A stretch of DNA of 64,000 nt from Haloterrigena alkaliphila (GTDB taxonomy: Archaea; Halobacteriota; Halobacteria; Halobacteriales; Natrialbaceae). The notes beneath the pieces were generated by a model that worked only from the letters and a program-made list of their open reading frames with translations, did no database searches and was not told the origin of the DNA. Where the stretch lies: positions 3,100,001-3,164,000 of the forward strand of contig NZ_CP071462.1 of NCBI RefSeq assembly GCF_017352155.2. Direction: 5' to 3'. The position numbers and the translations under genes are program-made. This document shows, in pieces, positions 1-64,000 of the stretch (the first letter of the stretch is position 1; each line of letters opens with the position of its first letter).

Positions 1-2433
1 CGCCGGGGTCCCCTCGCGGGCGTCCGCCAGCAACTCCTCGACGTCGTACCCCTTGACGGCGTTCGAGTTGTCGAGGATGCGCTGGAGGTACGGCTTGGCG
101 CGGTGTTCCTCCTCGTCGATGAATTCCCAGTAGTCGGCGAAGCGGTCGTCGCCGGTCAGTTCGGCGAGCTTCTCGGCGACCCCCTTGTAGTGCTGGGTGT
201 CGTTCAGCGTGTTGTAGATCCGGTCGATCTCCGTCTCCGGCATCGTCGTGATGAACGGGTTCGTGACGGAGGCGGTGATGTCGTGGACGTGGTGTTCCGC
301 CCACGAGTCCGCCGGGAAGACGATGTCGGAGTACTCGCAGGTCATCGACCACCACCACTCGTTGGTGAAGAACGCCTCGATCTTCCCGGTGCGCAGGGCC
401 TTCTCGATGATCTTGTAGGCCCCCTTCGCGTTGCCGAGGATGGAGTTCGACCCCGACACCCAGATCGATTTCGTGGGGGTGTGCATGTGCGAGTCGCCCT
501 GGAAGTACTCGCCGTCGACCTTCAGCGGCTTGTCGAGGTTCGTGTAGAAGTGCGCCGAGTGGGCGTCCCAGCGCTTGTCGGTCCGGGCCGGCTTCTCGGG
601 ATCGAGTTCGGGGTCGAACGGGTCCTCGTTGGCGTACTGGCCGACGCCGTTGAAGTACGCCATCCGGTAGTTCCCCGAATAGCTGCCGACGTTCCCGGTC
701 CGGTAGCCGACGTTTCGCGTCAGCGACGCCAGCAGGAACGCCGCGCGGCCGTGCTGGTCGGCGTTCGCGTAGTGGTTCGGCCCCATCCCGGTCAGCAACA
801 TCGTGCTCTGTTGGTTGTCGGCGAAGTCCCGGGCCAGGTTCTCGATCGCCTGGGGGTCCGTCCCCGTGACCTCTGCGGCCGACTCGAGGTCCCAGGTCCC
901 GACCAGGTGTTCCTTGATCAGGTCGAACACCGTCCGGACTTCGACGGTCTCGCCGTCGGCGAGTTCGACCTCGAACGCGCCCTCGATCGTCGCGGGAACG
1001 TCGAAGTCGTCGCCGATGTCGTCGCGCGTGACCGGCACGAACTCGCCGTTCTCGGCGTCGTGGACGACGAAGTCGCCCCACTCGCGGCGCAGTTCTTCGG
1101 TGATGACCTGGTCGTCGATATTCGTCACGTCGACGCCGGGTCGGTCCGCGTCGTCGCCGACGGAGTTCGTCTTCTCGAGGTCCGCGGGCTCGTAGTCCTC
1201 GGAGACGTCGCTGGCCCGGAGCAGTTCGTTGTCGTCCATCCGGACCAGCAGCGGCAGGTCCGTGTGCTTGCGGACGTACGCTTCGTCGTACAGCTCCTCC
1301 TCGATGAGGACGCGGGCCGCGCCGAGGAACAGGGCCGTGTCCGACGCCGGGCGGACCGTAATGAGTTCGTCGCACTTCGAGGCCGTCGCGTTGTAGTCGG
1401 TGAAGATCCCGGTGACCTTCGACCCCTTCAGCTTGGCCTCGGTCAGCCAGTGGCAGTCGGCCATCTTCGAGGTAAGGTAGTTGATCCCGTCGAGCACGAT
1501 GTGGTCGGCGTACTCGATGCTCGCGAGGTCGAAGTCGACCGTCTGCTGGCCGGTGACCATCGTGTGCCCCGGCGGCAGGTCGGTGTGGAACGAGTAGTTG
1601 TCCAGCCCCATCGCGCCCAGCGCCTCGTCCTCGGAGACGTCGCGGACGTAGTTGTCCAGCAGCGCCATCGAGTTGGCGTTGCGGTACTGGCCGAACAGCT
1701 TGATGACGCCGAGCAGCGGCATCCCGCCGCGGAACTTCATCGTCCGGACGCCGGCGCCCTGGGTCTCCTCGACGACCCGTTCGTCGTACCCCTGCTCGAG
1801 CAGCGACTGGACCCCGCTCTCGCCGCTGTAGTGGTCGGCGAGTTCGAGGAACGCCCGGGCCGCGTACTCGTGGGCCACCTCGTGGTCGACCTCGACGAAG
1901 TCGTCCTCGCCCCGCTCGGCGTACTCCTCGGGCATCGAGCCGTCGTCGTCGCGGGGGAAGCCGTCGTCGACCCACCGTTTGAACCCCGCGCGGATCATCG
2001 GGGCCTTGACGCGGCGTTCGTTGTAGAACCGCTCGACCATCGCCAGCCCCTTGTTACAGACGCGGGGGTCCCACCGCTGGGAGGACTGGTTCCCGTCGAG
2101 GTCGGTCGCCTCGCCGTAGTTCATCGAGGGGCCCAGACGGGTGATCTGCCCGTTCTTGACGGTCGCCTCGAGGTAGCAGTTGTGGGTGTCGTTTGGCGTA
2201 CACGTGAGCATGTAGGAGTCGTCGGGCTCCCAGATCTCCCGGTACTTCTGCTCCCACTCCTCGTTGGGATACTCCTCGAGGGGGTTCATCGGCCCCTCGT
2301 CGTCGGCGGTTTCCTCGCCGGTCAGGCGCCGATAGCCGAGGAACCCGAGTCCGGACGCGCCGGCGACGCCCGCCGCCGCGGCACCGAGTTCCCGACGGGA
2401 CAGTTCCAGCCCGTCGGCCTCCTCGTCACTCAT
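1..2433 (-). CDS. NarG-like molybdopterin oxidoreductase catalytic subunit, Tat-exported (3' end outside window)
   Basis: This is the first 811 codons of a large molybdoenzyme of the type II DMSO reductase family (NarG-like); the gene continues off the left edge. The start at 2433 gives a twin-arginine signal (SRRELG near residue 12) followed by an Ala/Gly-rich hydrophobic stretch, so it should be exported folded. Residues around 275-300 carry the DLPPG motif in which NarG Asp ligates molybdenum (Asp285 here). The N-terminal iron-sulfur motif is Cys78-x3-Asp82-x3-Cys86-x39-Cys126, unlike the His/Cys/Cys/Cys set of E. coli NarG. The motif CTPNDTHNC suggests a deep archaeal NarG-like clade rather than the usual haloarchaeal NarG. 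The substrate could be nitrate, but chlorate or another oxyanion cannot be excluded. A NarH-like electron-transfer partner would be expected just outside the window. Confidence 0.88.
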   Translation of the reverse strand, partial: MSDEEADGLELSRRELGAAAAGVAGASGLGFLGYRRLTGEETADDEGPMNPLEEYPNEEWEQKYREIWEPDDSYMLTCTPNDTHNCYLEATVKNGQITRLGPSMNYGEATDLDGNQSSQRWDPRVCNKGLAMVERFYNERRVKAPMIRAGFKRWVDDGFPRDDDGSMPEEYAERGEDDFVEVDHEVAHEYAARAFLELADHYSGESGVQSLLEQGYDERVVEETQGAGVRTMKFRGGMPLLGVIKLFGQYRNANSMALLDNYVRDVSEDEALGAMGLDNYSFHTDLPPGHTMVTGQQTVDFDLASIEYADHIVLDGINYLTSKMADCHWLTEAKLKGSKVTGIFTDYNATASKCDELITVRPASDTALFLGAARVLIEEELYDEAYVRKHTDLPLLVRMDDNELLRASDVSEDYEPADLEKTNSVGDDADRPGVDVTNIDDQVITEELRREWGDFVVHDAENGEFVPVTRDDIGDDFDVPATIEGAFEVELADGETVEVRTVFDLIKEHLVGTWDLESAAEVTGTDPQAIENLARDFADNQQSTMLLTGMGPNHYANADQHGRAAFLLASLTRNVGYRTGNVGSYSGNYRMAYFNGVGQYANEDPFDPELDPEKPARTDKRWDAHSAHFYTNLDKPLKVDGEYFQGDSHMHTPTKSIWVSGSNSILGNAKGAYKIIEKALRTGKIEAFFTNEWWWSMTCEYSDIVFPADSWAEHHVHDITASVTNPFITTMPETEIDRIYNTLNDTQHYKGVAEKLAELTGDDRFADYWEFIDEEEHRAKPYLQRILDNSNAVKGYDVEELLADAREGTPA

Positions 2434-2624
2434 CGTACCACCCCGCACGCGCGGTGCGCGGATGGCCGGCCGGGGAGTCGCTCACCGACCGATTCGGACA
2501 GCGCCGTTCGAACGGTGGTCGTCGGTGTGCCATCACGGTCGACACTGCGGACTCCACTCATTAACCAGACCCGCCCGTTCCCACGCGCTGGGGACGCTAC
2601 GGCCGAAATCCTCCGAATAGTGGG

Positions 2625-2633
2625 TTTTTATAA
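2625..2633 (-). promoter_or_regulatory. TATA box, candidate promoter of the NarG-like gene
   Basis: On the minus strand this reads TTATAAAAA in the 282-bp gap between the Mrp gene and the NarG-like start. Transcription would begin near 2600, leaving a leader of about 165 nt. I looked for the NarO-type site CGAA-N4-TTCG in the gap and did not find it. Confidence 0.45.
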
Positions 2634-2715
2634 CGGGTCGGGCGACGCTCGTAACGAGACGGTCCCCCGACGAGAAAAACGGATCGGCGAGAATCCGCGT
2701 CCGGCGGCGCCGGCG

Positions 2716-4017
2716 TCAGGTCGCCGGTTCGACCGCCGACCGGCCGCCCGCCTCGAGTTCGACCAGCCAGCCGTCGTACCCCAGGTCGTCCACGGCGGTC
2801 CGCTCGAGCGAGCGTCCGTCCCGCGCGAGGCTCTCGTCAACGACTTCGACGAGGTCGTCCGGGTCGCCCCGGAGCAGCACAGACACCGGTTCGTCGGCGG
2901 CCACGCCGAACTCGGTGACGACCTGCCGGTGGCACGTCTCGGGCGGGAGCCCCCGCAGGTCGATCGCGTCCTCGGGAACCCCCGGTCCGCCCTCCGTCTC
3001 GAGGAACTCGAGCACGGTCTCGCGGAGCGCGTCGATCGCCCGTTCGCCCGTCGTCTCGGGATCGGCGACGGACCGCGCCGTCGGCTCTCGCAGCGTTGGG
3101 TCGAACGGGACTGGATCGATCTCGGCGTAGGCCGCCTCGGCCACGTCCTCGGCGAGCGCGTCCGGCCCGCCGTCGAACGGCGTCGTTTCGCCCTCGGCGG
3201 CGCCGACCATATTGGGGACGACGCCGATCGTCGGCACGTCGTTGGCCGAGTACAGCGCGGCGGTCCGCCGCGTCGCCCGTACGCACTCGTCGGTCGGCGT
3301 GGAGACCAGCAAGCCGCCGTCCAGCGGCGCCTGCTGAACGATCGTGTAGACCGCGTCGCCGATCCCCGGCGGCAGGTCCACGAGCAACACGTCCCGATCG
3401 TCCCAGGCCGCGTCCCCGAGCAGGTCCTTCACGACGTCGTGGACCATCGCGCCGCGCCACGCGACGGGGCCGTCGTCGGCGATCAACTCGATGCTGACGA
3501 CCTGAATACCGTCCTCGGTCTCGACGGGCATCGGCTTCCCCGTCGGCGACGTCTGAACCGGTCCCTCGGCCTCGAGCAGGTCCGGCGCGTCGGGCGCGTA
3601 AACGTTCGCGTCGAAGACGCCGACGTCCAGCCCCGTCTCGGCGAGCGCGCGCGCCAGCGAGGCGGTGACGGTGGTCTTGCCGACGCCGCCCTTCGCGCTG
3701 CCGACGGCGATGATCGAGTCGACGCCGGAGACCGGCAGCCCGATTTCGGGAGCGTCGGCACCGGCGGCCTCGACCCGGACGTGGACGACGCCGTCGGTCG
3801 CCAGCCCGGCCCCCCGAAGCTGATCGGTCAGTCGGTCGGCTAACACGCGATCGACCGGCCCGAAGTCGACGGTGAACGTGACGATCCCGTCCTCGACGGC
3901 GACGTCTTCGATCAACTGCTCGCCGATCGGGTCGCCGCCCATGATCTCGACTTCCCGGACGCGATCGACGACCGCCCGCCTGATCGCCTCGTCGGTCAGC
4001 GGTGTCTCGTCGGTCAT
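2716..4017 (-). CDS. Mrp/NBP35-family P-loop ATPase with DUF59 and TusA-like domains
   Basis: This 433-residue protein is an Mrp-type ATPase, a family that carries and transfers iron-sulfur clusters. The N-terminal 90 residues are a MIP18/DUF59 domain. The deviant Walker A motif (KGGVGKTT) lies near residue 105 and the VDLPPGIGD motif near residue 200. The last 80 residues resemble a TusA/DUF2249 domain with LRGLPPETC. The CxxC that normally binds the bridging cluster in Mrp/NBP35 proteins is absent: after VVPNM the sequence runs GAAEGETTPF without cysteine. I chose ATG 4017 because the region upstream is non-acidic and unlike the family. It lies upstream of the NarG-like gene on the same strand, so a role in maturing that enzyme is possible but is inference. 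Confidence 0.88.
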   Translation of the reverse strand: MTDETPLTDEAIRRAVVDRVREVEIMGGDPIGEQLIEDVAVEDGIVTFTVDFGPVDRVLADRLTDQLRGAGLATDGVVHVRVEAAGADAPEIGLPVSGVDSIIAVGSAKGGVGKTTVTASLARALAETGLDVGVFDANVYAPDAPDLLEAEGPVQTSPTGKPMPVETEDGIQVVSIELIADDGPVAWRGAMVHDVVKDLLGDAAWDDRDVLLVDLPPGIGDAVYTIVQQAPLDGGLLVSTPTDECVRATRRTAALYSANDVPTIGVVPNMVGAAEGETTPFDGGPDALAEDVAEAAYAEIDPVPFDPTLREPTARSVADPETTGERAIDALRETVLEFLETEGGPGVPEDAIDLRGLPPETCHRQVVTEFGVAADEPVSVLLRGDPDDLVEVVDESLARDGRSLERTAVDDLGYDGWLVELEAGGRSAVEPAT

Positions 4018-4124
4018 GGTCGTCGGTTCGGTCCGACCCACTATTTCTCCCGTCGGGAGTTCCCACGGGGCGGGAACACCTCGCTCCACGGCCGACGCGG
4101 TCACCCGTCGCTGGCCGACCGTCG

Positions 4125-4580
4125 CTACTCGGTCCGGGCCGCTCCGGCGCCGCCCAGTACCAGCGTCGACACCCGCGCGTTTTCCTTGATCCGCAGGCCG
4201 CCGTCGGGGACGGACAGCGGGATCAGCGGCAGGTGCGAGGCTACCAGCATCGAGGGGTGGGAGCCGCCCCGGGCCAGCAGTTCGTTGCGCGGCTGCAACT
4301 GGACGGGGCCCTCGAGGTCGGTCAGGAACTCGTTGTGCTGGAGGACGTACTGCCCGCCCTCGAGGTCCCACCAGCCGTACTCGTCGTCGGGATCGCGGAG
4401 TTCGGTCGGAATCGGTTCGAGGTCGGCGTCCTCGAGTTCGTCGCCGCCGAAATCCAGCCGACCGGGAGCGGCGACTTCGTAGATCGCGCTGACGGTCAGG
4501 TCGACCCCGTGTTCGTGTACCTGTGCCGGTTCGTAGACGAGGTTGTCGACGACCTCGGCGAGCGGGTTCTCGGCGGACAT
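4125..4580 (-). CDS. dCTP deaminase/dUTPase-family protein
   Basis: This 151-residue protein has the beta-barrel signature of the dCTP deaminase/dUTPase superfamily: HEHGVDLTV near residue 18 and a PRNELLARGGSHPSM segment near residue 102. It is shorter than bacterial Dcd (about 190 residues) and does not show the full GRSSxARxGL motif, so activity on dCTP or dUTP is not assured. Start 4580 is favoured over an upstream in-frame start because the minus strand carries an AT-rich TATA-like run at 4606-4616, which places transcription almost at this ATG. Confidence 0.7.
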   Translation of the reverse strand: MSAENPLAEVVDNLVYEPAQVHEHGVDLTVSAIYEVAAPGRLDFGGDELEDADLEPIPTELRDPDDEYGWWDLEGGQYVLQHNEFLTDLEGPVQLQPRNELLARGGSHPSMLVASHLPLIPLSVPDGGLRIKENARVSTLVLGGAGAARTE

Positions 4581-4745
4581 ATCGGTCGCAGTGACGATGC
4601 GGAGCGGCAAAAAATATGTCCTCGAGCGGCCGTCGCGTGCATCGTCCGGTCGGGGAACCATCCCGCGATCGTCGCCGGCTGGACGTGTACCGATTCCGAG
4701 AGGTGTCTGACGAGGGGCAGACGCGCGTCAGAATACGATCACGTG

Positions 4746-4753
4746 ATTATATA
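4746..4753 (+). promoter_or_regulatory. TATA box of the 4778 HalOD1 gene
   Basis: ATTATATA ends 25 nt before the ATG at 4778, the spacing expected for a leaderless haloarchaeal transcript. Confidence 0.6.
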
Positions 4754-4777
4754 CCATAGAACGCCGGTTCGTTGAAC

Positions 4778-5041
4778 ATGCACGACGCAGACGAACTCTC
4801 GATGGCGATCGTCGAGGCGGTCGCCGAGCAGGAGGGTGTCGACGTGATCGAACTGGAACCACCGCTGTACGAGGCCATCGATACCGAGGCGCTCGAGACG
4901 CTGTTCGCAACGTCGACGGCTGGGGCCGACGCGTCCGTCACGTTCACGTACTGCGGCTACTCGGTCCGGGTCGACGGAACGGGTGACATTCGGCTCTCGA
5001 AGGCGAGCGCAGACGCGTCATCGTCGACAGTGCGCGCGTAG
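4778..5041 (+). CDS. HalOD1 output-domain protein
   Basis: This 87-residue acidic protein matches the halobacterial output domain 1 (HalOD1) pattern: an N-terminal helix (AIVEAVAEQEGVD), then IELEPPLYEAID, then a short beta region ending in FTYCGYSVRVDGTG. The domain is abundant in haloarchaea and is thought to act as an output or regulatory module; its biochemical role is unknown. The start at 4778 fits the upstream TATA box; a TTG six bases earlier is less likely. A paralog with the same layout lies at 60601-60894. Confidence 0.82.
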   Translation: MHDADELSMAIVEAVAEQEGVDVIELEPPLYEAIDTEALETLFATSTAGADASVTFTYCGYSVRVDGTGDIRLSKASADASSSTVRA

Positions 5042-5306
5042 TGGAATCCACTCGCGTCTCGGAGCGCAGTGTACTCGAGCGGGTCTCCGAGCGCGACGCT
5101 CTGAACGGCCTCCGAAACCCCGCCGGTCGCAGTCGCTACCGCTCGAGCCGCCTGCAGCGCGATTGGATCGTCGTTCGGTGGAACGACTGACGGTTTTCCC
5201 TCCGTGCACCAGTGTCATTCGAGACAATAATTCATCTAATATTAACATAGTTGATGGAGGTCTGGTGTGAACAGAACTAAGAGTCAGCACCGCGACAGAA
5301 CGGGCC

Positions 5307-6134
5307 ATGGTACGCCTCGAGCGCATTCGGGTCCATCCGGTCGCGGCCCTCGACGGAACGTCGGTTCAGGCGGTCGACCTCGACGGGAGCGGGCTCGCGT
5401 GGGACCGTCGGTACGCGATCGTCGACCGTCCACCGGGGTCGGGATCCGACGACGGCTTCGGCGCCCAGTACGTCGACCGGAACCGCGAGCGACGAATCCA
5501 CGACCTCGAAACCGACTACGACCTCGATCGGGAGACCGTATCGGTCCGCGAGAGCGGGGCCGACGAAACTCACACCTTCCACCTCGAACTCGACCGGGAC
5601 TGTTTCGCCTCGTGGCTCTCGGACTACCTCGGCTACCCGGTCGAACTCGTCCGTCTCGACGAGGCGTCACTACCGGGGGACGCGGCGAGCCCTGAGGCGA
5701 CGATCGTCGGCGACGCCACGCTCGAGAGGGTCGCCTCGTGGGTCGACGGGCTCGACGTCGAGGCGCTGTGTCGGCGACTCCGCCCGAATCTCGTCGTCGG
5801 TGACGCCCCCGCGTTCTGGGAGGATCGGCTCTACGACGCGTCCGAACGCGTCGTCCCCGTCGATATCGGTTCGGCAACGCTGCTGGGTATCGGCCCCTGT
5901 CCCGTCCCGCCGGACGACGCGGATATCGGGCGGGAGAGCGATCGGTTTCGGGAGATGATCGCCGAGCGACGGCAGGCGACGCTCCCCGAGTGGGCCCACG
6001 AGGCGCGATTCGATCACTACGCCCGTCTCACGGCCGAGGCGCTCGTCTCCGACTCCTCGCGGGGGGAGACCCTCTCCGTGGGCGATACGGTCTCCGTGGG
6101 GAGGGCGGTCACCGTTCCGGATCCGGCCGACTGA
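5307..6134 (+). CDS. MOSC domain-containing protein
   Basis: This 275-residue protein has the MOSC N-terminal beta-barrel (IRVHPVAALDG at residues 7-17) and a C-terminal MOSC domain (RLRPNLVVGDAPAFWE near residue 155, then GPCPVPPDDADIG near residue 197 with the conserved Cys, then RRQATLPEWA). MOSC proteins bind a molybdenum cofactor or transfer sulfur from pyridoxal enzymes; related bacterial proteins reduce N-hydroxylated compounds. No partner gene is adjacent. Start 5307 sits about 27 nt after a weak TAAG-type box, consistent with leaderless transcription. Confidence 0.85.
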   Translation: MVRLERIRVHPVAALDGTSVQAVDLDGSGLAWDRRYAIVDRPPGSGSDDGFGAQYVDRNRERRIHDLETDYDLDRETVSVRESGADETHTFHLELDRDCFASWLSDYLGYPVELVRLDEASLPGDAASPEATIVGDATLERVASWVDGLDVEALCRRLRPNLVVGDAPAFWEDRLYDASERVVPVDIGSATLLGIGPCPVPPDDADIGRESDRFREMIAERRQATLPEWAHEARFDHYARLTAEALVSDSSRGETLSVGDTVSVGRAVTVPDPAD

Positions 6135-6311
6135 GCGCGCCCGACGCGCCGTCCGTCCGCACTGGTCCGTCCCACCTGTACCGTCCCCGTCGCCATCGGC
6201 GACCGGAGTAGCCGACGAAAACCGGCCCGACAGGGGCCGAACGGGTCGGTAATTTTCACATCTGGTATTCGGGGCCAAAGCTCAAAGAGGTCGCTCCGAC
6301 TTCCCGATGGC

Positions 6312-9300
6312 ATGAACCAGGGTCTCGACATCGGACCGGGGACGATCAGGGTGGCCGCGGAGACGACGGCCGGAGACGCGATCGAGTCAGTGGCGTCGGT
6401 CGTCGTTCCGATTGACGACGCGACGCTCGAGTCGGCAGTCGACTCGCCGGGGGACGAACTGATCGTCGAGCGAGACGGCACGACGTACGCGGTCGGGCCG
6501 ACGGCCGAGCGCGTCGCCGACGCCGCGGACGAGACACCTACCTCGCTCTTCTCGAACGGCGTCCTCGCAGTCGACGGCTACGTCGAACCCGCATTCGAGG
6601 CGCTCGTCGACCGCGTGCTCGACGACGACGCACCGGCCGAACGGCTCTGCTACACGACGCCGGGATCGCTGATCGGCGCCGCGGAGCCGACCGACGCGCA
6701 CCGCGAGACGCTCGAGTCGGTGTTGGCCGATCGCGGGGTCGACGCGACCCCGATCAGCCGGGGCTTCGCCGTCGTCTACGACCAGCTCGCGGAGGACAAC
6801 TACACCGGACTGGGGATCAACGTCGGAACGCAGACGACCAGCGTCGCGCTGGTCTACTACGGCGTCCCCGCGCTGGCCTTCTCGCTCGCGAAGGGCCGCG
6901 AGTGGGTCGTCGACCGAGCGGCCGACGAGACCGGCCGGGAGCCGGCGGCGGTCGCCGACGTGCTCGCGGAGTTCACGCTGGATCCCGACGCGGCCTCGGG
7001 CGAGATCGAGAGCGCGCTGGCGGGGGCCTACGACGCGCTGATCGGCGACCTCGCGGACGCGATCGCGGCCGAAGCCGACGAGAACGACGTCCAGCAGGGG
7101 CTCGCCGTCCCGATCGCGATCGCCGGATCGGGGGCGCTCGAGGGCCTCGAGTACCTGCTGGGCGGCCGGTTCGACGCGGCGCCGCTGCCGTTTTCGATCC
7201 GCGGCGTGCGTCTCGCGGACGATCCCGCAGCCTGCGCCGCCAGAGGGGCGCTGGCGGCAGCAGCGGACGACGTCGACGCCTACGAGGACGTCACCTGGAA
7301 CGGAGATGCGAGCGACGGCGACGACGCGGTGACCGATGCGGCGACCGGCGCAACCGCCGACGCGATCGAAGCAAGCGATGCAGGCGACGGAACGTCACTC
7401 TCGTTCGACGCGCTCGAGGGCGCCGACGCGGACCACGAGCGCGCGGACGACGCTATCGATCAGTTGTTCGACCGGCTGGCCACCCGCGACGACGAGATCC
7501 AGTCGGTCCGGGCCGACCTCGAGTCGGTCCTCGAGGACGTCGAGTACGTCGAAGAGCGGGCCGCCGACGCCGAGACCGTCGCGGATCTCGACGAGCGACT
7601 CGAGGCGTTCGCCGACGACCTGCAGGACCTCGAAGCCGAGAGCGAGACCCACGCCAGCGAGGGGACGGTCGACGACCTCGAGGGCGACCTCGACTCGCTG
7701 TCGTCGGCCTTCGATGCGCTGGAGGACGATATCGACGGTCTCGAGACCGATCTGTCCGCGGACCTGGAGACGCTCGAGGACGACGTCGACGGCCTCGAGG
7801 CGGATCTGGCGGCGGACATCGACGCCCTCGCCGAGAGCACGGCGGACGAACGCGGGGCTCTCGAGGACCGTCTGGGCGCCCTGTCCGACGAACTCGAGAC
7901 GGTGGCCGACCGCGCGGAGACCCTCGACGATCGGACGGAGACGCTGGACGACCGTCTCGAGACGCTCCGAAGCGACCTGAGCGATCTGGACGCCGAGACC
8001 GCGGCGGCGGACGACCTCGAGGTCGTCACGGAGACGGTCTCAGGACTCGAGGAGCGCCTCGAAACGATCGACGACGACGTCGACCGAATCGGGACTCGCG
8101 TCGACGACCTCGGCGACCGGCTCGAGGCGCGGATCGACGCCGCCGAGGAAACTGCCGCCGCCGACGTCGAGCGGGTCGAAGCGGCGGTCGACGAGGATTT
8201 GGAGCGCGTCGAAACGACGCTCGAGGCGGAGATCGACGCCCTCGAAGCCGACCTCGAGTCGGTCACGGACCGAATCGAGGACGTCGACGAGCAGTGCGCG
8301 ACCGTCGACGACCGACTCGACGTGGAACTCGCGGCCGTTACCGATCGTCTCGACGACGAACTCGCGGCGGTCGACGATCGGTTCGAGTCCATCGACGAAC
8401 GGCTCGACGCGACCGCTGCGGACCTCGAAAACAGTCTCGCCGGCGTTCGGGACGCGATCGACGATCTCGAGTCGACGGCCGCCGAGGGCGAGCGAGTCGC
8501 CGCCGTCGAAGACGACCTCGCGGCCCTCGAGACCGAGTTCGACGACCTCCGGGACACCCTCGACGCCGTTTCGGAGACGGCGTCCGACCTCGAGACGCGA
8601 GCGGCCACCGCGGAGCGGGTCGACGACCTCGCGGCCGACCTCCAATCGGAGCTGACGGACGAAACCGACGCGCTCGAGACGCGGCTCGAATCGGTGGACG
8701 AGCGAGCTACGACCGTCGACGACCGGCTCGAGGACGTCGTCGAGGCCGTGGAGTCGGACGTCGACCGGATCGACGAGACCGTCTCCGATCTCGACGCCCG
8801 ACTCGAGGCGCTGGACGAGACGTCGCCCGCTGGGGAGCCCGTCGCATCGCTCCGGGACGAACTCGCCGCCCTCGAGGAGGAGCTGGCGTCGCTCGAGGCG
8901 GCCCACGACGAGACCGCCGAGACGATCGCGACGCTGGAGACCGATCTCGAGGGGACGGCGGACGCTGCCCTCGCGGACCGCGTCGACACCGTGGCTGCTC
9001 GCGTCGACGAGGAGGCGAGTCGGACGGACGAACTGGCGACCGGCGTCGACCGGATCGACGATCTCGCCGGCCGCCTCGACGACCTCGCCGACCGCACCGA
9101 TCGACTCGACGAGCGACTGAGCGATCACGACTCCCGATTCGAGGGGCAGGCCGAGACGCTGGCGGAACAGCGCGCGCGTCTCGAGTCGGTCGCCGCGGAG
9201 GTCGACGATCTCGCGGCGTCCGTCGAGACGCCGACCGACGGCTCGACGGTCGATTCTGTCACGACGGAACTCGAACAAGTCGACGAGCGTCTGGACGCGC

Positions 9301-9515
9301 TCGAGTCGGCGGGCGGACCAGAATCGAGCGAAGACGGCGATGCCGACGAAGCGAGCGACGGATCGAACGTCGTTGTCCCGCTCGCTGCCGGCGGCGGCGG
9401 TGCCGGCGTCGTCGCCGGCGGAACCGTCGCCCTCGCCGGCGACGGATCGATCGGCGCCGTCGCGGTCGTCATCGGCCTGCTCCTGCTCGGTGCCGCGATC
9501 GCCGTCGGGCGGTGA
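6312..9515 (+). CDS. Actin-like ATPase domain fused to a long coiled coil and C-terminal membrane helix
   Basis: This 1067-residue protein has three parts. Residues 1 to about 325 look like an actin/MreB/ParM-fold ATPase: a phosphate-1 motif LDIGPGTIRVA at the N-terminus, a phosphate-2 motif LGINVGTQTTSVAL at about 166-179, and an adenosine-type motif AIAGSGALEGLEYLLGG at about 269-285. After an acidic linker, residues about 375-1010 form a nearly unbroken Leu/Glu/Asp/Arg heptad coiled coil with units such as DDRLETL and DDLAADL. The end is a Gly/Ala-rich segment and a hydrophobic helix (about 1045-1065, AVVIGLLLLGAAIAVGR). The layout suggests a membrane-tethered cytoskeletal or scaffold protein. 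I do not recognise a named family. Relation to haloarchaeal actins such as salactin or volactin is inference. Confidence 0.85.
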   Translation: MNQGLDIGPGTIRVAAETTAGDAIESVASVVVPIDDATLESAVDSPGDELIVERDGTTYAVGPTAERVADAADETPTSLFSNGVLAVDGYVEPAFEALVDRVLDDDAPAERLCYTTPGSLIGAAEPTDAHRETLESVLADRGVDATPISRGFAVVYDQLAEDNYTGLGINVGTQTTSVALVYYGVPALAFSLAKGREWVVDRAADETGREPAAVADVLAEFTLDPDAASGEIESALAGAYDALIGDLADAIAAEADENDVQQGLAVPIAIAGSGALEGLEYLLGGRFDAAPLPFSIRGVRLADDPAACAARGALAAAADDVDAYEDVTWNGDASDGDDAVTDAATGATADAIEASDAGDGTSLSFDALEGADADHERADDAIDQLFDRLATRDDEIQSVRADLESVLEDVEYVEERAADAETVADLDERLEAFADDLQDLEAESETHASEGTVDDLEGDLDSLSSAFDALEDDIDGLETDLSADLETLEDDVDGLEADLAADIDALAESTADERGALEDRLGALSDELETVADRAETLDDRTETLDDRLETLRSDLSDLDAETAAADDLEVVTETVSGLEERLETIDDDVDRIGTRVDDLGDRLEARIDAAEETAAADVERVEAAVDEDLERVETTLEAEIDALEADLESVTDRIEDVDEQCATVDDRLDVELAAVTDRLDDELAAVDDRFESIDERLDATAADLENSLAGVRDAIDDLESTAAEGERVAAVEDDLAALETEFDDLRDTLDAVSETASDLETRAATAERVDDLAADLQSELTDETDALETRLESVDERATTVDDRLEDVVEAVESDVDRIDETVSDLDARLEALDETSPAGEPVASLRDELAALEEELASLEAAHDETAETIATLETDLEGTADAALADRVDTVAARVDEEASRTDELATGVDRIDDLAGRLDDLADRTDRLDERLSDHDSRFEGQAETLAEQRARLESVAAEVDDLAASVETPTDGSTVDSVTTELEQVDERLDALESAGGPESSEDGDADEASDGSNVVVPLAAGGGGAGVVAGGTVALAGDGSIGAVAVVIGLLLLGAAIAVGR

Positions 9516-9629
9516 ATCGCGGTCGACGGGCGCGGTCCGAACGATCGAATCCACGACTCCGTGGTCGACGAACGAACGGAAAACCGATTGCCGCTGCTCC
9601 CCGACGCGGGCGCGGTGACGACGACTCGA

Positions 9630-9761
9630 CTACTCCCGGATCAGCTCGACGTTTCGCATCTCGCCCCCGCATCGCCGACAGGTGCTGACGAACGCGTCCG
9701 TGACGGTTTCACGGCGGCCACACGCGACGCACTCGTACTCGCGCGGTTCGGTGACTGACAT
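9630..9761 (-). CDS. Zinc-ribbon microprotein (rubrerythrin-like domain)
   Basis: This 43-residue protein has two zinc-knuckle pairs (YECVACGRRE and STCRRCGGE), the layout of the small haloarchaeal proteins often described as having a rubrerythrin-like domain. Its function is unknown. A similar microprotein on the opposite strand lies at 10513-10653. The ATG at 9761 follows an AGTTAACA-type box at about the leaderless distance. Confidence 0.75.
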   Translation of the reverse strand: MSVTEPREYECVACGRRETVTDAFVSTCRRCGGEMRNVELIRE

Positions 9762-10016
9762 GTGATAACATATGTACTGAAGCGTGTTAACTCTTTTCGT
9801 GGTAAATCTGTGATCGAGGCGATCGGGGCCGAATCCTGGCCGATTTCGGACTCGAGTCTCGTACTGCGACCGTCTCGAGGATTCGGTGATGGGCGTTCGT
9901 CGAAATTCAAAACCGAACCGATCAGGTGTGGACACAGCCTCGAAATAGGCCAATATCTCTTCCGTAGTATTGTGATTATATAACATACAAATTATAATAG
10001 ATCTTAACCGGCTAAA

Positions 10017-10024
10017 CTTATATG
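10017..10024 (+). promoter_or_regulatory. TATA box of the 10051 gene
   Basis: CTTATATG lies 26 nt before the ATG at 10051 and ends an unusually AT-rich stretch (about 9950-10030). The position predicts leaderless transcription. Confidence 0.6.
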
Positions 10025-10050
10025 ATAGTTCCTGATAGATTGGGGCACCA

Positions 10051-10233
10051 ATGGCAGTCAACACGACGACGGACTGGAGCGACCCCGTTACCTGTCCCTT
10101 CTGTGGCGACGAGCTTGCCTCCCCCGGTGCCGGATTCGTCGACCATATCGACGAGAACGCGGCGTGCGAAACCGATTTCGAACACTGGCGAGAGAACATC
10201 GCCGGTGACCTCGCCGACGAGTGGTCCGGATAG
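10051..10233 (+). CDS. Small zinc-finger protein, 60 aa
   Basis: This 60-residue acidic protein carries a CPFCGDEL knuckle at about residues 15-22, a His (FVDHID) and a second Cys (ENAAC), forming a possible C2HC zinc site. It is of the small conserved haloarchaeal type with unknown function. The strong leaderless TATA box and the acidic composition support expression. It sits among two other zinc-ribbon microproteins within 1 kb. Confidence 0.75.
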   Translation: MAVNTTTDWSDPVTCPFCGDELASPGAGFVDHIDENAACETDFEHWRENIAGDLADEWSG

Positions 10234-10512
10234 GGGTCGGTTGCGGACGACGGCAGTATCGAATCGGCTTCTCGCTCGACATCGCGCGGACCGAGCTGCT
10301 GCTCCGGAACCGAGTCCGGGTTGTGGAAACTGAGACGACTCGTGTCGAGGCCGGTGGTGAGCGACGGCTTCGTCACGCCGCTGGGCCGACGAATCGAATC
10401 CTGGTGACCGATTGACCAGAATATTAGGGAATTTGCGGAGGTTTAGTTGTATGCGGCCGATATACCACTACTAGCGTAATCCTTATTCCGTGGTGTGCGA
10501 TTGCAACACACG

Positions 10513-10653
10513 ATGGTTCATCCGGCCCCAGACGTGCCAGACCGATCGTACTACGAGTGTTGCGAGTGTGGCTACCGAGAAGTCACCGACTCGCTCGAGT
10601 CCTGTCCGGACTGCGACGGACGGACGAGAAATATCGCGGTCCCCCGGGCGTAG
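10513..10653 (+). CDS. Zinc-ribbon microprotein, 46 aa (rubrerythrin-like domain)
   Basis: Translation from ATG 10513 gives 46 residues with ECCECGYRE and LESCPDCDGRTRN, two cysteine pairs typical of a zinc ribbon. It is similar to the 9630-9761 protein in spacing and ending. The family occurs widely in haloarchaea without known function. A CTTATT element about 27 nt upstream would make it leaderless. Its stop codon touches the most degenerate copy of the tandem repeat that follows. Confidence 0.72.
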   Translation: MVHPAPDVPDRSYYECCECGYREVTDSLESCPDCDGRTRNIAVPRA

Positions 10654-10668
10654 GCGTTCGGATTGTGG

Positions 10669-10761
10669 CAGCCGCGGTCGCTCGGAGTGCGGCGGCCGCG
10701 GTCGCTCGGAGTGCGGCGGCCGCGGTCACTCGAAGTCCGGAGGCGGTCACTCGAAGTCCGG
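10669..10761. repeat. Tandem repeat duplicating the 3' end of the 10747 gene, including its stop codon
   Basis: Read on the minus strand, the last codons of the 10747-11211 gene (Pro-Asp-Phe-Glu-stop plus two codons, 21 bp) are followed by a 24-bp near-copy with the same stop. Two further 24-bp copies follow in which GAGTGA has become GAGCGA, and a degenerate fifth copy lies toward 10645. All units stay in frame with the gene. Confidence 0.85.
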
Positions 10762-11211
10762 CAGATCCTCCGGCGGTTCGTACTCGGCTTCCCAGTCGAC
10801 GTACTCCTCTTTGAGCGTCACCGAGACGATCTGGCCGAACTCGGTCAGTTCGGCGTTGATCGAGGAGACGGTCCCCCACGTATCGAGTTCGGGGTGGTAC
10901 TCGCGGGCCTGCCAGTCCTCGGGGATCCCGGGCGCGTGGTAGCCGACTCTGTCGGCGAAATCGTCCCAGAAGAAGTCGAACCCCGCGAAGAGATCTAGAT
11001 CCCTGGCGATTCCGTACTCCCGTTCCTCGAGGTCGGTATCCTCGCGCCACTCGTCGAACGCTTCCTCCCAGGCGCCTTCCTCGAGGAACGCCTGGAGTTC
11101 CTCGCGGCGGTAGTCGACGTCGCCGTCGGCGCTGATCGTCGCGTCCTCGTACTCGTTGGGGTCGACGAAGTCCAGTTCCGGCGGGTCGGGCGCCTCGACC
11201 TCGAGTGTCAT
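10747..11211 (-). CDS. Conserved haloarchaeal acidic protein, tandem paralog A
   Basis: This 154-residue highly acidic protein begins MTLEVEAPDPP and contains LQAFLEEGAWEEAFDEWRED, DLFAGFDFFWDDFADRVGYH and a C-terminal helix-rich region. I do not recognise a known domain. The gene at 11338-11787 has the same order of motifs, so the two are tandem duplicates on the same strand. The start at 11211 is shared in context with the paralog (both begin MTL[ED][VI]E). Its 3' end is tandemly duplicated. Confidence 0.8.
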   Translation of the reverse strand: MTLEVEAPDPPELDFVDPNEYEDATISADGDVDYRREELQAFLEEGAWEEAFDEWREDTDLEEREYGIARDLDLFAGFDFFWDDFADRVGYHAPGIPEDWQAREYHPELDTWGTVSSINAELTEFGQIVSVTLKEEYVDWEAEYEPPEDLPDFE

Positions 11212-11337
11212 AGTCGAGGGTAGGACGGGTCGGCGGATAAGAATTCCCACCTCGCGGTCGCCGGACCGCCGACGGACGGTCGCAGGCCCGGTCGGTCGGA
11301 CGGCTCCGTTCGCGCCGCCGCGAGGATCCGGGGAGCC

Positions 11338-11787
11338 CTACTCCCAGTCGTAGCCGAATTCCTCGCTCCCGCGGTGGATGTAGTCGCTCTCGAGCACTTC
11401 GCTGACCGTCCGCGCGAGGTCGTCCAGCGCCTCTTCGATGTCGTCGATATCGTGGGCGTCGATGTCCTCGCGAGCGTCGGTCAGGTCGGCCGGAATCGGC
11501 GGAACGCGGTAGCCGACGTCCCCTGCGGCCCGGTTCCAGTAGAAGTCGAGTTCGTCGAGCAGCCCCCGCTCCCGGACGGCCCGGAACTCGCCTTCGTTCA
11601 GGTAGGTGTCGTCGGCCCACTCGTCGAACGCGTCCTCCCAGGCGCCCGCCTCGAGGAGGCCGGCGAGTTCGTCCCGGCGCGTGTCGTCTCCGGTCCGCTC
11701 CTCCGGTTCCTCGACGGCGTCGTAGTCGCCCGGATCCTCCGGCCCTCGAAGCGTCGGCGGCTCCGGAATCTCGATGTCGAGCGTCAT
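11338..11787 (-). CDS. Conserved haloarchaeal acidic protein, tandem paralog B
   Basis: This 149-residue paralog of the 10747 gene has MTLDIEIPEPP at the start, then LAGLLEAGAWEDAFDEWADD, then LDELDFYWNRAAGDVGYRVP and a C-terminal segment ending SDYIHRGSEEFGYDWE. The aligned blocks GAWE-AFDEW and FDF/DFYW-VGY define the family. It has no cysteine motif, signal peptide or membrane segment, so it is probably cytosolic. The function is unknown. Confidence 0.8.
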   Translation of the reverse strand: MTLDIEIPEPPTLRGPEDPGDYDAVEEPEERTGDDTRRDELAGLLEAGAWEDAFDEWADDTYLNEGEFRAVRERGLLDELDFYWNRAAGDVGYRVPPIPADLTDAREDIDAHDIDDIEEALDDLARTVSEVLESDYIHRGSEEFGYDWE

Positions 11788-11939
11788 ACTCGACGTTCGT
11801 GCGGTAGACCGATGTGCGTTTCCCCGGCGAGAACCCGGCTCGGCACCGAGACGGACTCGCGTCGGTACCGCCGATCGCGAATACGGGTCCGCCGCCGACC
11901 GTCCGGCGAGTCGGCACAGTCCCGCACAGTTATTTCGAA

Positions 11940-11955
11940 CGACAGCTAACTGTCG
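11940..11955. promoter_or_regulatory. Perfect inverted repeat at the transcription start of the SHOCT gene
   Basis: CGACAG-CTAA-CTGTCG is a perfect 6-bp inverted repeat with a 4-bp centre. It ends 3 bp before ATG 11959 and follows a TTATTT box at about 11929-11934. An operator overlapping the start site of a leaderless transcript is a reasonable reading. Confidence 0.4.
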
Positions 11956-11958
11956 TGT

Positions 11959-12366
11959 ATGGGCAGCGAGAGCGGCGGGCGAAGCTACAACCTCACGGAA
12001 ATCTTCGCCATCAAGTTCGTTCTGGCCGACGTCCTGATCATCGCCGCGTTGCTACTGGCCGGGCCGCTGTACGCCCTCGGAATCACGGCGCTGTTCGTGG
12101 CCAGCACGTTCCTGATCTGGTATCTCACCCGGCGCAGCGAGCGGGCCGACGCCGAACGCGCGGCGGAACGGGCGGCCGAGGGAGACGCCGACGCCGACCA
12201 CGCGGCCGAACACGACCCCGTCACGAGATTGCAGGAGCGGTACGCGGACGGCGAACTCTCCGAAGCGGAGTTCGAAGCGAAACTCGACCGACTGATCGAG
12301 TCCAACGAGCGGGCCGACGCCGCCGGCGTCGACACGGACGAACTCGAACTCGAGCGGTCGAGGTGA
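11959..12366 (+). CDS. SHOCT-domain membrane protein
   Basis: This 135-residue protein has two predicted membrane helices (about residues 17-35 and 38-58), an acidic Ala/Glu-rich linker, then a SHOCT domain (DPVTRLQERYADGELSEAEF at about 93-112). SHOCT modules are short C-terminal helical hairpins found on many membrane proteins and are thought to mediate oligomerisation. No partner is evident; the HAD gene follows 55 bp downstream. Confidence 0.85.
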   Translation: MGSESGGRSYNLTEIFAIKFVLADVLIIAALLLAGPLYALGITALFVASTFLIWYLTRRSERADAERAAERAAEGDADADHAAEHDPVTRLQERYADGELSEAEFEAKLDRLIESNERADAAGVDTDELELERSR

Positions 12367-12421
12367 GGGAGCCGGCGGAACGCCCCAAGACTCAATCGCC
12401 GGCCCGCCGTAGCCACGGCCG

Positions 12422-13204
12422 ATGACCGACTACGAGGCGGCGATCCTCGACGTCGACGGCACCATCGTTCGCGGCGAGGAGTTGCTCCCCGGGGCGACGG
12501 ACGGCCTCCGCGCGCTCGAGGACGCCGGAATCGCGCGACTCCTGTTCTCGAACAACCCGACGCGGGGCAGCGACCACTACGGCGAGACGCTCGCACCCCA
12601 CGGGATCGACGTCGATCCCGAGACGGTCCTGACCTCCGCGACGGTTTCGGCGCAGTACCTCGCGACCTCCTACCCCGGCGAACGGGTCTTCCTCGTCGGG
12701 AGCGACCGCTTGCGGTCGATCCTCGAGGACGCGACAGTCGAGTTGACCGACGATCCCGACGCAGCGGAGGTCGTCCTCGGGTCGTTCGACTCGGAGTTTA
12801 CCTTCGGGACGCTCTGGGAGGCCCTCCGAGCGCTCGAGGACGGCGTCCCCTTCTACGGCACCGATCCCGACGCGACGATTCCGATCGACGACGGGGAGAT
12901 CCCGGGATCGGGCGCGATCCTCGCCGCGATGGAGGCCGTCGCCGGCCGGGAACCCGACGCCGTCCTCGGCAAGCCGTCGACGATCGCCGCCACGACGGCG
13001 ATGGACCGCCTCGACGCCGCGCCCGAGCGGACGCTGGTCGTCGGCGACCGGCTGAACACCGACATCGCGCTGGGGGAACGAGCCGGCACGACGACCGCGC
13101 TCGTCCTCACCGGCGTCACTGACCGGGCCGACCTCGAGAACGCCGCCATCCAGCCGGATCACGTCCTCGAGTCGCTGGCCGACGTCGGGACGCTGCTGTC
13201 ATAA
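12422..13204 (+). CDS. HAD-superfamily hydrolase, NagD-like (subfamily IIA)
   Basis: This 260-residue protein shows the HAD catalytic motifs in order: motif I LDVDGTIVRG (residues 8-17), motif II LFSNN near residue 40, the lysine of LGKPS near residue 181, and motif IV VVGDRLNTDIALG near residue 205. The C2 cap between motifs II and III places it in subfamily IIA with NagD and 4-nitrophenylphosphatase-like enzymes. The likely role is dephosphorylation of a small phosphate ester; the substrate cannot be told from sequence. Confidence 0.88.
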   Translation: MTDYEAAILDVDGTIVRGEELLPGATDGLRALEDAGIARLLFSNNPTRGSDHYGETLAPHGIDVDPETVLTSATVSAQYLATSYPGERVFLVGSDRLRSILEDATVELTDDPDAAEVVLGSFDSEFTFGTLWEALRALEDGVPFYGTDPDATIPIDDGEIPGSGAILAAMEAVAGREPDAVLGKPSTIAATTAMDRLDAAPERTLVVGDRLNTDIALGERAGTTTALVLTGVTDRADLENAAIQPDHVLESLADVGTLLS

Positions 13205-13339
13205 CGGTAGTCCGGACGTCGATTTGTCCGTACGGACGAGCGTGTGACAGTAACCCTCGATTCGGTACGTTCGTTTGCGAATGGAACGACGCTTCGATTG
13301 GAGCGGCAGGTGAAGCGAAGCGTCCTCCTCTCGTGGCCA

Positions 13340-13465
13340 CAGTGATTCGCCACGCCCTCCCCAGCCGATTCGCTCGTTCGCAGGCTCACTCGCTCATCCC
13401 TCGCACGAAATCGTCAGCCGCCCTCGCGCTCACTCGGGCGGCTGACAGCGCGCGCCACTGCACGC
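13340..13465. repeat. Dispersed intergenic repeat, family A copy 1 (in the 519-bp gap 13205-13723)
   Basis: The segment shares an ordered skeleton with 17700-17935: a CGTGG...CCACG hairpin, then CCACGYCCTCCCCAGCCGA followed by TCGCTCG, then TCATCCCTCGCAC, then CAGCGCGCGCCAC. Both copies lie in non-coding gaps beside minus-strand genes. TACTGAACG occurs three times to the right (near 13479, 13506 and 13672). No gene is visible in the gap. A remnant mobile or extragenic element is the likely origin. Confidence 0.6.
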
Positions 13466-13605
13466 CGGCTCCTCAGCCTGTACTGAACGACAACTACGTG
13501 TGCTTACTGAACGTGCTGTGGAGCGTAAGCATCCGCGAGCGAAGCGAGCGGTTCACCGCCGGAGCGGGGTGAAACCCGCGACGGCGGCCTTTTGGCATCA
13601 ACGGG

Positions 13606-13660
13606 TTTTGCCGGGGGTTGAGGCGGGCGTCTCTGACGCCCGCCGATGCCCCCGGCAAAA
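13606..13660. repeat. Long two-part hairpin in the gap upstream of position 13724
   Basis: TTTTGCCGGGGG (13606-13617) pairs perfectly with 13649-13660. Inside it, GGCGGGCGTC (13622-13631) pairs perfectly with 13635-13644 around a 3-nt loop. This makes about 22 base pairs interrupted only by a small 4/4 internal loop. It lies just past the 3' end of the Mqo gene, so it could be a terminator or processed RNA end, or part of a miniature transposable element. Confidence 0.7.
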
Positions 13661-13723
13661 GAGGTTGCTGTACTGAACGCGAGTTTCACAAAAGTGATCT
13701 GAGTACGGACGGACTCGAGTCGG

Positions 13724-15127
13724 TCAGTCGTCGTCTGCCGCGATCGGATCTTGATCCTCGTCTTGACTCGGGCCCTGTTCCGCGGCACCCGCACGCGGGA
13801 AGTGCTCGATCGTCGCCGCTTCGAACGCGTCCTCGTCGAACTCGTAGTCGCCCTCGAGGAACTCGACGACCTGTTTGGTGTCCCGCATCGCGTTCTGCAG
13901 ACACGTCGACGCGCCGGGCGAAGGGGTGACGTTGAAGAGGATCCCGTCCCCGGTGATCGTGGCCTCGCCCATGTCGAGCGACTTCGTTCGGGTGTTGACG
14001 ATCTGCGGTCGGACGCCGCCGTACCCCTTGGCCCGTTCGATATCGTCGAGTTCGACGGTCGGGACGACCTTCTGGACGTGGGGCAGGAACGCCTTCTTGC
14101 CGACGTACGGGACGTCGTAGACGAGGTTCTTGAGCACGTACGGCAGGAGGATCCGATCCGCGAGGATGTTCCCGTAGCTCAGGAACGAGTCGGGGTTCAG
14201 CCCGAACACGTCGAAGAAGTCCGGCACCGTCGAGAGTCGACCCCGCTCGAGGGCCGGGACGACCTTCGCCGTCGGTCCGAACCGGGTGATCGTCCCATCG
14301 TGGACCTCGGCGTCGCCGTGAACCGCCGCGAACGGGAGCTTCTTCATCTGGAGGGTGTAGACCTTGCCGTTGAGCAGTTCCTGGTCGGCTTCGAAGAAGC
14401 TTCCCGCGACCGGCAGCAGCGAGAGGTGCTCGCCGTACCCCATCTCCTTGGCGATCTGGAGGCTGTGGGAGCCGGCCGCGACGACGGTCGCGTCGGCCGA
14501 GAACCAGCCGGCCTCCGTTTCGACGAGGAACTCGTCGTCCGCGTCGTGGATCGATTCGACCGCCGTCCCCGTGTAGACGTCGACGCCGTCGATATCGCGG
14601 ACCTCGTCGACGAACGACTTCGCGACCTCGCCGTAATCGACCGTGTACCCGTCCGGCGTCTGGAGCGCCAGCATGTCCTCGCTGGGATCCCGACCCTCGA
14701 CGACGTTCGGCTCGATCTCCGCGATCTCGTCCCGTCGAATCGCGTCGAGTTTCGGGAAGAGGTCGCCGAAGCCCTCCTCGTGGTACCGGTGTTCGAGTTC
14801 GTCGACTTCCTCGTCGCCGACCGCGAGCACCATCTTGCTGCGCTTGCTGTGCATCTCCCGGTCGGGATCGTTCGCCTCGAGGTAGCCGGCGACCATCTCG
14901 GCGCCCCGCTTGACGGTCTCGGCCTTCTCGAGGGTGTAGTTGGTTTCGATGTCCCCGAAGTGCAGCGTCTGGGAGTTGTTCGTGTGGTGAGAGTTGATCG
15001 CCGCGAGTTCGTCCTCCTTCTCGACGAGCGCGACGCGTTCGACGTCGGTGAACTTCGCGATCGTGTACAGAAGCGATGCCCCACTGATCCCGCCGCCGAC
15101 GATAACGAGTTCGTATTCTTCGTTCAT
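13724..15127 (-). CDS. mqo: Malate:quinone oxidoreductase-type FAD enzyme
   Basis: This 467-residue FAD protein begins with a dinucleotide-binding motif (VIVGGGISGASL) and carries Mqo-family features: INSHHTNNSQTLHFGDIETN near residue 45, then KRSKMVLAVG, GGVRPQIVNT near residue 385 and NVTPSPGASTCLQNA near residue 415. Mqo oxidises malate to oxaloacetate and passes electrons to the membrane quinone pool in the TCA cycle. It has no membrane segment, as expected for a peripheral enzyme. A GTTTAGTATAG box at about 15178-15188 (minus) is a likely promoter. The acidic C-terminal tail is typical of halophiles. Confidence 0.85.
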   Translation of the reverse strand: MNEEYELVIVGGGISGASLLYTIAKFTDVERVALVEKEDELAAINSHHTNNSQTLHFGDIETNYTLEKAETVKRGAEMVAGYLEANDPDREMHSKRSKMVLAVGDEEVDELEHRYHEEGFGDLFPKLDAIRRDEIAEIEPNVVEGRDPSEDMLALQTPDGYTVDYGEVAKSFVDEVRDIDGVDVYTGTAVESIHDADDEFLVETEAGWFSADATVVAAGSHSLQIAKEMGYGEHLSLLPVAGSFFEADQELLNGKVYTLQMKKLPFAAVHGDAEVHDGTITRFGPTAKVVPALERGRLSTVPDFFDVFGLNPDSFLSYGNILADRILLPYVLKNLVYDVPYVGKKAFLPHVQKVVPTVELDDIERAKGYGGVRPQIVNTRTKSLDMGEATITGDGILFNVTPSPGASTCLQNAMRDTKQVVEFLEGDYEFDEDAFEAATIEHFPRAGAAEQGPSQDEDQDPIAADDD

Positions 15128-15425
15128 GTGCGGTGTTCGGATCGGCGCTACCGATCGCCGTTATCGGTGAAAATTCATGACTATACTAAACCCCTGCTAT
15201 ATCGAACGACCGGACGTCGGCTCCGATTTTCTAGTCGGCATCTCGAACCGTTCGACTGTGGGTAACTGGTCCCGATAGGTTCGAAAAATCGACCGCACGG
15301 TCACAATTTTACGGAAGGTAACCCGTCGCAGACGGTCCGCCGGCGGATCGCGTCCCGACGCTACAGGACCGGGCTGGTCGCTACGCGTGTACCCTCTGCG
15401 ACGACGCAGGAGGGAAGATGTGCCC
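15128..15425. other. Intergenic region, no gene seen
   Basis: About 300 bp between the Mqo start and the end of the DUF255 gene. It contains the Mqo promoter side (AT-rich near 15175-15200). I see no ORF with haloarchaeal composition and no hairpin of note. Confidence 0.5.
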
Positions 15426-17618
15426 CTAGAACGGACTCTCAGGCTCGTCGAACGCCTCCCCGTCCGCCCCGTCGGTATCCCCGTTCTCGCCGAGCCACTC
15501 GAGGGCGTCCTCGATCTCGTGCGTCGGCGGCGAACACGTCCGATCGCGGCAGACGTACAGCGTCGGCTCGCCGTCGCGGGCCTCCCGACCGGCCCAGATC
15601 GGCGGCGCGTCCTCGAGCCCCAACTCGTCGAGCCACGCCTCGAGCCCCCCAGCCGTCGGCGGACGGCGCGCGAACAGCCGGTCGGGACGGTAGTCGGCGG
15701 CGAAGCGCTCGCGCCACTCGAGGGGCACCTCGTCGGCCGCGACGGTGATTTCGAGCGCGCCGGCTTCGAGGCGATCCGCGGCCAGACAGAGCGAGGCGTG
15801 CTCGAGGGCGTTCGCCTCGATCTCGTTCGCGTGGGTCTCGAGGACGGTGGCGGCGATCGCCCCGAACTCCTCGGCGGCGAACTCGTCGAGCGCGAGCAGC
15901 GTCTCGCAGGCGACGCCGGTCGCGGAAGGCGTCGACTGGTCGTTCAGTTCCTGGGGCCGCGTGACGAGCGACTCGCCGCTCTCGGGGGTGAAGTAGAGCG
16001 TCCCGCGGTCGGCGTCCCAGAACTCCGCCTCGATGGTGCGCGCGAGGTCGAGCGCGAACGCGAGGTGGTCGACCTCGCCGGTGGCCTCGTAGCAGCCCAC
16101 CGCGGCGCGCGCGAGGAAGGCGTAGTCCTCGAGGTAGCCGTCGACTTTGACGTCTCCGTCCTTGAATCGGCGGTGGAGTCGTCCCTCGTCGTCGTCCCAG
16201 AGTCGGTCGCGAACGAACTCGAGGGCGTCGACCGCCTGCTCGGCGTACGCGTCCTCGCCCAGTACCAGCGCGGCCTCCGCACACGTGTCGATCATGAGGC
16301 CGTTCCAGCCCGCCAGCACCTTCTCGTCGCGGTTCGGTCGCGGGCGCTCCGCACGGGCTTCGAACAGTTTCTCGCGGGCGTCCTCGAGTCGGCGTTCGAC
16401 CTCGCTCTCCTCGAGATCGTACTCGTCGGCGAGATCCGGGATCGATCGGACGCGGTTGGGCTGATTCGTTCCCTCGAAGTTGCCCGATTCGGTGACGTCG
16501 TATCGCTCGCAGAACAGTCCCGCGTCCGTCTCGTCCGCGAGGACCTCCCGAACCTCGTCGGGCGTCCAGACGTAGAACGCGCCCTCCTCGCGTTCTCCGG
16601 TTTCTGGATCCTCGCTCTGGGCGTCGAGGGTGCTGAAGAAGCCGCCCTCGTCGTGCGTGAGTTCTCGGGAGACGAACTCGAGGGTTTCCTCGACGACCTC
16701 GGCGTAGCGCTCGTCGCCCGTAAGCTGGTAGCCCGCGAGCAGCGCCCGCGGAATCTCGGCGTTGTCGTACAGCATCTTCTCGAAGTGGGGCACCGTCCAG
16801 TCGCGGTCGACGCAGTACCGGTGGAACCCGCCGCCGACGTGGTCGTAGAGGCCGCCGTCGGCCATCGCGTCGAGGGCCTCCTCGAGCACCTCGAGGTACT
16901 GGTCGCGCCCCGTCCGGTCGTATGCGCGGGCAAGGACGTGCAGTCTCGAGGGTTGCGGGAACTTGGGACCGCCGGAGCCGAAGCCGCCGTACTGGCGGTC
17001 GGCGCTCTGGAGGGCCGCGTCGGCCGCCCGCTCGAGGACGTCGCTCGAGGGCGGTTCGGCGGCGCCGCCGCCGGCACCCGCGCCGTCGGGGGTTTCCTCG
17101 AGGCGATCTTTCGCGGCCTCGGTCCACTGGTCGGCGCGGTGCTCCATCTCCTCGCGGTCCTCGCTGTTCCAGGAGTCGCCGATTCGCTGACAGAGGTCGA
17201 GGAAGCCGGGTCGGCCCTGCTGGCTCTCCCGCGGGAAGTAGGTCCCGACGAAGAAGGGCTTGCCCTCGGGCGTGAGCCACGCCGAAAGGGGCCAGCCGCC
17301 CTGTCCGGAGACGAGCTGGCAGACGGTCATGTAGATGCTGTCGATGTCGGGGCGCTCCTCGCGGTCGACCTTGATCGGGACGAAGTTCTCGTTGAGCACC
17401 TCGGCGACCGCCTCGTCGGCAAAGCTCTCGTCGGCCATGACGTGACACCAGTGACACGCCGAGTAGCCGATCGAGAGGAAGATCGGCACGTCGCGCTCTC
17501 TCGCGGCCTCGAGGGCCTGCTCGTCCCAGGGCTGCCAGTTGACGGGGTTGTCCGCGTGCTGGCGCAGATACGGGCTCTCCTCGTCCTCGAGCCGGTTGCG
17601 CGCGGTCGGATCGGTCAT
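15426..17618 (-). CDS. DUF255 thioredoxin-like / six-hairpin glycosidase-like protein (YyaL/SPATA20 family)
   Basis: This 730-residue protein belongs to the YyaL/SPATA20 family. The first 170 residues are a thioredoxin-like DUF255 domain with RLEDEESPYLRQHADNPVNW and the CxxC motif SACHWCHVM near residue 55. The remainder is an alpha/alpha-barrel domain (GGFHRYCVDRDWTVPHFEKM, VLAGWNGLMI, DYAFLARA). Its length matches the family. The cellular role is not established; a redox or carbohydrate-related function is suspected from the folds. A short Gly/Ala linker at about residues 172-190 separates the domains. Confidence 0.88.
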   Translation of the reverse strand: MTDPTARNRLEDEESPYLRQHADNPVNWQPWDEQALEAARERDVPIFLSIGYSACHWCHVMADESFADEAVAEVLNENFVPIKVDREERPDIDSIYMTVCQLVSGQGGWPLSAWLTPEGKPFFVGTYFPRESQQGRPGFLDLCQRIGDSWNSEDREEMEHRADQWTEAAKDRLEETPDGAGAGGGAAEPPSSDVLERAADAALQSADRQYGGFGSGGPKFPQPSRLHVLARAYDRTGRDQYLEVLEEALDAMADGGLYDHVGGGFHRYCVDRDWTVPHFEKMLYDNAEIPRALLAGYQLTGDERYAEVVEETLEFVSRELTHDEGGFFSTLDAQSEDPETGEREEGAFYVWTPDEVREVLADETDAGLFCERYDVTESGNFEGTNQPNRVRSIPDLADEYDLEESEVERRLEDAREKLFEARAERPRPNRDEKVLAGWNGLMIDTCAEAALVLGEDAYAEQAVDALEFVRDRLWDDDEGRLHRRFKDGDVKVDGYLEDYAFLARAAVGCYEATGEVDHLAFALDLARTIEAEFWDADRGTLYFTPESGESLVTRPQELNDQSTPSATGVACETLLALDEFAAEEFGAIAATVLETHANEIEANALEHASLCLAADRLEAGALEITVAADEVPLEWRERFAADYRPDRLFARRPPTAGGLEAWLDELGLEDAPPIWAGREARDGEPTLYVCRDRTCSPPTHEIEDALEWLGENGDTDGADGEAFDEPESPF

Positions 17619-17699
17619 GTGTCGGCGTAGGGCAGTCAGTTGTAAAAGCCCGCGGTACGACGGAGATCGGCGGAGTTCGTTCGCTGCGTTCCGGTCGTC

Positions 17700-17935
17700 C
17701 AGTGGCAGCTGTCGCTACCGTGGCAACGAGGAATGCCACGTCCTCCCCAGCCGACTCGCTCGCTTCCGAGGGATTCACTCCGTTCATCCCTCGCACCGCT
17801 CGCTCGTCCCTCGCGCATAGTCGAGCCACGGTTCGCCGTGCTTATGGGTCGCTTCGCTCCCCATTCGCTTCTCGAGGCGCTCACTCCGTTCGCGTCTCGC
17901 GTTCGCTCACCGTGGCTCAGCGCGCGCCACCGCGA
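17700..17935. repeat. Dispersed intergenic repeat, family A copy 2 (in the 387-bp gap 17619-18005)
   Basis: It begins with a hairpin CGTGGCA/TGCCACG (about 17719-17740) and repeats the ordered blocks of the 13340 copy: CCACGTCCTCCCCAGCCGA, then TCATCCCTCGCAC, then CAGCGCGCGCCAC. Between the last two it carries an extra segment of about 100 bp rich in TCGCT/CGCTC alternations. The gap contains no credible gene. The sharing of block order, not just composition, indicates common descent. Confidence 0.6.
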
Positions 17936-18005
17936 GTGAGTCCCGCACTCTCGGGAAATCGAACTCCCCAAAATAAAAACGCATCCCGAGTCCGTTTCGC
18001 GCCCG

Positions 18006-20873
<2,868 letters not shown>

Positions 20874-20875
20874 TA

Positions 20876-20889
20876 TCCCCACTTGGGGA
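20876..20889. promoter_or_regulatory. Small inverted repeat at the aconitase start site
   Basis: TCCCC-ACTT-GGGGA lies 3 bp upstream of the aconitase ATG (minus strand), over the expected transcription start given an AT-rich box at about 20901-20910. It may be an operator. Confidence 0.3.
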
Positions 20890-21080
20890 CGACCACATTT
20901 GAAACTGCCTAGATCGAGGAGTAGAGCTCATATACACCCCGTATTTGACGGTTGGTGGCTCGCTCGAGTTGAAGATGTTGTCGCCGGACGAACTATTCTG
21001 GACGAGTTACAGAAGTCGAGCAATATATGCCCGTACTCACCACAGGTGTGGAGTTTGTGTTGTGCGGGAGAGTCACACGG

Positions 21081-21644
21081 TCAGGCTGATCGAGCGTACT
21101 CGACGAAGTCGAACCCGTCGCGCGCGTCGCGGTCGACGACCCGCCAGTCCTCGCGGCTCCAGTCGGGGAACCGCGTGTCGCCGTCGGGTTCGCGGTGGAC
21201 TTCCGTCACGACGAGTCGATCCAGCGCGGGCAGGAACTGCTCGTAGACGGTTGCGCCGCCCGCAACGAAGATCCGCTCGGCGTCGTCGTGACGATTTCGG
21301 GCGGCCCGATCGGCCTCCTCGAGCGCCGCCTCGAGACTCCCCGCGACGACGGCGTTCTCGGGCGTCTCGAGGTCCCGATTCGTCAGAACCACCGTGGTCC
21401 GCCCGGGGAGCGGTTCGCCCAGCGTCTCGAGGATGCCCTCGTAGGTGACCCGGCCCATGATCACCGGGTGGTCCATCGTCGTCTCCTTGAAGTGCCGGAG
21501 GTCCTCGGGGACGTGCCACGGCATGTCGCCGTCCTTCCCGATGACGCCGTTGTCCGCGACGGCGACGATGCCGACGAGTTCCCGGTCGGTCTCGAGGTCG
21601 GCGTCGGCGCTCGGATCGTCGCGGCGCGGTTCGTCGCCGCTCAT
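21081..21644 (-). CDS. folA: Dihydrofolate reductase
   Basis: This 187-residue protein is a DHFR, regenerating tetrahydrofolate from the dihydrofolate made by ThyA. After an acidic extension of about 22 residues it shows VGIVAVADNGVIGKDGDMPW, the active-site block WHVPEDLRHFKETTM, VIMGRVTYEG, and IFVAGGATVYEQFLP. Its start overlaps the stop of thyA by 4 bp (21641-21644, ATGA), so the two are translationally coupled and thyA is first in the operon. Confidence 0.95.
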   Translation of the reverse strand: MSGDEPRRDDPSADADLETDRELVGIVAVADNGVIGKDGDMPWHVPEDLRHFKETTMDHPVIMGRVTYEGILETLGEPLPGRTTVVLTNRDLETPENAVVAGSLEAALEEADRAARNRHDDAERIFVAGGATVYEQFLPALDRLVVTEVHREPDGDTRFPDWSREDWRVVDRDARDGFDFVEYARSA

Positions 21645-22657
21645 TCGGCGACCGAGAACTCGATCCCGTCGTGGGACTCGTACCCGTTCAGCTGAACGTC
21701 CTCGTACGCGAGGTCGTCGATCGAGGTGTCGGCGAGTTCGAGCGTCGGCCGCGCCAGCGGTTCCCGGGAGAGCTGCTCGAGCAGCCCCGGCACGTGATCG
21801 AGTCGTTCGTCACCCTCGGCTTCGGCGGGGGCCTCGGACTCGAGCCACTCGCGGACCGCGAGGTAGTCCTCGCGGTCGTCGACCTCGGCCAGTCGCGACT
21901 GCAGCGCCTCGAGGTTGTCGGCGTACCACTCGCCGCGCGCGCCGCGGCCGCAGTAGACGTGGGTGTCGACGACGGTGTGCGCGAAGGTGCCCGGTTTGAA
22001 GCCGGTTTCCTGGGCTATCACCTTCGTCAGGAGCGCGTACGCGGCGATGTTGAAGGGAATCCCGAGTGCCGTGTCGCCCGAGCGCTGGGTCAGGTGGCAG
22101 TTCAGTCGATCGCCCTGCACGTTGAAGACGAACGAGTAGTGACAGGGCGGTAGCGTCGAAACGGCCGCGTTGGCGGGATGCCAGGCGTTGACGACGAGTC
22201 TGCGGGAGTTGGGCGAATCCGAGAGCGTGTCGACGACGTACTGGAGCTGGTCGAACGTCCGCCGGCCGTCGTCCTCGACGGTGACCCACCGCTGGGCGAC
22301 GTCGGGCCAGGATTCGCCCTCGAGTTGCGCGTTCTCGTCCGGAACCGGGAACCGGCGCCAGAAGCGGCCGTAGGCGGTGTCGAGGTGTCCCTCCTCGTCG
22401 GCCCACGCGTCCCAGATCTTGGTCTCCTCGCGAAGGTTGCGGATGTGCTCTTCGCCCGAGAGATACCAGCAGACCTCGTGGAGCATCGAGTTCCAGCGGT
22501 AGCCGTCCATCTCCTTCGTCGTCAGTAGCGGGTAGCCTTCCTGAAGATCGACCTCGTAGTGCTCGCTGAACGACGAAATCGTGTCGACGCCGGTCCGGTT
22601 GGGCTTGTAGGTACCCTCCGAGAGGACCGTGTCGACGAGATCGAGGTACTGTCGCAT
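21641..22657 (-). CDS. thyA: Thymidylate synthase
   Basis: This 338-residue ThyA converts dUMP to dTMP with methylenetetrahydrofolate. It shows the nucleophile motif LPPCHYSF, then CHLTQRSGDTALGIPFNIA, and THVYCG near residue 237. It contains an extra acidic segment of about 40 residues after about residue 240 before the conserved C-terminus (ESHDGIEFSV). It is coupled to folA, the standard arrangement for recycling dihydrofolate. A CGATAACTT box at about 22683-22692 would serve as promoter. Confidence 0.95.
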   Translation of the reverse strand: MRQYLDLVDTVLSEGTYKPNRTGVDTISSFSEHYEVDLQEGYPLLTTKEMDGYRWNSMLHEVCWYLSGEEHIRNLREETKIWDAWADEEGHLDTAYGRFWRRFPVPDENAQLEGESWPDVAQRWVTVEDDGRRTFDQLQYVVDTLSDSPNSRRLVVNAWHPANAAVSTLPPCHYSFVFNVQGDRLNCHLTQRSGDTALGIPFNIAAYALLTKVIAQETGFKPGTFAHTVVDTHVYCGRGARGEWYADNLEALQSRLAEVDDREDYLAVREWLESEAPAEAEGDERLDHVPGLLEQLSREPLARPTLELADTSIDDLAYEDVQLNGYESHDGIEFSVAE

Positions 22658-22862
22658 TGAGAGAGACGTTCAGACCGCGCGAAGTTATCGGTATCGGTCC
22701 CGGGCCTCGAGGCCGTCGAGAGACGAACGCACCGACATCGACCGCGATCACTCGCACGCGACCACTCGAACGGACGAACGGAACTGCACCGTCGCGTTTC
22801 GGTCGCTCCTGCCAGCTGTACCCGCGGCTGCAGATTTTAGTGTGCGCCGGTCGAGCTAGCAG

Positions 22863-23453
22863 GTGGTGACGCTCGATGGCCTCGCTCACGACGAGCGGAC
22901 GAACGCCGTCGTCGGCTGGATACTGCTGAGTATCGTGACGATCGACGCGCTCGAAAATCTCCTCCGGGACGTTCCGCTGTGGGGCGGATTCGAACTCCTC
23001 GTCGTCGCCGTCGCGTCGGCGCCGGCGCTGGCGACCCGCGAGTGGACGGCGATGGTCCCGTGGCCGATCCTCTCGATCACGGCGTCCGCCGTGCTCGCCG
23101 GGACGGCCGTCGTTCCGTTCGAACTGACGGTGTACCTCGCCATCGCGTCGCTCGCGTTCGTCGTGGTCGTCGAACTCGAGGCGTTTACGTCGGTCGAGCT
23201 GAGCTCTCGGTTCGCGGTCGGCTTCGCGGTGCTGACGACGCTCGCACTGCAAGCGCTGTGGACGGTCGCGCAGTTCTACTCGGATCAGTGGCTCGGGACC
23301 GACTTCCTGCGCACGCAGACGGAACTTCAGCGGGATTTCGTGGTCGTCACGGTCGTCGGCCTCGTGCTGGGTGCGCTGTTCCAGTGGTACTTCGTTCGAT
23401 TCGAATCGGTCGGCACCGCCGGCGAACGGACGAACGGCACGGGTTCACGATGA
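22863..23453 (+). CDS. Multi-pass membrane protein, 196 aa
   Basis: This protein has about six hydrophobic helices (for example VVGWILLSIVTIDAL, GGFELLVVAVASAPAL, VYLAIASLAFVVVVEL, VVVTVVGLVLGALFQWY) and no recognised catalytic motif. No ATG fits, so a GTG at 22863 or 22866 is the likely start. It overlaps the next gene by 4 bp (ATGA at 23450-23453), so the two are co-translated and may form one membrane complex. Confidence 0.75.
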   Translation: MVTLDGLAHDERTNAVVGWILLSIVTIDALENLLRDVPLWGGFELLVVAVASAPALATREWTAMVPWPILSITASAVLAGTAVVPFELTVYLAIASLAFVVVVELEAFTSVELSSRFAVGFAVLTTLALQALWTVAQFYSDQWLGTDFLRTQTELQRDFVVVTVVGLVLGALFQWYFVRFESVGTAGERTNGTGSR

Positions 23454-24064
23454 CGATCAGTGATCGACTCGGGCTGTCGGACGCTCAGGAGCGACGCGCC
23501 GCTCGCGTCCTACAGCTCGGGCTGGTCGGACTGGTCGGGTACGGGCTGGTGACGACGCGATTCGATATCGCCGCGACCGGCGGATTCGCCCTCGCGATCA
23601 CGCTCCTGCCGGCGGCGTTGCGCCGGGAGTACGGCTACTCGATGGACGTCGGGCTGGTCCTCTGGATCGCCGTCGCCATGATCCTCCACACCGTCGGCTC
23701 GCTCTGGCTGTACGAGTGGTTCCAGTGGTACGACGAGATTACGCACACGGTGTCGGCGACGATCATCGCCGGGATCGGCTACGCCTCGTTTCGGGCGTTC
23801 GAGTTGCACTCCGACGACATCGACGTTCCGCCGGCGTTTCGAGCGGTGTTCATCGTCGTCTTCGTCCTCGCTGCCGGCGTCGTCTGGGAAGTGCTGGAGT
23901 TCTCCCTCGGCGGGGTCATCACCGTCTACGGCATCGACGACATCGTCACCGATTTCGTGTTCAACGCGGTCGGCGCGGTGATCACGGCGGTCTGGGGAAC
24001 CGGCTACGTCGACGGACTCGTCGGGTTCTTTCGGCGCCGGATTCGTTCCAATTCCGAGCGGTAG
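23450..24064 (+). CDS. DUF2238/YjdF-like membrane protein
   Basis: This 204-residue protein has about six membrane helices and the signature FQWYDEITHTVSATIIAGIG near residue 88, with WEVLEFSLG and GIDDIVTDFVFNAVGA later. This matches the DUF2238/YjdF membrane family, whose function is unknown. The conserved Asp, Glu and His in WYDEITH suggest a polar site within the membrane. It is coupled to the preceding membrane gene through the ATGA overlap. Confidence 0.82.
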   Translation: MTISDRLGLSDAQERRAARVLQLGLVGLVGYGLVTTRFDIAATGGFALAITLLPAALRREYGYSMDVGLVLWIAVAMILHTVGSLWLYEWFQWYDEITHTVSATIIAGIGYASFRAFELHSDDIDVPPAFRAVFIVVFVLAAGVVWEVLEFSLGGVITVYGIDDIVTDFVFNAVGAVITAVWGTGYVDGLVGFFRRRIRSNSER

Positions 24065-24187
24065 GCGAGCATCGGTCTCCGGGGATGTCGTCCGACCTCG
24101 CAGGCCAATGAACCGCTGCAAAAGCCGGCACGGGGACTATCCACGGCGGAACCAAATGATCTCCCGCCTTCGAAGGCTTGATTCACC

Positions 24188-25012
24188 ATGAACGATCCGG
24201 AACGTAACGCGTCGAGACGTCGATTCATGAGGGTCGGAGCGGTCACCGCAGGCGCACTGCCGTTCGCGGTGGCCGGGCAGACGGCGGCACAGGAAACGAG
24301 TTCGGAGAACGGAAACGACGAGACGGACGGCGGTTCCGAGTTCCAGAACGCGATCGCGTCTCGCGATTCGTTCTACTCCGGCGCGGTCTTCCGCGTCGTC
24401 TCGCCGCCGCTCGAGAACGCCCCGTCGATCGGAGCGATCGACGCCCTCCGGAACCACGTTGCATACTCCATCGAACTCTTCAACACGAACGAAGAGGGGC
24501 AGCTCTACGTTCCGCAGGACGTTCGACTCGAGGAGGGGGAACAGTACGTGTACGACGACCGGCTTTCGTCCCCGACCGAGGACGAGCTGACGGTCAACGA
24601 CTTCGTCCGCGTCCAGTTCCGCCGGCTCACGGACGCGGACCTCCCCTTCGAGTTTGCCAGACCCGAAGATTTCGACATCCTCGAAGATAGCGGCGGCGAG
24701 GCCGCCGTTCGTCCCGACAACTTCTACTCGGGGGCGCTGTTCGAGATTACGTCGGGGGCGCAGGGATGGGTACCGGACGACATCGCCCAGAGCGGCCTCT
24801 TTACCGATTACAACACCGTCCACGCCGAATATCTCGGGACGAATAACCGCTTCCTCCTGTTCGCTCAGGAGGCGGCGACGACGGATACGGGACAGACCTA
24901 CGTCATGCGTGACGAGTTCGAACTCTTCGATCCGGCCGGGAACCTCGTCGCCACGGAGTTCAACACCGTCGACGAGGACAGCATCACCATCGACGACGAG
25001 TTCCTCCGATAG
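24188..25012 (+). CDS. Tat-secreted protein with a duplicated domain
   Basis: This 274-residue protein starts with a twin-arginine signal (SRRRFMRVGAVTAGALPFAV, cleaved near AAAQ/AQE), so it is exported folded. The mature part contains two copies of one domain: SFYSGAVFRVVSPP near residue 60 and NFYSGALFEITSG near residue 178. Each is followed by a segment rich in Tyr, Asp and Glu and ending at a similar YV.DD/MRDEF.L motif. I do not recognise the domain. No membrane anchor or lipobox is seen, so it is probably a soluble or cell-wall-associated secreted protein. Confidence 0.82.
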   Translation: MNDPERNASRRRFMRVGAVTAGALPFAVAGQTAAQETSSENGNDETDGGSEFQNAIASRDSFYSGAVFRVVSPPLENAPSIGAIDALRNHVAYSIELFNTNEEGQLYVPQDVRLEEGEQYVYDDRLSSPTEDELTVNDFVRVQFRRLTDADLPFEFARPEDFDILEDSGGEAAVRPDNFYSGALFEITSGAQGWVPDDIAQSGLFTDYNTVHAEYLGTNNRFLLFAQEAATTDTGQTYVMRDEFELFDPAGNLVATEFNTVDEDSITIDDEFLR

Positions 25013-25174
25013 CCGCCGCTGGCCCGGACCGAGCGAACGACGGACGGTCACGGTGCGAACGTTCGACCGGCGTCGAGCGGTCCGAACCGATTGCGGCGGT
25101 CGAGCGGGATCGTTCAGTTCACTTTCACTCCGGTGTCCAAACCCTCTTTGTCGCCGGCCGCCTCCCGAGGACCA

Positions 25175-26869
25175 ATGACCGCTCGAGCCGGCGTCCGCCT
25201 CTTCGCCCTCCCGCCCTCGGCGCTGGCCGACCGCCCCGTCGCCACCCTCGAGGACCTCGATCGGACCCTCGAGCCGGACGCCGTCTGGGTGCTCGGTCCG
25301 ACCCGCGAGCCGCAGGCGTTCGCCCGGGCTCGCGGCGCGTTCGACGCGCCGGCGTTTCATCCGCCGCTCGAGACCAGCGGGAACGAGCCAGTTCGCCGCC
25401 ACGTGATCGACGCCGGAGACGGCGCGGAACTGGAAATCGCCGTCGCCCAGAGTCTCCGTGCGCTTCGGGCGTCGCCCGAGACCGCCTCGAACACGCTTCG
25501 CGACGGCGCTGACGGGGATATCGCTGCGCTCGTCTGCGACGACGTGACGACGACCGTCCGGCCGACGGCTCTCGAGACGCACCTCGAGGGGGCAGCGACG
25601 CTCGCGAGCGTGCTCCCGACCGACCGAACCACGACCGTCCTGACGGGCGCCGAGCCCGCGGAGTACGACGAACTGTGGCACCTCGAGCCGGAAACCGGTG
25701 CGGTGCTCGAGGTCGATCACGACCCGCTGCTCGACGATGGGGCGGACCGAACTGCCGACGACCGCGTCTCGGTCCGCCTCCGGGGGGCCGGTCCCGTCGA
25801 GGGATACGGCCGCTCGAGGTCGATCGCCGTCCTCACGCTCGCCGAAGGCGGCGTCCAGCGCGTCGAAACGCACGACGTGACCGACTTCGGCCTCGAGGCC
25901 GTCACCGGAATCGGCCCGAAGACCGCGGAGCGACTCGTCGAGCGCGGCGTGACGACGCGCGACGAACTGCTCGAGACCCCGGTCGAGACGCTCGCGTCGC
26001 TGCCGAACGTCGGTCGCGACGGCGCTCGCACGATGCACCAGCACGCGACGGTGCTCGAGACGGGCGAGCCCCGGCGGCTCACCGACGAGTCGCTGCCGGG
26101 CGAGGACTGGCACGAACCGCCGCTCTGTCTCGACATCGAGACCGACGGCCTCTCGCCGACGATCATCTGGCAGATCGGCGTTTACGATCCCGCGACGGAC
26201 ACCTACCGGGCGTTCGTCGAGCACGACGATCCGAGCGATCCGGCGTCGGTGCTCGAGGCCTTCTGCGACTGGCTGCTCGGGATGCACCCCAATCGGGCGC
26301 TGCTCACGTGGAACGGCTGGCGGTTCGACTACCGCCATCTGGGCGCGTTCATCGCCAAGCACGTGCCCTACTACGTCGACGAATGGGAGTCGATTCCCAA
26401 GTTCGACCTCTACCTCTGGGCGGTGACGAACGAGCACGCCATGCTTCCCGGCCGGACCAACAAACTCGAGGCCGTCGCCGACGCGCTCGGGTACGAGGAC
26501 GCGGCGACCGGGCTCGACGGCGCGGCGACGGCGGCGGCCTACCAGCGGTTCGTGCGAACGGGGACGGAACTCGAGTGGGACCGCCACGAGGCCTACTGCG
26601 AGGACGACTGCCGGGCGCTCTGGCACGTCTACGAGCGGTTGCGGGACGCCCCGGCGGCATCGGCGTCGGCGATCGAGGGGGCCACCACTCCGGACTCGAG
26701 GCGCTCCGATTCGAACGCCGTCGACTCGAGCGGGTCGTCGTCGACTGCCGCCTCGGGAACGGGCGCGTCGAGCGCCGAAGCATCCGGAAGCGAGATCCAC
26801 AGACAAGCGGAGTCACGGCGTGATTCGAGCAGCGCGGACGGCGAACAGACCGGACTGAGTGATTTCTAA
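25175..26869 (+). CDS. RNase H-like DEDD exonuclease with helix-hairpin-helix (MrfB/YprB-like)
   Basis: This 564-residue protein has a family-specific N-terminal region, a helix-hairpin-helix DNA-binding pair (VTGIGPKTAERLVERG and SLPNVGRDGARTM, about residues 240-295), and a YprB-type RNase H-like exonuclease domain. The acidic site is visible: CLDIETDG (Asp, Glu), WNGWRFDYRHL (Asp), and YCEDDCRALW (Asp). The C-terminus is an acidic, Ser-rich tail. The helicase gene begins 3 bp downstream, so this is an operon matching the bacterial mrfAB pair that repairs mitomycin-type damage. Assignment of the same role here is inference. Confidence 0.85.
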   Translation: MTARAGVRLFALPPSALADRPVATLEDLDRTLEPDAVWVLGPTREPQAFARARGAFDAPAFHPPLETSGNEPVRRHVIDAGDGAELEIAVAQSLRALRASPETASNTLRDGADGDIAALVCDDVTTTVRPTALETHLEGAATLASVLPTDRTTTVLTGAEPAEYDELWHLEPETGAVLEVDHDPLLDDGADRTADDRVSVRLRGAGPVEGYGRSRSIAVLTLAEGGVQRVETHDVTDFGLEAVTGIGPKTAERLVERGVTTRDELLETPVETLASLPNVGRDGARTMHQHATVLETGEPRRLTDESLPGEDWHEPPLCLDIETDGLSPTIIWQIGVYDPATDTYRAFVEHDDPSDPASVLEAFCDWLLGMHPNRALLTWNGWRFDYRHLGAFIAKHVPYYVDEWESIPKFDLYLWAVTNEHAMLPGRTNKLEAVADALGYEDAATGLDGAATAAAYQRFVRTGTELEWDRHEAYCEDDCRALWHVYERLRDAPAASASAIEGATTPDSRRSDSNAVDSSGSSSTAASGTGASSAEASGSEIHRQAESRRDSSSADGEQTGLSDF

Positions 26870-26872
26870 CCC

Positions 26873-29605
26873 ATGAGTAGCGAACGCGAATCCGAACGGC
26901 ACGACTCCGAGTCCGCGGACGTCCCCGTCACCGGCGACGAACTGGTCGACACCTTCCCCGGCTACCGCGACGCGGACGACGTCACCGTCCTCGAGCGCCC
27001 CGGCCGCGAGGCGGCGACGGTTCCGAACGAGCGCGTCTTGCGGCCCGAGCTCGCCGACCCGCTCGAGCACGACCTCTACTCCCACCAGGCCGAGGCCCTC
27101 GAGGCGCTCGAACGCGACGAAAACGTCTGCGTGGCGACGAGCACCTCCTCGGGGAAGACCCGGATCTACGCGCTTCAGATCGCCCGGAACTACCTCGAGG
27201 CCCGCGCCCGGAACGACGACGCCACCGCCTACGTCTGCTACCCGACGAAGGCGCTCTCGCGGGATCAGGAGCGGGAGTTGAACGACCTCTTCGATCAGTT
27301 GGGACTCGAAATCACGGTCCGGGTCTACGACGGCGATACCGAGCGCGGGAGCAATCGCAAACGGATCCGCGAGGAGGCCGACGTCATCATCTCGAACTTC
27401 GCGGGCGTGAACACCTACCTGCACGACCACGACCGCTGGGCGCGGTTCTTCTCGGCCTGCGACCTCGTGGTGGTCGACGAATCGCACACCTACACCGGCG
27501 TCCACGGGATGCACGTCGCCTGGATCGTCCGCCGGCTGAAGCGCGTCCTCGGCTACTACGACGCCGACCCGCAGTTCGTCCTGACGAGCGCGACGATCGG
27601 GAACCCCGGCGAGCACTCGTCGGCGCTGATCGACGAATCGGTGACCGTCGTCGACGAAGACGGCTCTCCGACGGGGCCGCGGGACCTCGTGCTCTGGAAT
27701 CTGCCGCCACAAGCGCGGGAAAACGCGGACGATGAGCGCGACGAGTGGAGCGAAACGAACGGCGATGGAGGCGAGACCGGAGACGACCCGGAAGACGCCA
27801 TCGTCGAACGGGTCCCCGCCACCGTCGAGGCCCCGCGACTCCTCTCGCACCTGACCTACAACGACGCCCAGACGCTCCTCTTTACCCCCTCGAGGAAGCT
27901 CGCCGAACTCTCGATCAAGCGGGCGTCGAAACACCGCCACGACAACCGCCGCTACTACACGAACCCGGATCGCGGCAGCGCGATCGAACCCTACCACGCG
28001 GGCCACTCGCGGAAGAAGCGCCACGGGACCGAACACCAGTTGAAGACCGGCGTGTTAGACGGCGTCGCCTCGACCAACGCCCTCGAGCTGGGGATCAACA
28101 TCGGCGAGATGGACGCGACGGTACAACTCGGCTATCCCGGCCAGCGCCAGTCGTTCTGGCAGCAGATCGGCCGCGCGGGTCGCGGGACCAAGCGCGCGCT
28201 CTCGGTGCTGGTCGCCGAACACCGCACCCTCGACCAGTACGTGATCTCGAATCCGGACTACCTGCTCGAGAACGACGTCGAGGACGCGGTCGTCGACGTG
28301 GACAACGACGCGGTCTTCGCCCAGCACCTGCGCTGTGCGGCCGACGAACTCGCCGTCGACGACTCGGACGTCGGGACGCTCGCCGACCGCGAGCGCCTCG
28401 AGCGGGCGATCGAGATGTGGCGCCGCGCGGGCCAGTTGACGGGCACGCTCGAGACGGGCGTCTCGTACGTGGGGCCGCCGCGACCGCAGCAGTCGATCTC
28501 GCTGTACGCGACGACGGGGCAGGAGTACGAGGTGGCACTCGCCGACGGCGTCGACGAGCGTCACGACCCGGGCATGGAGCCGCTGGCGAGGGAACGGGTC
28601 TTGCGGGACTTCCACGAGGGTGCGGTGCGGCTGCACCAGGGCCAGCAGTACGAGGTGACGACCGTCGACCACGACGCGCCCCGTCCCTCCGTGACGGTCC
28701 GGCCGACGAACGTCGATTACTACACGCGGACGCGAACAGACGTGACGGTGCTGGACGCCGTCTCGGAAGAATCGCGGGAGATCGGCGACTTCACGCTGCA
28801 CTTCGGCCGCGGCCGGGTGCTCGTCTACCACGGCACCTACGACAAGGTCGCGGTCCACGGCGGGAAGCGCAAGGAGCAGGGCATCCCCACCGAGAACCCG
28901 CCGCTCGAGATGGACACTCAACTGTGCTGGCTCGAGGTGCCCCAGCGCGTCGAGCGGGCGCTGATCGAGAAGTACCGCGACTTCGAGGTGCCCGAACTCG
29001 AGGACGTCCTCGCGGGGACGGCCCACCTCGGCTACGCGGGCGGGCTCCACGCCGCCGAGCACGCGACCATCGGCGTCGCGCCGCTCGAGTTGATGGTCGA
29101 CAAGCGGGATCTGGGCGGGCTGGCGACGCTGACGATCGACTCGCACCTCGATCAGGAGACGGATGCGGACGGGAGGAACGAAATGGGCCCAGGAGCGGGT
29201 CCCGGTAGCACGGGCGACGACGGTGCGCCGCGAAATATCGCCGCGGCCGAGGCCACAGTGCGAGAGATCGCACAGGGGCTCGAGCGCACCCCCGCGAGCG
29301 GCTGGTTCATCTACGACGGGATCGAGGGCGGACTGGGCTTCGCGCGGGCGATCTACGAGAACTACGAGGCCGTCGCCGAGCGCGCTCGAGACCTCATCGC
29401 CGACTGCGACTGCGGGAACGTCGACGGCTGTCCCGCCTGCGTGATGGACGAGCAGTGCGGGAACGACAACCAGCCGTTACACCGCGACGCGGCCGTGGAC
29501 GTGCTCGATCAGTTGCTGGGGAACGCGGGCGAGGAGGCGCTCGAGACCCACCTTCCCGACGAGGAGTACGGTGGCGACCGGCGACCGCCGCTGTTCTACG
29601 CGTGA
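26873..29605 (+). CDS. DEAD/DEAH helicase with DUF1998 cysteine cluster (MrfA/YprA-like)
   Basis: This 910-residue SF2 helicase has motif I TSTSSGKT (near residue 88), motif II VVDESHT (about 202), motif III LTSATIG, and motif VI QQIGRAGRG near residue 425. The C-terminal DUF1998 region holds the four-cysteine cluster CDCGNVDGCPACVMDEQC near residue 845, the metal-binding hallmark of MrfA. It would translocate on DNA and work with the exonuclease encoded directly upstream. Two acidic inserts (about residues 283-312 and 766-790) are probably halophilic loops. Confidence 0.9.
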   Translation: MSSERESERHDSESADVPVTGDELVDTFPGYRDADDVTVLERPGREAATVPNERVLRPELADPLEHDLYSHQAEALEALERDENVCVATSTSSGKTRIYALQIARNYLEARARNDDATAYVCYPTKALSRDQERELNDLFDQLGLEITVRVYDGDTERGSNRKRIREEADVIISNFAGVNTYLHDHDRWARFFSACDLVVVDESHTYTGVHGMHVAWIVRRLKRVLGYYDADPQFVLTSATIGNPGEHSSALIDESVTVVDEDGSPTGPRDLVLWNLPPQARENADDERDEWSETNGDGGETGDDPEDAIVERVPATVEAPRLLSHLTYNDAQTLLFTPSRKLAELSIKRASKHRHDNRRYYTNPDRGSAIEPYHAGHSRKKRHGTEHQLKTGVLDGVASTNALELGINIGEMDATVQLGYPGQRQSFWQQIGRAGRGTKRALSVLVAEHRTLDQYVISNPDYLLENDVEDAVVDVDNDAVFAQHLRCAADELAVDDSDVGTLADRERLERAIEMWRRAGQLTGTLETGVSYVGPPRPQQSISLYATTGQEYEVALADGVDERHDPGMEPLARERVLRDFHEGAVRLHQGQQYEVTTVDHDAPRPSVTVRPTNVDYYTRTRTDVTVLDAVSEESREIGDFTLHFGRGRVLVYHGTYDKVAVHGGKRKEQGIPTENPPLEMDTQLCWLEVPQRVERALIEKYRDFEVPELEDVLAGTAHLGYAGGLHAAEHATIGVAPLELMVDKRDLGGLATLTIDSHLDQETDADGRNEMGPGAGPGSTGDDGAPRNIAAAEATVREIAQGLERTPASGWFIYDGIEGGLGFARAIYENYEAVAERARDLIADCDCGNVDGCPACVMDEQCGNDNQPLHRDAAVDVLDQLLGNAGEEALETHLPDEEYGGDRRPPLFYA

Positions 29606-29629
29606 CTGCGATGGATCGCTCCGAGGGCG

Positions 29630-30421
29630 TCACGTCGCCGAATCGCCGTCGAGTCGCCACGTGAAGATCGCTCGAAGGACGACGACGAGGCTGTTTCGTT
29701 CGCCACTCCCCCAGATCGCCGTCTCCTCGAAATCGCTTCCCGCCGTCGACTCGTCCACGAGCGCGCTGACGAGTGCCGTCTCCTCGTCGGTGATCAGCAA
29801 GCTACCGGCGGGCGTTTCGTCCCACTCCCAGAGCGTGTCGAACAGTTCGACCGACGGCACCGTCTCCCGAATCTGGTCCTGCACGTCGTCGGAAATCCCC
29901 GCTAGATAGATCTCGACCCCGCGATCTGCGGCGGCCTCGAGTCCGTCGAGGTGGCCGTCGGTGAGCAACTCGTCGACGGTCATGTAGACGATCTGCTCGT
30001 CTGCCTCGGCGATGAACTCGTCGATACGCGAGGACACCGCCTCTCGTCCGGAGACCGTCCAGACGCCGAACTGTTCGCGCTGTGGCTGGGCTGCTCCGAT
30101 CTCCTCCAGACATTCCGAGAGTTCGGTAATGGTACCCTCACGTTTGGCGTTGAGCGTCCTGATGATCGTCTCCTTCGAGATCACCGTGAATTTCCGCGGC
30201 GTCGTGTGCTGGATATCGATGAACCCCAGTTCGTGGAGTCGATCGGTCGCTTCGTACACGCGAGTACGGGGAACGCCGTTGATACGGGTGATATCCTTGG
30301 TGGTTCCCGTTCCGAGTCGGAGGAGGTTGATCAACGTCTGCGCTTCGTACTGGGTCAATCCGAGTTCCTGCAACCGGTCGAGCGCTTCGGCTTCGGCCCG
30401 GTCGTCGTCAAAATCCACCAT
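29630..30421 (-). CDS. TrmB-family transcriptional regulator
   Basis: This 263-residue protein has an N-terminal TrmB winged helix (LQELGLTQYEAQTLINLLRL, then RINGVPRTRVYEATDRLHELG) and a C-terminal effector-like domain (VWTVSGREAVSSRIDEFI and ADEQIVYMTVDELL) of the type that follows TrmB-family helices. In other archaea, TrmB proteins respond to sugars and control carbon metabolism. ATG 30421 is preferred; a GTG at about 30445 would add eight residues. It is divergent from purD; the ligand and targets are unknown. Confidence 0.85.
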   Translation of the reverse strand: MVDFDDDRAEAEALDRLQELGLTQYEAQTLINLLRLGTGTTKDITRINGVPRTRVYEATDRLHELGFIDIQHTTPRKFTVISKETIIRTLNAKREGTITELSECLEEIGAAQPQREQFGVWTVSGREAVSSRIDEFIAEADEQIVYMTVDELLTDGHLDGLEAAADRGVEIYLAGISDDVQDQIRETVPSVELFDTLWEWDETPAGSLLITDEETALVSALVDESTAGSDFEETAIWGSGERNSLVVVLRAIFTWRLDGDSAT

Positions 30422-30560
30422 AGGAATCTCTTCACAACGAGACACAAAAGTCCACTACCGCCGATGGCAGTGCGCACGGGGGATCAGTGAGCACGTACGT
30501 GAATATTTCCAGCTCGAGGAAAGAGCAACGCTTACAGGTTCGTGCGTTCCGCTATCGACC

Positions 30561-31853
30561 ATGCGAGAGAACGTGCTCCTGATCGGCGGCGGTGGCCGCG
30601 AACACGCCATCGCTCGCGCGCTCGAGGACAGCGAGGCCGACCTGTACGCCTGCGCGGGGAACCGAAACCCCGGAATCGCTCGGATCGCGGCCGACTTCGA
30701 GACGCTCGAGACGACGAACCCGAAGGCCGTCGCCGAGTACGCCCAGGAGATCGACGCCACGATCGCCGTCGTCGGCCCCGAGGCGCCCCTCGAGGCCGGC
30801 GTCGCGGACGAACTCGAGGCCGCGGGAGTCTACCCCTTCGGACCGAAGGCCGAGGACGCCCGGATCGAGACGGACAAGGCGTTCCAGCGGCGGTTCATGG
30901 AGGAACACGACATCCCTGGCTGTCCGGACTTCGAGACGTTCGACGACATGGAAGTCGCCTGCGACTACATCGACGAGTACGACGGCGATCTGGCGATCAA
31001 GCCCGCCGGACTGACCGGCGGCAAGGGCGTCAAGGTCATCGGCGATCAGGTCACCGCTGAAGAAGGCAAGGAATACATCCGCGCTTCCGAGTACGACCGA
31101 ATCGTCCTCGAGGAACGCCTGATCGGCGAGGAGTTCACGATCCAGGCGTTCGTCGCCAACGGCGAGTTCCGCACGGCGCCCGCGGTGCAGGATCACAAGC
31201 GGGCCTACGAGGGCGACGAAGGGCCGAACACCGGCGGCATGGGCAGTTACTCCGACGCAACGGACGAACTGCCCTTCATGACCGGGCCGGAGTACGACGA
31301 GGCCGTCGAGATCATCGAAGCCACCGTCGACGCCCTCGCGGACTACCGGGGTATTCTCTACGGCCAGTTCATGCTCACCAGCGAGGGCCCCAGGGTCGTC
31401 GAGTTCAATGCCCGCTTCGGCGACCCCGAGGCGATGAACACGCTGCCCATCCTCGAGACGGACTTCCTCGACGTGCTCGTGACCGCGCGCGACGGCGAAC
31501 CGGTACCGGAGCTCGAGTTTGCAGAACAAGCGACCGTCTGCAAGTACGCGGTGCCCGAGGGCTACCCGACGAACCCCGAGGCCGGCGCGAAGGTGCAAGT
31601 AGACGAAGAGAGCGCCGGCGATGCCCTGCTGTACTACGCCAGCGTCGACGAGCGAGACGACGGCATCTACACGACCACGTCGCGCGCGTTCGCCCTCGTG
31701 GGCGTCGCCGACTCGATCGAAGAGGCCGAGAAAATCGCGGAAGACGCCCTCGCGGTCGCCGGCGACGAGGGGCTGCACGTGCGCCACGACATCGGGAAAC
31801 CCGATCTCGTCAAGCAGCGTATCGATCACATGGACGAGCTCCGCGGGGAGTAA
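30561..31853 (+). CDS. purD: Phosphoribosylamine-glycine ligase
   Basis: This 430-residue GAR synthetase carries out the second step of purine synthesis, joining glycine to phosphoribosylamine with ATP. It starts VLLIGGGGREHAIA and shows KPAGLTGGKGVKV (ATP-grasp loop), then EDH-type segment VQDHKRAYEGDEGPNTGGMG, then VEFNARFGDPEAMN. The length is normal. It is transcribed away from the TrmB-family regulator gene and probably has its own promoter in the 139-bp divergent region. Confidence 0.95.
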   Translation: MRENVLLIGGGGREHAIARALEDSEADLYACAGNRNPGIARIAADFETLETTNPKAVAEYAQEIDATIAVVGPEAPLEAGVADELEAAGVYPFGPKAEDARIETDKAFQRRFMEEHDIPGCPDFETFDDMEVACDYIDEYDGDLAIKPAGLTGGKGVKVIGDQVTAEEGKEYIRASEYDRIVLEERLIGEEFTIQAFVANGEFRTAPAVQDHKRAYEGDEGPNTGGMGSYSDATDELPFMTGPEYDEAVEIIEATVDALADYRGILYGQFMLTSEGPRVVEFNARFGDPEAMNTLPILETDFLDVLVTARDGEPVPELEFAEQATVCKYAVPEGYPTNPEAGAKVQVDEESAGDALLYYASVDERDDGIYTTTSRAFALVGVADSIEEAEKIAEDALAVAGDEGLHVRHDIGKPDLVKQRIDHMDELRGE

Positions 31854-31959
31854 CTCGCGGAACGTCGGCGCGTGGCCCCTCGAGAGGATCGCTTCGCCCC
31901 GGCTCGAGAGATCGGAACACTGACCACACACGATCGGCGAAACGGCGTCGGCCGCAGTT

Positions 31960-32313
31960 CTACGCCTGCTGATCCTGTCCGCCGGTGAACTCCTCGGTCT
32001 CGTCCGACACCGACGACTGGACGTCGTCCGTATCGACGGGCGATCCCAGTTCGTCCTGGTTGATCGCGTCGTCGAGCGTCCCCGTGTCGGTCACGGCCTG
32101 CAGGCCGTCCTCCTGGACGGCCGATTTGATCGACTCGGCGTCGATGGCCGAATCGAGCGTCGCGTCGTCGGCGCCGGTCTGTGATTTCAGCGCGCGGCGA
32201 ACGGCGACGTATCCGACCAGGACGATCCCGCCCGACGCGATCGCGCCCGGAATGCCGTACCGTTTGTACCCGAACTTCACCGCTTTCTTGCCGACCGTGA
32301 ATGCGCCGATCAT
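31960..32313 (-). CDS. Conserved haloarchaeal protein with one membrane helix
   Basis: This 117-residue protein begins with a basic stretch (KKAVKFGYKRYG) and one hydrophobic helix (about residues 24-44, GAIASGGIVLVGYVAVRRAL). The rest is an acidic tail rich in Asp, Ser and Gln that is probably disordered and cytosolic. No domain is recognised. ATG 32313 is chosen because the upstream in-frame extension adds only basic residues. Confidence 0.7.
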   Translation of the reverse strand: MIGAFTVGKKAVKFGYKRYGIPGAIASGGIVLVGYVAVRRALKSQTGADDATLDSAIDAESIKSAVQEDGLQAVTDTGTLDDAINQDELGSPVDTDDVQSSVSDETEEFTGGQDQQA

Positions 32314-32403
32314 CGTACGTCGTGTTCGCACGGACGCCGGAAGAGGGGCCGGCTTTCGTACGACGACGCCGGGAGGAGGACGGCGATTACGTCCACAGGG
32401 CGG

Positions 32404-33759
32404 TCACTCGAACTCCGGTGCGACGGCCGCCATCGCCTCGAGGAGCAGGTCCGCCCCCAGATCGATCTCGCGCTCGGTGACGTCCAGCGGGGGCAGGAGC
32501 CGCAGCGTCTCGTGCCCGCAGCCGAGGGTGAGCAGTCCGCGCTCGAACGCGGCCTCGATGACGGCCTCGCGGCGCGCTTTGGCGTCGAACTCGACGGCGA
32601 GCATGAGTCCGCGGCCGCGGACGTCGACGGCGCCGGGCGCCTCGCCGTCCGCGACGGCGTCCTCGAGTCGCTCGCGTAACTGTCGCCCGCGCTTTCGAAC
32701 GTTCGCGAGCAGGTTCTCCTCGTGGATGACGTCGATCGTCAGCACGCCACCCATGGCGGCGATCAGGTCGCCGGCGCCCCACGTCGAGGAGAGCCGCCCC
32801 TTCTCGGCGGGGAAGACGTCGGATCGGGAGATCGTCGCGCCGACGCGCAGCCCCTTCCCGGCCGTGATGACGTCCGGCGTGAGGTCGAGGTGGTCGACGG
32901 CCCACAGTTCGCCCGTCCGCCCCAGTCCCGACTGGATCTCGTCGGCGACGATCCGAAGGCCGTACCGGTCCCGCAGCGCCTCGAGGTCGCGGGCGAACTC
33001 GGGGTGGGCGACCCGGTAGCCGCCCTCGCCCTGGACCGGCTCGAGGATCAGGAAGGCGACCTCGTCGGGGTCGATCACGCCGCGTTCGGGGTGGAGTTGG
33101 TCCGCGACGACGTTGCCGCCGGGGCCGTCGGTGAGCCAGCGACGCTCGTAGGCCTCGTCGCTCGAGGGGTAGGGGACGCTGACGACGCCCGGAATCTCGG
33201 GATAGCCCCGCCGGTGGACCGCCTTCGACCGATTGAGGGAGAGCGCGCCCAGCGTGCGGCCGTGGAAGGCGCCGTCGAAGGTGAACGCCCGGTGGCCGCC
33301 CGCGGCGTAGCAGATTTTGATGGCGTTCTCGACGGCCTCGGCGCCGGAGTTCGAGAGGAAGACCCGATCCATGTCGTACTGGTCCGCCATCGCGACCAGT
33401 CGGTCCATCAACTGCGTCGGACCGGGGAACTCGGGGTCGTCGGGCGGACCGCCGCCGCTGACGTAGAAGTCCTGGCCGGCGATCTTCAGCGGGTCGACGA
33501 GGTCGAACTCGCGGAGTTTCTCGCGGATCGCGGGGTTGTTGTACCCCAGCGGCGCCGCGGCGACGTGGCTCGTGAAGTCCAGCAGGACGTTGCCGTCGAC
33601 GTCCGTACAGAACGGGCCGACGGCCTCGGCGGTCGCGTCCCAGACGAACTCGTAGACGTACGTGCTCGGGGCGGCGTACGCGTGGTGGTAGTCGGCCCAC
33701 GCCGCGGCGCGTTCGCCGGGGATCGTCTCGACCTGCGGTTCGACCGTATCGCGGTCCAT
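32404..33759 (-). CDS. Class III pyridoxal-phosphate aminotransferase
   Basis: This 451-residue enzyme is a class III transaminase similar to 4-aminobutyrate, ornithine and acetylornithine aminotransferases. Motifs are SNSGAEAVENAIKICYAAGG, the cofactor-binding block IVADEIQSGLGRTGELWA, and the Schiff-base lysine in VITAGKGLRVGATISR. The amino donor cannot be decided from sequence alone. Neighbours do not form a biosynthetic operon with it. The start at 33759 gives MDRDTVEPQVET, and the region upstream shows no homologous continuation. Confidence 0.88.
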   Translation of the reverse strand: MDRDTVEPQVETIPGERAAAWADYHHAYAAPSTYVYEFVWDATAEAVGPFCTDVDGNVLLDFTSHVAAAPLGYNNPAIREKLREFDLVDPLKIAGQDFYVSGGGPPDDPEFPGPTQLMDRLVAMADQYDMDRVFLSNSGAEAVENAIKICYAAGGHRAFTFDGAFHGRTLGALSLNRSKAVHRRGYPEIPGVVSVPYPSSDEAYERRWLTDGPGGNVVADQLHPERGVIDPDEVAFLILEPVQGEGGYRVAHPEFARDLEALRDRYGLRIVADEIQSGLGRTGELWAVDHLDLTPDVITAGKGLRVGATISRSDVFPAEKGRLSSTWGAGDLIAAMGGVLTIDVIHEENLLANVRKRGRQLRERLEDAVADGEAPGAVDVRGRGLMLAVEFDAKARREAVIEAAFERGLLTLGCGHETLRLLPPLDVTEREIDLGADLLLEAMAAVAPEFE

Positions 33760-33999
33760 ACGGAATGGTAGCACGCCTGAGTGAAATAATCGCCGACCGC
33801 AGCAGGGTAGGGCGGACGGTTCGGGGACCCAATCGAGAGGTGCGCACAGTCGGACGACGTACCGTTCCGACGAATCGGCTGGGGAGGGTGTGGCGATTCC
33901 CCGTTGCCACGACAGCAGAACCCCTGTTTTCGTCCTCACCGCTCTCGAGCCACGCGTTCAAATCGTATGAGAACGGATCGCCGGATCGAACGCGAATTG

Positions 34000-35292
34000 C
34001 TAGACGACGATCAGTATCGACGCGAGCGCGCCTGCGAGCAGTAACAGGCCGCTGTAGGCTGCGACCTGATTCCGGAAGCCGTCGTTCGAGGACGTCGCCG
34101 CGAGCAGCGCCTTGACGACGATGCTCGAGACCGTCGCGAGCAGGATGGCGATCGTGGCCTCCGCGGGCTCCAGTTGGCCGCCCCGGTAGAGGACGACTGC
34201 CGACGTCGTCGCGCCGGCGCTCGAGACGAAGCCGCTCGCGACGGCGGTCGCGTAGAAGCCGAGCGTGCCGAACCACGTCTCCGCGAGCGACCCGAAGACG
34301 AGGACGACGAGGAAAACGGCGCCGAAGGCGAGGGCGTTTTTCATCGAGAACGGGCTCTCGAGGTCGATCGGGCCGGACTCGCCCCAGTCGGCGGTCCAGG
34401 CGGCGACGGCGAACGCCAACAGAATGACCGCGCCCAGCGGGATCATCGCCTCGAGGAGGAGCGGCCGTTGGCCGCCCATGGTGAACCCGATCGCGATCGC
34501 GAGGTTGCGCACGGCCATCGCCGCGTTGGCGAGGAGGATCGCGGCGACGGCGTAGGAGGCCGCGTCGGGGCGCTGGTTGACGTGATCGAGCATCGTCCCG
34601 ACGACGGCAGTCGAAGACGCGAGGCCGCCGAAGAAGCCGGTCACGGCGATCCCGCGGCCGCCGTACGTCGAGACGATCGCGTAGTTGGCGATCCCGATCC
34701 CCGCGACCGCGACGACCATCAGCCAGATCACCTGCGGCTCGAGGGGGATCGCGAGGTCGCCGATGTCGACGGTGATCTCGGCGGGTAACACCGGGTAGAT
34801 GACGAACGCCAGAATCGCGAACTCGATCGACGAGCGGACCTCTTCGTGGGAGAGCCCCCACGCGAACTCGTGGAGTTCCCGCTTGAGGACCAGCAGGAGC
34901 GAGGAGAGGACGGCGACGGTGACGCCCTCGATGATGAAGCCGGCGGCCACCAGCACGCCGACGCCGTACGCGACGAGCATCGAGACCGACGTGGTCAGGG
35001 AGAGGCCGGCGTCGTCGTCGCTCATCAGGCCCTGGACGGCCAGTAGGATCCCCTGGACGATCACGAGGAGTCCGCCGAGTACCAGCAGGCTCTCGCCGAT
35101 CTCGCTCTCGAAGACGAGCAGCGTGAAGACCGCCCCGAGGAGACTGATCAGCGAGAACGTCCGGATCCCGGCGGACTTCTGGGACCACTCGCGCTCCAAC
35201 CCCAGAAACATTCCGAGCGCGCCCGCCAGTGCGATCCGGACGACCGTCTCGTCCAGCGGCGCGTCCGCGATTTGCAGCGAGATCCCGTTCAC
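34000..35292 (-). CDS. MgtC/SapB-DUF4010 membrane protein
   Basis: This 430-residue protein has about 12 membrane helices. The N-terminal 130 residues are an MgtC/SapB domain (AGALGMFLGLEREWSQKSAGIR is its diagnostic cytosolic motif). The rest matches DUF4010 (YAIVSTYGGRGIAVTGFFGG, and SAGATTSAVVLYRGG). Such fusions are widespread in archaea and bacteria; transport or regulation of divalent cations is suspected but unproven. The start is a GTG at 35292, supported by a TTTATAAT box 22 nt upstream. Confidence 0.88.
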   Translation of the reverse strand: MNGISLQIADAPLDETVVRIALAGALGMFLGLEREWSQKSAGIRTFSLISLLGAVFTLLVFESEIGESLLVLGGLLVIVQGILLAVQGLMSDDDAGLSLTTSVSMLVAYGVGVLVAAGFIIEGVTVAVLSSLLLVLKRELHEFAWGLSHEEVRSSIEFAILAFVIYPVLPAEITVDIGDLAIPLEPQVIWLMVVAVAGIGIANYAIVSTYGGRGIAVTGFFGGLASSTAVVGTMLDHVNQRPDAASYAVAAILLANAAMAVRNLAIAIGFTMGGQRPLLLEAMIPLGAVILLAFAVAAWTADWGESGPIDLESPFSMKNALAFGAVFLVVLVFGSLAETWFGTLGFYATAVASGFVSSAGATTSAVVLYRGGQLEPAEATIAILLATVSSIVVKALLAATSSNDGFRNQVAAYSGLLLLAGALASILIVV

Positions 35293-35313
35293 TACCGGTG
35301 ATTTAGCGCGAAT

Positions 35314-35322
35314 TATTATAAA
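35314..35322 (-). promoter_or_regulatory. TATA box of the MgtC/DUF4010 gene
   Basis: The minus strand reads TTTATAAT, 22-30 nt before GTG 35292. It supports both a leaderless transcript and the GTG start. Confidence 0.6.
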
Positions 35323-35414
35323 CGGCCCGCTGGACCGGCCGACAGGGTCTTGATTCCCAGTTCGAACGCGTTTCGCGGCCGATGGGACTCCTCGAGACGC
35401 GACTCGAGGGGCGG

Positions 35415-35486
35415 TCAGGAGACGCGCCCGACGACGCCGCCGAGAATCGCACCCGCGAGCGCGACGAACCGTCGCGACGGGACCAC
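35415..35486 (-). CDS. Possible 23-residue membrane microprotein after PadR
   Basis: Directly after the PadR stop and in the same frame, a GTG at 35486 opens a 23-codon reading frame. It encodes VPSRRFVALAGAILGGVVG and a short basic end, a Gly/Ala/Val helix preceded by two arginines. It could be a separate microprotein, or the membrane tail of a PadR protein cut off by a stop codon. It is too short to judge by composition. Confidence 0.3.
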   Translation of the reverse strand: MVPSRRFVALAGAILGGVVGRVS

Positions 35487-35489
35487 GTC

Positions 35490-35765
35490 CTACAGTTCGA
35501 CGTACTGTTCTTCCCAGTCCCGTCGGGCCTCGAGTTCGCGGCGGCCGCGCCGGGTGAGGGTGTAGAAGTTGGTCCGTCGGTCGCGGCGGCCCTTTTCGAC
35601 GAGGCCCTTATCGACGAGGGTATCGAGATTTGGGTAGAGTCGCCCGTGATGGATCTCCTTCTCGTAGTACTGCTCGAGTTCCTCTTTGATCGCCAATCCG
35701 TGAGGCTCCTCCTCGCCAGCGATGACGTAGAGCAAGTCCCGCTGGAATCCTGTCAAGTCGTACAT
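35490..35765 (-). CDS. PadR-family transcriptional regulator
   Basis: This 91-residue protein is a compact PadR winged helix: TGFQRDLLYVIAGEEEPHGL, then HHGRLYPNLDTLVDKGLVEK, then the wing RRDRRTNFYTLTRRGRRELE. It lacks the C-terminal dimerisation helix of larger PadR proteins, as usual for haloarchaeal ones. An imperfect palindrome lies at its own start site, which suggests self-repression. The MgtC/DUF4010 gene follows 197 bp downstream with its own promoter. Confidence 0.88.
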   Translation of the reverse strand: MYDLTGFQRDLLYVIAGEEEPHGLAIKEELEQYYEKEIHHGRLYPNLDTLVDKGLVEKGRRDRRTNFYTLTRRGRRELEARRDWEEQYVEL

Positions 35766-35770
35766 TGGGA

Positions 35771-35787
35771 AAGTACCAATTGCACTT
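35771..35787. promoter_or_regulatory. Imperfect palindrome upstream of the PadR gene, possible operator
   Basis: AAGTACCAATTGCACTT is a 17-bp imperfect palindrome (six of eight pairs match), 6 bp upstream of the PadR ATG. It lies between that ATG and a TTATTAAAA box at about 35795-35805, a typical position for an autorepressor. Confidence 0.35.
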
Positions 35788-36097
35788 ACTGTCGAATTTT
35801 AATAAGGCTATCGGGTTGTTTCGATCGAAACAGGGATATTACCGATGAGCCCCCTCGTCTGGGGCCGACTCGAATGATAACGGCCGTGATGGGTTCACGA
35901 CGGACCTCACGTAACGTGCGATTCATGTTTACAGTACATCCAAAGTCTGTTCCGGATTTTTATAGTAGTAGAACGCCAGAGAGTCCCGATCGTTCGGGTG
36001 AGTGATCACTCGAGTGGCTGTCGCTCGAAAACGCGGCTGGTTTGTGCGAGGGAACGCGGTCGCTACGAAGTCGATCGTCGTCGAAACAGGAAAGCAA

Positions 36098-36183
36098 ATC
36101 GCGTGACGGGAAAAGTGTCACGCGATCGCTTGCCGCCCTGAATTGGTCCCCGCTGACGCTTCGGCCCTCCAAGCGAAGCGTCA
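36098..36183 (-). ncRNA. Two strong hairpins in the 491-bp gap 35766-36256, possible small RNA or 3' element
   Basis: Two perfect 10-bp inverted repeats lie close together: ATCGCGTGAC/GTCACGCGAT (36098-36107 and 36117-36126) and TGACGCTTCG/CGAAGCGTCA (36154-36163 and 36174-36183). On the minus strand a TTTAAGTA box at about 36206-36213 would start transcription right before the second pair. This could be a small structured RNA, or the 3' end of the 36257 transcript. No credible protein is encoded in the gap. Confidence 0.35.
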
Positions 36184-36256
36184 CCTGAAAGGTTCCGCCG
36201 AGTGTACTTAAAGGTAACGACACTGGATCGGCCACTTATACGTTCCGTGTACGGGG

Positions 36257-36403
36257 TCAGATGTGTTCCTCCTCGAGCACCCACCCGATCGCCCGCTTGT
36301 AGTAGGTGAACATCTCTCTGACGCCATCGTGGCGCATGTCTTCGCTCTCGAGGTGTTCGGTGAGGAACTCGTACTGCTCGCGGATTTCTTCTTCGTCTCG
36401 CAT
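36257..36403 (-). CDS. Small acidic helical protein, 48 aa
   Basis: This reading frame encodes 48 residues starting MRDEEEIREQYEFL, with HLESEDMRHDGVREMFTYYK and the ending GWVLEEEHI. The charged, helix-forming composition and acidic balance are haloarchaeal. The size and layout match small conserved haloarchaeal proteins of unknown function. It is too short for routine gene calls but has a clean start and stop. Confidence 0.65.
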   Translation of the reverse strand: MRDEEEIREQYEFLTEHLESEDMRHDGVREMFTYYKRAIGWVLEEEHI

Positions 36404-36893
36404 ATGCGCCGGTACGCGCGCGAGACGGAAAAAGGTCGCCGACTGCGTGGGTTTTACCGACCGCGTCGGGCCGGAACCGATATCGGCGTGTCGATCACGT
36501 GGAATACCCGTGCAATCACGATCACCCGCGCCGTCTCCGGTCCGGTTCGATCACGCGTCGGCGGGGCTCGGCCGGAGAGTGCTCGAGGTGCGCACGGATC
36601 CACCGGGTCGGTAACAGGTGATTAGCTGCGCCGATCCGATCGTTGCGGGCAGTTTCAGCGCGAAGCCATCTATTTCGGCCCGACAACTGTTCGCAAACTG
36701 TTCGTGGGACAGTCCGGGCCGGAATCGCGCGGGCTGGCCCGGGACCACACAGGCAATGACAGCTGTGATCGCGAGTTCAGTGCAGTTGCCACTCGAGGCG
36801 GTGGCGTCGAAGAAGGATGGGACACGGCAGCCGATCGGTCGATCAGCCGCCCGTTAGGTCAGTGCTGCGGTTCGTTGCCGGTATGAGCGCTGA
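36404..36893. other. Intergenic region, no gene seen
   Basis: Some 490 bp with only short reading frames of non-acidic, Arg/Ser-rich composition. AACTGTTCG occurs twice near 36685-36702. No promoter-gene pairing or strong hairpin is evident. Confidence 0.5.
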
Positions 36894-37676
36894 TTAGAGT
36901 CCGTCGTCTTCCTCGCTCTCGTTGTCGCTTTCGTTACCGGTTTCGTTGCCAGTCTCGTTGCCGCCCATGCCGCCCTCGCCGAGGGTGAGCGTCACTTCCT
37001 CGTCGCCGCCGTCGATCTCGACGTCGTCTTCGGCCTCTTCGCCCTCGTTCTCGGCGGAGACGGTGTACTCGCCGTCTTCGAGTTCGTCGAACTCGACCTC
37101 GCCGTTTTCGTCGGTCTCCTCTTCTCGCGGGAACTCCTCCGTGCCGCCGAGTCCGCTGTCTTCCCCGTCGGTCTCGTTGCCGCCGGTCTCGTTCCCGTCC
37201 TCGGTTTCGTTGCCGAGTCCGGACTCGTTGCCCTCGGAGTCGTTCTCCTCGAGGCCGCCGTCTTCCTCGTCCTCCTGGATGAACGATCCGGTTTCCGTCT
37301 CGTTCTCGTCGCCACCGAGGCCGGTTTCGTTATCGGACTCGTTGCCGCCGAGGCCGGTCTCGTTGTCGGTTTCGTTGTCGGACTCGTTCCCTTCCTCGTC
37401 GCCGCCCAGCATGCCGCCGGCTTCCTCGAGCGTGACGGTCGCGCCTTCGACGGACTCCCCGGCGCTGTCCTCGACGGTGACCGTCAGCGTATACGTCTCG
37501 TCTCCCATTCCGTTACCGGTTTCGTTGCCGGACTCTCCGTTGCCCGTATCGCCTTCATCTTCGCTATCATTTTCACCGTTTCCGGGACCGCTGTCGGCAC
37601 AACCGGCGAGTACGAGGGCGCTTGCGGTACCTGTGGCGGCAACGAACTTGCGTCGGTTCAGTTCTGAATCGGACAT
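36894..37676 (-). CDS. Tat lipoprotein with sequon-dense insert in a beta-sandwich domain
   Basis: This 260-residue protein begins NRRKFVAATGTASALVLAGC, a twin-arginine signal ending in a lipobox Cys, so it should be lipid-anchored outside the cell. YTLTVTVEDSAGESVEGATV and DENGEVEFDELEDGEYTVSA are the two halves of one carboxypeptidase-regulatory/Cna-B-like sandwich. They are separated by about 110 acidic residues of repeated NET/NES units. I count 17 Asn-x-Ser/Thr sequons in the protein. Heavy N-glycosylation is likely. The function may be as a surface adhesin or spacer; this is inference. Confidence 0.82.
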   Translation of the reverse strand: MSDSELNRRKFVAATGTASALVLAGCADSGPGNGENDSEDEGDTGNGESGNETGNGMGDETYTLTVTVEDSAGESVEGATVTLEEAGGMLGGDEEGNESDNETDNETGLGGNESDNETGLGGDENETETGSFIQEDEEDGGLEENDSEGNESGLGNETEDGNETGGNETDGEDSGLGGTEEFPREEETDENGEVEFDELEDGEYTVSAENEGEEAEDDVEIDGGDEEVTLTLGEGGMGGNETGNETGNESDNESEEDDGL

Positions 37677-38005
37677 ATTCCTGGATAGGAGGTTCCAGAT
37701 GGTTTCAGTGCGGCCTGCAACTGCCGCCCGTTAATCACCTATTGCACGTCGCCTAGAGATCCAAGACCGTCGTCGGTTGAACACCGTTCGACGGGTAAAT
37801 CCGGCGGTTGATCGGTGGAATCGTCGCTCTCACACCCTCAGTTCCCCCTGTGTACGATCGGCGGCGGTCCGGTCTCGAGTGGCGATGGTAATCACGGATA
37901 TCGATCGGGCTCCCCTCGGTTTCCACACAGGTCGGCGTGGCGAGCGACCGGCGTTCGTCGTCCGACTCCGCGGTTATTTTGAGCCGTCCGGCCGTACGGT
38001 CGACT
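37677..38005. other. Intergenic region with divergent promoters
   Basis: This 329-bp gap separates the lipoprotein gene and the 38006 gene. A GTTATTTTG element at about 37974-37982 fits a leaderless start at 38006. No other gene is visible. Confidence 0.45.
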
Positions 38006-38752
38006 ATGAAGATCCGGGGCGAGCGCGAGTGCAAGGAGTGCGGGACTCGCTGGTCGTACTACGAGACCGGCAGCGTGGGCTGTCCCGCCTGCGGGAGCCT
38101 CCACAGCGTCGGCGTCGACGAACGCACGGAACACACCGACCTGCAGGTCGCGTTCGACCTCACCGAGGTCCGCAACGCTATCGACGACCGCCCGACCGAC
38201 GATATCGCGGAGCGCGCCCGCGAGGCGTGTCGCGAGTACGTCCGCCGGCGCGGGTTCATCAGCGCCGGCGACCTCCGTGAACTCGACGACACCTACCTGG
38301 CCGCGAGCGAACTCCTCCACGTCGCCGACCTCGTCCGCCGCGATATCAGCCTCGAGGAGCGCGAGGAACTGTACTTCCTCGCCCTGCTTCGCGACGCCGA
38401 TGAGGGGGAGCGGCCACCCGCTGATCAGGTACCCCCGACGCTGCGAGGGGCCCGCGGGCTCGCCGCCGCTAACGCCGTGCGCGACTACCGCCGCGACGTC
38501 CGGACGTGGGCCGAAGACCGCGAGCTGACGGCCGCCGAACGCGGCGCCCTCGAGACGCTGGGCGGACACGTCACCCGAATCCGCATGCTCGACGGCGACG
38601 TCTCCCCCCGAACTGCCGATCGGTTGATCGAGGCCACCCGCGACCTGGCCAACGGGCTCCGCGGCGACGAACTGGCCTTCACCCGGGCCCGCGAGCGACT
38701 CGAGGACCTCGAGTTCGACGACGTGGAAACCGACGGTCGGTTCGGGGACTGA
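38006..38752 (+). CDS. Haloarchaeal zinc-ribbon helical protein (DUF7117-like)
   Basis: This 248-residue protein starts with a zinc ribbon (CKECGTRW and GCPACGSLHS, residues 8-35), followed by a largely helical acidic region (for example REACREYVRRRGFISAGDLR and LAASELLHVADLVRRDI). It resembles the conserved haloarchaeal DUF7117-type proteins; the role is unknown, and nucleic-acid or protein binding through the ribbon is possible. The start at 38006 is supported by the upstream TATT element. The last 11 codons, including the stop, are repeated immediately downstream. Confidence 0.78.
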   Translation: MKIRGERECKECGTRWSYYETGSVGCPACGSLHSVGVDERTEHTDLQVAFDLTEVRNAIDDRPTDDIAERAREACREYVRRRGFISAGDLRELDDTYLAASELLHVADLVRRDISLEEREELYFLALLRDADEGERPPADQVPPTLRGARGLAAANAVRDYRRDVRTWAEDRELTAAERGALETLGGHVTRIRMLDGDVSPRTADRLIEATRDLANGLRGDELAFTRARERLEDLEFDDVETDGRFGD

Positions 38753-38785
38753 GACGTGAGTGCCGACGGCCGGTTCGAGGACTGA
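38720..38785. repeat. 33-bp tandem duplication of a gene 3' end including the stop codon
   Basis: Unit 1 (38720-38752) is the last ten codons plus TGA of the preceding gene (DVETDGRFGD-stop). Unit 2 (38753-38785) follows directly, in frame, and would encode DVSADGRFED-stop. The two units differ at only six positions. Confidence 0.9.
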
Positions 38786-38797
38786 GCGAGAGAACAG

Positions 38798-39691
38798 TCA
38801 GGGAAGGTCGACGTCGACGTCTTCCTGCAGGCTCGCAGCCTTGACCGTGTTATATAGTAACATCGCGCGCGTCATCGGGCCGACGCCGCCGGGAACGGGC
38901 GTGATGGCGCTCGCTTGCTCCGTCGCGCTCTCGAACTCGACGTCGCCGACGAGTTCGTACCCCTTCTCGGTGTCCGCATCCACGCGGTTGACGCCGACGT
39001 CGATCACGACGCTTCCCTCGCCGATCATCGAGCCGTCGACGAGTTCCGGGACGCCGGCGGCGGCGACGACGATATCGGCGCTGCGGGTCTTTTCGGCGAG
39101 GTCGTCGGTCCGGGAGTGACAGACCGTCACCGTCGCGTTGCCGTCCTCGGCCTTCTGGATCAGCAGATTCGCGAGCGGTTTGCCGACGATGTCCGAGCGG
39201 CCGACGATGGTCACGTCCTTTCCTTCGGTATCGATATCGGCGGACTCGAGCAACTTCTGGACGCCGTGGGGCGTGCAGGGACGGAAGCGAGCGTCGCCGG
39301 CCACGAGTCGGCCGACGTTCTCGGGGTGGAAGCCGTCGACGTCCTTCGCGGGGTCGACCCGGCGGATTACCTCGCGGTAGTCGACGTGGTCGGGAACCGG
39401 CGCCTGGACGATGTAGCCGTGGATCTCGGGATCGTCGTTGAGATCGGCGATCTCCGCGTAGAGGTCCTCGGGCGGGGCGTCCCCGTCGACGTCGACGTGG
39501 TGGCTCTCGATGCCGACCTCCTCGCAGTCGCGTTGCTTCATGTTCACGTAGGTCTGGCTGGCGGGGTCGTCGCCCATCAGCACGGTCGCCAGCCCCGGCC
39601 GCGCGCCGGCGTCGGCGAGCGTCTCGATCGCGTCCGTCAGTCCGTCCCGAATCTCGCTGGCGACGGCGTCGCCGTCGATGATCTCGGTCAT
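38798..39691 (-). CDS. folD: Bifunctional methylenetetrahydrofolate dehydrogenase/cyclohydrolase
   Basis: This 297-residue FolD interconverts methylene-, methenyl- and formyl-tetrahydrofolate using NADP. It has QTYVNMKQRDCEEVGI (the catalytic Lys lies in the YVNMKQ block), PVPDHVDYREVI, KDVDGFHPENVG, and the nucleotide site VGRSDIVGKPLANLL, ending with TPVPGGVGPMTRAML. Its length is normal. Together with glyA, thyA and folA in this window it completes most of the one-carbon cycle. Confidence 0.95.
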   Translation of the reverse strand: MTEIIDGDAVASEIRDGLTDAIETLADAGARPGLATVLMGDDPASQTYVNMKQRDCEEVGIESHHVDVDGDAPPEDLYAEIADLNDDPEIHGYIVQAPVPDHVDYREVIRRVDPAKDVDGFHPENVGRLVAGDARFRPCTPHGVQKLLESADIDTEGKDVTIVGRSDIVGKPLANLLIQKAEDGNATVTVCHSRTDDLAEKTRSADIVVAAAGVPELVDGSMIGEGSVVIDVGVNRVDADTEKGYELVGDVEFESATEQASAITPVPGGVGPMTRAMLLYNTVKAASLQEDVDVDLP

Positions 39692-39830
39692 TACTCGAAG
39701 GGCCGACCGCGAGGCTAATCAACGCTCGGGTTCGTGCCCAGAATCGCCCTCGGAACGCAATCGAATGGGCACGAACGTGGATATTGGAACTCGAGAACGC
39801 GGCTATTGCGTCGATTCGGCCCGCCGTCGA

Positions 39831-40643
39831 TCAGAAGCGCTCGTCGAGGAAGCTCCGGATCGCGTCGTTGACCGGCTCCGGTCGCTCGAGGTTCGAGGTG
39901 TGGCCCGCCTCCGGAATCACCTCCATCTCGGCGTCGGGCAGGTCCTCGAGCATCGGTTCGGCCTGCGACGGAGCGATCGAGGGGTCCTCCTCGCCGTGGA
40001 CGATCAGGACTGGCACGTCGATCTCCGAGAGCCGATCGGTCACGTCCTCGCGGCCGAGCCACGAGTTGAGTTCGTAGTGGACCGCCCGTCCGGGGTAGGT
40101 GGCCCAGCGGTCCACCCAGGCCTCGACGAGTTCGGGGTTCTCCGCGCGGGTCGTCTCGCCGAACAGTTCGGCCGCCGACCCCTCGGCGATCTCGCGTGGC
40201 ATCGGCTCGAGAGCGTCCTCGTAGGGCTCCACGAGGGCGCCGTACTCCGCCCGCTCCTCCTCGGGATGGGGCGTCGCCATCGAGTCGATCAGGACGAGCC
40301 CGTCGACCCGCTCGGGATACTCGAGCGCGAAGCGCAGGCCCATGAACCCGCCCATCGACATCCCGGCGAGGACGGCGCTGTCCTCGTCGATCCCGTCAAG
40401 CAGCGCCGCGCAGTCTTCCGTCAGGTCCCACAGATCGTACCCCGGCGCGTATCGGTCCGTCCGCGCCCGCAGGTCGTAGGCGACGGCCCGGTACTCGTCG
40501 CGCAGGGCCTCGAGTTGCGGCGCGAACATCGTCCGGTCCATCAGCGTCCCGTGGGCGAAGACGACCGGTCGCCCCTCGCCGACGTCGGTCGTCAGCGCGT
40601 CGGTTCGGGAGCGGTACATCGCCGTCGCCGGATCCTCACCCAT
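39831..40643 (-). CDS. Alpha/beta-hydrolase fold protein
   Basis: This 270-residue protein is an alpha/beta hydrolase. VVFAHGTLMD is the oxyanion-hole motif, AGMSMGGFMG holds the nucleophile Ser (near residue 94), and VLIVHGEEDPSIAP and EAGHTSNLERPE hold the acid and His. The substrate is unknown; 3-oxoadipate-enol-lactonase-like and esterase members look similar. The start at 40643 is supported by a CTTTTTG box at about 40667-40676. It is transcribed toward folD. Confidence 0.85.
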   Translation of the reverse strand: MGEDPATAMYRSRTDALTTDVGEGRPVVFAHGTLMDRTMFAPQLEALRDEYRAVAYDLRARTDRYAPGYDLWDLTEDCAALLDGIDEDSAVLAGMSMGGFMGLRFALEYPERVDGLVLIDSMATPHPEEERAEYGALVEPYEDALEPMPREIAEGSAAELFGETTRAENPELVEAWVDRWATYPGRAVHYELNSWLGREDVTDRLSEIDVPVLIVHGEEDPSIAPSQAEPMLEDLPDAEMEVIPEAGHTSNLERPEPVNDAIRSFLDERF

Positions 40644-40743
40644 GCGAGAGATACCCAATCGCAGCCCACAAAAAGGTAGCTGAACCGGACGGTTGAGGCG
40701 GACCAGCGTTCGGGGGTCCGCCTCCGGCATCCGGAGTGGGTTT

Positions 40744-41691
40744 TCAACTCCGATCGGCCGTTCCCGGCTCCGAGACTTCCCACTCGGCGGTGTCGCGCTC
40801 GGCGGTGACGACAGGCGTATACTCCGTCTCGAGATTTCCGTATTCAGTCGTCTCCGCGGCGTCGAGCAACCGCAGCGCCTGTCGCTCGTGGGCCTCCCGC
40901 GCGGCCTCGAGCGCGTCCCCGTCGACGTCGACGCCGGTGGCCTCGAGTTCGGGCTCGATTCGTTCGGTCCAGGCGTCGTCCGCCAGCAGGACGACCGCCC
41001 GGTCGTCGACCGTCAGCGGTGGCTTCCCGGCGACGTGATCGCCCGCACCGACGACGTCGTGGGTCTCGATGGCCTCGAGGAGCCCGATCACGTCGGCCGC
41101 GGGGACGTCGGTCGGGGCGTCGGCCATCACCTCGTCGAAGACGATGGAGTCGATCGGCGCGTCCATCTGCTCGGGGCGCGGCGCCGGGTCGGCGTCGCGC
41201 TCGTGCGCGATGGTCTCCTCCGCGACGGGATCGCTGTCGTCGGGCGTCTCCGGCGACGGTTCGGGTCGGAACGGCTGGCCGTCGTCGAACCGGACCGGAA
41301 CGACCCCGATCGTCTCGGCGGCCGTCATCGCGTCGAACAGGAGCGGTCGATCGGCGTCGTACGACTCGAGGTCCAGTCCCAACCCCTCGGGCGGCGCCGC
41401 GCGAACCAGCGGGTCGGGGACGGGTGCGACGATCTCGCCGTCCTCCTCGCGGAGCTGTCGCGGGTAGGGCGCGTCGCCGGTCTGTGCGTCCGGAATTCCG
41501 CTGAGAACGAGCATCGGCTCGCCCTCGTGCTCGTCGACGGCCCAGTCGACGTGGTCGCCGGCCGCGGCGTCCATGAACTCGGCGACCGGGGTCAACTCGA
41601 GGGCCAGTTCCGAGGCCGTCGTGGCCTCGGTCTCGCGGAGCTCGAGCAGCCGATCGTCGTCCGTGAGGGTTCCGGTCGGGTTCGTAGCCAT
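40744..41691 (-). CDS. Conserved haloarchaeal protein of unknown function, 315 aa
   Basis: This very acidic, soluble protein has no signal peptide, membrane helix or cysteine motif. Segments such as PMLVLSGIPDAQTGDAPYPR and GLLEAIETHDVVGAGDHVAG look conserved, whereas residues 145-185 (rich in Pro, Glu and Asp) are probably disordered. I recognise no domain. It stands alone between glyA and the alpha/beta-hydrolase gene, all on the minus strand. Confidence 0.7.
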   Translation of the reverse strand: MATNPTGTLTDDDRLLELRETEATTASELALELTPVAEFMDAAAGDHVDWAVDEHEGEPMLVLSGIPDAQTGDAPYPRQLREEDGEIVAPVPDPLVRAAPPEGLGLDLESYDADRPLLFDAMTAAETIGVVPVRFDDGQPFRPEPSPETPDDSDPVAEETIAHERDADPAPRPEQMDAPIDSIVFDEVMADAPTDVPAADVIGLLEAIETHDVVGAGDHVAGKPPLTVDDRAVVLLADDAWTERIEPELEATGVDVDGDALEAAREAHERQALRLLDAAETTEYGNLETEYTPVVTAERDTAEWEVSEPGTADRS

Positions 41692-41812
41692 GCGCGGCGG
41701 TACGGCCAGCCGGTGGAAAAGGCGCGTGCCGGCGAGTGACAGGGTCGGTCGGTCGACGGTGCGACCGGTGACCTCGAGTCCCGTCGGTCGGACTCGAGGC
41801 GCCGAGAGGGCG

Positions 41813-41941
41813 CTACTCGTCGTCCGTCGAGCCGCCGTCGGTGGCGAGTTCGACTATCGATGGCGGTTCGTCTTCGGTGACGGTCAGTTCCTCGAGCGGT
41901 TCTCGGTCCGCGCTGACGTCGAACCTCGATTCGTCGCTCAT
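41813..41941 (-). CDS. Small acidic protein, 42 aa
   Basis: The frame from ATG 41941 encodes 42 residues (MSDESRFDVSADREPLEELT, then PPSIVELATDGGSTDDE). The strong acidic bias and the MSDE start resemble real haloarchaeal microproteins. An in-frame extension to 42037 is non-acidic and unlikely. The function is unknown. Confidence 0.5.
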   Translation of the reverse strand: MSDESRFDVSADREPLEELTVTEDEPPSIVELATDGGSTDDE

Positions 41942-42158
41942 GGTGGTGTGTATCGTGATGAGAGTCGCGAACGGTCCGGTTCGGTTGCGGACTCCTCGCC
42001 CGAGCACGACCGGGCGCGAGTCCGTGTCGGACGGCACCGCGTGGCACAGTTGACGGTGCTGCTTGCCAATTCAGACGTGGCAGAGAACGGGATATAGAAC
42101 GCCGACCGCGTCCGTTTGCGGGCGAGGGGATCGGATCGGCGAGACGCCCCGTAGTCGA

Positions 42159-43406
42159 TTACTCGTACAGCGGGTTCGCTTCGCAGAGGTCCGCGACCTC
42201 GGCGCGGACTTCCTCGAGCACGGCCTCGTCCTCGGGCGCGTCGACGACGCGGGCGATCAGGTCGCCCACCTTCCGGCAGTCGTCCTCGTCGAAGCCTCGC
42301 GTCGTCAGCGCGGGCGTGCCGGCGCGGATACCCGAGGGGTCGAACGGCGAACGCGTCTCGCCGGGTACCGTGTTCCCGTTGAGGACGATGCCGGCCTCCT
42401 CGAGGGCCTCCTCGGCGTCGCCGCCGGAGGTGTCGGGGTGGCTCTCGCGGAGGTCGACGAGCACGAGGTGGTTGTCCGTGCCCTCCGAGACCAGCGAGAG
42501 GCCGTTCTCGGTGAGGCTCTCGCCGAGGGCTTTCGCGTTGGCGACGGTCTGTTCGGCGTAGTCCTCGAACTCGGGCTCGAGGGCCTCCTTGAAGCCGACG
42601 GCCTTGCCGGCGATGTTGTGCATGAGCGGGCCGCCCTGTCCGCCGGGGAAGACCGCCGCGTCGATGTCGTCGGCGTACTCCTCGTCGCACATGACGATGC
42701 CGCCCCGACCCGAGCGGATCGTCTTGTGGGTCGAGCCGGTGACGAAGTCCGCGATGCCGACCGGCGAGGGGTGGACGCCGGCGGCGACGAGGCCCGTGAT
42801 GTGGGCGATGTCCGCGAGGTGGTAGGCGCCGACGCTGTCGGCGGCCTCCTGAATGCGCTCCCACTCGATCTCGCGGGGGTACGCGGAGTACCCCGAGACG
42901 ATGACGTCCGGTTCGAATTCCTCGGCGTGCTCGGCCAGCCCCTCGTAGTCGAGGTAGCCCGTGTCGGGATCGACCTCGTACTGCTCGACCTCGTACAGTT
43001 GGCCGACGAAGTTCGCCGGGTGGCCGTGGCTGAGGTGACCGCCGTGATTGAGGTCCAGCGAGAGGATCTTGTCGCCGGGCTCGAGCATCGCGAAGTAGAC
43101 GGCCTGATTGGCCTGCGTGCCCGAGTGGGGCTGGACGTTGACGTGCTCGGCGCCGAACAGCTCCGTCGCGCGGTCGATGGCGAGTTCTTCGACCTCGTCG
43201 GCGTACTCGCAGCCGCCGTAGTAGCGCGATCCGGGGTAGCCCTCGGCGTACTTGTTGGTCAGGGCGCTGCCCTGTGCGTCGATGACCGCCTCGCTGGCGT
43301 GGTTCTCGCTGGCGATCATCTGCAACGTCTCTCGCTGGCGATCTACCTCTCCCTCGAGTGCGTCGGCGACGGCGGGATCGACGTCCCGGACGTGCTCGTG
43401 TTCCAT
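42159..43406 (-). CDS. glyA: Serine hydroxymethyltransferase
   Basis: This 415-residue PLP enzyme converts serine and tetrahydrofolate to glycine and methylene-tetrahydrofolate. Motifs are MIASENHASEAV, NKYAEGYPGSRYYGG, NVQPHSGTQANQAVY, HLADIAHITGLVAAG, and the PLP-lysine block TGSTHKTIRSGRGG. The start at 43406 follows an ACTTATAC box by about 24 nt, so the transcript should be leaderless; the longer frame upstream is spurious. Confidence 0.95.
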   Translation of the reverse strand: MEHEHVRDVDPAVADALEGEVDRQRETLQMIASENHASEAVIDAQGSALTNKYAEGYPGSRYYGGCEYADEVEELAIDRATELFGAEHVNVQPHSGTQANQAVYFAMLEPGDKILSLDLNHGGHLSHGHPANFVGQLYEVEQYEVDPDTGYLDYEGLAEHAEEFEPDVIVSGYSAYPREIEWERIQEAADSVGAYHLADIAHITGLVAAGVHPSPVGIADFVTGSTHKTIRSGRGGIVMCDEEYADDIDAAVFPGGQGGPLMHNIAGKAVGFKEALEPEFEDYAEQTVANAKALGESLTENGLSLVSEGTDNHLVLVDLRESHPDTSGGDAEEALEEAGIVLNGNTVPGETRSPFDPSGIRAGTPALTTRGFDEDDCRKVGDLIARVVDAPEDEAVLEEVRAEVADLCEANPLYE

Positions 43407-43429
43407 GTGCGATGTGCCGGCTGGCGACT

Positions 43430-43437
43430 GTATAAGT
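43430..43437 (-). promoter_or_regulatory. TATA box of glyA
   Basis: The minus strand reads ACTTATAC about 24 nt before ATG 43406, consistent with a leaderless start. Confidence 0.6.
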
Positions 43438-43613
43438 GTACCCGTCTTCGGCAAGTCGAGCCACTTCCGGTCGCCGCCCGATTCCACCCGCGGTAATCCG
43501 CGGGAATCGCCCGGATCCGGTGGGGTGCCGTCGAAAGCCGTTCGTTTCCGTGACTGTCCGTTTGTTGGCCACCCGATACAACTAACTTTCTCGAGGAACA
43601 TTCAGCGTACCGA

Positions 43614-45725
43614 ATGATAGAGTGGGCGGTGGACGACGATACCCTCCGGGTCACCGACGCCGACAACACCGAGTTGGCAGTGGAGGGTGCCGATCTCGTC
43701 GTCGACGGCTCCGCGCCCGACATCCCACGGCCGATCGACGAGACGGTCGTGGTCACGACGGACGAACTCCGATTTCCCCACGCGGTCGCCTACGCGTTCT
43801 CGCTGGGCTCCGACGAGCAGTACGAACTCGATCCCGACGGGTCGCCGCTCTCGTTGACGCCCGGCGAGTACGTCGTCGATATCGACACGGAGATCAAGAC
43901 GTACCTCCGGTTTTCCGGCGCGGCGACGATCGAGAAGACCGACGACTTCGAGGAGACCGTCGTCTCGTTCCCCGATCGCGTCCGCGTCATCGTCGGCTTC
44001 CGGAGCCACCACGAACTCCCCGCGGGGACGATCACCGTCCCCGACGCGCCCGAGGGAATCGCGGCGGCGATCACCCACCTCGCTTCCTCGCACAAGACCG
44101 ACGGCCCGGACCGAACCTATCCGACCCTCCGCGGCCACCCGTCCCTGCTCGAGGCCGGCGACAGCCTCGAGATACCCGAGTGCATTCGAGAGGAGTTCTC
44201 GACCTCGGGCATCGAACTGGTCGTCCCGCCCGATTACGAGTCGCTGCTCGTGACCGCACCGCTGGCCTACTACCTCCAGGCGGCGGTCGAACCGCGGGCG
44301 CCGCCCGAAACGAGCCCCGAACACGCCGTCCTTCGGCTGCCGGAGTTCGGGATCGAGAAACGGCTCTCCCCGATGCCCGCCCTCGAGCGCGACGTCGAGC
44401 GCCTGCTTCGAAAGGCGTTCTTCTTCGACTGTCTCGTCCGCAACGCGGGCCCCTACGGGACGAACCTCTCGGAGGTGAACGTCCTCGACGTGCTCGACCT
44501 CGACGCCGACGCCCTCTACGACGCGAGCCCACAGCGGCGCCTCGCGACGTATCTCGACGTCCCCCACGCCGCGATCGAACACCGGCTTCCCGACTGGCAC
44601 CTCTCGACGTACGTCTGCCCGAGCTTCGACAGCGTCGAGTCGCTGCCCTTCCTCCTCGACCGGATGAGCATGATCTACACCCCGCGAACGTCGGAACTCG
44701 AGGGGAAGGAGCTGGTCGAGCGCTCCCTCGAGGACTTTTACCGGGGGAGCGGCGATCCGACCCGCGCCGGCCGCGCGATCAGGGCCAGTACTGGCCAGGT
44801 CGCCTCCGTCGACATCGTCAAGCCCGAACTCCGCAACGGGCGGGTTCACGGCTGGCTCGCGGACGGCGTCCCGATCGACGTCTTCAAGACGACGCCCGAG
44901 GCCTACCACAACCGGCTCGACTACCTCGAGCGCTCGAGCGGCTCGACGTCGATCTGCATCGTCCTGAACGACCCCGATATGGCGGGCGAACACGACGACG
45001 TCGCCGAAATATACCGCCAGCGCTCCGAGGAACTGGCGATGGACGTGACCGTCGACGAGTCGCTGTCGACGGCCGAACTGGCGCGGGTGTTCGAGGACGA
45101 ACACGACTTCGTCCACTACATCGGGCACTGCGAGACCGACGGGCTGCGCTGCCCGGACGGCTTCCTCTCGACGACCAGCCTCGATCGCTGTAACGCCCAG
45201 ACGTTCTTCCTCAACGCCTGTGGCTCCTACTACGAGGGGATGGGGCTGGTCGAGAAGGGCAGCGTCGCCGGCGCGGTCACCTTCAGCAAGGTGCTCAACG
45301 ACCACGCCGTCAAGGTCGGATCGACCTTCGCCAAACTCCTCGTCCACGGCTTTAGCATCGAGCGCGCGCTGGGACTGGCCCGGCGACGGATCATGATGGG
45401 GAAAGACTACGCGGTCGTCGGCGACGGGACCCACTCGCTGACGCAGGGCGAACACCGCGTCCCCATCACGATCACGCTCGAGGAACTCGGGGACCAGCGG
45501 GCCGAGTATCTCGTCACGTTCGACTGTTACTCGACGCGGGTCACCGGGTCGTACTACTTCCCCCACGTCGAGGACAACGAGTACGCCTACCTCTGTGGGT
45601 CCCAGTCGAACTTCACCGTCACCGAACCGGAACTGGCGACGTTACTGAAAGAAACGGAAGCGTCGGTGATCTACAACGGCGACGTCTACTGGTCGACGGA
45701 GTTGGCGCCGCGTTTCGCGAACTGA
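43614..45725 (+). CDS. CHAT-domain (caspase-like) protease-family protein
   Basis: This 703-residue protein ends in a CHAT domain (about residues 440-625), a caspase-fold peptidase domain. The dyad is visible as His505 in FVHYIGHCE and Cys536 in FFLNACGSYYEG, followed by GSVAGAVTFSKVLND and FSIERALGLARR. The N-terminal 430 residues are acidic beta-rich and helical segments with no domain I recognise, and no TPR or signal peptide is seen, so it is probably cytosolic. The last 75 residues form another beta region (VTFDCYSTRVTGSYYFPHVE). In bacteria CHAT proteases act in programmed responses and defence; the target here is unknown. Confidence 0.85.
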   Translation: MIEWAVDDDTLRVTDADNTELAVEGADLVVDGSAPDIPRPIDETVVVTTDELRFPHAVAYAFSLGSDEQYELDPDGSPLSLTPGEYVVDIDTEIKTYLRFSGAATIEKTDDFEETVVSFPDRVRVIVGFRSHHELPAGTITVPDAPEGIAAAITHLASSHKTDGPDRTYPTLRGHPSLLEAGDSLEIPECIREEFSTSGIELVVPPDYESLLVTAPLAYYLQAAVEPRAPPETSPEHAVLRLPEFGIEKRLSPMPALERDVERLLRKAFFFDCLVRNAGPYGTNLSEVNVLDVLDLDADALYDASPQRRLATYLDVPHAAIEHRLPDWHLSTYVCPSFDSVESLPFLLDRMSMIYTPRTSELEGKELVERSLEDFYRGSGDPTRAGRAIRASTGQVASVDIVKPELRNGRVHGWLADGVPIDVFKTTPEAYHNRLDYLERSSGSTSICIVLNDPDMAGEHDDVAEIYRQRSEELAMDVTVDESLSTAELARVFEDEHDFVHYIGHCETDGLRCPDGFLSTTSLDRCNAQTFFLNACGSYYEGMGLVEKGSVAGAVTFSKVLNDHAVKVGSTFAKLLVHGFSIERALGLARRRIMMGKDYAVVGDGTHSLTQGEHRVPITITLEELGDQRAEYLVTFDCYSTRVTGSYYFPHVEDNEYAYLCGSQSNFTVTEPELATLLKETEASVIYNGDVYWSTELAPRFAN

Positions 45726-45727
45726 CG

Positions 45728-45747
45728 ACCTACGGCCCGCCGTAGGT
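45728..45747 (+). terminator. Hairpin immediately after the CHAT gene
   Basis: ACCTACGGC-CC-GCCGTAGGT is a perfect 9-bp inverted repeat starting 3 bp after the stop codon. It may act as a 3' stabiliser or terminator; no long T-run follows. Confidence 0.5.
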
Positions 45748-46129
45748 ACTGACACGCTTGGTACGCATCGCCGGTCGATCCGTCGCCTCGGCTGTTCGTG
45801 CACGGACGAGTAACTCTCGCGTGACCCACCACAGTCGCGTGTGTCTGCCACCCATACGATACTACAATAACATATCTACGGTATATATTTATCGTCAGCG
45901 GGGCGACCAGTGTCTGACGGTACCCGTCGCACCCGCCGAGAGACGATCCGTCCGCAGTCACGACAGTCACGAGTTACGGGTCGAACGCGCATCAGATTTC
46001 GCGCGGATAGGTTGGAAAACTGACGACTGCCTGGTCGAAAGTTACCGTCGTTGCCGTCGAACGAGTTGTTCTGCTGTGCAAACGGCCACCAAAATTAAGT
46101 AATATCCGTACGTTTACTTCTGTATAGAC
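45748..46129 (+). promoter_or_regulatory. AT-rich upstream region and promoter of tbsP
   Basis: This region of about 380 bp holds no gene. It has an AT-rich island at about 45865-45895 (TATATATTTATC) and a second element (TTAAGTAATATC) at 46095-46106, 25-30 nt before ATG 46130. The second should drive a leaderless tbsP transcript; the first could be an additional promoter or regulator site. Confidence 0.5.
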
Positions 46130-46948
46130 ATGACCTCGAATTTACTCAACCATCAGATTGACGATATCCTCGACTCCGTGCTCGAGGACGCGGCCGGGGA
46201 CGTCTACATGGTCAACCCGTCGGCGGACGCCATCGAGGAGTTCGTCGCCGTCGCAACCGACTTCGACGGCGAGCGCCCGTCGGTACACATGCTGGCCGAC
46301 GAGCGCACGCTGAAAGACGTCATGGACGACTTCATCGTCGCCTCGAACGCCGCGGACCTCATCAGCGACGACGTGCTGGCACTGCGAACGCTCGAGGAGG
46401 CCCCCGAGAACTCGCTGCTGATCACCGAGGGCCGCGTCATCGCGGTCGTCCACGCCGGCGACCGCGTCGGCGGCCTGGTCACCGACGACGAGAGCTTCGT
46501 CGAGGACACCTACGACACGTACACGGCCCGCTGGGAGGACGCCGCCGAGTTCAACCTCCGGACCCCGCCGATCACGGCCGTCCGCGAGACCCTCGCCGAG
46601 GAGATCGGTCCCGACGCCGAGGACGACTTCACGGCGATCCTCAACTCGCTCGAGACCGCCCGCGGCGACGGCGACGGACTCGACGAAGTGACGATTTCGC
46701 TGCTCGTGGCCGCCAAGAACGAAGCCCTGCTCTACGACATCAGCAAGTGGGGCGAGGACGTCGGCATCGCCTCGAAGGCGACGTTCAGCCGCACGAAGAC
46801 CAAACTCGAGGATATGGGCCTGATCGACACCGAGAAGGTCCCCATCGACGTCGGCCGCCCGCGCCTGCGCCTCAAGGTCGGCGACGACCGCCTGCAGGAA
46901 GCCGACAACGGGCAGCTCGCGACGGTGGCGCAGAGCATACTCAACTAG
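46130..46948 (+). CDS. tbsP: Transcriptional regulator TbsP
   Basis: This 272-residue protein matches the haloarchaeal TbsP family (DUF5821) from memory: MTSNLLNHQIDDILDSVLED at the start, a middle ligand-like domain (NSLLITEGRVIAVVHAGDRV), and a C-terminal winged helix (ISKWGEDVGIASKATFSRTK, then LEDMGLIDTEKVPIDVGRPR). TbsP is reported to act with TrmB in controlling gluconeogenic genes in Haloferax. No metabolic target lies next to it here. A nested hairpin element begins 2 bp past its stop. Confidence 0.85.
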   Translation: MTSNLLNHQIDDILDSVLEDAAGDVYMVNPSADAIEEFVAVATDFDGERPSVHMLADERTLKDVMDDFIVASNAADLISDDVLALRTLEEAPENSLLITEGRVIAVVHAGDRVGGLVTDDESFVEDTYDTYTARWEDAAEFNLRTPPITAVRETLAEEIGPDAEDDFTAILNSLETARGDGDGLDEVTISLLVAAKNEALLYDISKWGEDVGIASKATFSRTKTKLEDMGLIDTEKVPIDVGRPRLRLKVGDDRLQEADNGQLATVAQSILN

Positions 46949-46949
46949 C

Positions 46950-47028
46950 CAACCTTTTACGCTGCGTTTGTTTCGCGCCGACGGCAGCTACGCTGCCGCA
47001 CGGCGCGCCGGCACTCGGTAAAAGGTTG
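46950..47028. repeat. Nested inverted-repeat element downstream of tbsP (in gap 46949-47248)
   Basis: The outer arms CAACCTTTTAC (46950-46960) and GTAAAAGGTTG (47018-47028) are perfectly complementary. Inside, CGCGCC (46974-46979) pairs with GGCGCG (47002-47007), and CGGCAGC (46982-46988) pairs with GCTGCCG (46992-46998). The rest of the gap to 47248 contains more short inverted segments (GCTCGCCGAGTTTCGGCGAGC) and no gene. It resembles a miniature mobile element or an extended 3' structure. Confidence 0.7.
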
Positions 47029-47248
47029 ATCAAAAGCACTCCTCCTTCCGTTCGTTCGTCCCTCCGGTCCTCACTCACATCAGTCGTCGGCCCGCTCGCT
47101 CCCTCCGGTCGCTCGCGGCCATATCGGGTGACCGCCTGCCCTTCCCCGAGTCGCACGCTCGCCGAGTTTCGGCGAGCGTGCTCCCGGCCGTAGGATTTGT
47201 TCGATCCGTGGCGCAAACCCCAAGTCGCCGCCGTGAGACGACTCGAGT

Positions 47249-47953
47249 ATGTACGAGGCCGTCCACGCCCGTCCCGACGGAGAGAGCACGGTCGCCCGAC
47301 TGGCGGAGACGGCGGCCGACTACGGCTTCGAGGGCGTGGTCGTGCGCAACCACCACGACGCTCGAGCCGACTACGACGCCGCGGCGATCCGCGAGGAGTA
47401 CGGCATCGACGTCGTCGAGGGCCTCGAGATCCGCGCCGACGATCCGCAGGAGGCCAGCGGCTCCGTGGGCAACTACCGGACCACCGAGACGGTTCTGGGG
47501 GTCCACGGCGGCTCGAACGCGCTGAACCGGTTCGCCGTCGAGAACGAGAAAGTCGACGTGCTCGCCCACCCGATGGCCGACGGCGGCGACGTCAACCACG
47601 TGCTGGTGAAGGCCGCCGCCGAAAACGGCGTCCGCCTCGAGTTCACCCTCTCGGGAGTGCTCCGATCCAGCGGCGGCCGCCGGGTCAGGACCCTCCAGTC
47701 GCTGGGCAAACTCGAAGAGATCGTCACCTACTACGACGCGCCCTACGTGGTGAGCGCGGACCCGCGCTCGCACCTCGAGGTGCGTGCACCCCGGGAACTG
47801 AAAGCGCTGGGCGAGGAGATCGGCCTCTCGAGCGAGTTCGTCGAGGAGGGGCTGACGGAATGGGGCCGCCTCGCCGACCGAAACCGACGGATCGACTCCG
47901 AGTCGTTCATTGAGCCGGGGGTCCAACGGGGGAGGTATGAAGAAGAGCCTTGA
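47249..47953 (+). CDS. rnp3: Ribonuclease P protein component 3 (Rpp30)
   Basis: This 234-residue protein has the RNase P p30 TIM-barrel pattern: FEGVVVRNHHDARADYDAAA, GIDVVEGLEIRADDPQEASG, VDVLAHPMADGGDVNHVLVK, and VRLEFTLSGVLR. It binds the RNase P RNA with Rnp2 to process tRNA 5' ends. Its 3' end overlaps the methyltransferase start by 17 bp, and rnp2 follows, so the block is an operon. Confidence 0.92.
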   Translation: MYEAVHARPDGESTVARLAETAADYGFEGVVVRNHHDARADYDAAAIREEYGIDVVEGLEIRADDPQEASGSVGNYRTTETVLGVHGGSNALNRFAVENEKVDVLAHPMADGGDVNHVLVKAAAENGVRLEFTLSGVLRSSGGRRVRTLQSLGKLEEIVTYYDAPYVVSADPRSHLEVRAPRELKALGEEIGLSSEFVEEGLTEWGRLADRNRRIDSESFIEPGVQRGRYEEEP

Positions 47954-48680
47954 GGACCACGCCGCCCGATTCGACGAGAAGGCCGGCGAGTACGACGAGT
48001 CGAAGTCCGACGAGTACCGCGCCTGCGCGAGCCTCGTCGTCGAGCACGCCGCACCCGACGAGGACGACGTCGTCCTCGACCTCGGGACGGGCACCGGCGC
48101 CATCGCGCTCGCGCTCGCGTCCGACGCCGAGCGCGTCGTCGGCCGGGACATCAGCGAGGGGATGATGGACGAGGCGAGAGCGAAGGCCGAGGAGGTGGGA
48201 CTCACGAACAGCGCTGAATCGCAGAGCGATTCAGCTGGCTCACGGACTCACGAGTCCGTGAACCTCGAGTTCGGACGCGGTACGTTCCGGGAACCCGACT
48301 ACGACGGTCCCGTCGACGTCGTCACCTCGAACTTCGCGCTCCACCACCTCTCGGACGAAGAGAAGCGCGAAGCGATCGCGGTCATCGCCGACCTCGAGCC
48401 CCGGAAGTTCGTCCTCGGGGACGTGATGTTCTTCGGCGAGCCCGATCCCGACGATCCCTTCTACTCGCCCGAGGTCGACGACCCCGCGACGGTCGGCGTG
48501 CTCGCGGACGCGTTCACCGACGCGGGCTTCTCGCTGACCGCCGTCGAGCGCGTCCACGACCAGGTCGGGGTACTGGTCGCAGAGCGATCGTCGACCTCCG
48601 CGGCTGGCGGGATGGAGAGCGACGAGAAGGAGCCCGTAGCCGAGGAGGTCACCGACGACGACCCAGCGACGGACGCATAA
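47937..48680 (+). CDS. Class I SAM-dependent methyltransferase with a palindromic in-frame insertion
   Basis: This 247-residue methyltransferase has motif I VVLDLGTGTGAIALALA near residue 46, the acidic motif II VVGRDIS, and motif IV TSNFALHHL near residue 130. It lies between the two RNase P genes; methylation of RNA is a fair guess but not shown. A GGGGGAGGT Shine-Dalgarno-like run precedes ATG 47937 inside rnp3. Residues about 92-107 (SAESQSDSAGSRTHES) interrupt the strand after VGLTN and are encoded by two perfect hairpins. A Ser/Asp-rich tail ends the protein. Confidence 0.85.
   Translation: MKKSLEDHAARFDEKAGEYDESKSDEYRACASLVVEHAAPDEDDVVLDLGTGTGAIALALASDAERVVGRDISEGMMDEARAKAEEVGLTNSAESQSDSAGSRTHESVNLEFGRGTFREPDYDGPVDVVTSNFALHHLSDEEKREAIAVIADLEPRKFVLGDVMFFGEPDPDDPFYSPEVDDPATVGVLADAFTDAGFSLTAVERVHDQVGVLVAERSSTSAAGGMESDEKEPVAEEVTDDDPATDA
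48213..48261. repeat. Palindromic in-frame insertion inside the methyltransferase gene
   Basis: Two adjacent perfect hairpins lie in the coding sequence: GCTGAATCG-CAGAG-CGATTCAGC (48213-48235) and TCACGGACT-CACG-AGTCCGTGA (48240-48261), each with a 9-bp stem. They encode the Ser-rich stretch after VGLTN, where family members normally run straight on to the next strand. The two-hairpin layout parallels the aconitase insertion at 20229-20276. Confidence 0.7.
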
Positions 48681-48687
48681 CCCACCG

Positions 48688-49038
48688 ATGAAACACCTCC
48701 CGAAGCACCTCCAGCCGCGCTGGCGCTACCTCGCCGTTAGTCTCGAGACGCGGCCAGGCGCCGCGATCGACCGCCGGGCGTTCCAGCGCGAGTGCTGGTA
48801 CGCGGCCCAGAACCTGCTGGGCGATCCGGGTAGCGCCCGCGCCGATATGACCGTTGTCAGGTTCGCATTCGACGACGGGTCGGGTGACGCGATCGTTCGC
48901 GTTCGCCGGGGCGAGACGGACCCGGCTCGAGCGGCCCTCGCCTGCATCGACGAGATCGACGGCGACGCCGTCGGCCTCCGAGTCCGCGGGATCAGCGGGA
49001 CGATCCGGGCCGCCGACGAGAAGTTCGTCAGAAACTGA
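48688..49038 (+). CDS. rnp2: Ribonuclease P protein component 2 (Pop5)
   Basis: This 116-residue protein is the archaeal Pop5 homolog: MKHLPKHLQPRWRYLAVSLE at the start, FQRECWYAAQNLLG, and VGLRVRGISGTIRAADEKF. It pairs with Rnp3 on the RNase P RNA catalytic domain. It is 7 bp downstream of the methyltransferase gene in the same operon. Confidence 0.92.
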   Translation: MKHLPKHLQPRWRYLAVSLETRPGAAIDRRAFQRECWYAAQNLLGDPGSARADMTVVRFAFDDGSGDAIVRVRRGETDPARAALACIDEIDGDAVGLRVRGISGTIRAADEKFVRN

Positions 49039-49182
49039 CGGACGGTGAGTTGGACTGTCGGATGCGGCGTTTCTTGCATCGACGGCATTCCGAATACCTT
49101 GAGTCTTCGCCTACGGGAACCGCCATCGCGGTAAGAAAACTATTTAGGACGCGGCCGGCAAGTTTCCGACGAGAGAAACGTC

Positions 49183-49290
49183 GTGTTCGGGAACGAGGAG
49201 CGGGTCGCCGTCCTGCGGGAATGGCGTGCAGACCGGCGACTCGATGAGGCGTTCGCGGGTGCGACAGACCTCGATTACGATTTAGCGTGA
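49183..49290 (+). CDS. Possible 35-residue upstream reading frame before psmA
   Basis: A GTG at 49183 opens 35 codons (MFGNEERVAVLREWRADRRL, then DEAFAGATDLDYDLA) that end 4 bp before the psmA ATG. A CTATTTAG box at about 49139-49147 lies upstream. The composition is plausible but near the limit of what a short frame can show. It could be a leader peptide coupled to psmA or chance. Confidence 0.3.
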   Translation: MFGNEERVAVLREWRADRRLDEAFAGATDLDYDLA

Positions 49291-49294
49291 TACT

Positions 49295-50059
49295 ATGCAG
49301 GGACAAGCCCAACAGCAGGCGTACGACCGCGGCATCACGATCTTCTCGCCCGACGGCCGACTCTACCAGGTCGAGTACGCTCGCGAGGCGGTCAAGCGAG
49401 GAACAGCCAGCATCGGCGTCCGAACGAGCGACGGCGTCGTTCTCGCCGTCGACAAACGAGTCCCCTCCCCGCTGCTCGAGGACTCGAGCGTCGAGAAGAT
49501 TCACAAGGCCGACGACCACATCGGCATCGCCAGCGCCGGCCACGTCGCCGACGCTCGCCAGCTGATCGACTTCGCACGCCGCCAGACGCAGGTCAACCAG
49601 CTCCGCTACGGCGAGCCGATCGGCGTCGAGACGCTGACCAAGGAGGTCACCGACCACATCCAGCAGTACACGCAGGTCGGCGGCGCCCGTCCGTTCGGCG
49701 TCGCGCTGATCGTCGGCGGGATTCAGAACGGCGAACCGCGCCTGTTCGAGACCGATCCCTCCGGCACGCCCTACGAGTGGAAGGCCCTGGCCGTCGGCGC
49801 CGACCGCGGCGAACTCCAGGACTACCTCGAGGAGAACTACGACGAGGAAGCCGATCTGGACGGCGGCATCGCGCTCGCGCTCGACGCCCTCGCCTCCGTC
49901 AACGACGGCTCGCTCCTCCCGACGGAGGTCGGCCTCGCGACGATCGACGTCGAGAGCGAGTCCTTCGAGCAGTTCGACTACGACCGGATCCAGTCCCACC
50001 TCGAGGAGAACGACATCCTCGACGAGGGTGACGACGACGAGGAAGAGCCCGAGGAGTAA
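49295..50059 (+). CDS. psmA: Proteasome alpha subunit
   Basis: This 254-residue protein forms the outer rings of the 20S proteasome. It has the N-terminal gate segment AYDRGITIFSPDGRLYQVEY, then AREAVKRGTASIGVRTSDGV, the RPFGVALIVGG strand, and an acidic C-terminal tail (DDDEEEPEE). The gene follows rnp2 as in many archaea, linking tRNA processing and protein turnover. Confidence 0.95.
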   Translation: MQGQAQQQAYDRGITIFSPDGRLYQVEYAREAVKRGTASIGVRTSDGVVLAVDKRVPSPLLEDSSVEKIHKADDHIGIASAGHVADARQLIDFARRQTQVNQLRYGEPIGVETLTKEVTDHIQQYTQVGGARPFGVALIVGGIQNGEPRLFETDPSGTPYEWKALAVGADRGELQDYLEENYDEEADLDGGIALALDALASVNDGSLLPTEVGLATIDVESESFEQFDYDRIQSHLEENDILDEGDDDEEEPEE

Positions 50060-50206
50060 TCGAGTTACCGACGGCTTCGATCCGACCGGTACCGACAACC
50101 GGCCACCAGCCACAGGCCACCGGGCACCGGCCGACGCTGGCTCAGCCGGTCGTGACCGACGCCCGTCAGGAAAAGCTCTTTTAGTCGGCCGGGGGTACTC
50201 CCCGGT

Positions 50207-50932
50207 ATGATATCACTCGACGAGGCGGTGACGGCGCGACTCGAGTCACACGGGGCGCGCTTCGAAGTGTTAGTCGACCCGGACGCGGCGCTGGCGATCA
50301 AACGCGACGAGTTCGACGGCGAGTTAGAGGACGTGATCGCCGCCGAAGACGTCTTCGAGGACGCCTCTCGCGGCGACCGCCCCGCCGAGGAGGATCTGGA
50401 GACGGTGTTCGACACGACCGATCCGCTCGAGATCATCCCCGAGGTGATCAAGCGAGGGGAGATCCAGATCACGGCCGACCAGCGCCGCGAGATGCAGGAG
50501 CAAAAGCGCAAGCAGTTGATCGACACGATCACGCGCAACGCGGTCAACCCCCAGATGGACAACGCCCCCCATCCGCCCGAGCGCATCGAGAACGCCCTCG
50601 AGGAGGCCGGCTTCACCGTCGACCCGATGGAACCCGTCCAGCAGCAGGTCGACGACGCGCTCGACGCCCTGCGACCGGTCATTCCGATCCGGTTCGAGGA
50701 GGTAACTGTCGCCGTTCAGATCCCCGCCGATTACGCCGGCAGCGCGCAAGCGCAGGTGCGGCAGTTCGGGGACCTCGAGCGCGAGGAATGGCAGAACGAC
50801 GGCTCGTGGATCGGCGTCCTCACCTTCCCCGCGGGCATGCAAAACGACTTCTACGACGTCGTCAACGAACACTCGAGCGGCGAGGCGGAGACGGAGATTA
50901 TTAAGGACAAAGACGACCTGCAGACCCGGTGA
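50207..50932 (+). CDS. Ribosome assembly factor SBDS (Sdo1)
   Basis: This 241-residue protein is the archaeal SBDS/Sdo1 homolog, which works with aEF2-like GTPases in large-subunit maturation. It has RLESHGARFEVLVDPDAALA, DTTDPLEIIPEVIKRGEIQI, QKRKQLIDTITRNAVNPQ, and the C-terminal domain with RPVIPIRFEEVTVAVQIPAD. A CTCTTTTAG element about 20-30 nt upstream of ATG 50207 gives a leaderless start. Confidence 0.93.
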   Translation: MISLDEAVTARLESHGARFEVLVDPDAALAIKRDEFDGELEDVIAAEDVFEDASRGDRPAEEDLETVFDTTDPLEIIPEVIKRGEIQITADQRREMQEQKRKQLIDTITRNAVNPQMDNAPHPPERIENALEEAGFTVDPMEPVQQQVDDALDALRPVIPIRFEEVTVAVQIPADYAGSAQAQVRQFGDLEREEWQNDGSWIGVLTFPAGMQNDFYDVVNEHSSGEAETEIIKDKDDLQTR

Positions 50933-50959
50933 ACGCCACCGAGGCCGGATCGACACCGA

Positions 50960-51271
50960 CTATCCACGGTGGTAGCCGATTAGAAAGCCGCTGGTGAATC
51001 CGGCGCCGACCGACACCATCGACAGCATCGATTCGAGCCAGTGGATCTCTTCCTGTGCATGTTCCTGCGCGCCGACGAGGCCCGCGGTGAGTCGGTTCCA
51101 GTCGACGATGAGAATCTCCTGGGACTCGAGGTAGCGAAAGGCCATCAACTGCGCGCCGATGACGATCGCGAGGAGTTTCGCGACCTGTTTCGTCGCGAAT
51201 CCGAGTACGCCGCCGATGACCGCCCCGCCGCCGAACTCGAGACCGGTCGTCGTCGGATCGACGTCTAGCAT
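50960..51271 (-). CDS. FUN14 family membrane protein
   Basis: This 103-residue protein has the FUN14 layout: GGGAVIGGVLGFATKQVAKL (first helix with Gly-rich face), KLLAIVIGAQLMAFRYLE, and the C-terminal helix MVSVGAGFTSGFLIGYHRG. FUN14 proteins are small membrane proteins; in archaea the role is unknown. ATG 51271 is preferred over a GTG three bases upstream. It is convergent with SBDS. Confidence 0.85.
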   Translation of the reverse strand: MLDVDPTTTGLEFGGGAVIGGVLGFATKQVAKLLAIVIGAQLMAFRYLESQEILIVDWNRLTAGLVGAQEHAQEEIHWLESMLSMVSVGAGFTSGFLIGYHRG

Positions 51272-51780
51272 CACGGATTCGTATTGTCGTCTGATACAAT
51301 GACTGTTGTGGCTTCTTTACAGTCTCTAATCGAGAACGGGCTACCTCGTACGCCGGGAACCTGTTTCTCGGAGTGAATATCTGCGTGCTGGTGATCAGTG
51401 GGCCGTGATGCTGGTCCGCGGGCCGCGTCTGATCGAGGTCTCGAGGAGATCGACTCCGGGATGGCCGTTCGCCGGCGCCGGGTGACGAGACGTGACCGCG
51501 GGACGGGCCGCGTTCGGTTGCGGCCTCGACCACGTTGTGAGGCGGTGGCAAGGGATTCAAGACGATCCGGCGCGTACGGTCGCGTATGACTCGCACGCGT
51601 CTCCAGCCAACGGAGGTGTTCGGCCGGCATCCCTAGCGTGGTCGGGCACCCGTTCCGTCGCGCGCGGTGCCGTCGCGAGCAACGGCTCGGAGTGGCGAAT
51701 CGCTGGACCGGTCAGCGACGCGTCTCGCGTCGCCGCGTACGCACGCGTCCGAGTGACCACCATCACGCCTTGTTATCCGC
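51272..51780. other. Intergenic region between FUN14 and hflX, no gene seen
   Basis: About 509 bp. AT-rich stretches near 51295-51325 may hold the FUN14 promoter. All reading frames are Arg/Ala-rich and non-acidic. I see no tRNA, strong hairpin or repeat. Confidence 0.5.
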
Positions 51781-53082
51781 ATGAGAGCAATCATCGCCAA
51801 GCGCGTCGATTCGGGAGTGCCCGACACGAGTGAGATCCGCGACCTCGCCGAAGCCGCGGGGTACACCGTCGTCAGCGAGATAACCCAGTCGCGGACGGCC
51901 GACCCCGCGTTGCAACTCGGCGAAGGGAAAGCCGAGGAACTCGCCGACGAGGTCGCCGCGGCCGACGCGACGACCGTCATCTTCGACAACCGGCTCGGCC
52001 CCTACCAGACGTACAACCTCGGGCAACTGCTCCCCGAGGGCGCCGAGGTGATCGACCGGTTCACGCTGATCCTCGAGATCTTCGGCCAGCGCGCCCGGAC
52101 CCGCAAGGCCCAGCTGCAGGTCGAACTGGCCGAACTCCGGTACGAACTGCCCCGCGCCGAGGCCAAGACCAGCCTCGCCAAGCGCGACGAGCACCCCGGC
52201 TTCATGGGGCTGGGCGAGTACGACGAGAGCCGCGAGCGGGACATCAAGGACCAGATCAGCCGGATCAAGGACGAACTCGAGCAAATCGAGCAGACCGAGG
52301 AGCACCGCCGGGAGCGCCGGCGCGACTCCGGCTTCGATCTGGTCGCGCTGGCGGGCTACACGAACGCCGGCAAGTCGACCCTGCTGCGACAGCTCGCGGA
52401 CGACCTGACCGTCGAGGAGAACGAGGATCTCCACCCCGACCTCGACGCGACGGCCGAGTCTCAGGACAAACTGTTCACGACGCTCGGGACGACGACCCGC
52501 CGCGCGGCCATCGAGCCCCGCGACGTGCTGGTGACCGACACCGTCGGATTCATCAGCGACCTGCCCCACTGGCTGGTCGAGTCGTTCAAGTCGACGCTGG
52601 ACTCGGTCTACCGGGCCGACCTCGTCCTGCTCGTCGTCGACGTCAGCGAACCGATCGACGAGATCCACGAGAAACTCGTCACCAGCCACGACACGCTCTA
52701 CGAGCGCAACGAGGCCCCAATCGTGACCGTGCTGAACAAGATCGACAGGGTCGACGACGAGGAACTCGCCGAGAAGCGCGAGGCGCTCTCGGCGCTCGCC
52801 CCGAACCCCGTCGCCGTCAGCGCCCACGAGGGGACGAACGTCGACGCGCTGCTCGAGCGCATCGATCGCGAACTGCCCGACTGGGAGGAAGAACGCCTCC
52901 TCCTGCCGATGACCGACGACACGATGAGCGTCGTCTCGTGGCTCCACGACAACGCGAACGTCGAGGACGTCACCTACGGCGACGAGGACGTCGTCGTCTC
53001 CTTCGAGGCCCGCCCCGCGGTCGTCTCGCAGGCGCGCTCGCGGGCCAGCGAGTTGCGGACGGCGGCAGCGGAGTCGGCGTAG
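51781..53082 (+). CDS. hflX: Ribosome-associated GTPase HflX
   Basis: This 433-residue protein is HflX, a GTPase that binds and rescues stalled or stressed ribosomes. The N-terminal HflX domain contains GLGEGK-like LGEGKAEELADEV, FDNRLGPYQTYNL and GQRARTRKAQLQVELAEL. A coiled-coil link follows. The G domain has G1 GYTNAGKST (near residue 194), G3 DTVGFISDLP, and G4 NKID near residue 320. A haloarchaeal C-terminal extension of about 70 residues follows. Confidence 0.95.
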   Translation: MRAIIAKRVDSGVPDTSEIRDLAEAAGYTVVSEITQSRTADPALQLGEGKAEELADEVAAADATTVIFDNRLGPYQTYNLGQLLPEGAEVIDRFTLILEIFGQRARTRKAQLQVELAELRYELPRAEAKTSLAKRDEHPGFMGLGEYDESRERDIKDQISRIKDELEQIEQTEEHRRERRRDSGFDLVALAGYTNAGKSTLLRQLADDLTVEENEDLHPDLDATAESQDKLFTTLGTTTRRAAIEPRDVLVTDTVGFISDLPHWLVESFKSTLDSVYRADLVLLVVDVSEPIDEIHEKLVTSHDTLYERNEAPIVTVLNKIDRVDDEELAEKREALSALAPNPVAVSAHEGTNVDALLERIDRELPDWEEERLLLPMTDDTMSVVSWLHDNANVEDVTYGDEDVVVSFEARPAVVSQARSRASELRTAAAESA

Positions 53083-53178
53083 CGGTCTCCCGCCGATCTC
53101 TCGCCGTCGATCGCACAGTCCCCTTCTATCGGTTCTCTCATATCGGACGGGTGTCTTAGTCACCAGTAGGTCGACCGT

Positions 53179-54027
53179 ATGACAGGGGAGCCAACGCAGG
53201 ACACCGACGACCCGCAGTCGTTCTACGACGAGTACGCCGAACGCGAGTGGGACCGCCTCGAGGGTCGAATCGACGGGGAACTCGAGTTGTCGGGAACGGT
53301 CGACGTTCTCGAGGACCACCTCCCGTCGTCGGGCCGGGTGCTCGACGCCGGTGGGGGCGCGGGGCGGTACAGCATCTGGCTGGCCGAGCAGGGGTACGAC
53401 GTGACGATGGTGGACCTCAGTCGCGGCCAACTGGCCGTCGCTCGAGACCGACTTCGCGAACGTGGCGTCGAGTCGCGAGTGACGTTGGTACAGGGATCGA
53501 TCACGGATATCGGGCTCTCCGCGGACGCCTTCGACGCGACGTGCTGTCTCGGCGGGCCGCTCTCCCACGTCCTCTCGGAACCGGATCGAGAGCGGGCCGT
53601 CCGCGAACTGCGGCGGGTGAGTCGTCCCGATTCGCCGGTGATCGTCTCGGTCATGGGACTGCTCGGGGCCGTCCAGCTCTATCTCGTTACCGGTCACAAT
53701 CTCGAGGCCCTCCCCGACCTGCTCGAGCACGGCGACTATACCTCGGCGCTGCTCGAGCGGTACGGTTACGAGAACGAGTTCACCGCGACGCACTTCTTCC
53801 GGCGGGCGGAACTGGAATCGCTCCTGTCCCGGAACGGACTCGAGGTCGTGACGACGGCCGGGCTGGAAGGACTCGCGTCGCCGCTTCACGACGAACGGCT
53901 CAGGACCGACCTCGAGACCGTCACCGAGGCGGAACTGTCGGCGCTCGAGCGAACCGTTCGACGAACCGCCGACGACCCGGTCGTCGCGGACCTTTCGATT
54001 CACATGCTCGCCGTCGCCGAGGCGTAG
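53179..54027 (+). CDS. Class I SAM-dependent methyltransferase
   Basis: This 282-residue protein has motif I VLDAGGGAGRYSIWLAE near residue 55, motif II VTMVDLSRGQL, and the motif IV equivalent ATCCLGGPLSHVL. The C-terminal third (LESLLSRNGLEVVTTAGLEG) resembles small-molecule or ubiquinone-type methyltransferases. The substrate is unknown. It stands alone ahead of the thiolase gene. Confidence 0.85.
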   Translation: MTGEPTQDTDDPQSFYDEYAEREWDRLEGRIDGELELSGTVDVLEDHLPSSGRVLDAGGGAGRYSIWLAEQGYDVTMVDLSRGQLAVARDRLRERGVESRVTLVQGSITDIGLSADAFDATCCLGGPLSHVLSEPDRERAVRELRRVSRPDSPVIVSVMGLLGAVQLYLVTGHNLEALPDLLEHGDYTSALLERYGYENEFTATHFFRRAELESLLSRNGLEVVTTAGLEGLASPLHDERLRTDLETVTEAELSALERTVRRTADDPVVADLSIHMLAVAEA

Positions 54028-54119
54028 CCCGGTCGCAGTCGCCTCCAGCGCTCGAGTTCGACTCTCAAACGCTGTCGGGATCCCCACCTTATAACTTCCC
54101 GACTCGAGTCCGGTAGGAT

Positions 54120-55280
54120 ATGGAACGTGTTGCAATCATCGGCGCCTCGATGACCCAGTTCGGGCAACGCGAGGGGGAGTGGATCCTCGACCTCCTCGCC
54201 GAGGCCGGACTCGAGTGTCTCGAGGACGCGGGTGCCGACGGCGGCGACGTCGACCACCTCTACGTCTCGAACATGGCGAGCGGGGAGTTCGAAGGACAGA
54301 CCGGGGTTCCGAACGCGCTGGCCCACGACATCGACGCGATGCCGGCGTACACCCAGCGCGTCGACCAGACGAGTTCCAGCGGCGGCGCGGGGATCTTCGC
54401 CGCCTGGCAATCCGTCGCCAGCGGGGCCAGCGACATGACCCTGCTCGTCGGCGGCGAGAAGATGACCCACCGAACGACCGGCGAGGCGACCGACGTCATC
54501 GCGTCGCTGACCCACCCCGTCGAGTACAAGACCGGCGTCACGCTGCCCTCCTTCGCCGGGCTGACGGCGCGCCACTACCTCGAGCGCTTCGACGCACCCC
54601 GGGAGAGCCTCGCGAAGGTGGCCGTCAAGAATCACAAGAACGGCGTCGACAACCCCAAGGCGCAATTCCAGAAGGAGATCGACGAGGAGACCGCCCTCGA
54701 GTCCCCGATCGTCGCCGATCCGCTTCGGCTGTACGATTTCTGTCCGATCACGGACGGCTCCGCGGCGCTGATGCTCTGCCCCGAGGAGGTCGCACAGGAG
54801 TACACAGACGATTACGTCGTCATCTCGGGTATCGACGGCGCCACCGACACGCACGTCGTCCACGAGCGCGAGGATCCCACGATCATGGGCGGCGTCGTCG
54901 AGAGCGGGACGGGCGCCTACGAGAGGAGCGGTTACGGCCCCGAGGACATCGACGTTGCCGAGCTCCACGACATGTTCACCATCCTCGAGTTCCTGCAGAT
55001 GGAGGGGCTGGGCTTCGCCGAACAGGGCGAAGCGTGGAAACTCGTCGAGGAGGGCTACACGGAGCGCGACACGGGCGAACTCCCGATCAACACGTCGGGT
55101 GGTCTCAAGTCGAAGGGACACCCGTTGGGCGCCAGCGGGGTCGCCCAGGGCGTCGAGATCTACGAACAACTGATGGGCGAGGCGGGCCTGCGACAGGTCG
55201 ACGCGGACGTCGGCCTCTGCTGTAACGTGGGCGGCTTCGGCAACTGCATCATCACGACGATCATGGAGGCAGCACAATGA
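54120..55280 (+). CDS. Thiolase-family protein lacking the usual nucleophile cysteine
   Basis: This 386-residue protein has the thiolase fold of the archaeal SCP-x type: AIIGASMTQFG at the start, LHDMFTILEF with the His, GGLKSKGHPLGASG, and a CCNVGGFGN ending. At the position of the acyl-accepting Cys (normally CSSG or CASG) it has TSSSGGAG, with Ser85 in place of Cys. In archaea such thiolases work with a DUF35 partner in CoA condensations or the mevalonate route. The DUF35 gene follows with an ATGA overlap. Confidence 0.88.
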   Translation: MERVAIIGASMTQFGQREGEWILDLLAEAGLECLEDAGADGGDVDHLYVSNMASGEFEGQTGVPNALAHDIDAMPAYTQRVDQTSSSGGAGIFAAWQSVASGASDMTLLVGGEKMTHRTTGEATDVIASLTHPVEYKTGVTLPSFAGLTARHYLERFDAPRESLAKVAVKNHKNGVDNPKAQFQKEIDEETALESPIVADPLRLYDFCPITDGSAALMLCPEEVAQEYTDDYVVISGIDGATDTHVVHEREDPTIMGGVVESGTGAYERSGYGPEDIDVAELHDMFTILEFLQMEGLGFAEQGEAWKLVEEGYTERDTGELPINTSGGLKSKGHPLGASGVAQGVEIYEQLMGEAGLRQVDADVGLCCNVGGFGNCIITTIMEAAQ

Positions 55281-55636
55281 CCATGGAAGCCTACCGGTAC
55301 GAGGACGGTTCGATCAGCTACCCCGGCCACCCGCGCGGTCCGGACGGCGCGGAGCCGGCGGAGACGATCGATCTCAGCGAGTACACCGCCGAAGTAGTGA
55401 CGTGGACGACGAGCACGGCGACGCCCCCCGGCGTCCGCGAACCGAACACCCTCGCGATCGTCGAGTTCGACGTCGATGGCGAGTCCGTGCGCGCCATCGG
55501 GCAGGCGACGACCGACGAGATCGAAACCGGCGACGAGGTCGAACCCGTCTCCGTCGAGGAACTCCGCGAACCCGGCGCCGGCATCCGCGAACCCGAGAGT
55601 CAGGACTGGGACGGCTACCGGTTCGAACCGGTCTAG
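55277..55636 (+). CDS. DUF35 OB-fold protein, thiolase partner, without zinc cysteines
   Basis: This 119-residue protein begins GSISYPGHPRGPDGAEPAE and has OB-fold segments PNTLAIVEFDVDGESVRAIG and TGDEVEPVSVEEL. DUF35 partners normally carry a zinc ribbon with four Cys before the OB fold; this one has no cysteine at all. It is translationally coupled to the thiolase by the ATGA overlap at 55277-55280. Its stop shares the sequence CTAG with the stop of the opposite-strand gene. Confidence 0.82.
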   Translation: MTMEAYRYEDGSISYPGHPRGPDGAEPAETIDLSEYTAEVVTWTTSTATPPGVREPNTLAIVEFDVDGESVRAIGQATTDEIETGDEVEPVSVEELREPGAGIREPESQDWDGYRFEPV

Positions 55637-56430
55637 AGGCCGTTCTCGCCGCCGGCTCCGTCGGGACGGTCATCATCGCTGTCATCACGACTGCCGGAGT
55701 TCTGCGGCGCCCCGTTTTCGCCGCTCTCGTTACCGTCGTCGTCAGCGCTCGAGCTACTGGGATCACCGCCGTCGCTCGTTCCATCACCGTCGTCGTCGGC
55801 TCCGAACTGATCCTTCAACGTCTCGAGTTCGGCGTCGACGTCGACGCCCGGATCCGGGTCGTCGTCGGCCGTCTCGTCGCGGACGTCTCCGTCTTCGATG
55901 TCGATTCGGATCGCGTCGGCTGCCGCCGACGACTCGCGCTCGCGCCGCTCGAGATCGTCACCGGCGCCCCGGAGGCGACGATCGACGTCTTCGCGCAACG
56001 CCCGGGCTTCGGAGAGCAACTCGCGAGCGCTCTCGTCGGCGGGGAGCGTGCCGTCCGACGCGGCCCGCTGGAGTTCCGACAGGACGGTGTCGAGTCGGTC
56101 GAGGGTCGACTGCCGGAGGTCCCGGGCGCGCTCGCTCGTCGCGGCCGTCGCGTCGGTCGTCCGATCGCGCACCTCCCGTTCGGTCCGGGCGAGTTCCAGG
56201 GCCCGCTGGAACCCCTTCAGGGCGCGGACGCTGGTCTCGAGGACCGCGATCGCGGCGGGGATCGCGACCTCGTCGGTGACCCGAAGGAGTTCCCGAGGCG
56301 TCGGCGGTCGGGGGAACGGCGGGCGGCGTCGCGACCGCGGCCGGGTCGACTCGAGTTCGGTCCGGAGGTCGTCGATCGTCCGCGTGAGTTCGCGGACGGC
56401 ATCGGCGAGTTCGTCGTCGTGATCGGCCAT
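55633..56430 (-). CDS. Conserved haloarchaeal coiled-coil protein (DUF7547-like)
   Basis: This 265-residue protein starts with a charged helical region (DELADAVRELTRTIDDLRTE), a Pro/Arg-rich break, then an amphipathic segment (PAAIAVLETSVRALKGFQRA) and long coiled-coil helices (LDRLDTVLSELQRAASDG). The last 80 residues are an acidic, Ser/Gly-rich disordered tail. It resembles haloarchaeal DUF7547-type proteins. The function is unknown. It is convergent with the DUF35 gene and overlaps its stop by 3 bp. Confidence 0.75.
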   Translation of the reverse strand: MADHDDELADAVRELTRTIDDLRTELESTRPRSRRRPPFPRPPTPRELLRVTDEVAIPAAIAVLETSVRALKGFQRALELARTEREVRDRTTDATAATSERARDLRQSTLDRLDTVLSELQRAASDGTLPADESARELLSEARALREDVDRRLRGAGDDLERRERESSAAADAIRIDIEDGDVRDETADDDPDPGVDVDAELETLKDQFGADDDGDGTSDGGDPSSSSADDDGNESGENGAPQNSGSRDDSDDDRPDGAGGENGL

Positions 56431-56523
56431 ATTCCCTCTACGGCCGCCGGGATGAAAAGTCGGCCGATTGAACTGACCGCTATTATCCGCTCGGAGCCGC
56501 TGTAGGTGGAAGCCGGCCAGAAT

Positions 56524-56535
56524 ATTTATTATTAT
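56524..56535 (+). promoter_or_regulatory. TATA region of the 56556 gene
   Basis: TTTATTATTATA lies 21-32 nt before ATG 56556. The spacing predicts leaderless transcription. Confidence 0.55.
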
Positions 56536-56555
56536 ACCAGCGTGTCGGTATAAAG

Positions 56556-57233
56556 ATGGCAGATAACCACGGGGGAGCGATGCTGGAGCAAGCGGGCTTT
56601 GCACAGACGCTCGCGACGCTCAAGCAGGAAGGGAGCAACGTCTTGCTCGTCGGTGCGGAGACGGTCGATGCGCACGGGGGACTCTGTCACCGACTCCTGG
56701 GGGACTCGGCGGACGAGTCGCGCTATCGCCTGTTCGTCACCGACGGCGGCGCGTACCGCTCAAATGCGGACCACGGACGCTCGGGGCCGGGCCACGACCC
56801 GGACGCACCGTCGGTCCGAACGATCGATTACACCGGCCTCGAGATCACCGCATCGGGGTCCGAAGAACTGAGCGACCGGACGCCGCTCGGGACCCTCGGC
56901 ATCGAAATAATCGAGACGATCGACGACTTCGAGGACGACGCCGGCGGCCTCGAGCCCGCACAGCTCCGACTGTGCGCCGATTCGCTCACGCCGCTGCTCG
57001 AGGAGCACTCGGTCGAGAAGGTGTTCCGCCTCCTGCACATGGTCACGTCGCGCGTGGCCCACGGGCAGGGGATGGGCCACTACCACCTCCCGCTCGGGCG
57101 CGATCACGACGCCGTCCGCCTGTTCGAACCGCTGTTCGATGCGGTCGTCGAGATTCGCGTCCGCGACGGGAGGTTCGAACAGCGGTGGCAACTCCGCGAC
57201 GAGGAGACGACGACCGACTGGCTTCCGTTTTGA
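56556..57233 (+). CDS. Haloarchaeal DUF7504-like protein (degenerate RecA/KaiC fold)
   Basis: This 225-residue acidic protein starts with a GSNVLLVGAETVDAHGGLCH strand-loop that resembles a RecA/KaiC core without a Walker A motif. LEPAQLRLCADSLTPLLEEH and KVFRLLHMVTSRVAHGQGMG follow the order of a KaiC-like fold. It resembles the DUF7504 family of haloarchaea, which often accompany HTR-type sensors. No catalytic residues are seen; a signalling role is inference. Confidence 0.72.
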   Translation: MADNHGGAMLEQAGFAQTLATLKQEGSNVLLVGAETVDAHGGLCHRLLGDSADESRYRLFVTDGGAYRSNADHGRSGPGHDPDAPSVRTIDYTGLEITASGSEELSDRTPLGTLGIEIIETIDDFEDDAGGLEPAQLRLCADSLTPLLEEHSVEKVFRLLHMVTSRVAHGQGMGHYHLPLGRDHDAVRLFEPLFDAVVEIRVRDGRFEQRWQLRDEETTTDWLPF

Positions 57234-57439
57234 TCGGTCGGCAGTCGTCACCGGGAATACGTCCCAATTTCGACCTGCTTCAGTGTAATGTTAGTGACAT
57301 CAAGGGCCGAACGAGGTTGCAACGGCTGCGGTGAAAACGCCTCTGCTGGCCGTCCTCGGACGATAACGCTCCAGTGATATCGGTGTTACGGCACAAGGTC
57401 TATATATCGAACGACCTATCGATCCACAGAGTACAATAT

Positions 57440-59230
57440 ATGGTTGAAGCGAATGTTCAGCTCCTTGTCGGAGCTGCCGTAACCGTTTTCCTCGCGCTCC
57501 TCTTCTTCGGCGTCGTGGTTCTCTGGGACGTTGCACTGGCGCTTCGCAGCGTCGGGGACAAGATCGACAAACTGGAGGACAATATCGACGACGATCTGAC
57601 GGATATCGGCCACTCACTGGACAACATGGCGAACGCGCCCGGCGGCGGCGGCGGTGGCGGCACGCAGTTGCACCTGAGCGGTGGCACGATCAGTTCCGGG
57701 CCGGGAGGAGCTCAGCCACAGGAGCAGGCCGCGCAGGGAGCAGGATCGCAGGCGACCGGCGGCCAGCAGCCTCAACAGCCCCACCAGCCCCAGCCACAAC
57801 AGCACGCCCAGCAGCAGGGGCCGGTTCGACAGCCGTCACAGCGCGGTGACGCCAGCGCCGGCGCCGCCCCCGATGATCCCGGGGAGACGGAACCCGCCAG
57901 TACCGGCGGTCAAGCACAGGCTGAAGCCGCTGCCGAGGCGCGAACCCACGTCGACGCGGCCGATTCGGATCCGACCGACGCCGACCCGACGTCCGCCGAG
58001 GAACCGGACGAGGCGATGGACGTCGGGGAGACGGATTCACAAACAGCGGAACCGGAAGGCGAGGTCGAGACCGAGGCTGACGCCGACGAATCGGTGTCCG
58101 ACTCGGCGGACCCGCGAGCGGAACGCAACCGCGGTCGATTCATCTCTTCACCCGATCGAACGGCGTGGTACGAAGTCTCGATCGATCCGAACGGAATCCG
58201 TGCGGCACAGCCGGCGATCGCCGGCGAGCTAACCGACGGATCGGACGCCGGCGTCGACGAGTCCGAGATCATCGCCGCGGGACCGGTCGACTCGGCCGAC
58301 ACGGCGGTTTCAGCCGACGAGACGGACGACTCGGACGCCGCCGGAGCCGACGTCTTCGCGTTCGACGAAGACGGAACGGCCGTCGAGACGGAGCCCACCG
58401 AGTCGACGTCGACCGAGAGCGACGAGGCCGAAGACGTCGCCGGCAACGGTGAACAGACGCCTGACAGCGATGCGGAGACGGACGACCACGACGAGGAGAC
58501 GACGCTCGTCGGAGACGCCGTCGACGACTCCCCCGATTCCTCGAGCGAGGAAGCGCCGGCGGAAACGGATCTCGAGCCGGTCGGCGAGACCGACGTCGAA
58601 ACGGTCGAGGAAGACGCAGATGACCGGGGCGACTCACTCGAGCGAGCCGGTGCTGAAACAACCGCAGTCGACACCACCACTGACGACGCGGACGACGCCG
58701 CTATTCACGACGACGACGCGGCCGAAGCCACCGACGACGCGGTTGAAACCACTGACGATGTGGACGACGACGCCGCGATCGGTCGAACGCTCGAGGAGGA
58801 CGTGACGGCCTTCGAGTTCGACGACGACGAGGCGGACGAGGACGTGACGGTCGAAGAGGCCGTCAACACGATCAACGAGGACGCACCGGCCCCGGAACTC
58901 TCGAGCCACCAGTTCGACGTGACGGCGGAGGTCTACGGCGCCGACGAGGGCGACGGCGAGACGGACGGCGAGAGCGCCGTTCTGGTCTTCGAGTTCGACA
59001 CGGACACCGTCGACATCAGCGGGTCGACGAAGCGACTCCTCCAGTACCAGATGCGAAGCTTCGCCGACCGCGACTCGACGCCGGAGGCCGACGTGACGAT
59101 CGGACGGAACCGCATCGTCATCGAAGTCCACGACACGGACGGCAACGCCGTCAAACGCTGGGGCGACGCCGCCGTCAGCATCATCGATCGAACGCTGTAC
59201 CTCTCCGACAACAGCTCCGACGATAGCTGA
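57440..59230 (+). CDS. Membrane-anchored protein with long disordered acidic linker and C-terminal domain
   Basis: This 596-residue protein has one N-terminal membrane helix (LLVGAAVTVFLALLFFGVVV, about residues 8-27), a short coiled helix (DKIDKLEDNIDDDLTDIGHS), a poly-Gly and Pro/Gln-rich stretch, then about 380 acidic disordered residues. The last 120 residues are a folded domain (SSHQFDVTAEVYGADEG, VLVFEFDTDTVDISGSTKRL, RNRIVIEVHDTDGNAVKRWG). I do not recognise it. ATG 57440 is favoured because the membrane helix follows at once. Confidence 0.75.
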   Translation: MVEANVQLLVGAAVTVFLALLFFGVVVLWDVALALRSVGDKIDKLEDNIDDDLTDIGHSLDNMANAPGGGGGGGTQLHLSGGTISSGPGGAQPQEQAAQGAGSQATGGQQPQQPHQPQPQQHAQQQGPVRQPSQRGDASAGAAPDDPGETEPASTGGQAQAEAAAEARTHVDAADSDPTDADPTSAEEPDEAMDVGETDSQTAEPEGEVETEADADESVSDSADPRAERNRGRFISSPDRTAWYEVSIDPNGIRAAQPAIAGELTDGSDAGVDESEIIAAGPVDSADTAVSADETDDSDAAGADVFAFDEDGTAVETEPTESTSTESDEAEDVAGNGEQTPDSDAETDDHDEETTLVGDAVDDSPDSSSEEAPAETDLEPVGETDVETVEEDADDRGDSLERAGAETTAVDTTTDDADDAAIHDDDAAEATDDAVETTDDVDDDAAIGRTLEEDVTAFEFDDDEADEDVTVEEAVNTINEDAPAPELSSHQFDVTAEVYGADEGDGETDGESAVLVFEFDTDTVDISGSTKRLLQYQMRSFADRDSTPEADVTIGRNRIVIEVHDTDGNAVKRWGDAAVSIIDRTLYLSDNSSDDS

Positions 59231-59331
59231 TCCGGGTTCCGACGATCCGCTCGCTTCTCCCGCTCGAATTTTCCGACCACCGGTCGGGGCGATCCAATCG
59301 CTTTTAGTTCGCTCGGCCCCCTCGGACAGGT

Positions 59332-60084
59332 GTGCGAATCGAGAACAGTTTCATCCCCGTCCGCGGCGTCGGGGAAACCACCGAACGGAAACTCTGGCGG
59401 CGCGGCATCACGCACTGGGACGAGTTCGACGGCAGCGTCGTCGGCGAGACGCTGGCCGACCGCATCGAATCGTTCATCGAGGACGGGCGGACCCACCTCG
59501 AGCGCGGCGACGTCTCCGTCTTCGCCGAGCGACTGCCGGCCGCGAGCCGCTGGCGGTGCTACGAGAACGTCCGCGAGGAGACCTGCTTTCTGGACATCGA
59601 GACGACCGGGCTCGACGCCTCGTGTAACGACGTCACGACCGTCAGCGTCCACCGCGGCGGCGAGACGAAGACTTTCGTCAAGGATCGGGACCTGACGCCC
59701 GAGCGCCTCGAGACCGAACTCGAGGCGTCGTCGCTGCTGGTCACGTTCAACGGCCAGCGGTTCGACGTCCCCTTCCTCGAGACCTGCTACGATATCGACG
59801 TGACGACGCCCCACGTCGATCTCATGTACCCCTGCAAGAAGCTCGGCCTCGACGGCGGGCTGAAGGCGATCGAACGCGACCTCGGGATCGACCGGGACAT
59901 GCCGGACATCAGCGGCCGCGACGCGGTCCGTCTCTGGCGCGAGTACGAGCGCGGCGACGAGGGTGCCCTCGAGACGCTCGTCGAGTACAACCGGGCGGAC
60001 ACCCGGAACATGGAACCGCTGCTGGAGATCGTCACCGATCGACTCCACGAGACGGTCTTCGAAGCGGCGTGTGCCGGCGACTGA
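59332..60084 (+). CDS. RNase H-like (YprB-type) exonuclease-family protein
   Basis: This 250-residue protein joins a short N-terminal helix-hairpin-helix-like segment (IPVRGVGETTERKLWRRGIT) to an RNase H-like domain. FLDIETTGLD gives the first acidic pair, LVTFNGQRFDVPFL the next, and EYNRADTRNMEPLL the last Asp. It is a smaller relative of the 25175 exonuclease. A GTG start at 59332 is used; no ATG fits. A DNA or RNA repair role is inferred. Confidence 0.8.
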   Translation: MRIENSFIPVRGVGETTERKLWRRGITHWDEFDGSVVGETLADRIESFIEDGRTHLERGDVSVFAERLPAASRWRCYENVREETCFLDIETTGLDASCNDVTTVSVHRGGETKTFVKDRDLTPERLETELEASSLLVTFNGQRFDVPFLETCYDIDVTTPHVDLMYPCKKLGLDGGLKAIERDLGIDRDMPDISGRDAVRLWREYERGDEGALETLVEYNRADTRNMEPLLEIVTDRLHETVFEAACAGD

Positions 60085-60111
60085 GGCCGCCGTCTCGGGA
60101 CCCCACCCGTA

Positions 60112-60119
60112 GCTATAGG
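60112..60119 (+). promoter_or_regulatory. TATA box of the 60145 hotdog gene
   Basis: GCTATAGG lies 26 nt before GTG 60145 and supports that GTG as a leaderless start. Confidence 0.5.
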
Positions 60120-60144
60120 AGCGTCGAGTTCGTCAGCGAGGATC

Positions 60145-60549
60145 GTGAACGACGACAGCGACGCGTACGACGTCGAGATCGACGTCCGACTCCGGGACGT
60201 CGACTTCATGGGACACGTCAACAACGCGGTCTACGCAACGTACCTCGAGGAAGCCCGCGAGGCCTACTTCCAAGATGTCGTCGGCGTTTCGATGACCGAC
60301 GTGGGAACCGTGCTCGCGACCCTGGAGATCGACTACGCGCGGCCGATCGAGGCCGACGAGACCGTCACCGTCGCGCTAACGGTGTCGGAACTCGGGACCT
60401 CGAGTCTGCACCTCGAGTACGTCGTCCGCGCGGACGGGGAGCGAGCCGCGACGGCACGAACCGTCCAGGTGCTCGTCGATCGCGAGACCGGCGAGTCGCG
60501 GCCGATTCCGGACGAGTGGCGCGCACGGATCGACGCCGCCCGCGACTGA
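60145..60549 (+). CDS. Hotdog-fold thioesterase
   Basis: This 134-residue protein has the 4-hydroxybenzoyl-CoA thioesterase pattern: DVRLRDVDFMGHVNNAVYATYLEEAR is read as the active-site helix, with Asp in VDFMGHVNN. EIDYARPIEADETVTVALTV follows. It would cleave an acyl-CoA; chain preference is unknown. The start is a GTG at 60145 positioned by the TATA box. Confidence 0.88.
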   Translation: MNDDSDAYDVEIDVRLRDVDFMGHVNNAVYATYLEEAREAYFQDVVGVSMTDVGTVLATLEIDYARPIEADETVTVALTVSELGTSSLHLEYVVRADGERAATARTVQVLVDRETGESRPIPDEWRARIDAARD

Positions 60550-60600
60550 GGGCCGTCGACTGCCGACTGAGAGGTTGTGCCTGCGCCGAGCGGGGAATGC

Positions 60601-60894
60601 TCAGATCGCCTGCTCGTCCGTCTCGAGGACCTCGACCTCGCCGTCGCTCGTGACGACGACGCGGTAGTCGCAGTAGGTGAACTCGATGCGTCCGGTGCCA
60701 CGATTCGCGCCGTTCTCCCGCGGCGCGAAGAGCGCGTCGAGAGCCTCGGGGTTGACGACGTCGTACAGCGCCTCGTACTCCGGCGGTTCGATCTCCATCG
60801 GTTCGACGCCTTCCTTCTCGGCGACGGCCGTGATAACCTCGAAGCTGAGCGAACTGGCTGCGGTGGCATCCGAACGATCGATTGAGAGTAGCAT
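60601..60894 (-). CDS. HalOD1 output-domain protein, second copy
   Basis: This 97-residue protein matches the 4778 HalOD1 gene: SFEVITAVAEKEGVEPMEIE, PPEYEALYDVVNPEALDALF, and IEFTYCDYRVVVTSDGEVEV. The shared FTYC[GD]Y[SR]V block marks the family. ATG 60894 fits a TTTATACC box at the leaderless distance. It is divergent from the 61266 gene. Confidence 0.82.
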   Translation of the reverse strand: MLLSIDRSDATAASSLSFEVITAVAEKEGVEPMEIEPPEYEALYDVVNPEALDALFAPRENGANRGTGRIEFTYCDYRVVVTSDGEVEVLETDEQAI

Positions 60895-61265
60895 TGCCCG
60901 GACCGTTACAGTGATCGGGTATAAATCCTCTGGCCGCAACGAGCTCTTGCTGAACACTACTATACTCTAATACCCATACCTGTCTTCTGATGTATATATT
61001 TGTGTTAGTTTTCAGTTTAATATTGTGAGTTACTACATATAGAGAACTGTTCAAGCGGGAATATTCGCGCTACAGTCACCCATTGTGAACCGTCGGTGAA
61101 CCGTTTACGTTTCCGATTCCTGACGGAAAACTGGGTGAGGGGACGGTCAACCACCGATCGGCGCCTCTCGAGCCGGTCGCAGTGAGATCCACGTGATCCG
61201 CGCGACCGGAGGGGAATATGTTCGGGAGAGGCTACTGAACCGGCGCGTGCGTTCCAGTACGTGTG
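60895..61265. other. AT-rich divergent promoter region
   Basis: About 370 bp between the HalOD1 gene and the 61266 gene. Positions 60945-61050 are much richer in A+T than the surroundings and contain several TATATA-like runs. No gene is visible. The HalOD1 TATA box sits at 60919-60926. Confidence 0.5.
60919..60926 (-). promoter_or_regulatory. TATA box of the 60601 HalOD1 gene
   Basis: The minus strand reads TTTATACC 25 nt before ATG 60894. Confidence 0.55.
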
Positions 61266-61838
61266 ATGAATCCATTTACGCGGTCCGCGACGCCCGGAAC
61301 CGGCAGCCGCGGCGACGGGTTCGACGCGTGGGACGCCTACTCCCTCGACCACGTGCCCGAACCCGGCCCCTTCCTCGAGGACCACGAGGTGCTCACGGGA
61401 GACGACCACCTCGCCTTCCACCGACTCACCCGCGAGGTGTTCGAGGAACGGGGGGTCTACGACGCGACGTTCGGCTACAATCTCGCACGGCTCAATCTCG
61501 ACCGGCGACATCCGGAGTCTGGGTTCCGATACGCCGTCGAAGCCGACGATCCGTCCGTGCTCCGGGCCGAGTTCACCCCGACGACCGAGTTCTGTCCGCA
61601 GGCCGACGCGCTCATCACGGGCTCGTTCCGGGCGTGGAACGGCCTCGAGCACCGCCACGAGTACGACCTGGTCCGCGTCCGGGTCAGTCCGAGCCACCAC
61701 CAGTCCGTGGCGCTCAACGAATCCCTCGCGGACCTGGAGGAGCGATACCTGGAGACCGGCGAGGTGCCCGACGCCGACGGTCACGAGACCGGCGCATCCC
61801 CGTCGCCGGACGAAACGACCGCTGAATCGCCCTTCTGA
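61266..61838 (+). CDS. Conserved haloarchaeal protein of unknown function, 190 aa
   Basis: This acidic soluble protein contains conserved-looking blocks LTREVFEERGVYDATFGYNL, LRAEFTPTTEFCPQADALIT (with one Cys) and HEYDLVRVRVSPSHHQSVAL. It has no membrane helix or signal peptide, and I recognise no domain. ATG 61266 is preferred over the GTG at 61263. It lies 11 bp upstream of the membrane protein gene and is probably co-transcribed with it. Confidence 0.72.
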   Translation: MNPFTRSATPGTGSRGDGFDAWDAYSLDHVPEPGPFLEDHEVLTGDDHLAFHRLTREVFEERGVYDATFGYNLARLNLDRRHPESGFRYAVEADDPSVLRAEFTPTTEFCPQADALITGSFRAWNGLEHRHEYDLVRVRVSPSHHQSVALNESLADLEERYLETGEVPDADGHETGASPSPDETTAESPF

Positions 61839-61849
61839 GGCAGCCGAGA

Positions 61850-62970
61850 ATGGTGTCGAGTGGTGGGAACGCGAGCGCGACCGTCACGCGCTGGTCGCGC
61901 GCGTTCGTCGCGGTCGGGGTCGGCTTCTTCCTCGCGTGGCAGGTCGCGGTCGCGCTCGGCCTCTCGCGGGCGGCGACCGTCCCGCTTGGCGTGCTCGGCT
62001 TCGTCTTCCACGTCGTCTTCGGGAAGGCCTACGCGCTGATCCCGTCGTACTTCGCCCGACAACTGGCCGTTCCGCGCGCCCCGGCGGTCCACCTCCCGCT
62101 CGCGCTCCTCGGCGCCGTCGGCGCGTTCGCGGCGGGCACGGGAATCGGCCTCCCGGTCCTCGCCCCGATCGCCGCGGCGAGCTGGCTGCTCGGCTGTCTC
62201 GTCTTCGTCGCCGCGCTCGGCTGGACCGTCCGTGGTAACCCGACGGGCGCCGAGACCGGCACCGGTGCGACCGACGACCATCGGCAGGGAGTCGATCGCC
62301 TCGCTAACGCCGCCGTTCCCGTCGTCTTCGCCTACCTGCTCGTCGGCTCGTCGCTCCCGCTCGCGGCCGAACTCGGCCTCGGGCCCTCCACGGTCGCCGC
62401 GACCGGACCGGGCGCGTCCCACTTCGTCGCGGCCGGATCGGCGGCCCTGCTCGTGTTCGCGGTCGGATTCCGACTCCTCCCGCGGCTGCTGGTCGCGACG
62501 CCCCGGCGCGGACTCGTCGCCGTCGTGCTGGTCGCCGGCGCCGTCGGCCCCGCGCTCCTCGCCCTCGACTTCCGCGGCGACGGGTCGGCGGGCCGGCGCT
62601 CGTCGGCGCCGCCGGCAGCGCCGCGCTCGTCGCCCTGCTCGGTATCGCGTTCGCGTTCGTTCCCGCCTCGAGCCTGCCGCCGACCGCGTTCGACGCCCGC
62701 TACCGGCTGGCCGTCGGCGGCTTCCTCGGACTGACGATCGTCGGCGTCACGTACCACTTCTACCCGCCCGCGATCGCCGCGGCACCCGGCGTCGGTGACC
62801 GGACCGCGAGCGCGTCAGTAGTGGCCCTCCTCGTCGGGCTGGGAGTCGAAGCGATCGGCCTTCTCGGGTCGATTCCGCCGCTCGTCGACGTCGGCCGCTG
62901 GCTCTCCGTCCTCGGGGCGCTCCTGTACGTCGTCGTCCTGTGGACCGTCTTCCTCGAGCGACGAGGGTGA
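61850..62970 (+). pseudogene. Multi-pass membrane protein broken by a one-base frameshift near 62591
   Basis: From 61850 to about 62590 the frame encodes hydrophobic helices with possible haem or metal ligands (FHVVFGKAYALIPSYFARQL, GASHFVAAGSAALLVFAVGF). At GGCGGGCCGG (about 62588-62597) the frame turns Arg/Ser-rich and stops at 62734. In the frame one base back, translation continues without a stop to TGA 62968 as ALVGAAGSAALVALLGIAFA, then IVGVTYHFYPPA and LLYVVVLWTVFLERRG. One missing G restores a single protein of about 373 residues with around nine helices. It is either a real frameshift or a sequencing error. Confidence 0.8.
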
Positions 62971-62999
62971 GCGAACCGAAGGTGCGGGGGCACCGAGAG

Positions 63000-64000
63000 T
63001 CACGTTCGCTCTTCGGCTCGCTTCTCGAGCCAGCGGACGGCCGGGGTCGCGGTGATCCCGTGGACGACGATCGAGATGAGGACGACGGCGCCGACGACGG
63101 CCCACAGTACGTCTGCGTCGGGGAACGCGGCCTCGTTGAGACCGTGCGCGAGGTAGTAGAACGAGCCGATTCCGCGGACCCCGAAGAACGCGATGGTGGC
63201 CCGCTCCGCGGGGTCGCGGTCGAAGCCGAGGAACCCGACGACGCCGGCCAGGGGCCGGACGAGGAAGACGATCGCGACCGCCGCGACGATCGCCTCGAGA
63301 GTCAGCGGTTCCAGCAGGCCGCCGACGATGGCGCCGCCGAAGAAGAGCATGATCAGTCCCATCATCACCTGTTCGGCGAACTCGCTGACCTCGTGGAGCG
63401 ACCGGTTGTAGTCGTGGCTGCGCTCGTAGTGACGGACCATCAGCGCCGCGACGAAGACCGCGATGAAGCCGTAGCCGCCGACGAGTTCGGTCGCTCCGTA
63501 GACCAGCAGGGTGCCGGCGATCGCCTCGAGGCCCTGCACCGACTCCGCGACGGGAGTGTCGGGCTCCGTGGCGAAGACGAGGCGCGCGGTCAGGTACCCG
63601 AGGACGACGCCGACGATCACGCCGACGACGATTCGGTAGCCGACCTCGATCAGGAGCCACTCGCCGAGCCAGTTGCCGGGAGCCAGACCGACGAGTGCGA
63701 GCGCGATCGCCAGGTTGGTGAAGGGGAAGGCCAGCCCGTCGTTCAACCCCGCCTCGGAGGTGAGCGCGAACCGGACCTCGTCTTCCATCCCGGCCGTCTC
63801 CTCGGCGGATTCCGCCTCGGTCCCCATCCCGGGACCGGCGACCTGCACCTCCGACGCGAGCACCGGGTCCGTCGGGGCGATACAGGCACCCAGCAAAACC
63901 GCGGTCGGGATCACGAGACCGAGCCACCAGCCCAGCAGCGCCGCGCCGGCGATCGACAGCGGCATCGTGATCGCGAGCAACCGCCACGTCGACGCCCACT
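63000..64000 (-). CDS. Cation/proton antiporter, C-terminal part (5' end outside window)
   Basis: The frame runs from the right edge to a stop at 63000 and encodes about 333 residues with roughly ten membrane helices. GACIAPTDPVLASEV is the ion-binding double-Asp region of CPA-type antiporters; ERATIAFFGVRGIGSFYYLA and LISIVVHGITATPAVRWLEK are typical of the family's end. An acidic insert (residues around GTEAESAEETAGMEDEVRF) follows the DPVLAS motif. It would exchange sodium or potassium for protons across the membrane. It is convergent with the 61850 gene. Confidence 0.9.
   Translation of the reverse strand, partial: WASTWRLLAITMPLSIAGAALLGWWLGLVIPTAVLLGACIAPTDPVLASEVQVAGPGMGTEAESAEETAGMEDEVRFALTSEAGLNDGLAFPFTNLAIALALVGLAPGNWLGEWLLIEVGYRIVVGVIVGVVLGYLTARLVFATEPDTPVAESVQGLEAIAGTLLVYGATELVGGYGFIAVFVAALMVRHYERSHDYNRSLHEVSEFAEQVMMGLIMLFFGGAIVGGLLEPLTLEAIVAAVAIVFLVRPLAGVVGFLGFDRDPAERATIAFFGVRGIGSFYYLAHGLNEAAFPDADVLWAVVGAVVLISIVVHGITATPAVRWLEKRAEERT

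Follow-up and report, generated by a model that had tools for sequence, protein, structure and literature searches.

A volactin-related actin-fold head joined to a long coiled coil and a predicted membrane tail in Haloterrigena alkaliphila

The window analyzed here, a stretch of 64,000 nucleotides from Haloterrigena alkaliphila, carries on its forward strand (6312..9515) one open reading frame for a protein of 1067 amino acids, which we call long volactin. The protein begins with an actin-fold head (residues 1-317, 6312..7262), continues through an acidic, poorly structured linker (residues 318-378, 7263..7445; AF2 pLDDT about 30) with a conserved LSFD near its end that is also seen in homologues, and then forms a helical coiled coil (residues 381-1000, 7452..9311) before ending in a hydrophobic tail. 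An earlier note on this DNA had proposed a union of three such parts in one gene, and this architecture is supported. The same layout is common to 52 homologues from the family of the window's genome (Natrialbaceae) and to three read from other families, and by sequence criteria the gene is maintained. Because the N-terminal M..GLDIG aligns with the starts of the 52 homologues, the ATG is accepted as the start. Complete long volactins range from 575 to 1263 amino acids, and the length of the coil varies widely.

Shadow reading frames of 504-928 amino acids over the coil were rejected as genes, being products of GC-rich repetitive codons. Very long frames of this kind, at 6902-9688 (+), 7460-9097 (-), 8040-9554 (-) and 103-3843 (+), lie in other frames over GC-rich genes and look like codon-composition artefacts.

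The head belongs to a described family. It matches the Pfam Volactin profile PF25216 at 412 bits (E 2.9e-123), and the whole protein matches at 407 bits over profile positions 1-321 of 321, above the curated cut-off of 35 bits; by this match, long volactin is a paralogue of volactin, an actin already known from haloarchaea. With only six sequences to draw on, AF2 modeled the head poorly (mean pLDDT 55.6), and its full-length model is also of low confidence (54.0). When the low-confidence head model was compared with the PDB by Foldseek, the top matches were MreB (E 1.8e-7), ParM, actin, AlfA and crenactin. Sequence methods reach less far: a PDB sequence search with the head alone gave no match, a PDB profile search gave only a weak match to FtsA (E 0.16), and the MreB profile PF06723 did not match the head at E values up to 1. 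Alignment of the head with Escherichia coli MreB by hhalign is likewise weak (probability 1.5-3%), yet the Glu and phosphate-2 motifs fall in register. The earlier assignment to the actin superfamily, made from motifs read by eye, is thus upheld by the family profile and by a model that, weak as it is, gave no fold unlike actin; the kinship with volactin, formerly a matter of inference, now has a profile match behind it. The remark that this is not a described haloarchaeal cytoskeletal protein holds, within the literature searched, if it is applied to the full-length protein, but not if it is applied to the head.

How does the long form compare with known systems? Volactin (HVO_2015) of Haloferax volcanii is reported to form dynamic filaments whose tips are bound to the membrane and to affect the rod-to-disk transition (PMC10869688), and no other actin homologue is said to have been identified in that organism (PMC7617734). 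In its accessible text, the account of tip contact names no membrane anchor for volactin (PMC10869688). The long form resembles volactin (VolA, PF25216) in the full-length family match of its head and in its actin superfamily fold. Volactin, however, consists of one domain of some 340 amino acids, and the long form adds a coil and a membrane tail to reach 1067; moreover, twelve aligned volactin copies are 93-99% identical, whereas the long head is about 34% identical to volactin. MreB is the top fold match of the head but has no long coil and does not end in a hydrophobic tail. Compared by description only, salactin of Halobacterium salinarum is another haloarchaeal actin-fold protein and forms dynamic filaments; unlike long volactin, it is said to have a charged tail at its N-terminus and neither coil nor anchor.

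Two other systems bring in coiled coils. In the arcadin-4/crenactin system an archaeal actin is paired with a coiled-coil protein, but the two are encoded by separate genes, and the arcadin-4 profile scores only 24 bits against long volactin (cut-off 860), a match that reflects generic coil. Crescentin-type proteins share the long coiled coil and a possible scaffold role but lack an actin head, and the crescentin rod profile PF19220 also scores 24 bits, under its cut-off of 100. No description of a volactin-coiled-coil fusion was found in the openly accessible journal papers searched. As far as this literature shows, the volactin family itself is already known, and a volactin-type head on a coil and membrane tail appears to be new.

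The coiled coil is defined by hydrophobic periodicity and by predicted helices. Periodicity in the heptad range exceeded that of shuffled sequences (p<0.05) in 41 of 42 scoring windows over residues 375-1005, whereas 3 of 20 head windows passed this test; most of the homologues tested show the periodicity too, L118 (13/23) and L124 (12/17) most weakly. A coiled coil of about 635 residues had been proposed, and a helical coil from about residue 379 to 1000 is borne out, with no failure of the signal across 375-1010. AF2 places helices over residues 381-1000 with about six breaks, near 420-425, 443-449, 564-578, 721-728, 835-840 and 972-976. Several of these breaks carry a similar sequence, T/S-x-A-x-G-x-x-V-x-x-L, and the rod therefore looks jointed. 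About 570 helical residues at 0.15 nm each correspond to a length of about 85 nm, provided that the helices stack end to end; under that proviso the long rod of the earlier note stands, at slightly less than its 90 nm. Neither the length nor the sequence of the coil is well conserved among long volactins.

The coil does begin with a conserved motif, DDAIDQLFDRLATRDDEI (residues 379-396, 7446..7499, +), for which the consensus in Natrialbaceae is DDAIDQLFDRLxxRDEEI; most members of the family have the LFDRL core. When a profile of this motif was run over 31 related genomes, all strong matches lay within long volactins and the others were marginal.

The tail consists of two hydrophobic segments, aligned across 52 homologues. 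The first, VVVPLAAGGGGAGVVAGGTVALA (residues 1020-1042, 9369..9437, +), is Gly-rich (AGGGGAGVVAGG; AGGGGAGVVAG in the family), and the second and more hydrophobic one, IGAVAVVIGLLLLGAAIAVG (residues 1047-1066, 9450..9509, +), has a Kyte-Doolittle value of 2.81, an AF2 helix at 1048-1066 and a predicted membrane helix. A C-terminal hydrophobic segment is present in 52 of 53 homologues, the lone exception running off its contig, and a tail profile run over the 31 related genomes found only long volactins plus one contig-end fragment. The base-of-coil motif and the two-segment tail are specific to the long volactin family. The hydrophobic anchor of the earlier note is thus retained, not as a single helix but as a conserved pair of segments. 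A hairpin would agree with the short loop between the segments, the acidic flank ahead of the tail and the Arg that often ends the protein, and we infer that both ends would lie in the cytoplasm.

The nucleotide site of the head is preserved in part. The phosphate-1 motif LDIGPG (residues 5-10, 6324..6341, +) keeps its Asp6 in 50 of 53 long forms, and the adenosine-site motif IAGSGA (residues 270-275, 7119..7136, +) contains an invariant Gly272. The other elements diverge: at the presumed catalytic position stands Arg150 (6759..6761, +), placed against MreB by weak alignment and motif spacing, and the phosphate-2 loop reads GINVGTQTT (residues 168-176, 6813..6839, +), in contrast to the Glu and the GISFGAGMT of volactin. 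Of the three motifs of the actin superfamily that had been read in this head, the first and the last therefore stand and the second is degenerate. The presumed catalytic Glu is found in 30 of 30 short volactins and in a phage homologue but in none of the 53 long forms of the family, which have Lys (19), Thr (15), Arg (13) or others (Gln, Ser, Ala) there; three long forms of other families have Arg in two cases and, in the third, Pro with a Glu one place earlier. In a weak alignment, the Glu of the short-volactin NEGM falls in register with the second Glu of the MreB EEPM, which we take to be the catalytic residue. The GISFGAGMT loop is common to all short forms, whereas long forms vary at positions 170, 172, 173 and 174.

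The divergence extends over the whole head. Among 286 positions that are invariant in short volactin, 129 are kept in fewer than 10% of long forms and 37 in at least 90%. Over 171 genome pairs, mean head identity is 59% for the long and 97% for the short form, with a median distance ratio of 15.7-fold. Nevertheless dN/dS values of 0.14-0.51 for the head and 0.25-0.57 for the remainder of the protein indicate purifying selection on head and coil, and the head has the lower value in 8 of 9 compared pairs. Nucleotide binding may be conserved in the long form. Given the degenerate phosphate-2 loop and the loss of the Glu and of so many invariant positions, the long form has probably kept neither nucleotide hydrolysis nor the filament lattice of volactin, and the idea that the actin domain itself polymerizes is weakened.

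In a sample of 292 haloarchaeal genomes, the long form occurs in at least 58, a lower bound because second matches outside Natrialbaceae were checked in selected genomes only; 53 belong to Natrialbaceae (with Natronorubrum, Haloterrigena and Natronosalvus among the genera) and five to two other families. Confinement to the family of the window's genome was rejected on account of these five, whose frames run to 780-909 amino acids; the three that were read share the head, the coil and the hydrophobic tail, whereas the QLFDRL motif is missing from them. Short volactin is present in all 58 genomes with a long form, and, among the matches listed, 74 of 74 Natrialbaceae genomes have the short form and 53 also the long. 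The genome of the window encodes a short volactin of 341 amino acids elsewhere, and by sequence comparison that gene, not the long form, is its true volactin (VolA) orthologue.

In a tree of 29 long heads, 7 short volactins and 1 phage homologue, the long forms lie on one side of a branch with support 99/97; some branches are long, and the placement of single rows is unsure. Because the phage homologue groups among the short forms and shares the Glu with them, the loss of that residue looks derived, and the long form itself would be derived, having arisen once, if the phage protein is a fair outgroup. The homologue (L170:6001-7020; LR756511.1, an uncultured phage of 595 kb in a very large unannotated record) is a stand-alone protein of 339 amino acids, 36% identical to short volactin, with the catalytic-position Glu and a GISFGAGM loop. 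A mobile origin was rejected: the tblastn matches at E 1e-5 on plasmids (four records, all about 33% identical) and on phages (a single record) include nothing that closely resembles the long form.

The neighborhood offers no partner. A MOSC-domain gene lies upstream (5307..6134, +; Pfam MOSC_N), as it does at 22 of the 52 long volactin loci surveyed, and a downstream string of genes recurs in up to 27 loci with no cytoskeletal gene in it; both are taken as plain synteny, the MOSC gene is presumed to have no share in the function, and an operon or conserved partner gene was rejected. The same survey of 52 loci found no conserved neighborhood shared between long and short volactin. Two adjacent genes of the window (10747-11250 and 11338-11787, -) encode small acidic proteins without a Pfam match, the first 75-92% identical in 27 related loci.

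What, then, might the protein do? The reading that we prefer, tentatively and with real doubt, is that the whole chain acts as a membrane-anchored, hydrolysis-impaired tether or cap, with canonical volactin its likeliest partner. The head would be a passive binding module that remains cytoplasmic. It would bind nucleotide weakly or without hydrolysis because the presumed catalytic Glu is gone, and would most likely contact the end or the side of canonical volactin filaments. The coil would dimerize or form a higher oligomer, serving as a flexible, jointed spacer of up to about 85 nm, a role that its wide variation in length fits; the conserved motif at its base, beside the acidic linker, is docking-like; and the tail would insert into the membrane as a hairpin, so that the volactin cytoskeleton and the membrane would be linked. 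The filament-to-membrane link of the earlier note thus remains the best reading, with the head as tether or cap more likely than as filament subunit. Membrane contact of this cytoskeleton is real insofar as volactin tips are reported to bind the membrane in Haloferax (PMC10869688). Haloferax volactin, however, touches the membrane as the sole actin homologue reported to be identified there (PMC7617734), so that tip anchoring there does not need the long form. Also against contact with volactin, just 37 of the 286 short-invariant positions have been retained by 90% or more of the long forms, and the co-occurrence of the two forms is confounded by ancestry, since every sampled Natrialbaceae genome has the short form.

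Perhaps the coil is instead the working part, an intermediate-filament-like or SMC-like scaffold beneath the membrane, with the degenerate head no more than a cap that serves assembly or regulation. No other part of the protein is as large as the coil, and purifying selection also acts beyond the head, which for its part lacks the presumed catalytic Glu and most volactin-invariant positions; the coil-only matches all fall well below their cut-offs (ASRP 101 of 300 bits, SMC 83 of 567, Rad50 likewise), so that the similarity is generic. We consider this rather unlikely, however: every member retains the head, which has the lower dN/dS in nearly all pairs, and the coil is poorly conserved in length and sequence. 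It is less probable still that the head tethers some other partner to the membrane, such as chromosome-bound or division proteins; its strong differences from volactin and the effect of salactin, another haloarchaeal actin, on DNA distribution (PMC10746226) would suit such a role, but no conserved gene neighbor points to such a partner. That the head still binds nucleotide and polymerizes, the protein itself making an actin filament on the membrane from which the coils project, has in its favor Asp6 and Gly272 in nearly all members and the dynamic filaments reported for the founding family member in vivo (PMC10869688), but seems equally improbable given the missing Glu (53/53), the degenerate phosphate-2 loop, a divergence about 15-fold faster than that of the polymerizing paralogue and a large coil on each subunit.

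If the tether or cap reading is extended, haloarchaea of at least three families could have a two-component actin system, in which a near-invariant polymerizing volactin is joined by a fast-evolving, hydrolysis-impaired, membrane-anchored relative; bound to the ends of the filaments, this relative would fix how far they lie from the membrane by means of its jointed coil. This broader proposal is doubtful, more so than the tether or cap itself. Eukaryotic actin-related proteins arose by a similar duplication and divergence from actin, and the two-component system, if true, would be an archaeal parallel of them combined with a tether. Apart from that proposal, short and long volactin are a clear archaeal case of an actin that has duplicated, one copy remaining a conserved polymer form and the other diverging, with the presumed catalytic residue gone, and long volactin is a direct, testable candidate for the attachment factor of volactin in the lineages that carry it.

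Two further observations concern volactin loci elsewhere. In one genome a volactin gene (G106:C4:12424-13352) is split over two frames and is probably a pseudogene, and the same genome also has intact copies. About 5 kb from the short volactin, L129:15035-16861 encodes an acidic protein of 608 amino acids with a C-terminal coiled coil; of five other genomes checked, three have relatives of its gene near their short volactin.

Follow-up and report, generated by a model that had tools for sequence, protein, structure and literature searches.

To our knowledge, most known palindromic elements carried in frame within protein genes come from Rickettsia and Wolbachia. The Rickettsia palindromic elements (RPE) are described, in the available text of two papers, as in-frame palindromic repeats that lie in unrelated protein genes and are read through (PMC2229807, PMC10969869), and a third, also available in part, states that they lose their repeat identity over time (PMC6649704). 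For archaea, palindromic repeats fused into protein genes of Methanocaldococcus jannaschii (Suyama 2005) are cited in the accessible part of PMC2229807. In Haloquadratum walsbyi, the portion of PMC3119063 available to us describes PATEs and 52-bp terminal-only IS605 remnants, which are transposase-free and palindromic and are supposedly moved by IS605-type enzymes. In nematomorphs, mitochondrial genes contain perfect inverted repeats within their coding sequence; the two arms stay identical, and arm-to-arm correction of quasi-palindromes is discussed for these palindromes (PMC6649704, same excerpt). Finally, REP sequences are palindromes tagged at one end with GTAG or CGTC and are found mostly outside genes, according to the available part of PMC3733652.

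Here we examine a 64,000-nucleotide stretch of Haloterrigena alkaliphila DNA (contig NZ_CP071462.1, positions 3,100,001 to 3,164,000; hereafter the window), in which a methyltransferase gene flanked by two RNase P subunit genes contains a pair of adjacent hairpins (Table 1). The preliminary description of this site placed two perfect 9-bp hairpins, 4 bp apart, in frame after VGLTN. Its coordinates and peptide were correct, as were the perfect pairing and the 4-bp spacing (TGGC), but the stems are 10 bp long rather than 9. The frame is kept through the insert and the encoded peptide reads VGLTN-SAESQSDSAGSRTHESV-NLEF. When the window gene was aligned with 80 orthologs picked by similarity, the 18-codon insert was found only in the window and in L009, a Natrialbaceae metagenome-assembled genome (MAG), and was missing from the other 79 of the 81 sequences, bearing out the earlier claim that the segment is extra to the usual methyltransferase. 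In the 79 insert-free proteins the end of a helix (GLE/GLT) leads directly into NLEF or a similar sequence, and the empty genes have a single AAC where the window has one AAC on the left and another on the right, the latter as GAAC. In a structure model (27 homologs used, mean pLDDT 77.7) the insert lies as a loop between helix 74-86 and strand 110-114, with residues 92-106 below a pLDDT of 50; the prediction is of a disordered loop on the protein surface. Judged from the sequence comparison, it is a late, frame-keeping insert. A ten-base direct repeat, GGACTCACGA, is also present at window:48198-48207 in the left flank and at 48244-48253 in hairpin 2.

Table 1. Positions in the window of the methyltransferase gene, its neighbours, the parts of its insert and the two aconitase inserts.
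Feature	Position	Strand	Remarks
Host gene, class I SAM-dependent methyltransferase, 247 aa	47937..48680	+	Pfam Methyltransf_25 E 2.8e-15
RNase P subunit Rpp30/Rnp3 gene	47249-47953		flanks methyltransferase gene; RNase_P_p30 E 5e-39
RNase P subunit Pop5/Rpp14 gene	48688-49038		flanks methyltransferase gene on other side; RNase_P_Rpp14 E 4.7e-20
Family D double-hairpin insert, 54 nt, in frame (NSAESQSDSAGSRTHESV)	48207..48260	+	without counterpart in 79/81 orthologs; R2 match
Hairpin 1, GCTGAATCGC-AGA-GCGATTCAGC	48213..48235	+	perfect 10-bp stem, 48213-48222/48226-48235, loop AGA
Linker TGGC	48236..48239	+	common to coding family D members
Hairpin 2, TCACGGACTC-AC-GAGTCCGTGA	48240..48261	+	perfect 10-bp stem, 48240-48249/48252-48261, loop AC
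Left GAAC	48206..48209	+	possible 3-4-nt target duplication or conserved element end
Right GAAC	48260..48263	+	partner of left GAAC
Aconitase insert 1, 48 nt (VSASEASGGSSDESDV), double hairpin	20229..20276	-	two-hairpin P 0.007; folding energy P 0.040
Aconitase insert 2, 57 nt (EALRASEKTSGEQSDPRVM), hairpin 1 clear, second imperfect	18453..18509	-	two-hairpin P 0.147; folding energy P 0.010

Two stems of at least 9 bp lying within 15 bp of each other occur in the window at the methyltransferase site only, and the two-hairpin score of the insert was matched by none of 400 random coding segments from the same gene family. As controls, 17 other lineage-specific inserts, mostly linkers, were taken from the same genes, and none of them reached a two-hairpin P below 0.05. 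A search of 1.264 Mb of this 4.27-Mb genome (60 stretches plus the window) gave 20 tandem stem pairs of comparable strength, against 0, 0, 1, 2 and 1 in five dinucleotide shuffles (mean 0.8).

The architecture had also been likened to that of the aconitase sites, which holds for aconitase insert 1 and less well for insert 2 (Table 1). Both are missing from the other 29 of 30 aligned aconitase orthologs, among which four interior inserts of at least 6 aa are present: the two in the window gene, one at a third site in L280, which is a hairpin pair (two-hairpin P 0.015, folding energy P 0.040), and one in L298, which is not. A P-type ATPase of the same genome carries a 17-codon double hairpin that is common to the same-genus L224 and missing from 28 of 30 orthologs; between the two species its 51 nt differ at 2 positions, both outside the stems, in a gene that is 84% identical overall. 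Double hairpins joined by an invariant TGATGA were also seen at what appear to be intergenic positions (L120:17977-18024, L154:15185-15234 and L169:10920-10967); in these the outer stem bases are constant and the inner stems vary (CGAAA...TTTCG TGATGA CGAGAG...CTCTCG), and there are two further such sets (L168:16223/L152:487/L138:19770 and L119:7983/L164:8196).

A single repeated sequence was rejected as the source of the insert, the 91-base insert region being without a second copy in its own genome; the stems were therefore dropped and the linker pattern (AACAGCGC...GCTGGCT...GAAC) was used for searching, which finds the window type in other genomes. The members of this family, D, share the layout AACAGC, hairpin 1, TGGC, hairpin 2, AAC. 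Coding copies are found in the methyltransferase (window, L009/L218), in a gene that we take from its sequence to be DapD (L213, L342) and in Pus10 (L348), all in one reading frame, with the peptides NSAESQSDSAGSRTHESVN in the window, NSAEQRSAGSRTSSGN and GSAEQSSAGSRTSSGN in DapD and DSAEGTSAGSRPSAGN in Pus10. The stems of these copies are wholly different, yet 97% of the alignment cells are paired, with 25 cells showing two-sided changes against 7.9 in shuffles and a covariation score of 0.565 against 0.182. The DapD site is empty in the aligned L357-L361, which include the gene of the window's own genome (L360), and is occupied by unrelated linkers in L353-L356 and L362. A family D model, R2, matches the window insert with E 9.4e-9, the window copy itself being among its seeds, and has matches in 58 of 199 genomes; many of these are non-coding, some of them tandem, beside the end of a presumably enolase-like gene. 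At the 3' end of this gene (L112:19790-19841, L206, L214, L215, L219, L329-L333) the stop codon sits within hairpin 2 of the D element, an arrangement that is kept in several genera and is sometimes repeated in tandem about 50 bp apart. The plasmid search returned no match to D.

A second model, R1, was built from ten related copies and describes family E. Since R1 does not list the window insert, the idea that the three sites first noticed form one sequence family was rejected; D and E were kept apart, and neither was extended to aconitase site 1 or the ATPase insert. The ends of D and E are alike, with RACAGCG on the left and RAC on the right. R1 matches are present in 173 of 199 haloarchaeal genomes, at 1 to 16 in each and 10 in the window's own. 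Their context was read for 30 matches with loci and 40 further listed ones, of which one was unreadable and was left out (L303, with its locus off-centre). The remaining 69 are the best-scoring matches, and the frame and pairing figures given below thus describe strong copies. Of these, 67 lie inside a long acidic ORF, always in one frame, and the other two use the same frame at the C-terminus of an ORF. In L395 and L396 the element is at the extreme C-terminus of the ORF, in one case with a stop codon within the element, where it might form a new protein end. The E peptide is approximately DSEASETPRADGEAVD (consensus about D-S-E-A-S-E-T-P-R-A-D-G-E-A-V-D). As a typical E copy has five of its six frames open, stop codons alone do not force the single frame, and the filter is likely to be selection for acidic over arginine-rich peptides.

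The 69 matches fall into 27 host-gene clusters, including CobN, glucose/sorbosone dehydrogenase and, as we read their sequences, topoisomerase I-like zinc-finger proteins and P-type ATPases. In the window's genome, copies are found in genes for CetZ, a Dna2-like helicase, a chlorite-dismutase-like protein and a pyridine-nucleotide oxidoreductase; an E-like double hairpin lies in frame at L125:9357-9406, in the CetZ tubulin-like gene. The weaker E matches in the 1.264-Mb sample of this genome probably include chance resemblances in coding sequence, for example L148:2879 and L170:4833. Annotated coding sequences read through E copies in Haloterrigena turkmenica, Halorientalis sp. IM1011 and Halosolutus gelatinilyticus, and in the Halorientalis biotin carboxylase the E peptide is an insertion relative to a solved acetyl-CoA carboxylase chain. 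Five haloarchaeal plasmid records carry E within annotated genes; on plasmid pHTUR04 of H. turkmenica DSM 5511 the gene is that of an FAD-dependent oxidoreductase. Exact pattern matches in viral contigs numbered zero, and carriage by viruses was accordingly rejected.

Pairing in E was assessed on an alignment, A3, of 59 distinct copies, ten of the 69 being left out as near-duplicates or same-gene copies. In these, 99.0% of the cells are paired, 134 cells show two-sided changes against 32 in shuffles, and a mean of 14.7 of 15 pairs are Watson-Crick against 8.8 expected for the same peptides written in random GC-rich codons, figures that are biased upward by the choice of copies with a structure model. 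The preliminary description had proposed a family of structure-defined elements that are inserted into genes and translated in frame. A one-frame family of this type is supported by D in three and E in 27 host-gene sets; the term 'structure-defined' applies in so far as two-sided stem changes greatly exceed those in shuffles, but linkers and ends are conserved too (AACAGC, TGGC and AAC in D; loops and ends in E). At the level of sequence, related elements with conserved ends, linkers and frame and with compensating stems recur in many unrelated genes. We consider it likely that the methyltransferase insert belongs to a haloarchaeal family of non-autonomous palindromic mobile elements of about 45-57 bp, each consisting of two adjacent hairpins and tolerated in frame.

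The best-surviving alternative, which we nonetheless regard as improbable, is that the paired hairpins are a selected mRNA structure, acting in processing, pausing or translation control, that lies in coding sequence by chance. It would account for two-sided changes within a single gene, as in topoisomerase I, where 32 pair differences among nine copies at one place are two-sided and 16 one-sided, and for stems that are less variable than the neighbouring DNA, a comparison in which the flank differences are inflated because it was ungapped. In the CobN copies, the loops differ by 0.417 and the stems by 0.032. However, the 27 unrelated host-gene clusters share no gene position, the two-sided changes alter the amino acids of both arms, and a search of Rfam 15 gave no family at the gathering threshold, the best overlapping match being far below it. 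Moreover, the hairpins of the methyltransferase decay while the insert remains. Between the L009 and window inserts, 6 of the 54 nt differ: hairpin 1 has 3 changes in its arms and 2 in its loop, and the sixth is in loop 2. Hairpin 1 of L009 thereby has 2 of its 10 pairs broken, while the arms of hairpin 2 and the linkers are identical. The same methyltransferase carries inserts elsewhere, at one site in L019 and L033, at a second in L028 and L039 and at a third in L066. Their DNA shares the E motif, and with two-hairpin P values of 0.14 to 0.70 most of them have decayed; those of L019 and L033, which are older E inserts, no longer register as double hairpins. Orthologs that keep the insert without the hairpin, named at the outset as evidence against a structure-defined element, were thus found in part, and the losses in L009, L019 and L033 fit a decaying insert rather than a required structure. 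In the methyltransferase, then, the palindromes are decaying and the peptide stays. The stem pattern in topoisomerase I and CobN fits either arm-to-arm quasi-palindrome correction or selection on structure. In L322:1501-1547 (CobN) and L374:901-947 the first E loop is reversed (TCC for GGA) on unchanged stems, which suggests inversion of the loop inside the palindrome.

We next consider whether the units move. The window and L009 methyltransferase genes are not sisters (AU p 0.00096), though their inserts share one site, so that either two insertions or one insertion and several precise losses are needed. Recent transfer between the two was rejected, as the flanks do not match and the inserts themselves differ. 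The window's genome has two paralogous genes (FAD-enzyme-like, as we read them) in which, at L119:13327-13388 and L168:9832-9893, an in-frame 54-nt double hairpin splits the second hairpin of an E copy. In L325, L326 and L328 the E copy at the corresponding place lacks the nested unit, which resembles the L280 aconitase insert. This nesting, in which one unit has inserted into another, is the strongest sign of whole-unit movement. Against mobility stand the shared site in the non-sister window and L009 genes, the lack of any recent strain-level jump among the copies compared, and target duplications that reach 3-4 nt at most and are inconsistent among sites. Hairpin 2 also shares GGACTCACG with the left flank (9 nt within the insert), which could hint at a local origin, whereby template switching during replication made each palindrome on the spot from its neighbours and nothing moves. 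Shuffled inserts share 6.4 nt on average, with 3 of 500 reaching 10, and template switching is discussed as an origin of coding palindromes in the available part of PMC6649704. We judge this explanation slightly less probable still than a selected mRNA structure. It would have to make two hairpins at once, with identical ends, linker and frame across unrelated genes, and to place a complete unit within another, and the L009 copy shares at most 6 nt with its flanks.

It is very unlikely that the segment escapes translation through removal from the RNA, for instance as a small archaeal intron. A stable structure within a gene would suit such removal, but every delimited insert is stop-free and a multiple of 3, and E is always in a single frame, with 67 of the 69 matches inside ORFs; removal would impose neither rule. 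Chance, by which GC-rich coding DNA would hold two palindromes and an ordinary loop insertion, we regard as excluded: single 9-bp stems are indeed about twice as frequent in this genome as in shuffles, but the 20 tandem pairs against a shuffle mean of 0.8, together with all of the family evidence, speak against it.

Returning to the preferred reading, a family of mobile elements, copies would have spread in single-stranded, folded form, with the activity that moves them supplied in trans. IS200/IS605 enzymes work on folded single strands, and the most simply imagined mover would be an IS200/IS605-type (HUH, Y1) transposase or a relative, as a candidate. Insertions that keep the frame and code for a short acidic, Ser/Glu/Gly-rich disordered loop would be tolerated and presumably translated. 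Later, the palindromes would decay in some genes and stay perfect in others, with stems kept through quasi-palindrome (template-switch) correction or through selection on the nucleic acid. A more far-reaching version, which we put forward as a tentative possibility, is that haloarchaea host class-wide 45-57-bp double-hairpin elements specialised for coding sequence. These would enter genes as folded single strands where preferred protein loops are encoded, always in one acidic, disorder-coding frame, and could disappear from a site and later reoccupy it; their stems would long be kept perfect by arm-to-arm correction, with covarying amino-acid pairs written into dozens of core proteins.

The elements sit in core enzymes (CobN, topoisomerase I, biotin carboxylase, P-type ATPases, aconitase, CetZ), and these shorter, structure-conserved in-frame palindromes extend across an archaeal class that is easily grown and transformed. 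The system offers a direct test of mobile DNA adding loops to proteins without lethality, and of whether coding palindromes persist through selection or through copying errors. In practice, there is a risk that element peptides are mistaken for functional lineage-specific loops.

The literature searched, mostly outside subscription papers, yielded no account of double-hairpin elements lying in frame in haloarchaeal genes. The described systems differ from these elements to varying degrees. The ends of the window insert (AACAGC...GTG) are not inverted repeats, in contrast to the terminal inverted repeats of a MITE, which match a transposon and are accompanied by target duplication. Instead of the GTAG or CGTC tag of REP sequences, AACAGC and TGGC precede the window hairpins, and the family is largely intragenic. 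The nematomorph palindromes are much longer, mitochondrial and not a family of inserted sequences in one frame. PATEs and IS605 remnants, compared here by description, are likewise haloarchaeal, transposase-free and palindromic, and their shortest form is of similar length, but the available part of PMC3119063 describes no coding insertion family. PATEs, whose palindromes are related to the ends of IS605-type transposons, have neither terminal inverted repeats nor target duplication; in the elements examined here no terminal inverted repeats were seen, and a 3-4-nt duplication (GAAC) is possible at the window site and less clear at others. The M. jannaschii repeats (Suyama 2005), which enter this comparison through their citation in the accessible text of PMC2229807, resemble the elements as archaeal palindromes in protein genes.

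The closest likeness is to RPE and the protein-coding palindromes of Wolbachia, which are also palindromic repeats in frame in several unrelated genes (three for D, 27 clusters for E). With RPE they also share one preferred frame, seen here in all 69 readable E matches and in all coding copies of D. However, RPE are 105-146 bp long, with a long stem-loop and terminal inverted repeats, whereas the haloarchaeal elements are 45-57 bp and consist of two separate short hairpins with variable stems; and RPE lose their repeat identity, whereas many haloarchaeal E stems stay perfect. Length, two-hairpin build and breadth thus set the haloarchaeal family apart from RPE, as these are described, though the two are alike in working. 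We conclude that the haloarchaeal elements are not members of RPE but their counterpart, about half as long, built of two hairpins, conserved in structure and very widespread.
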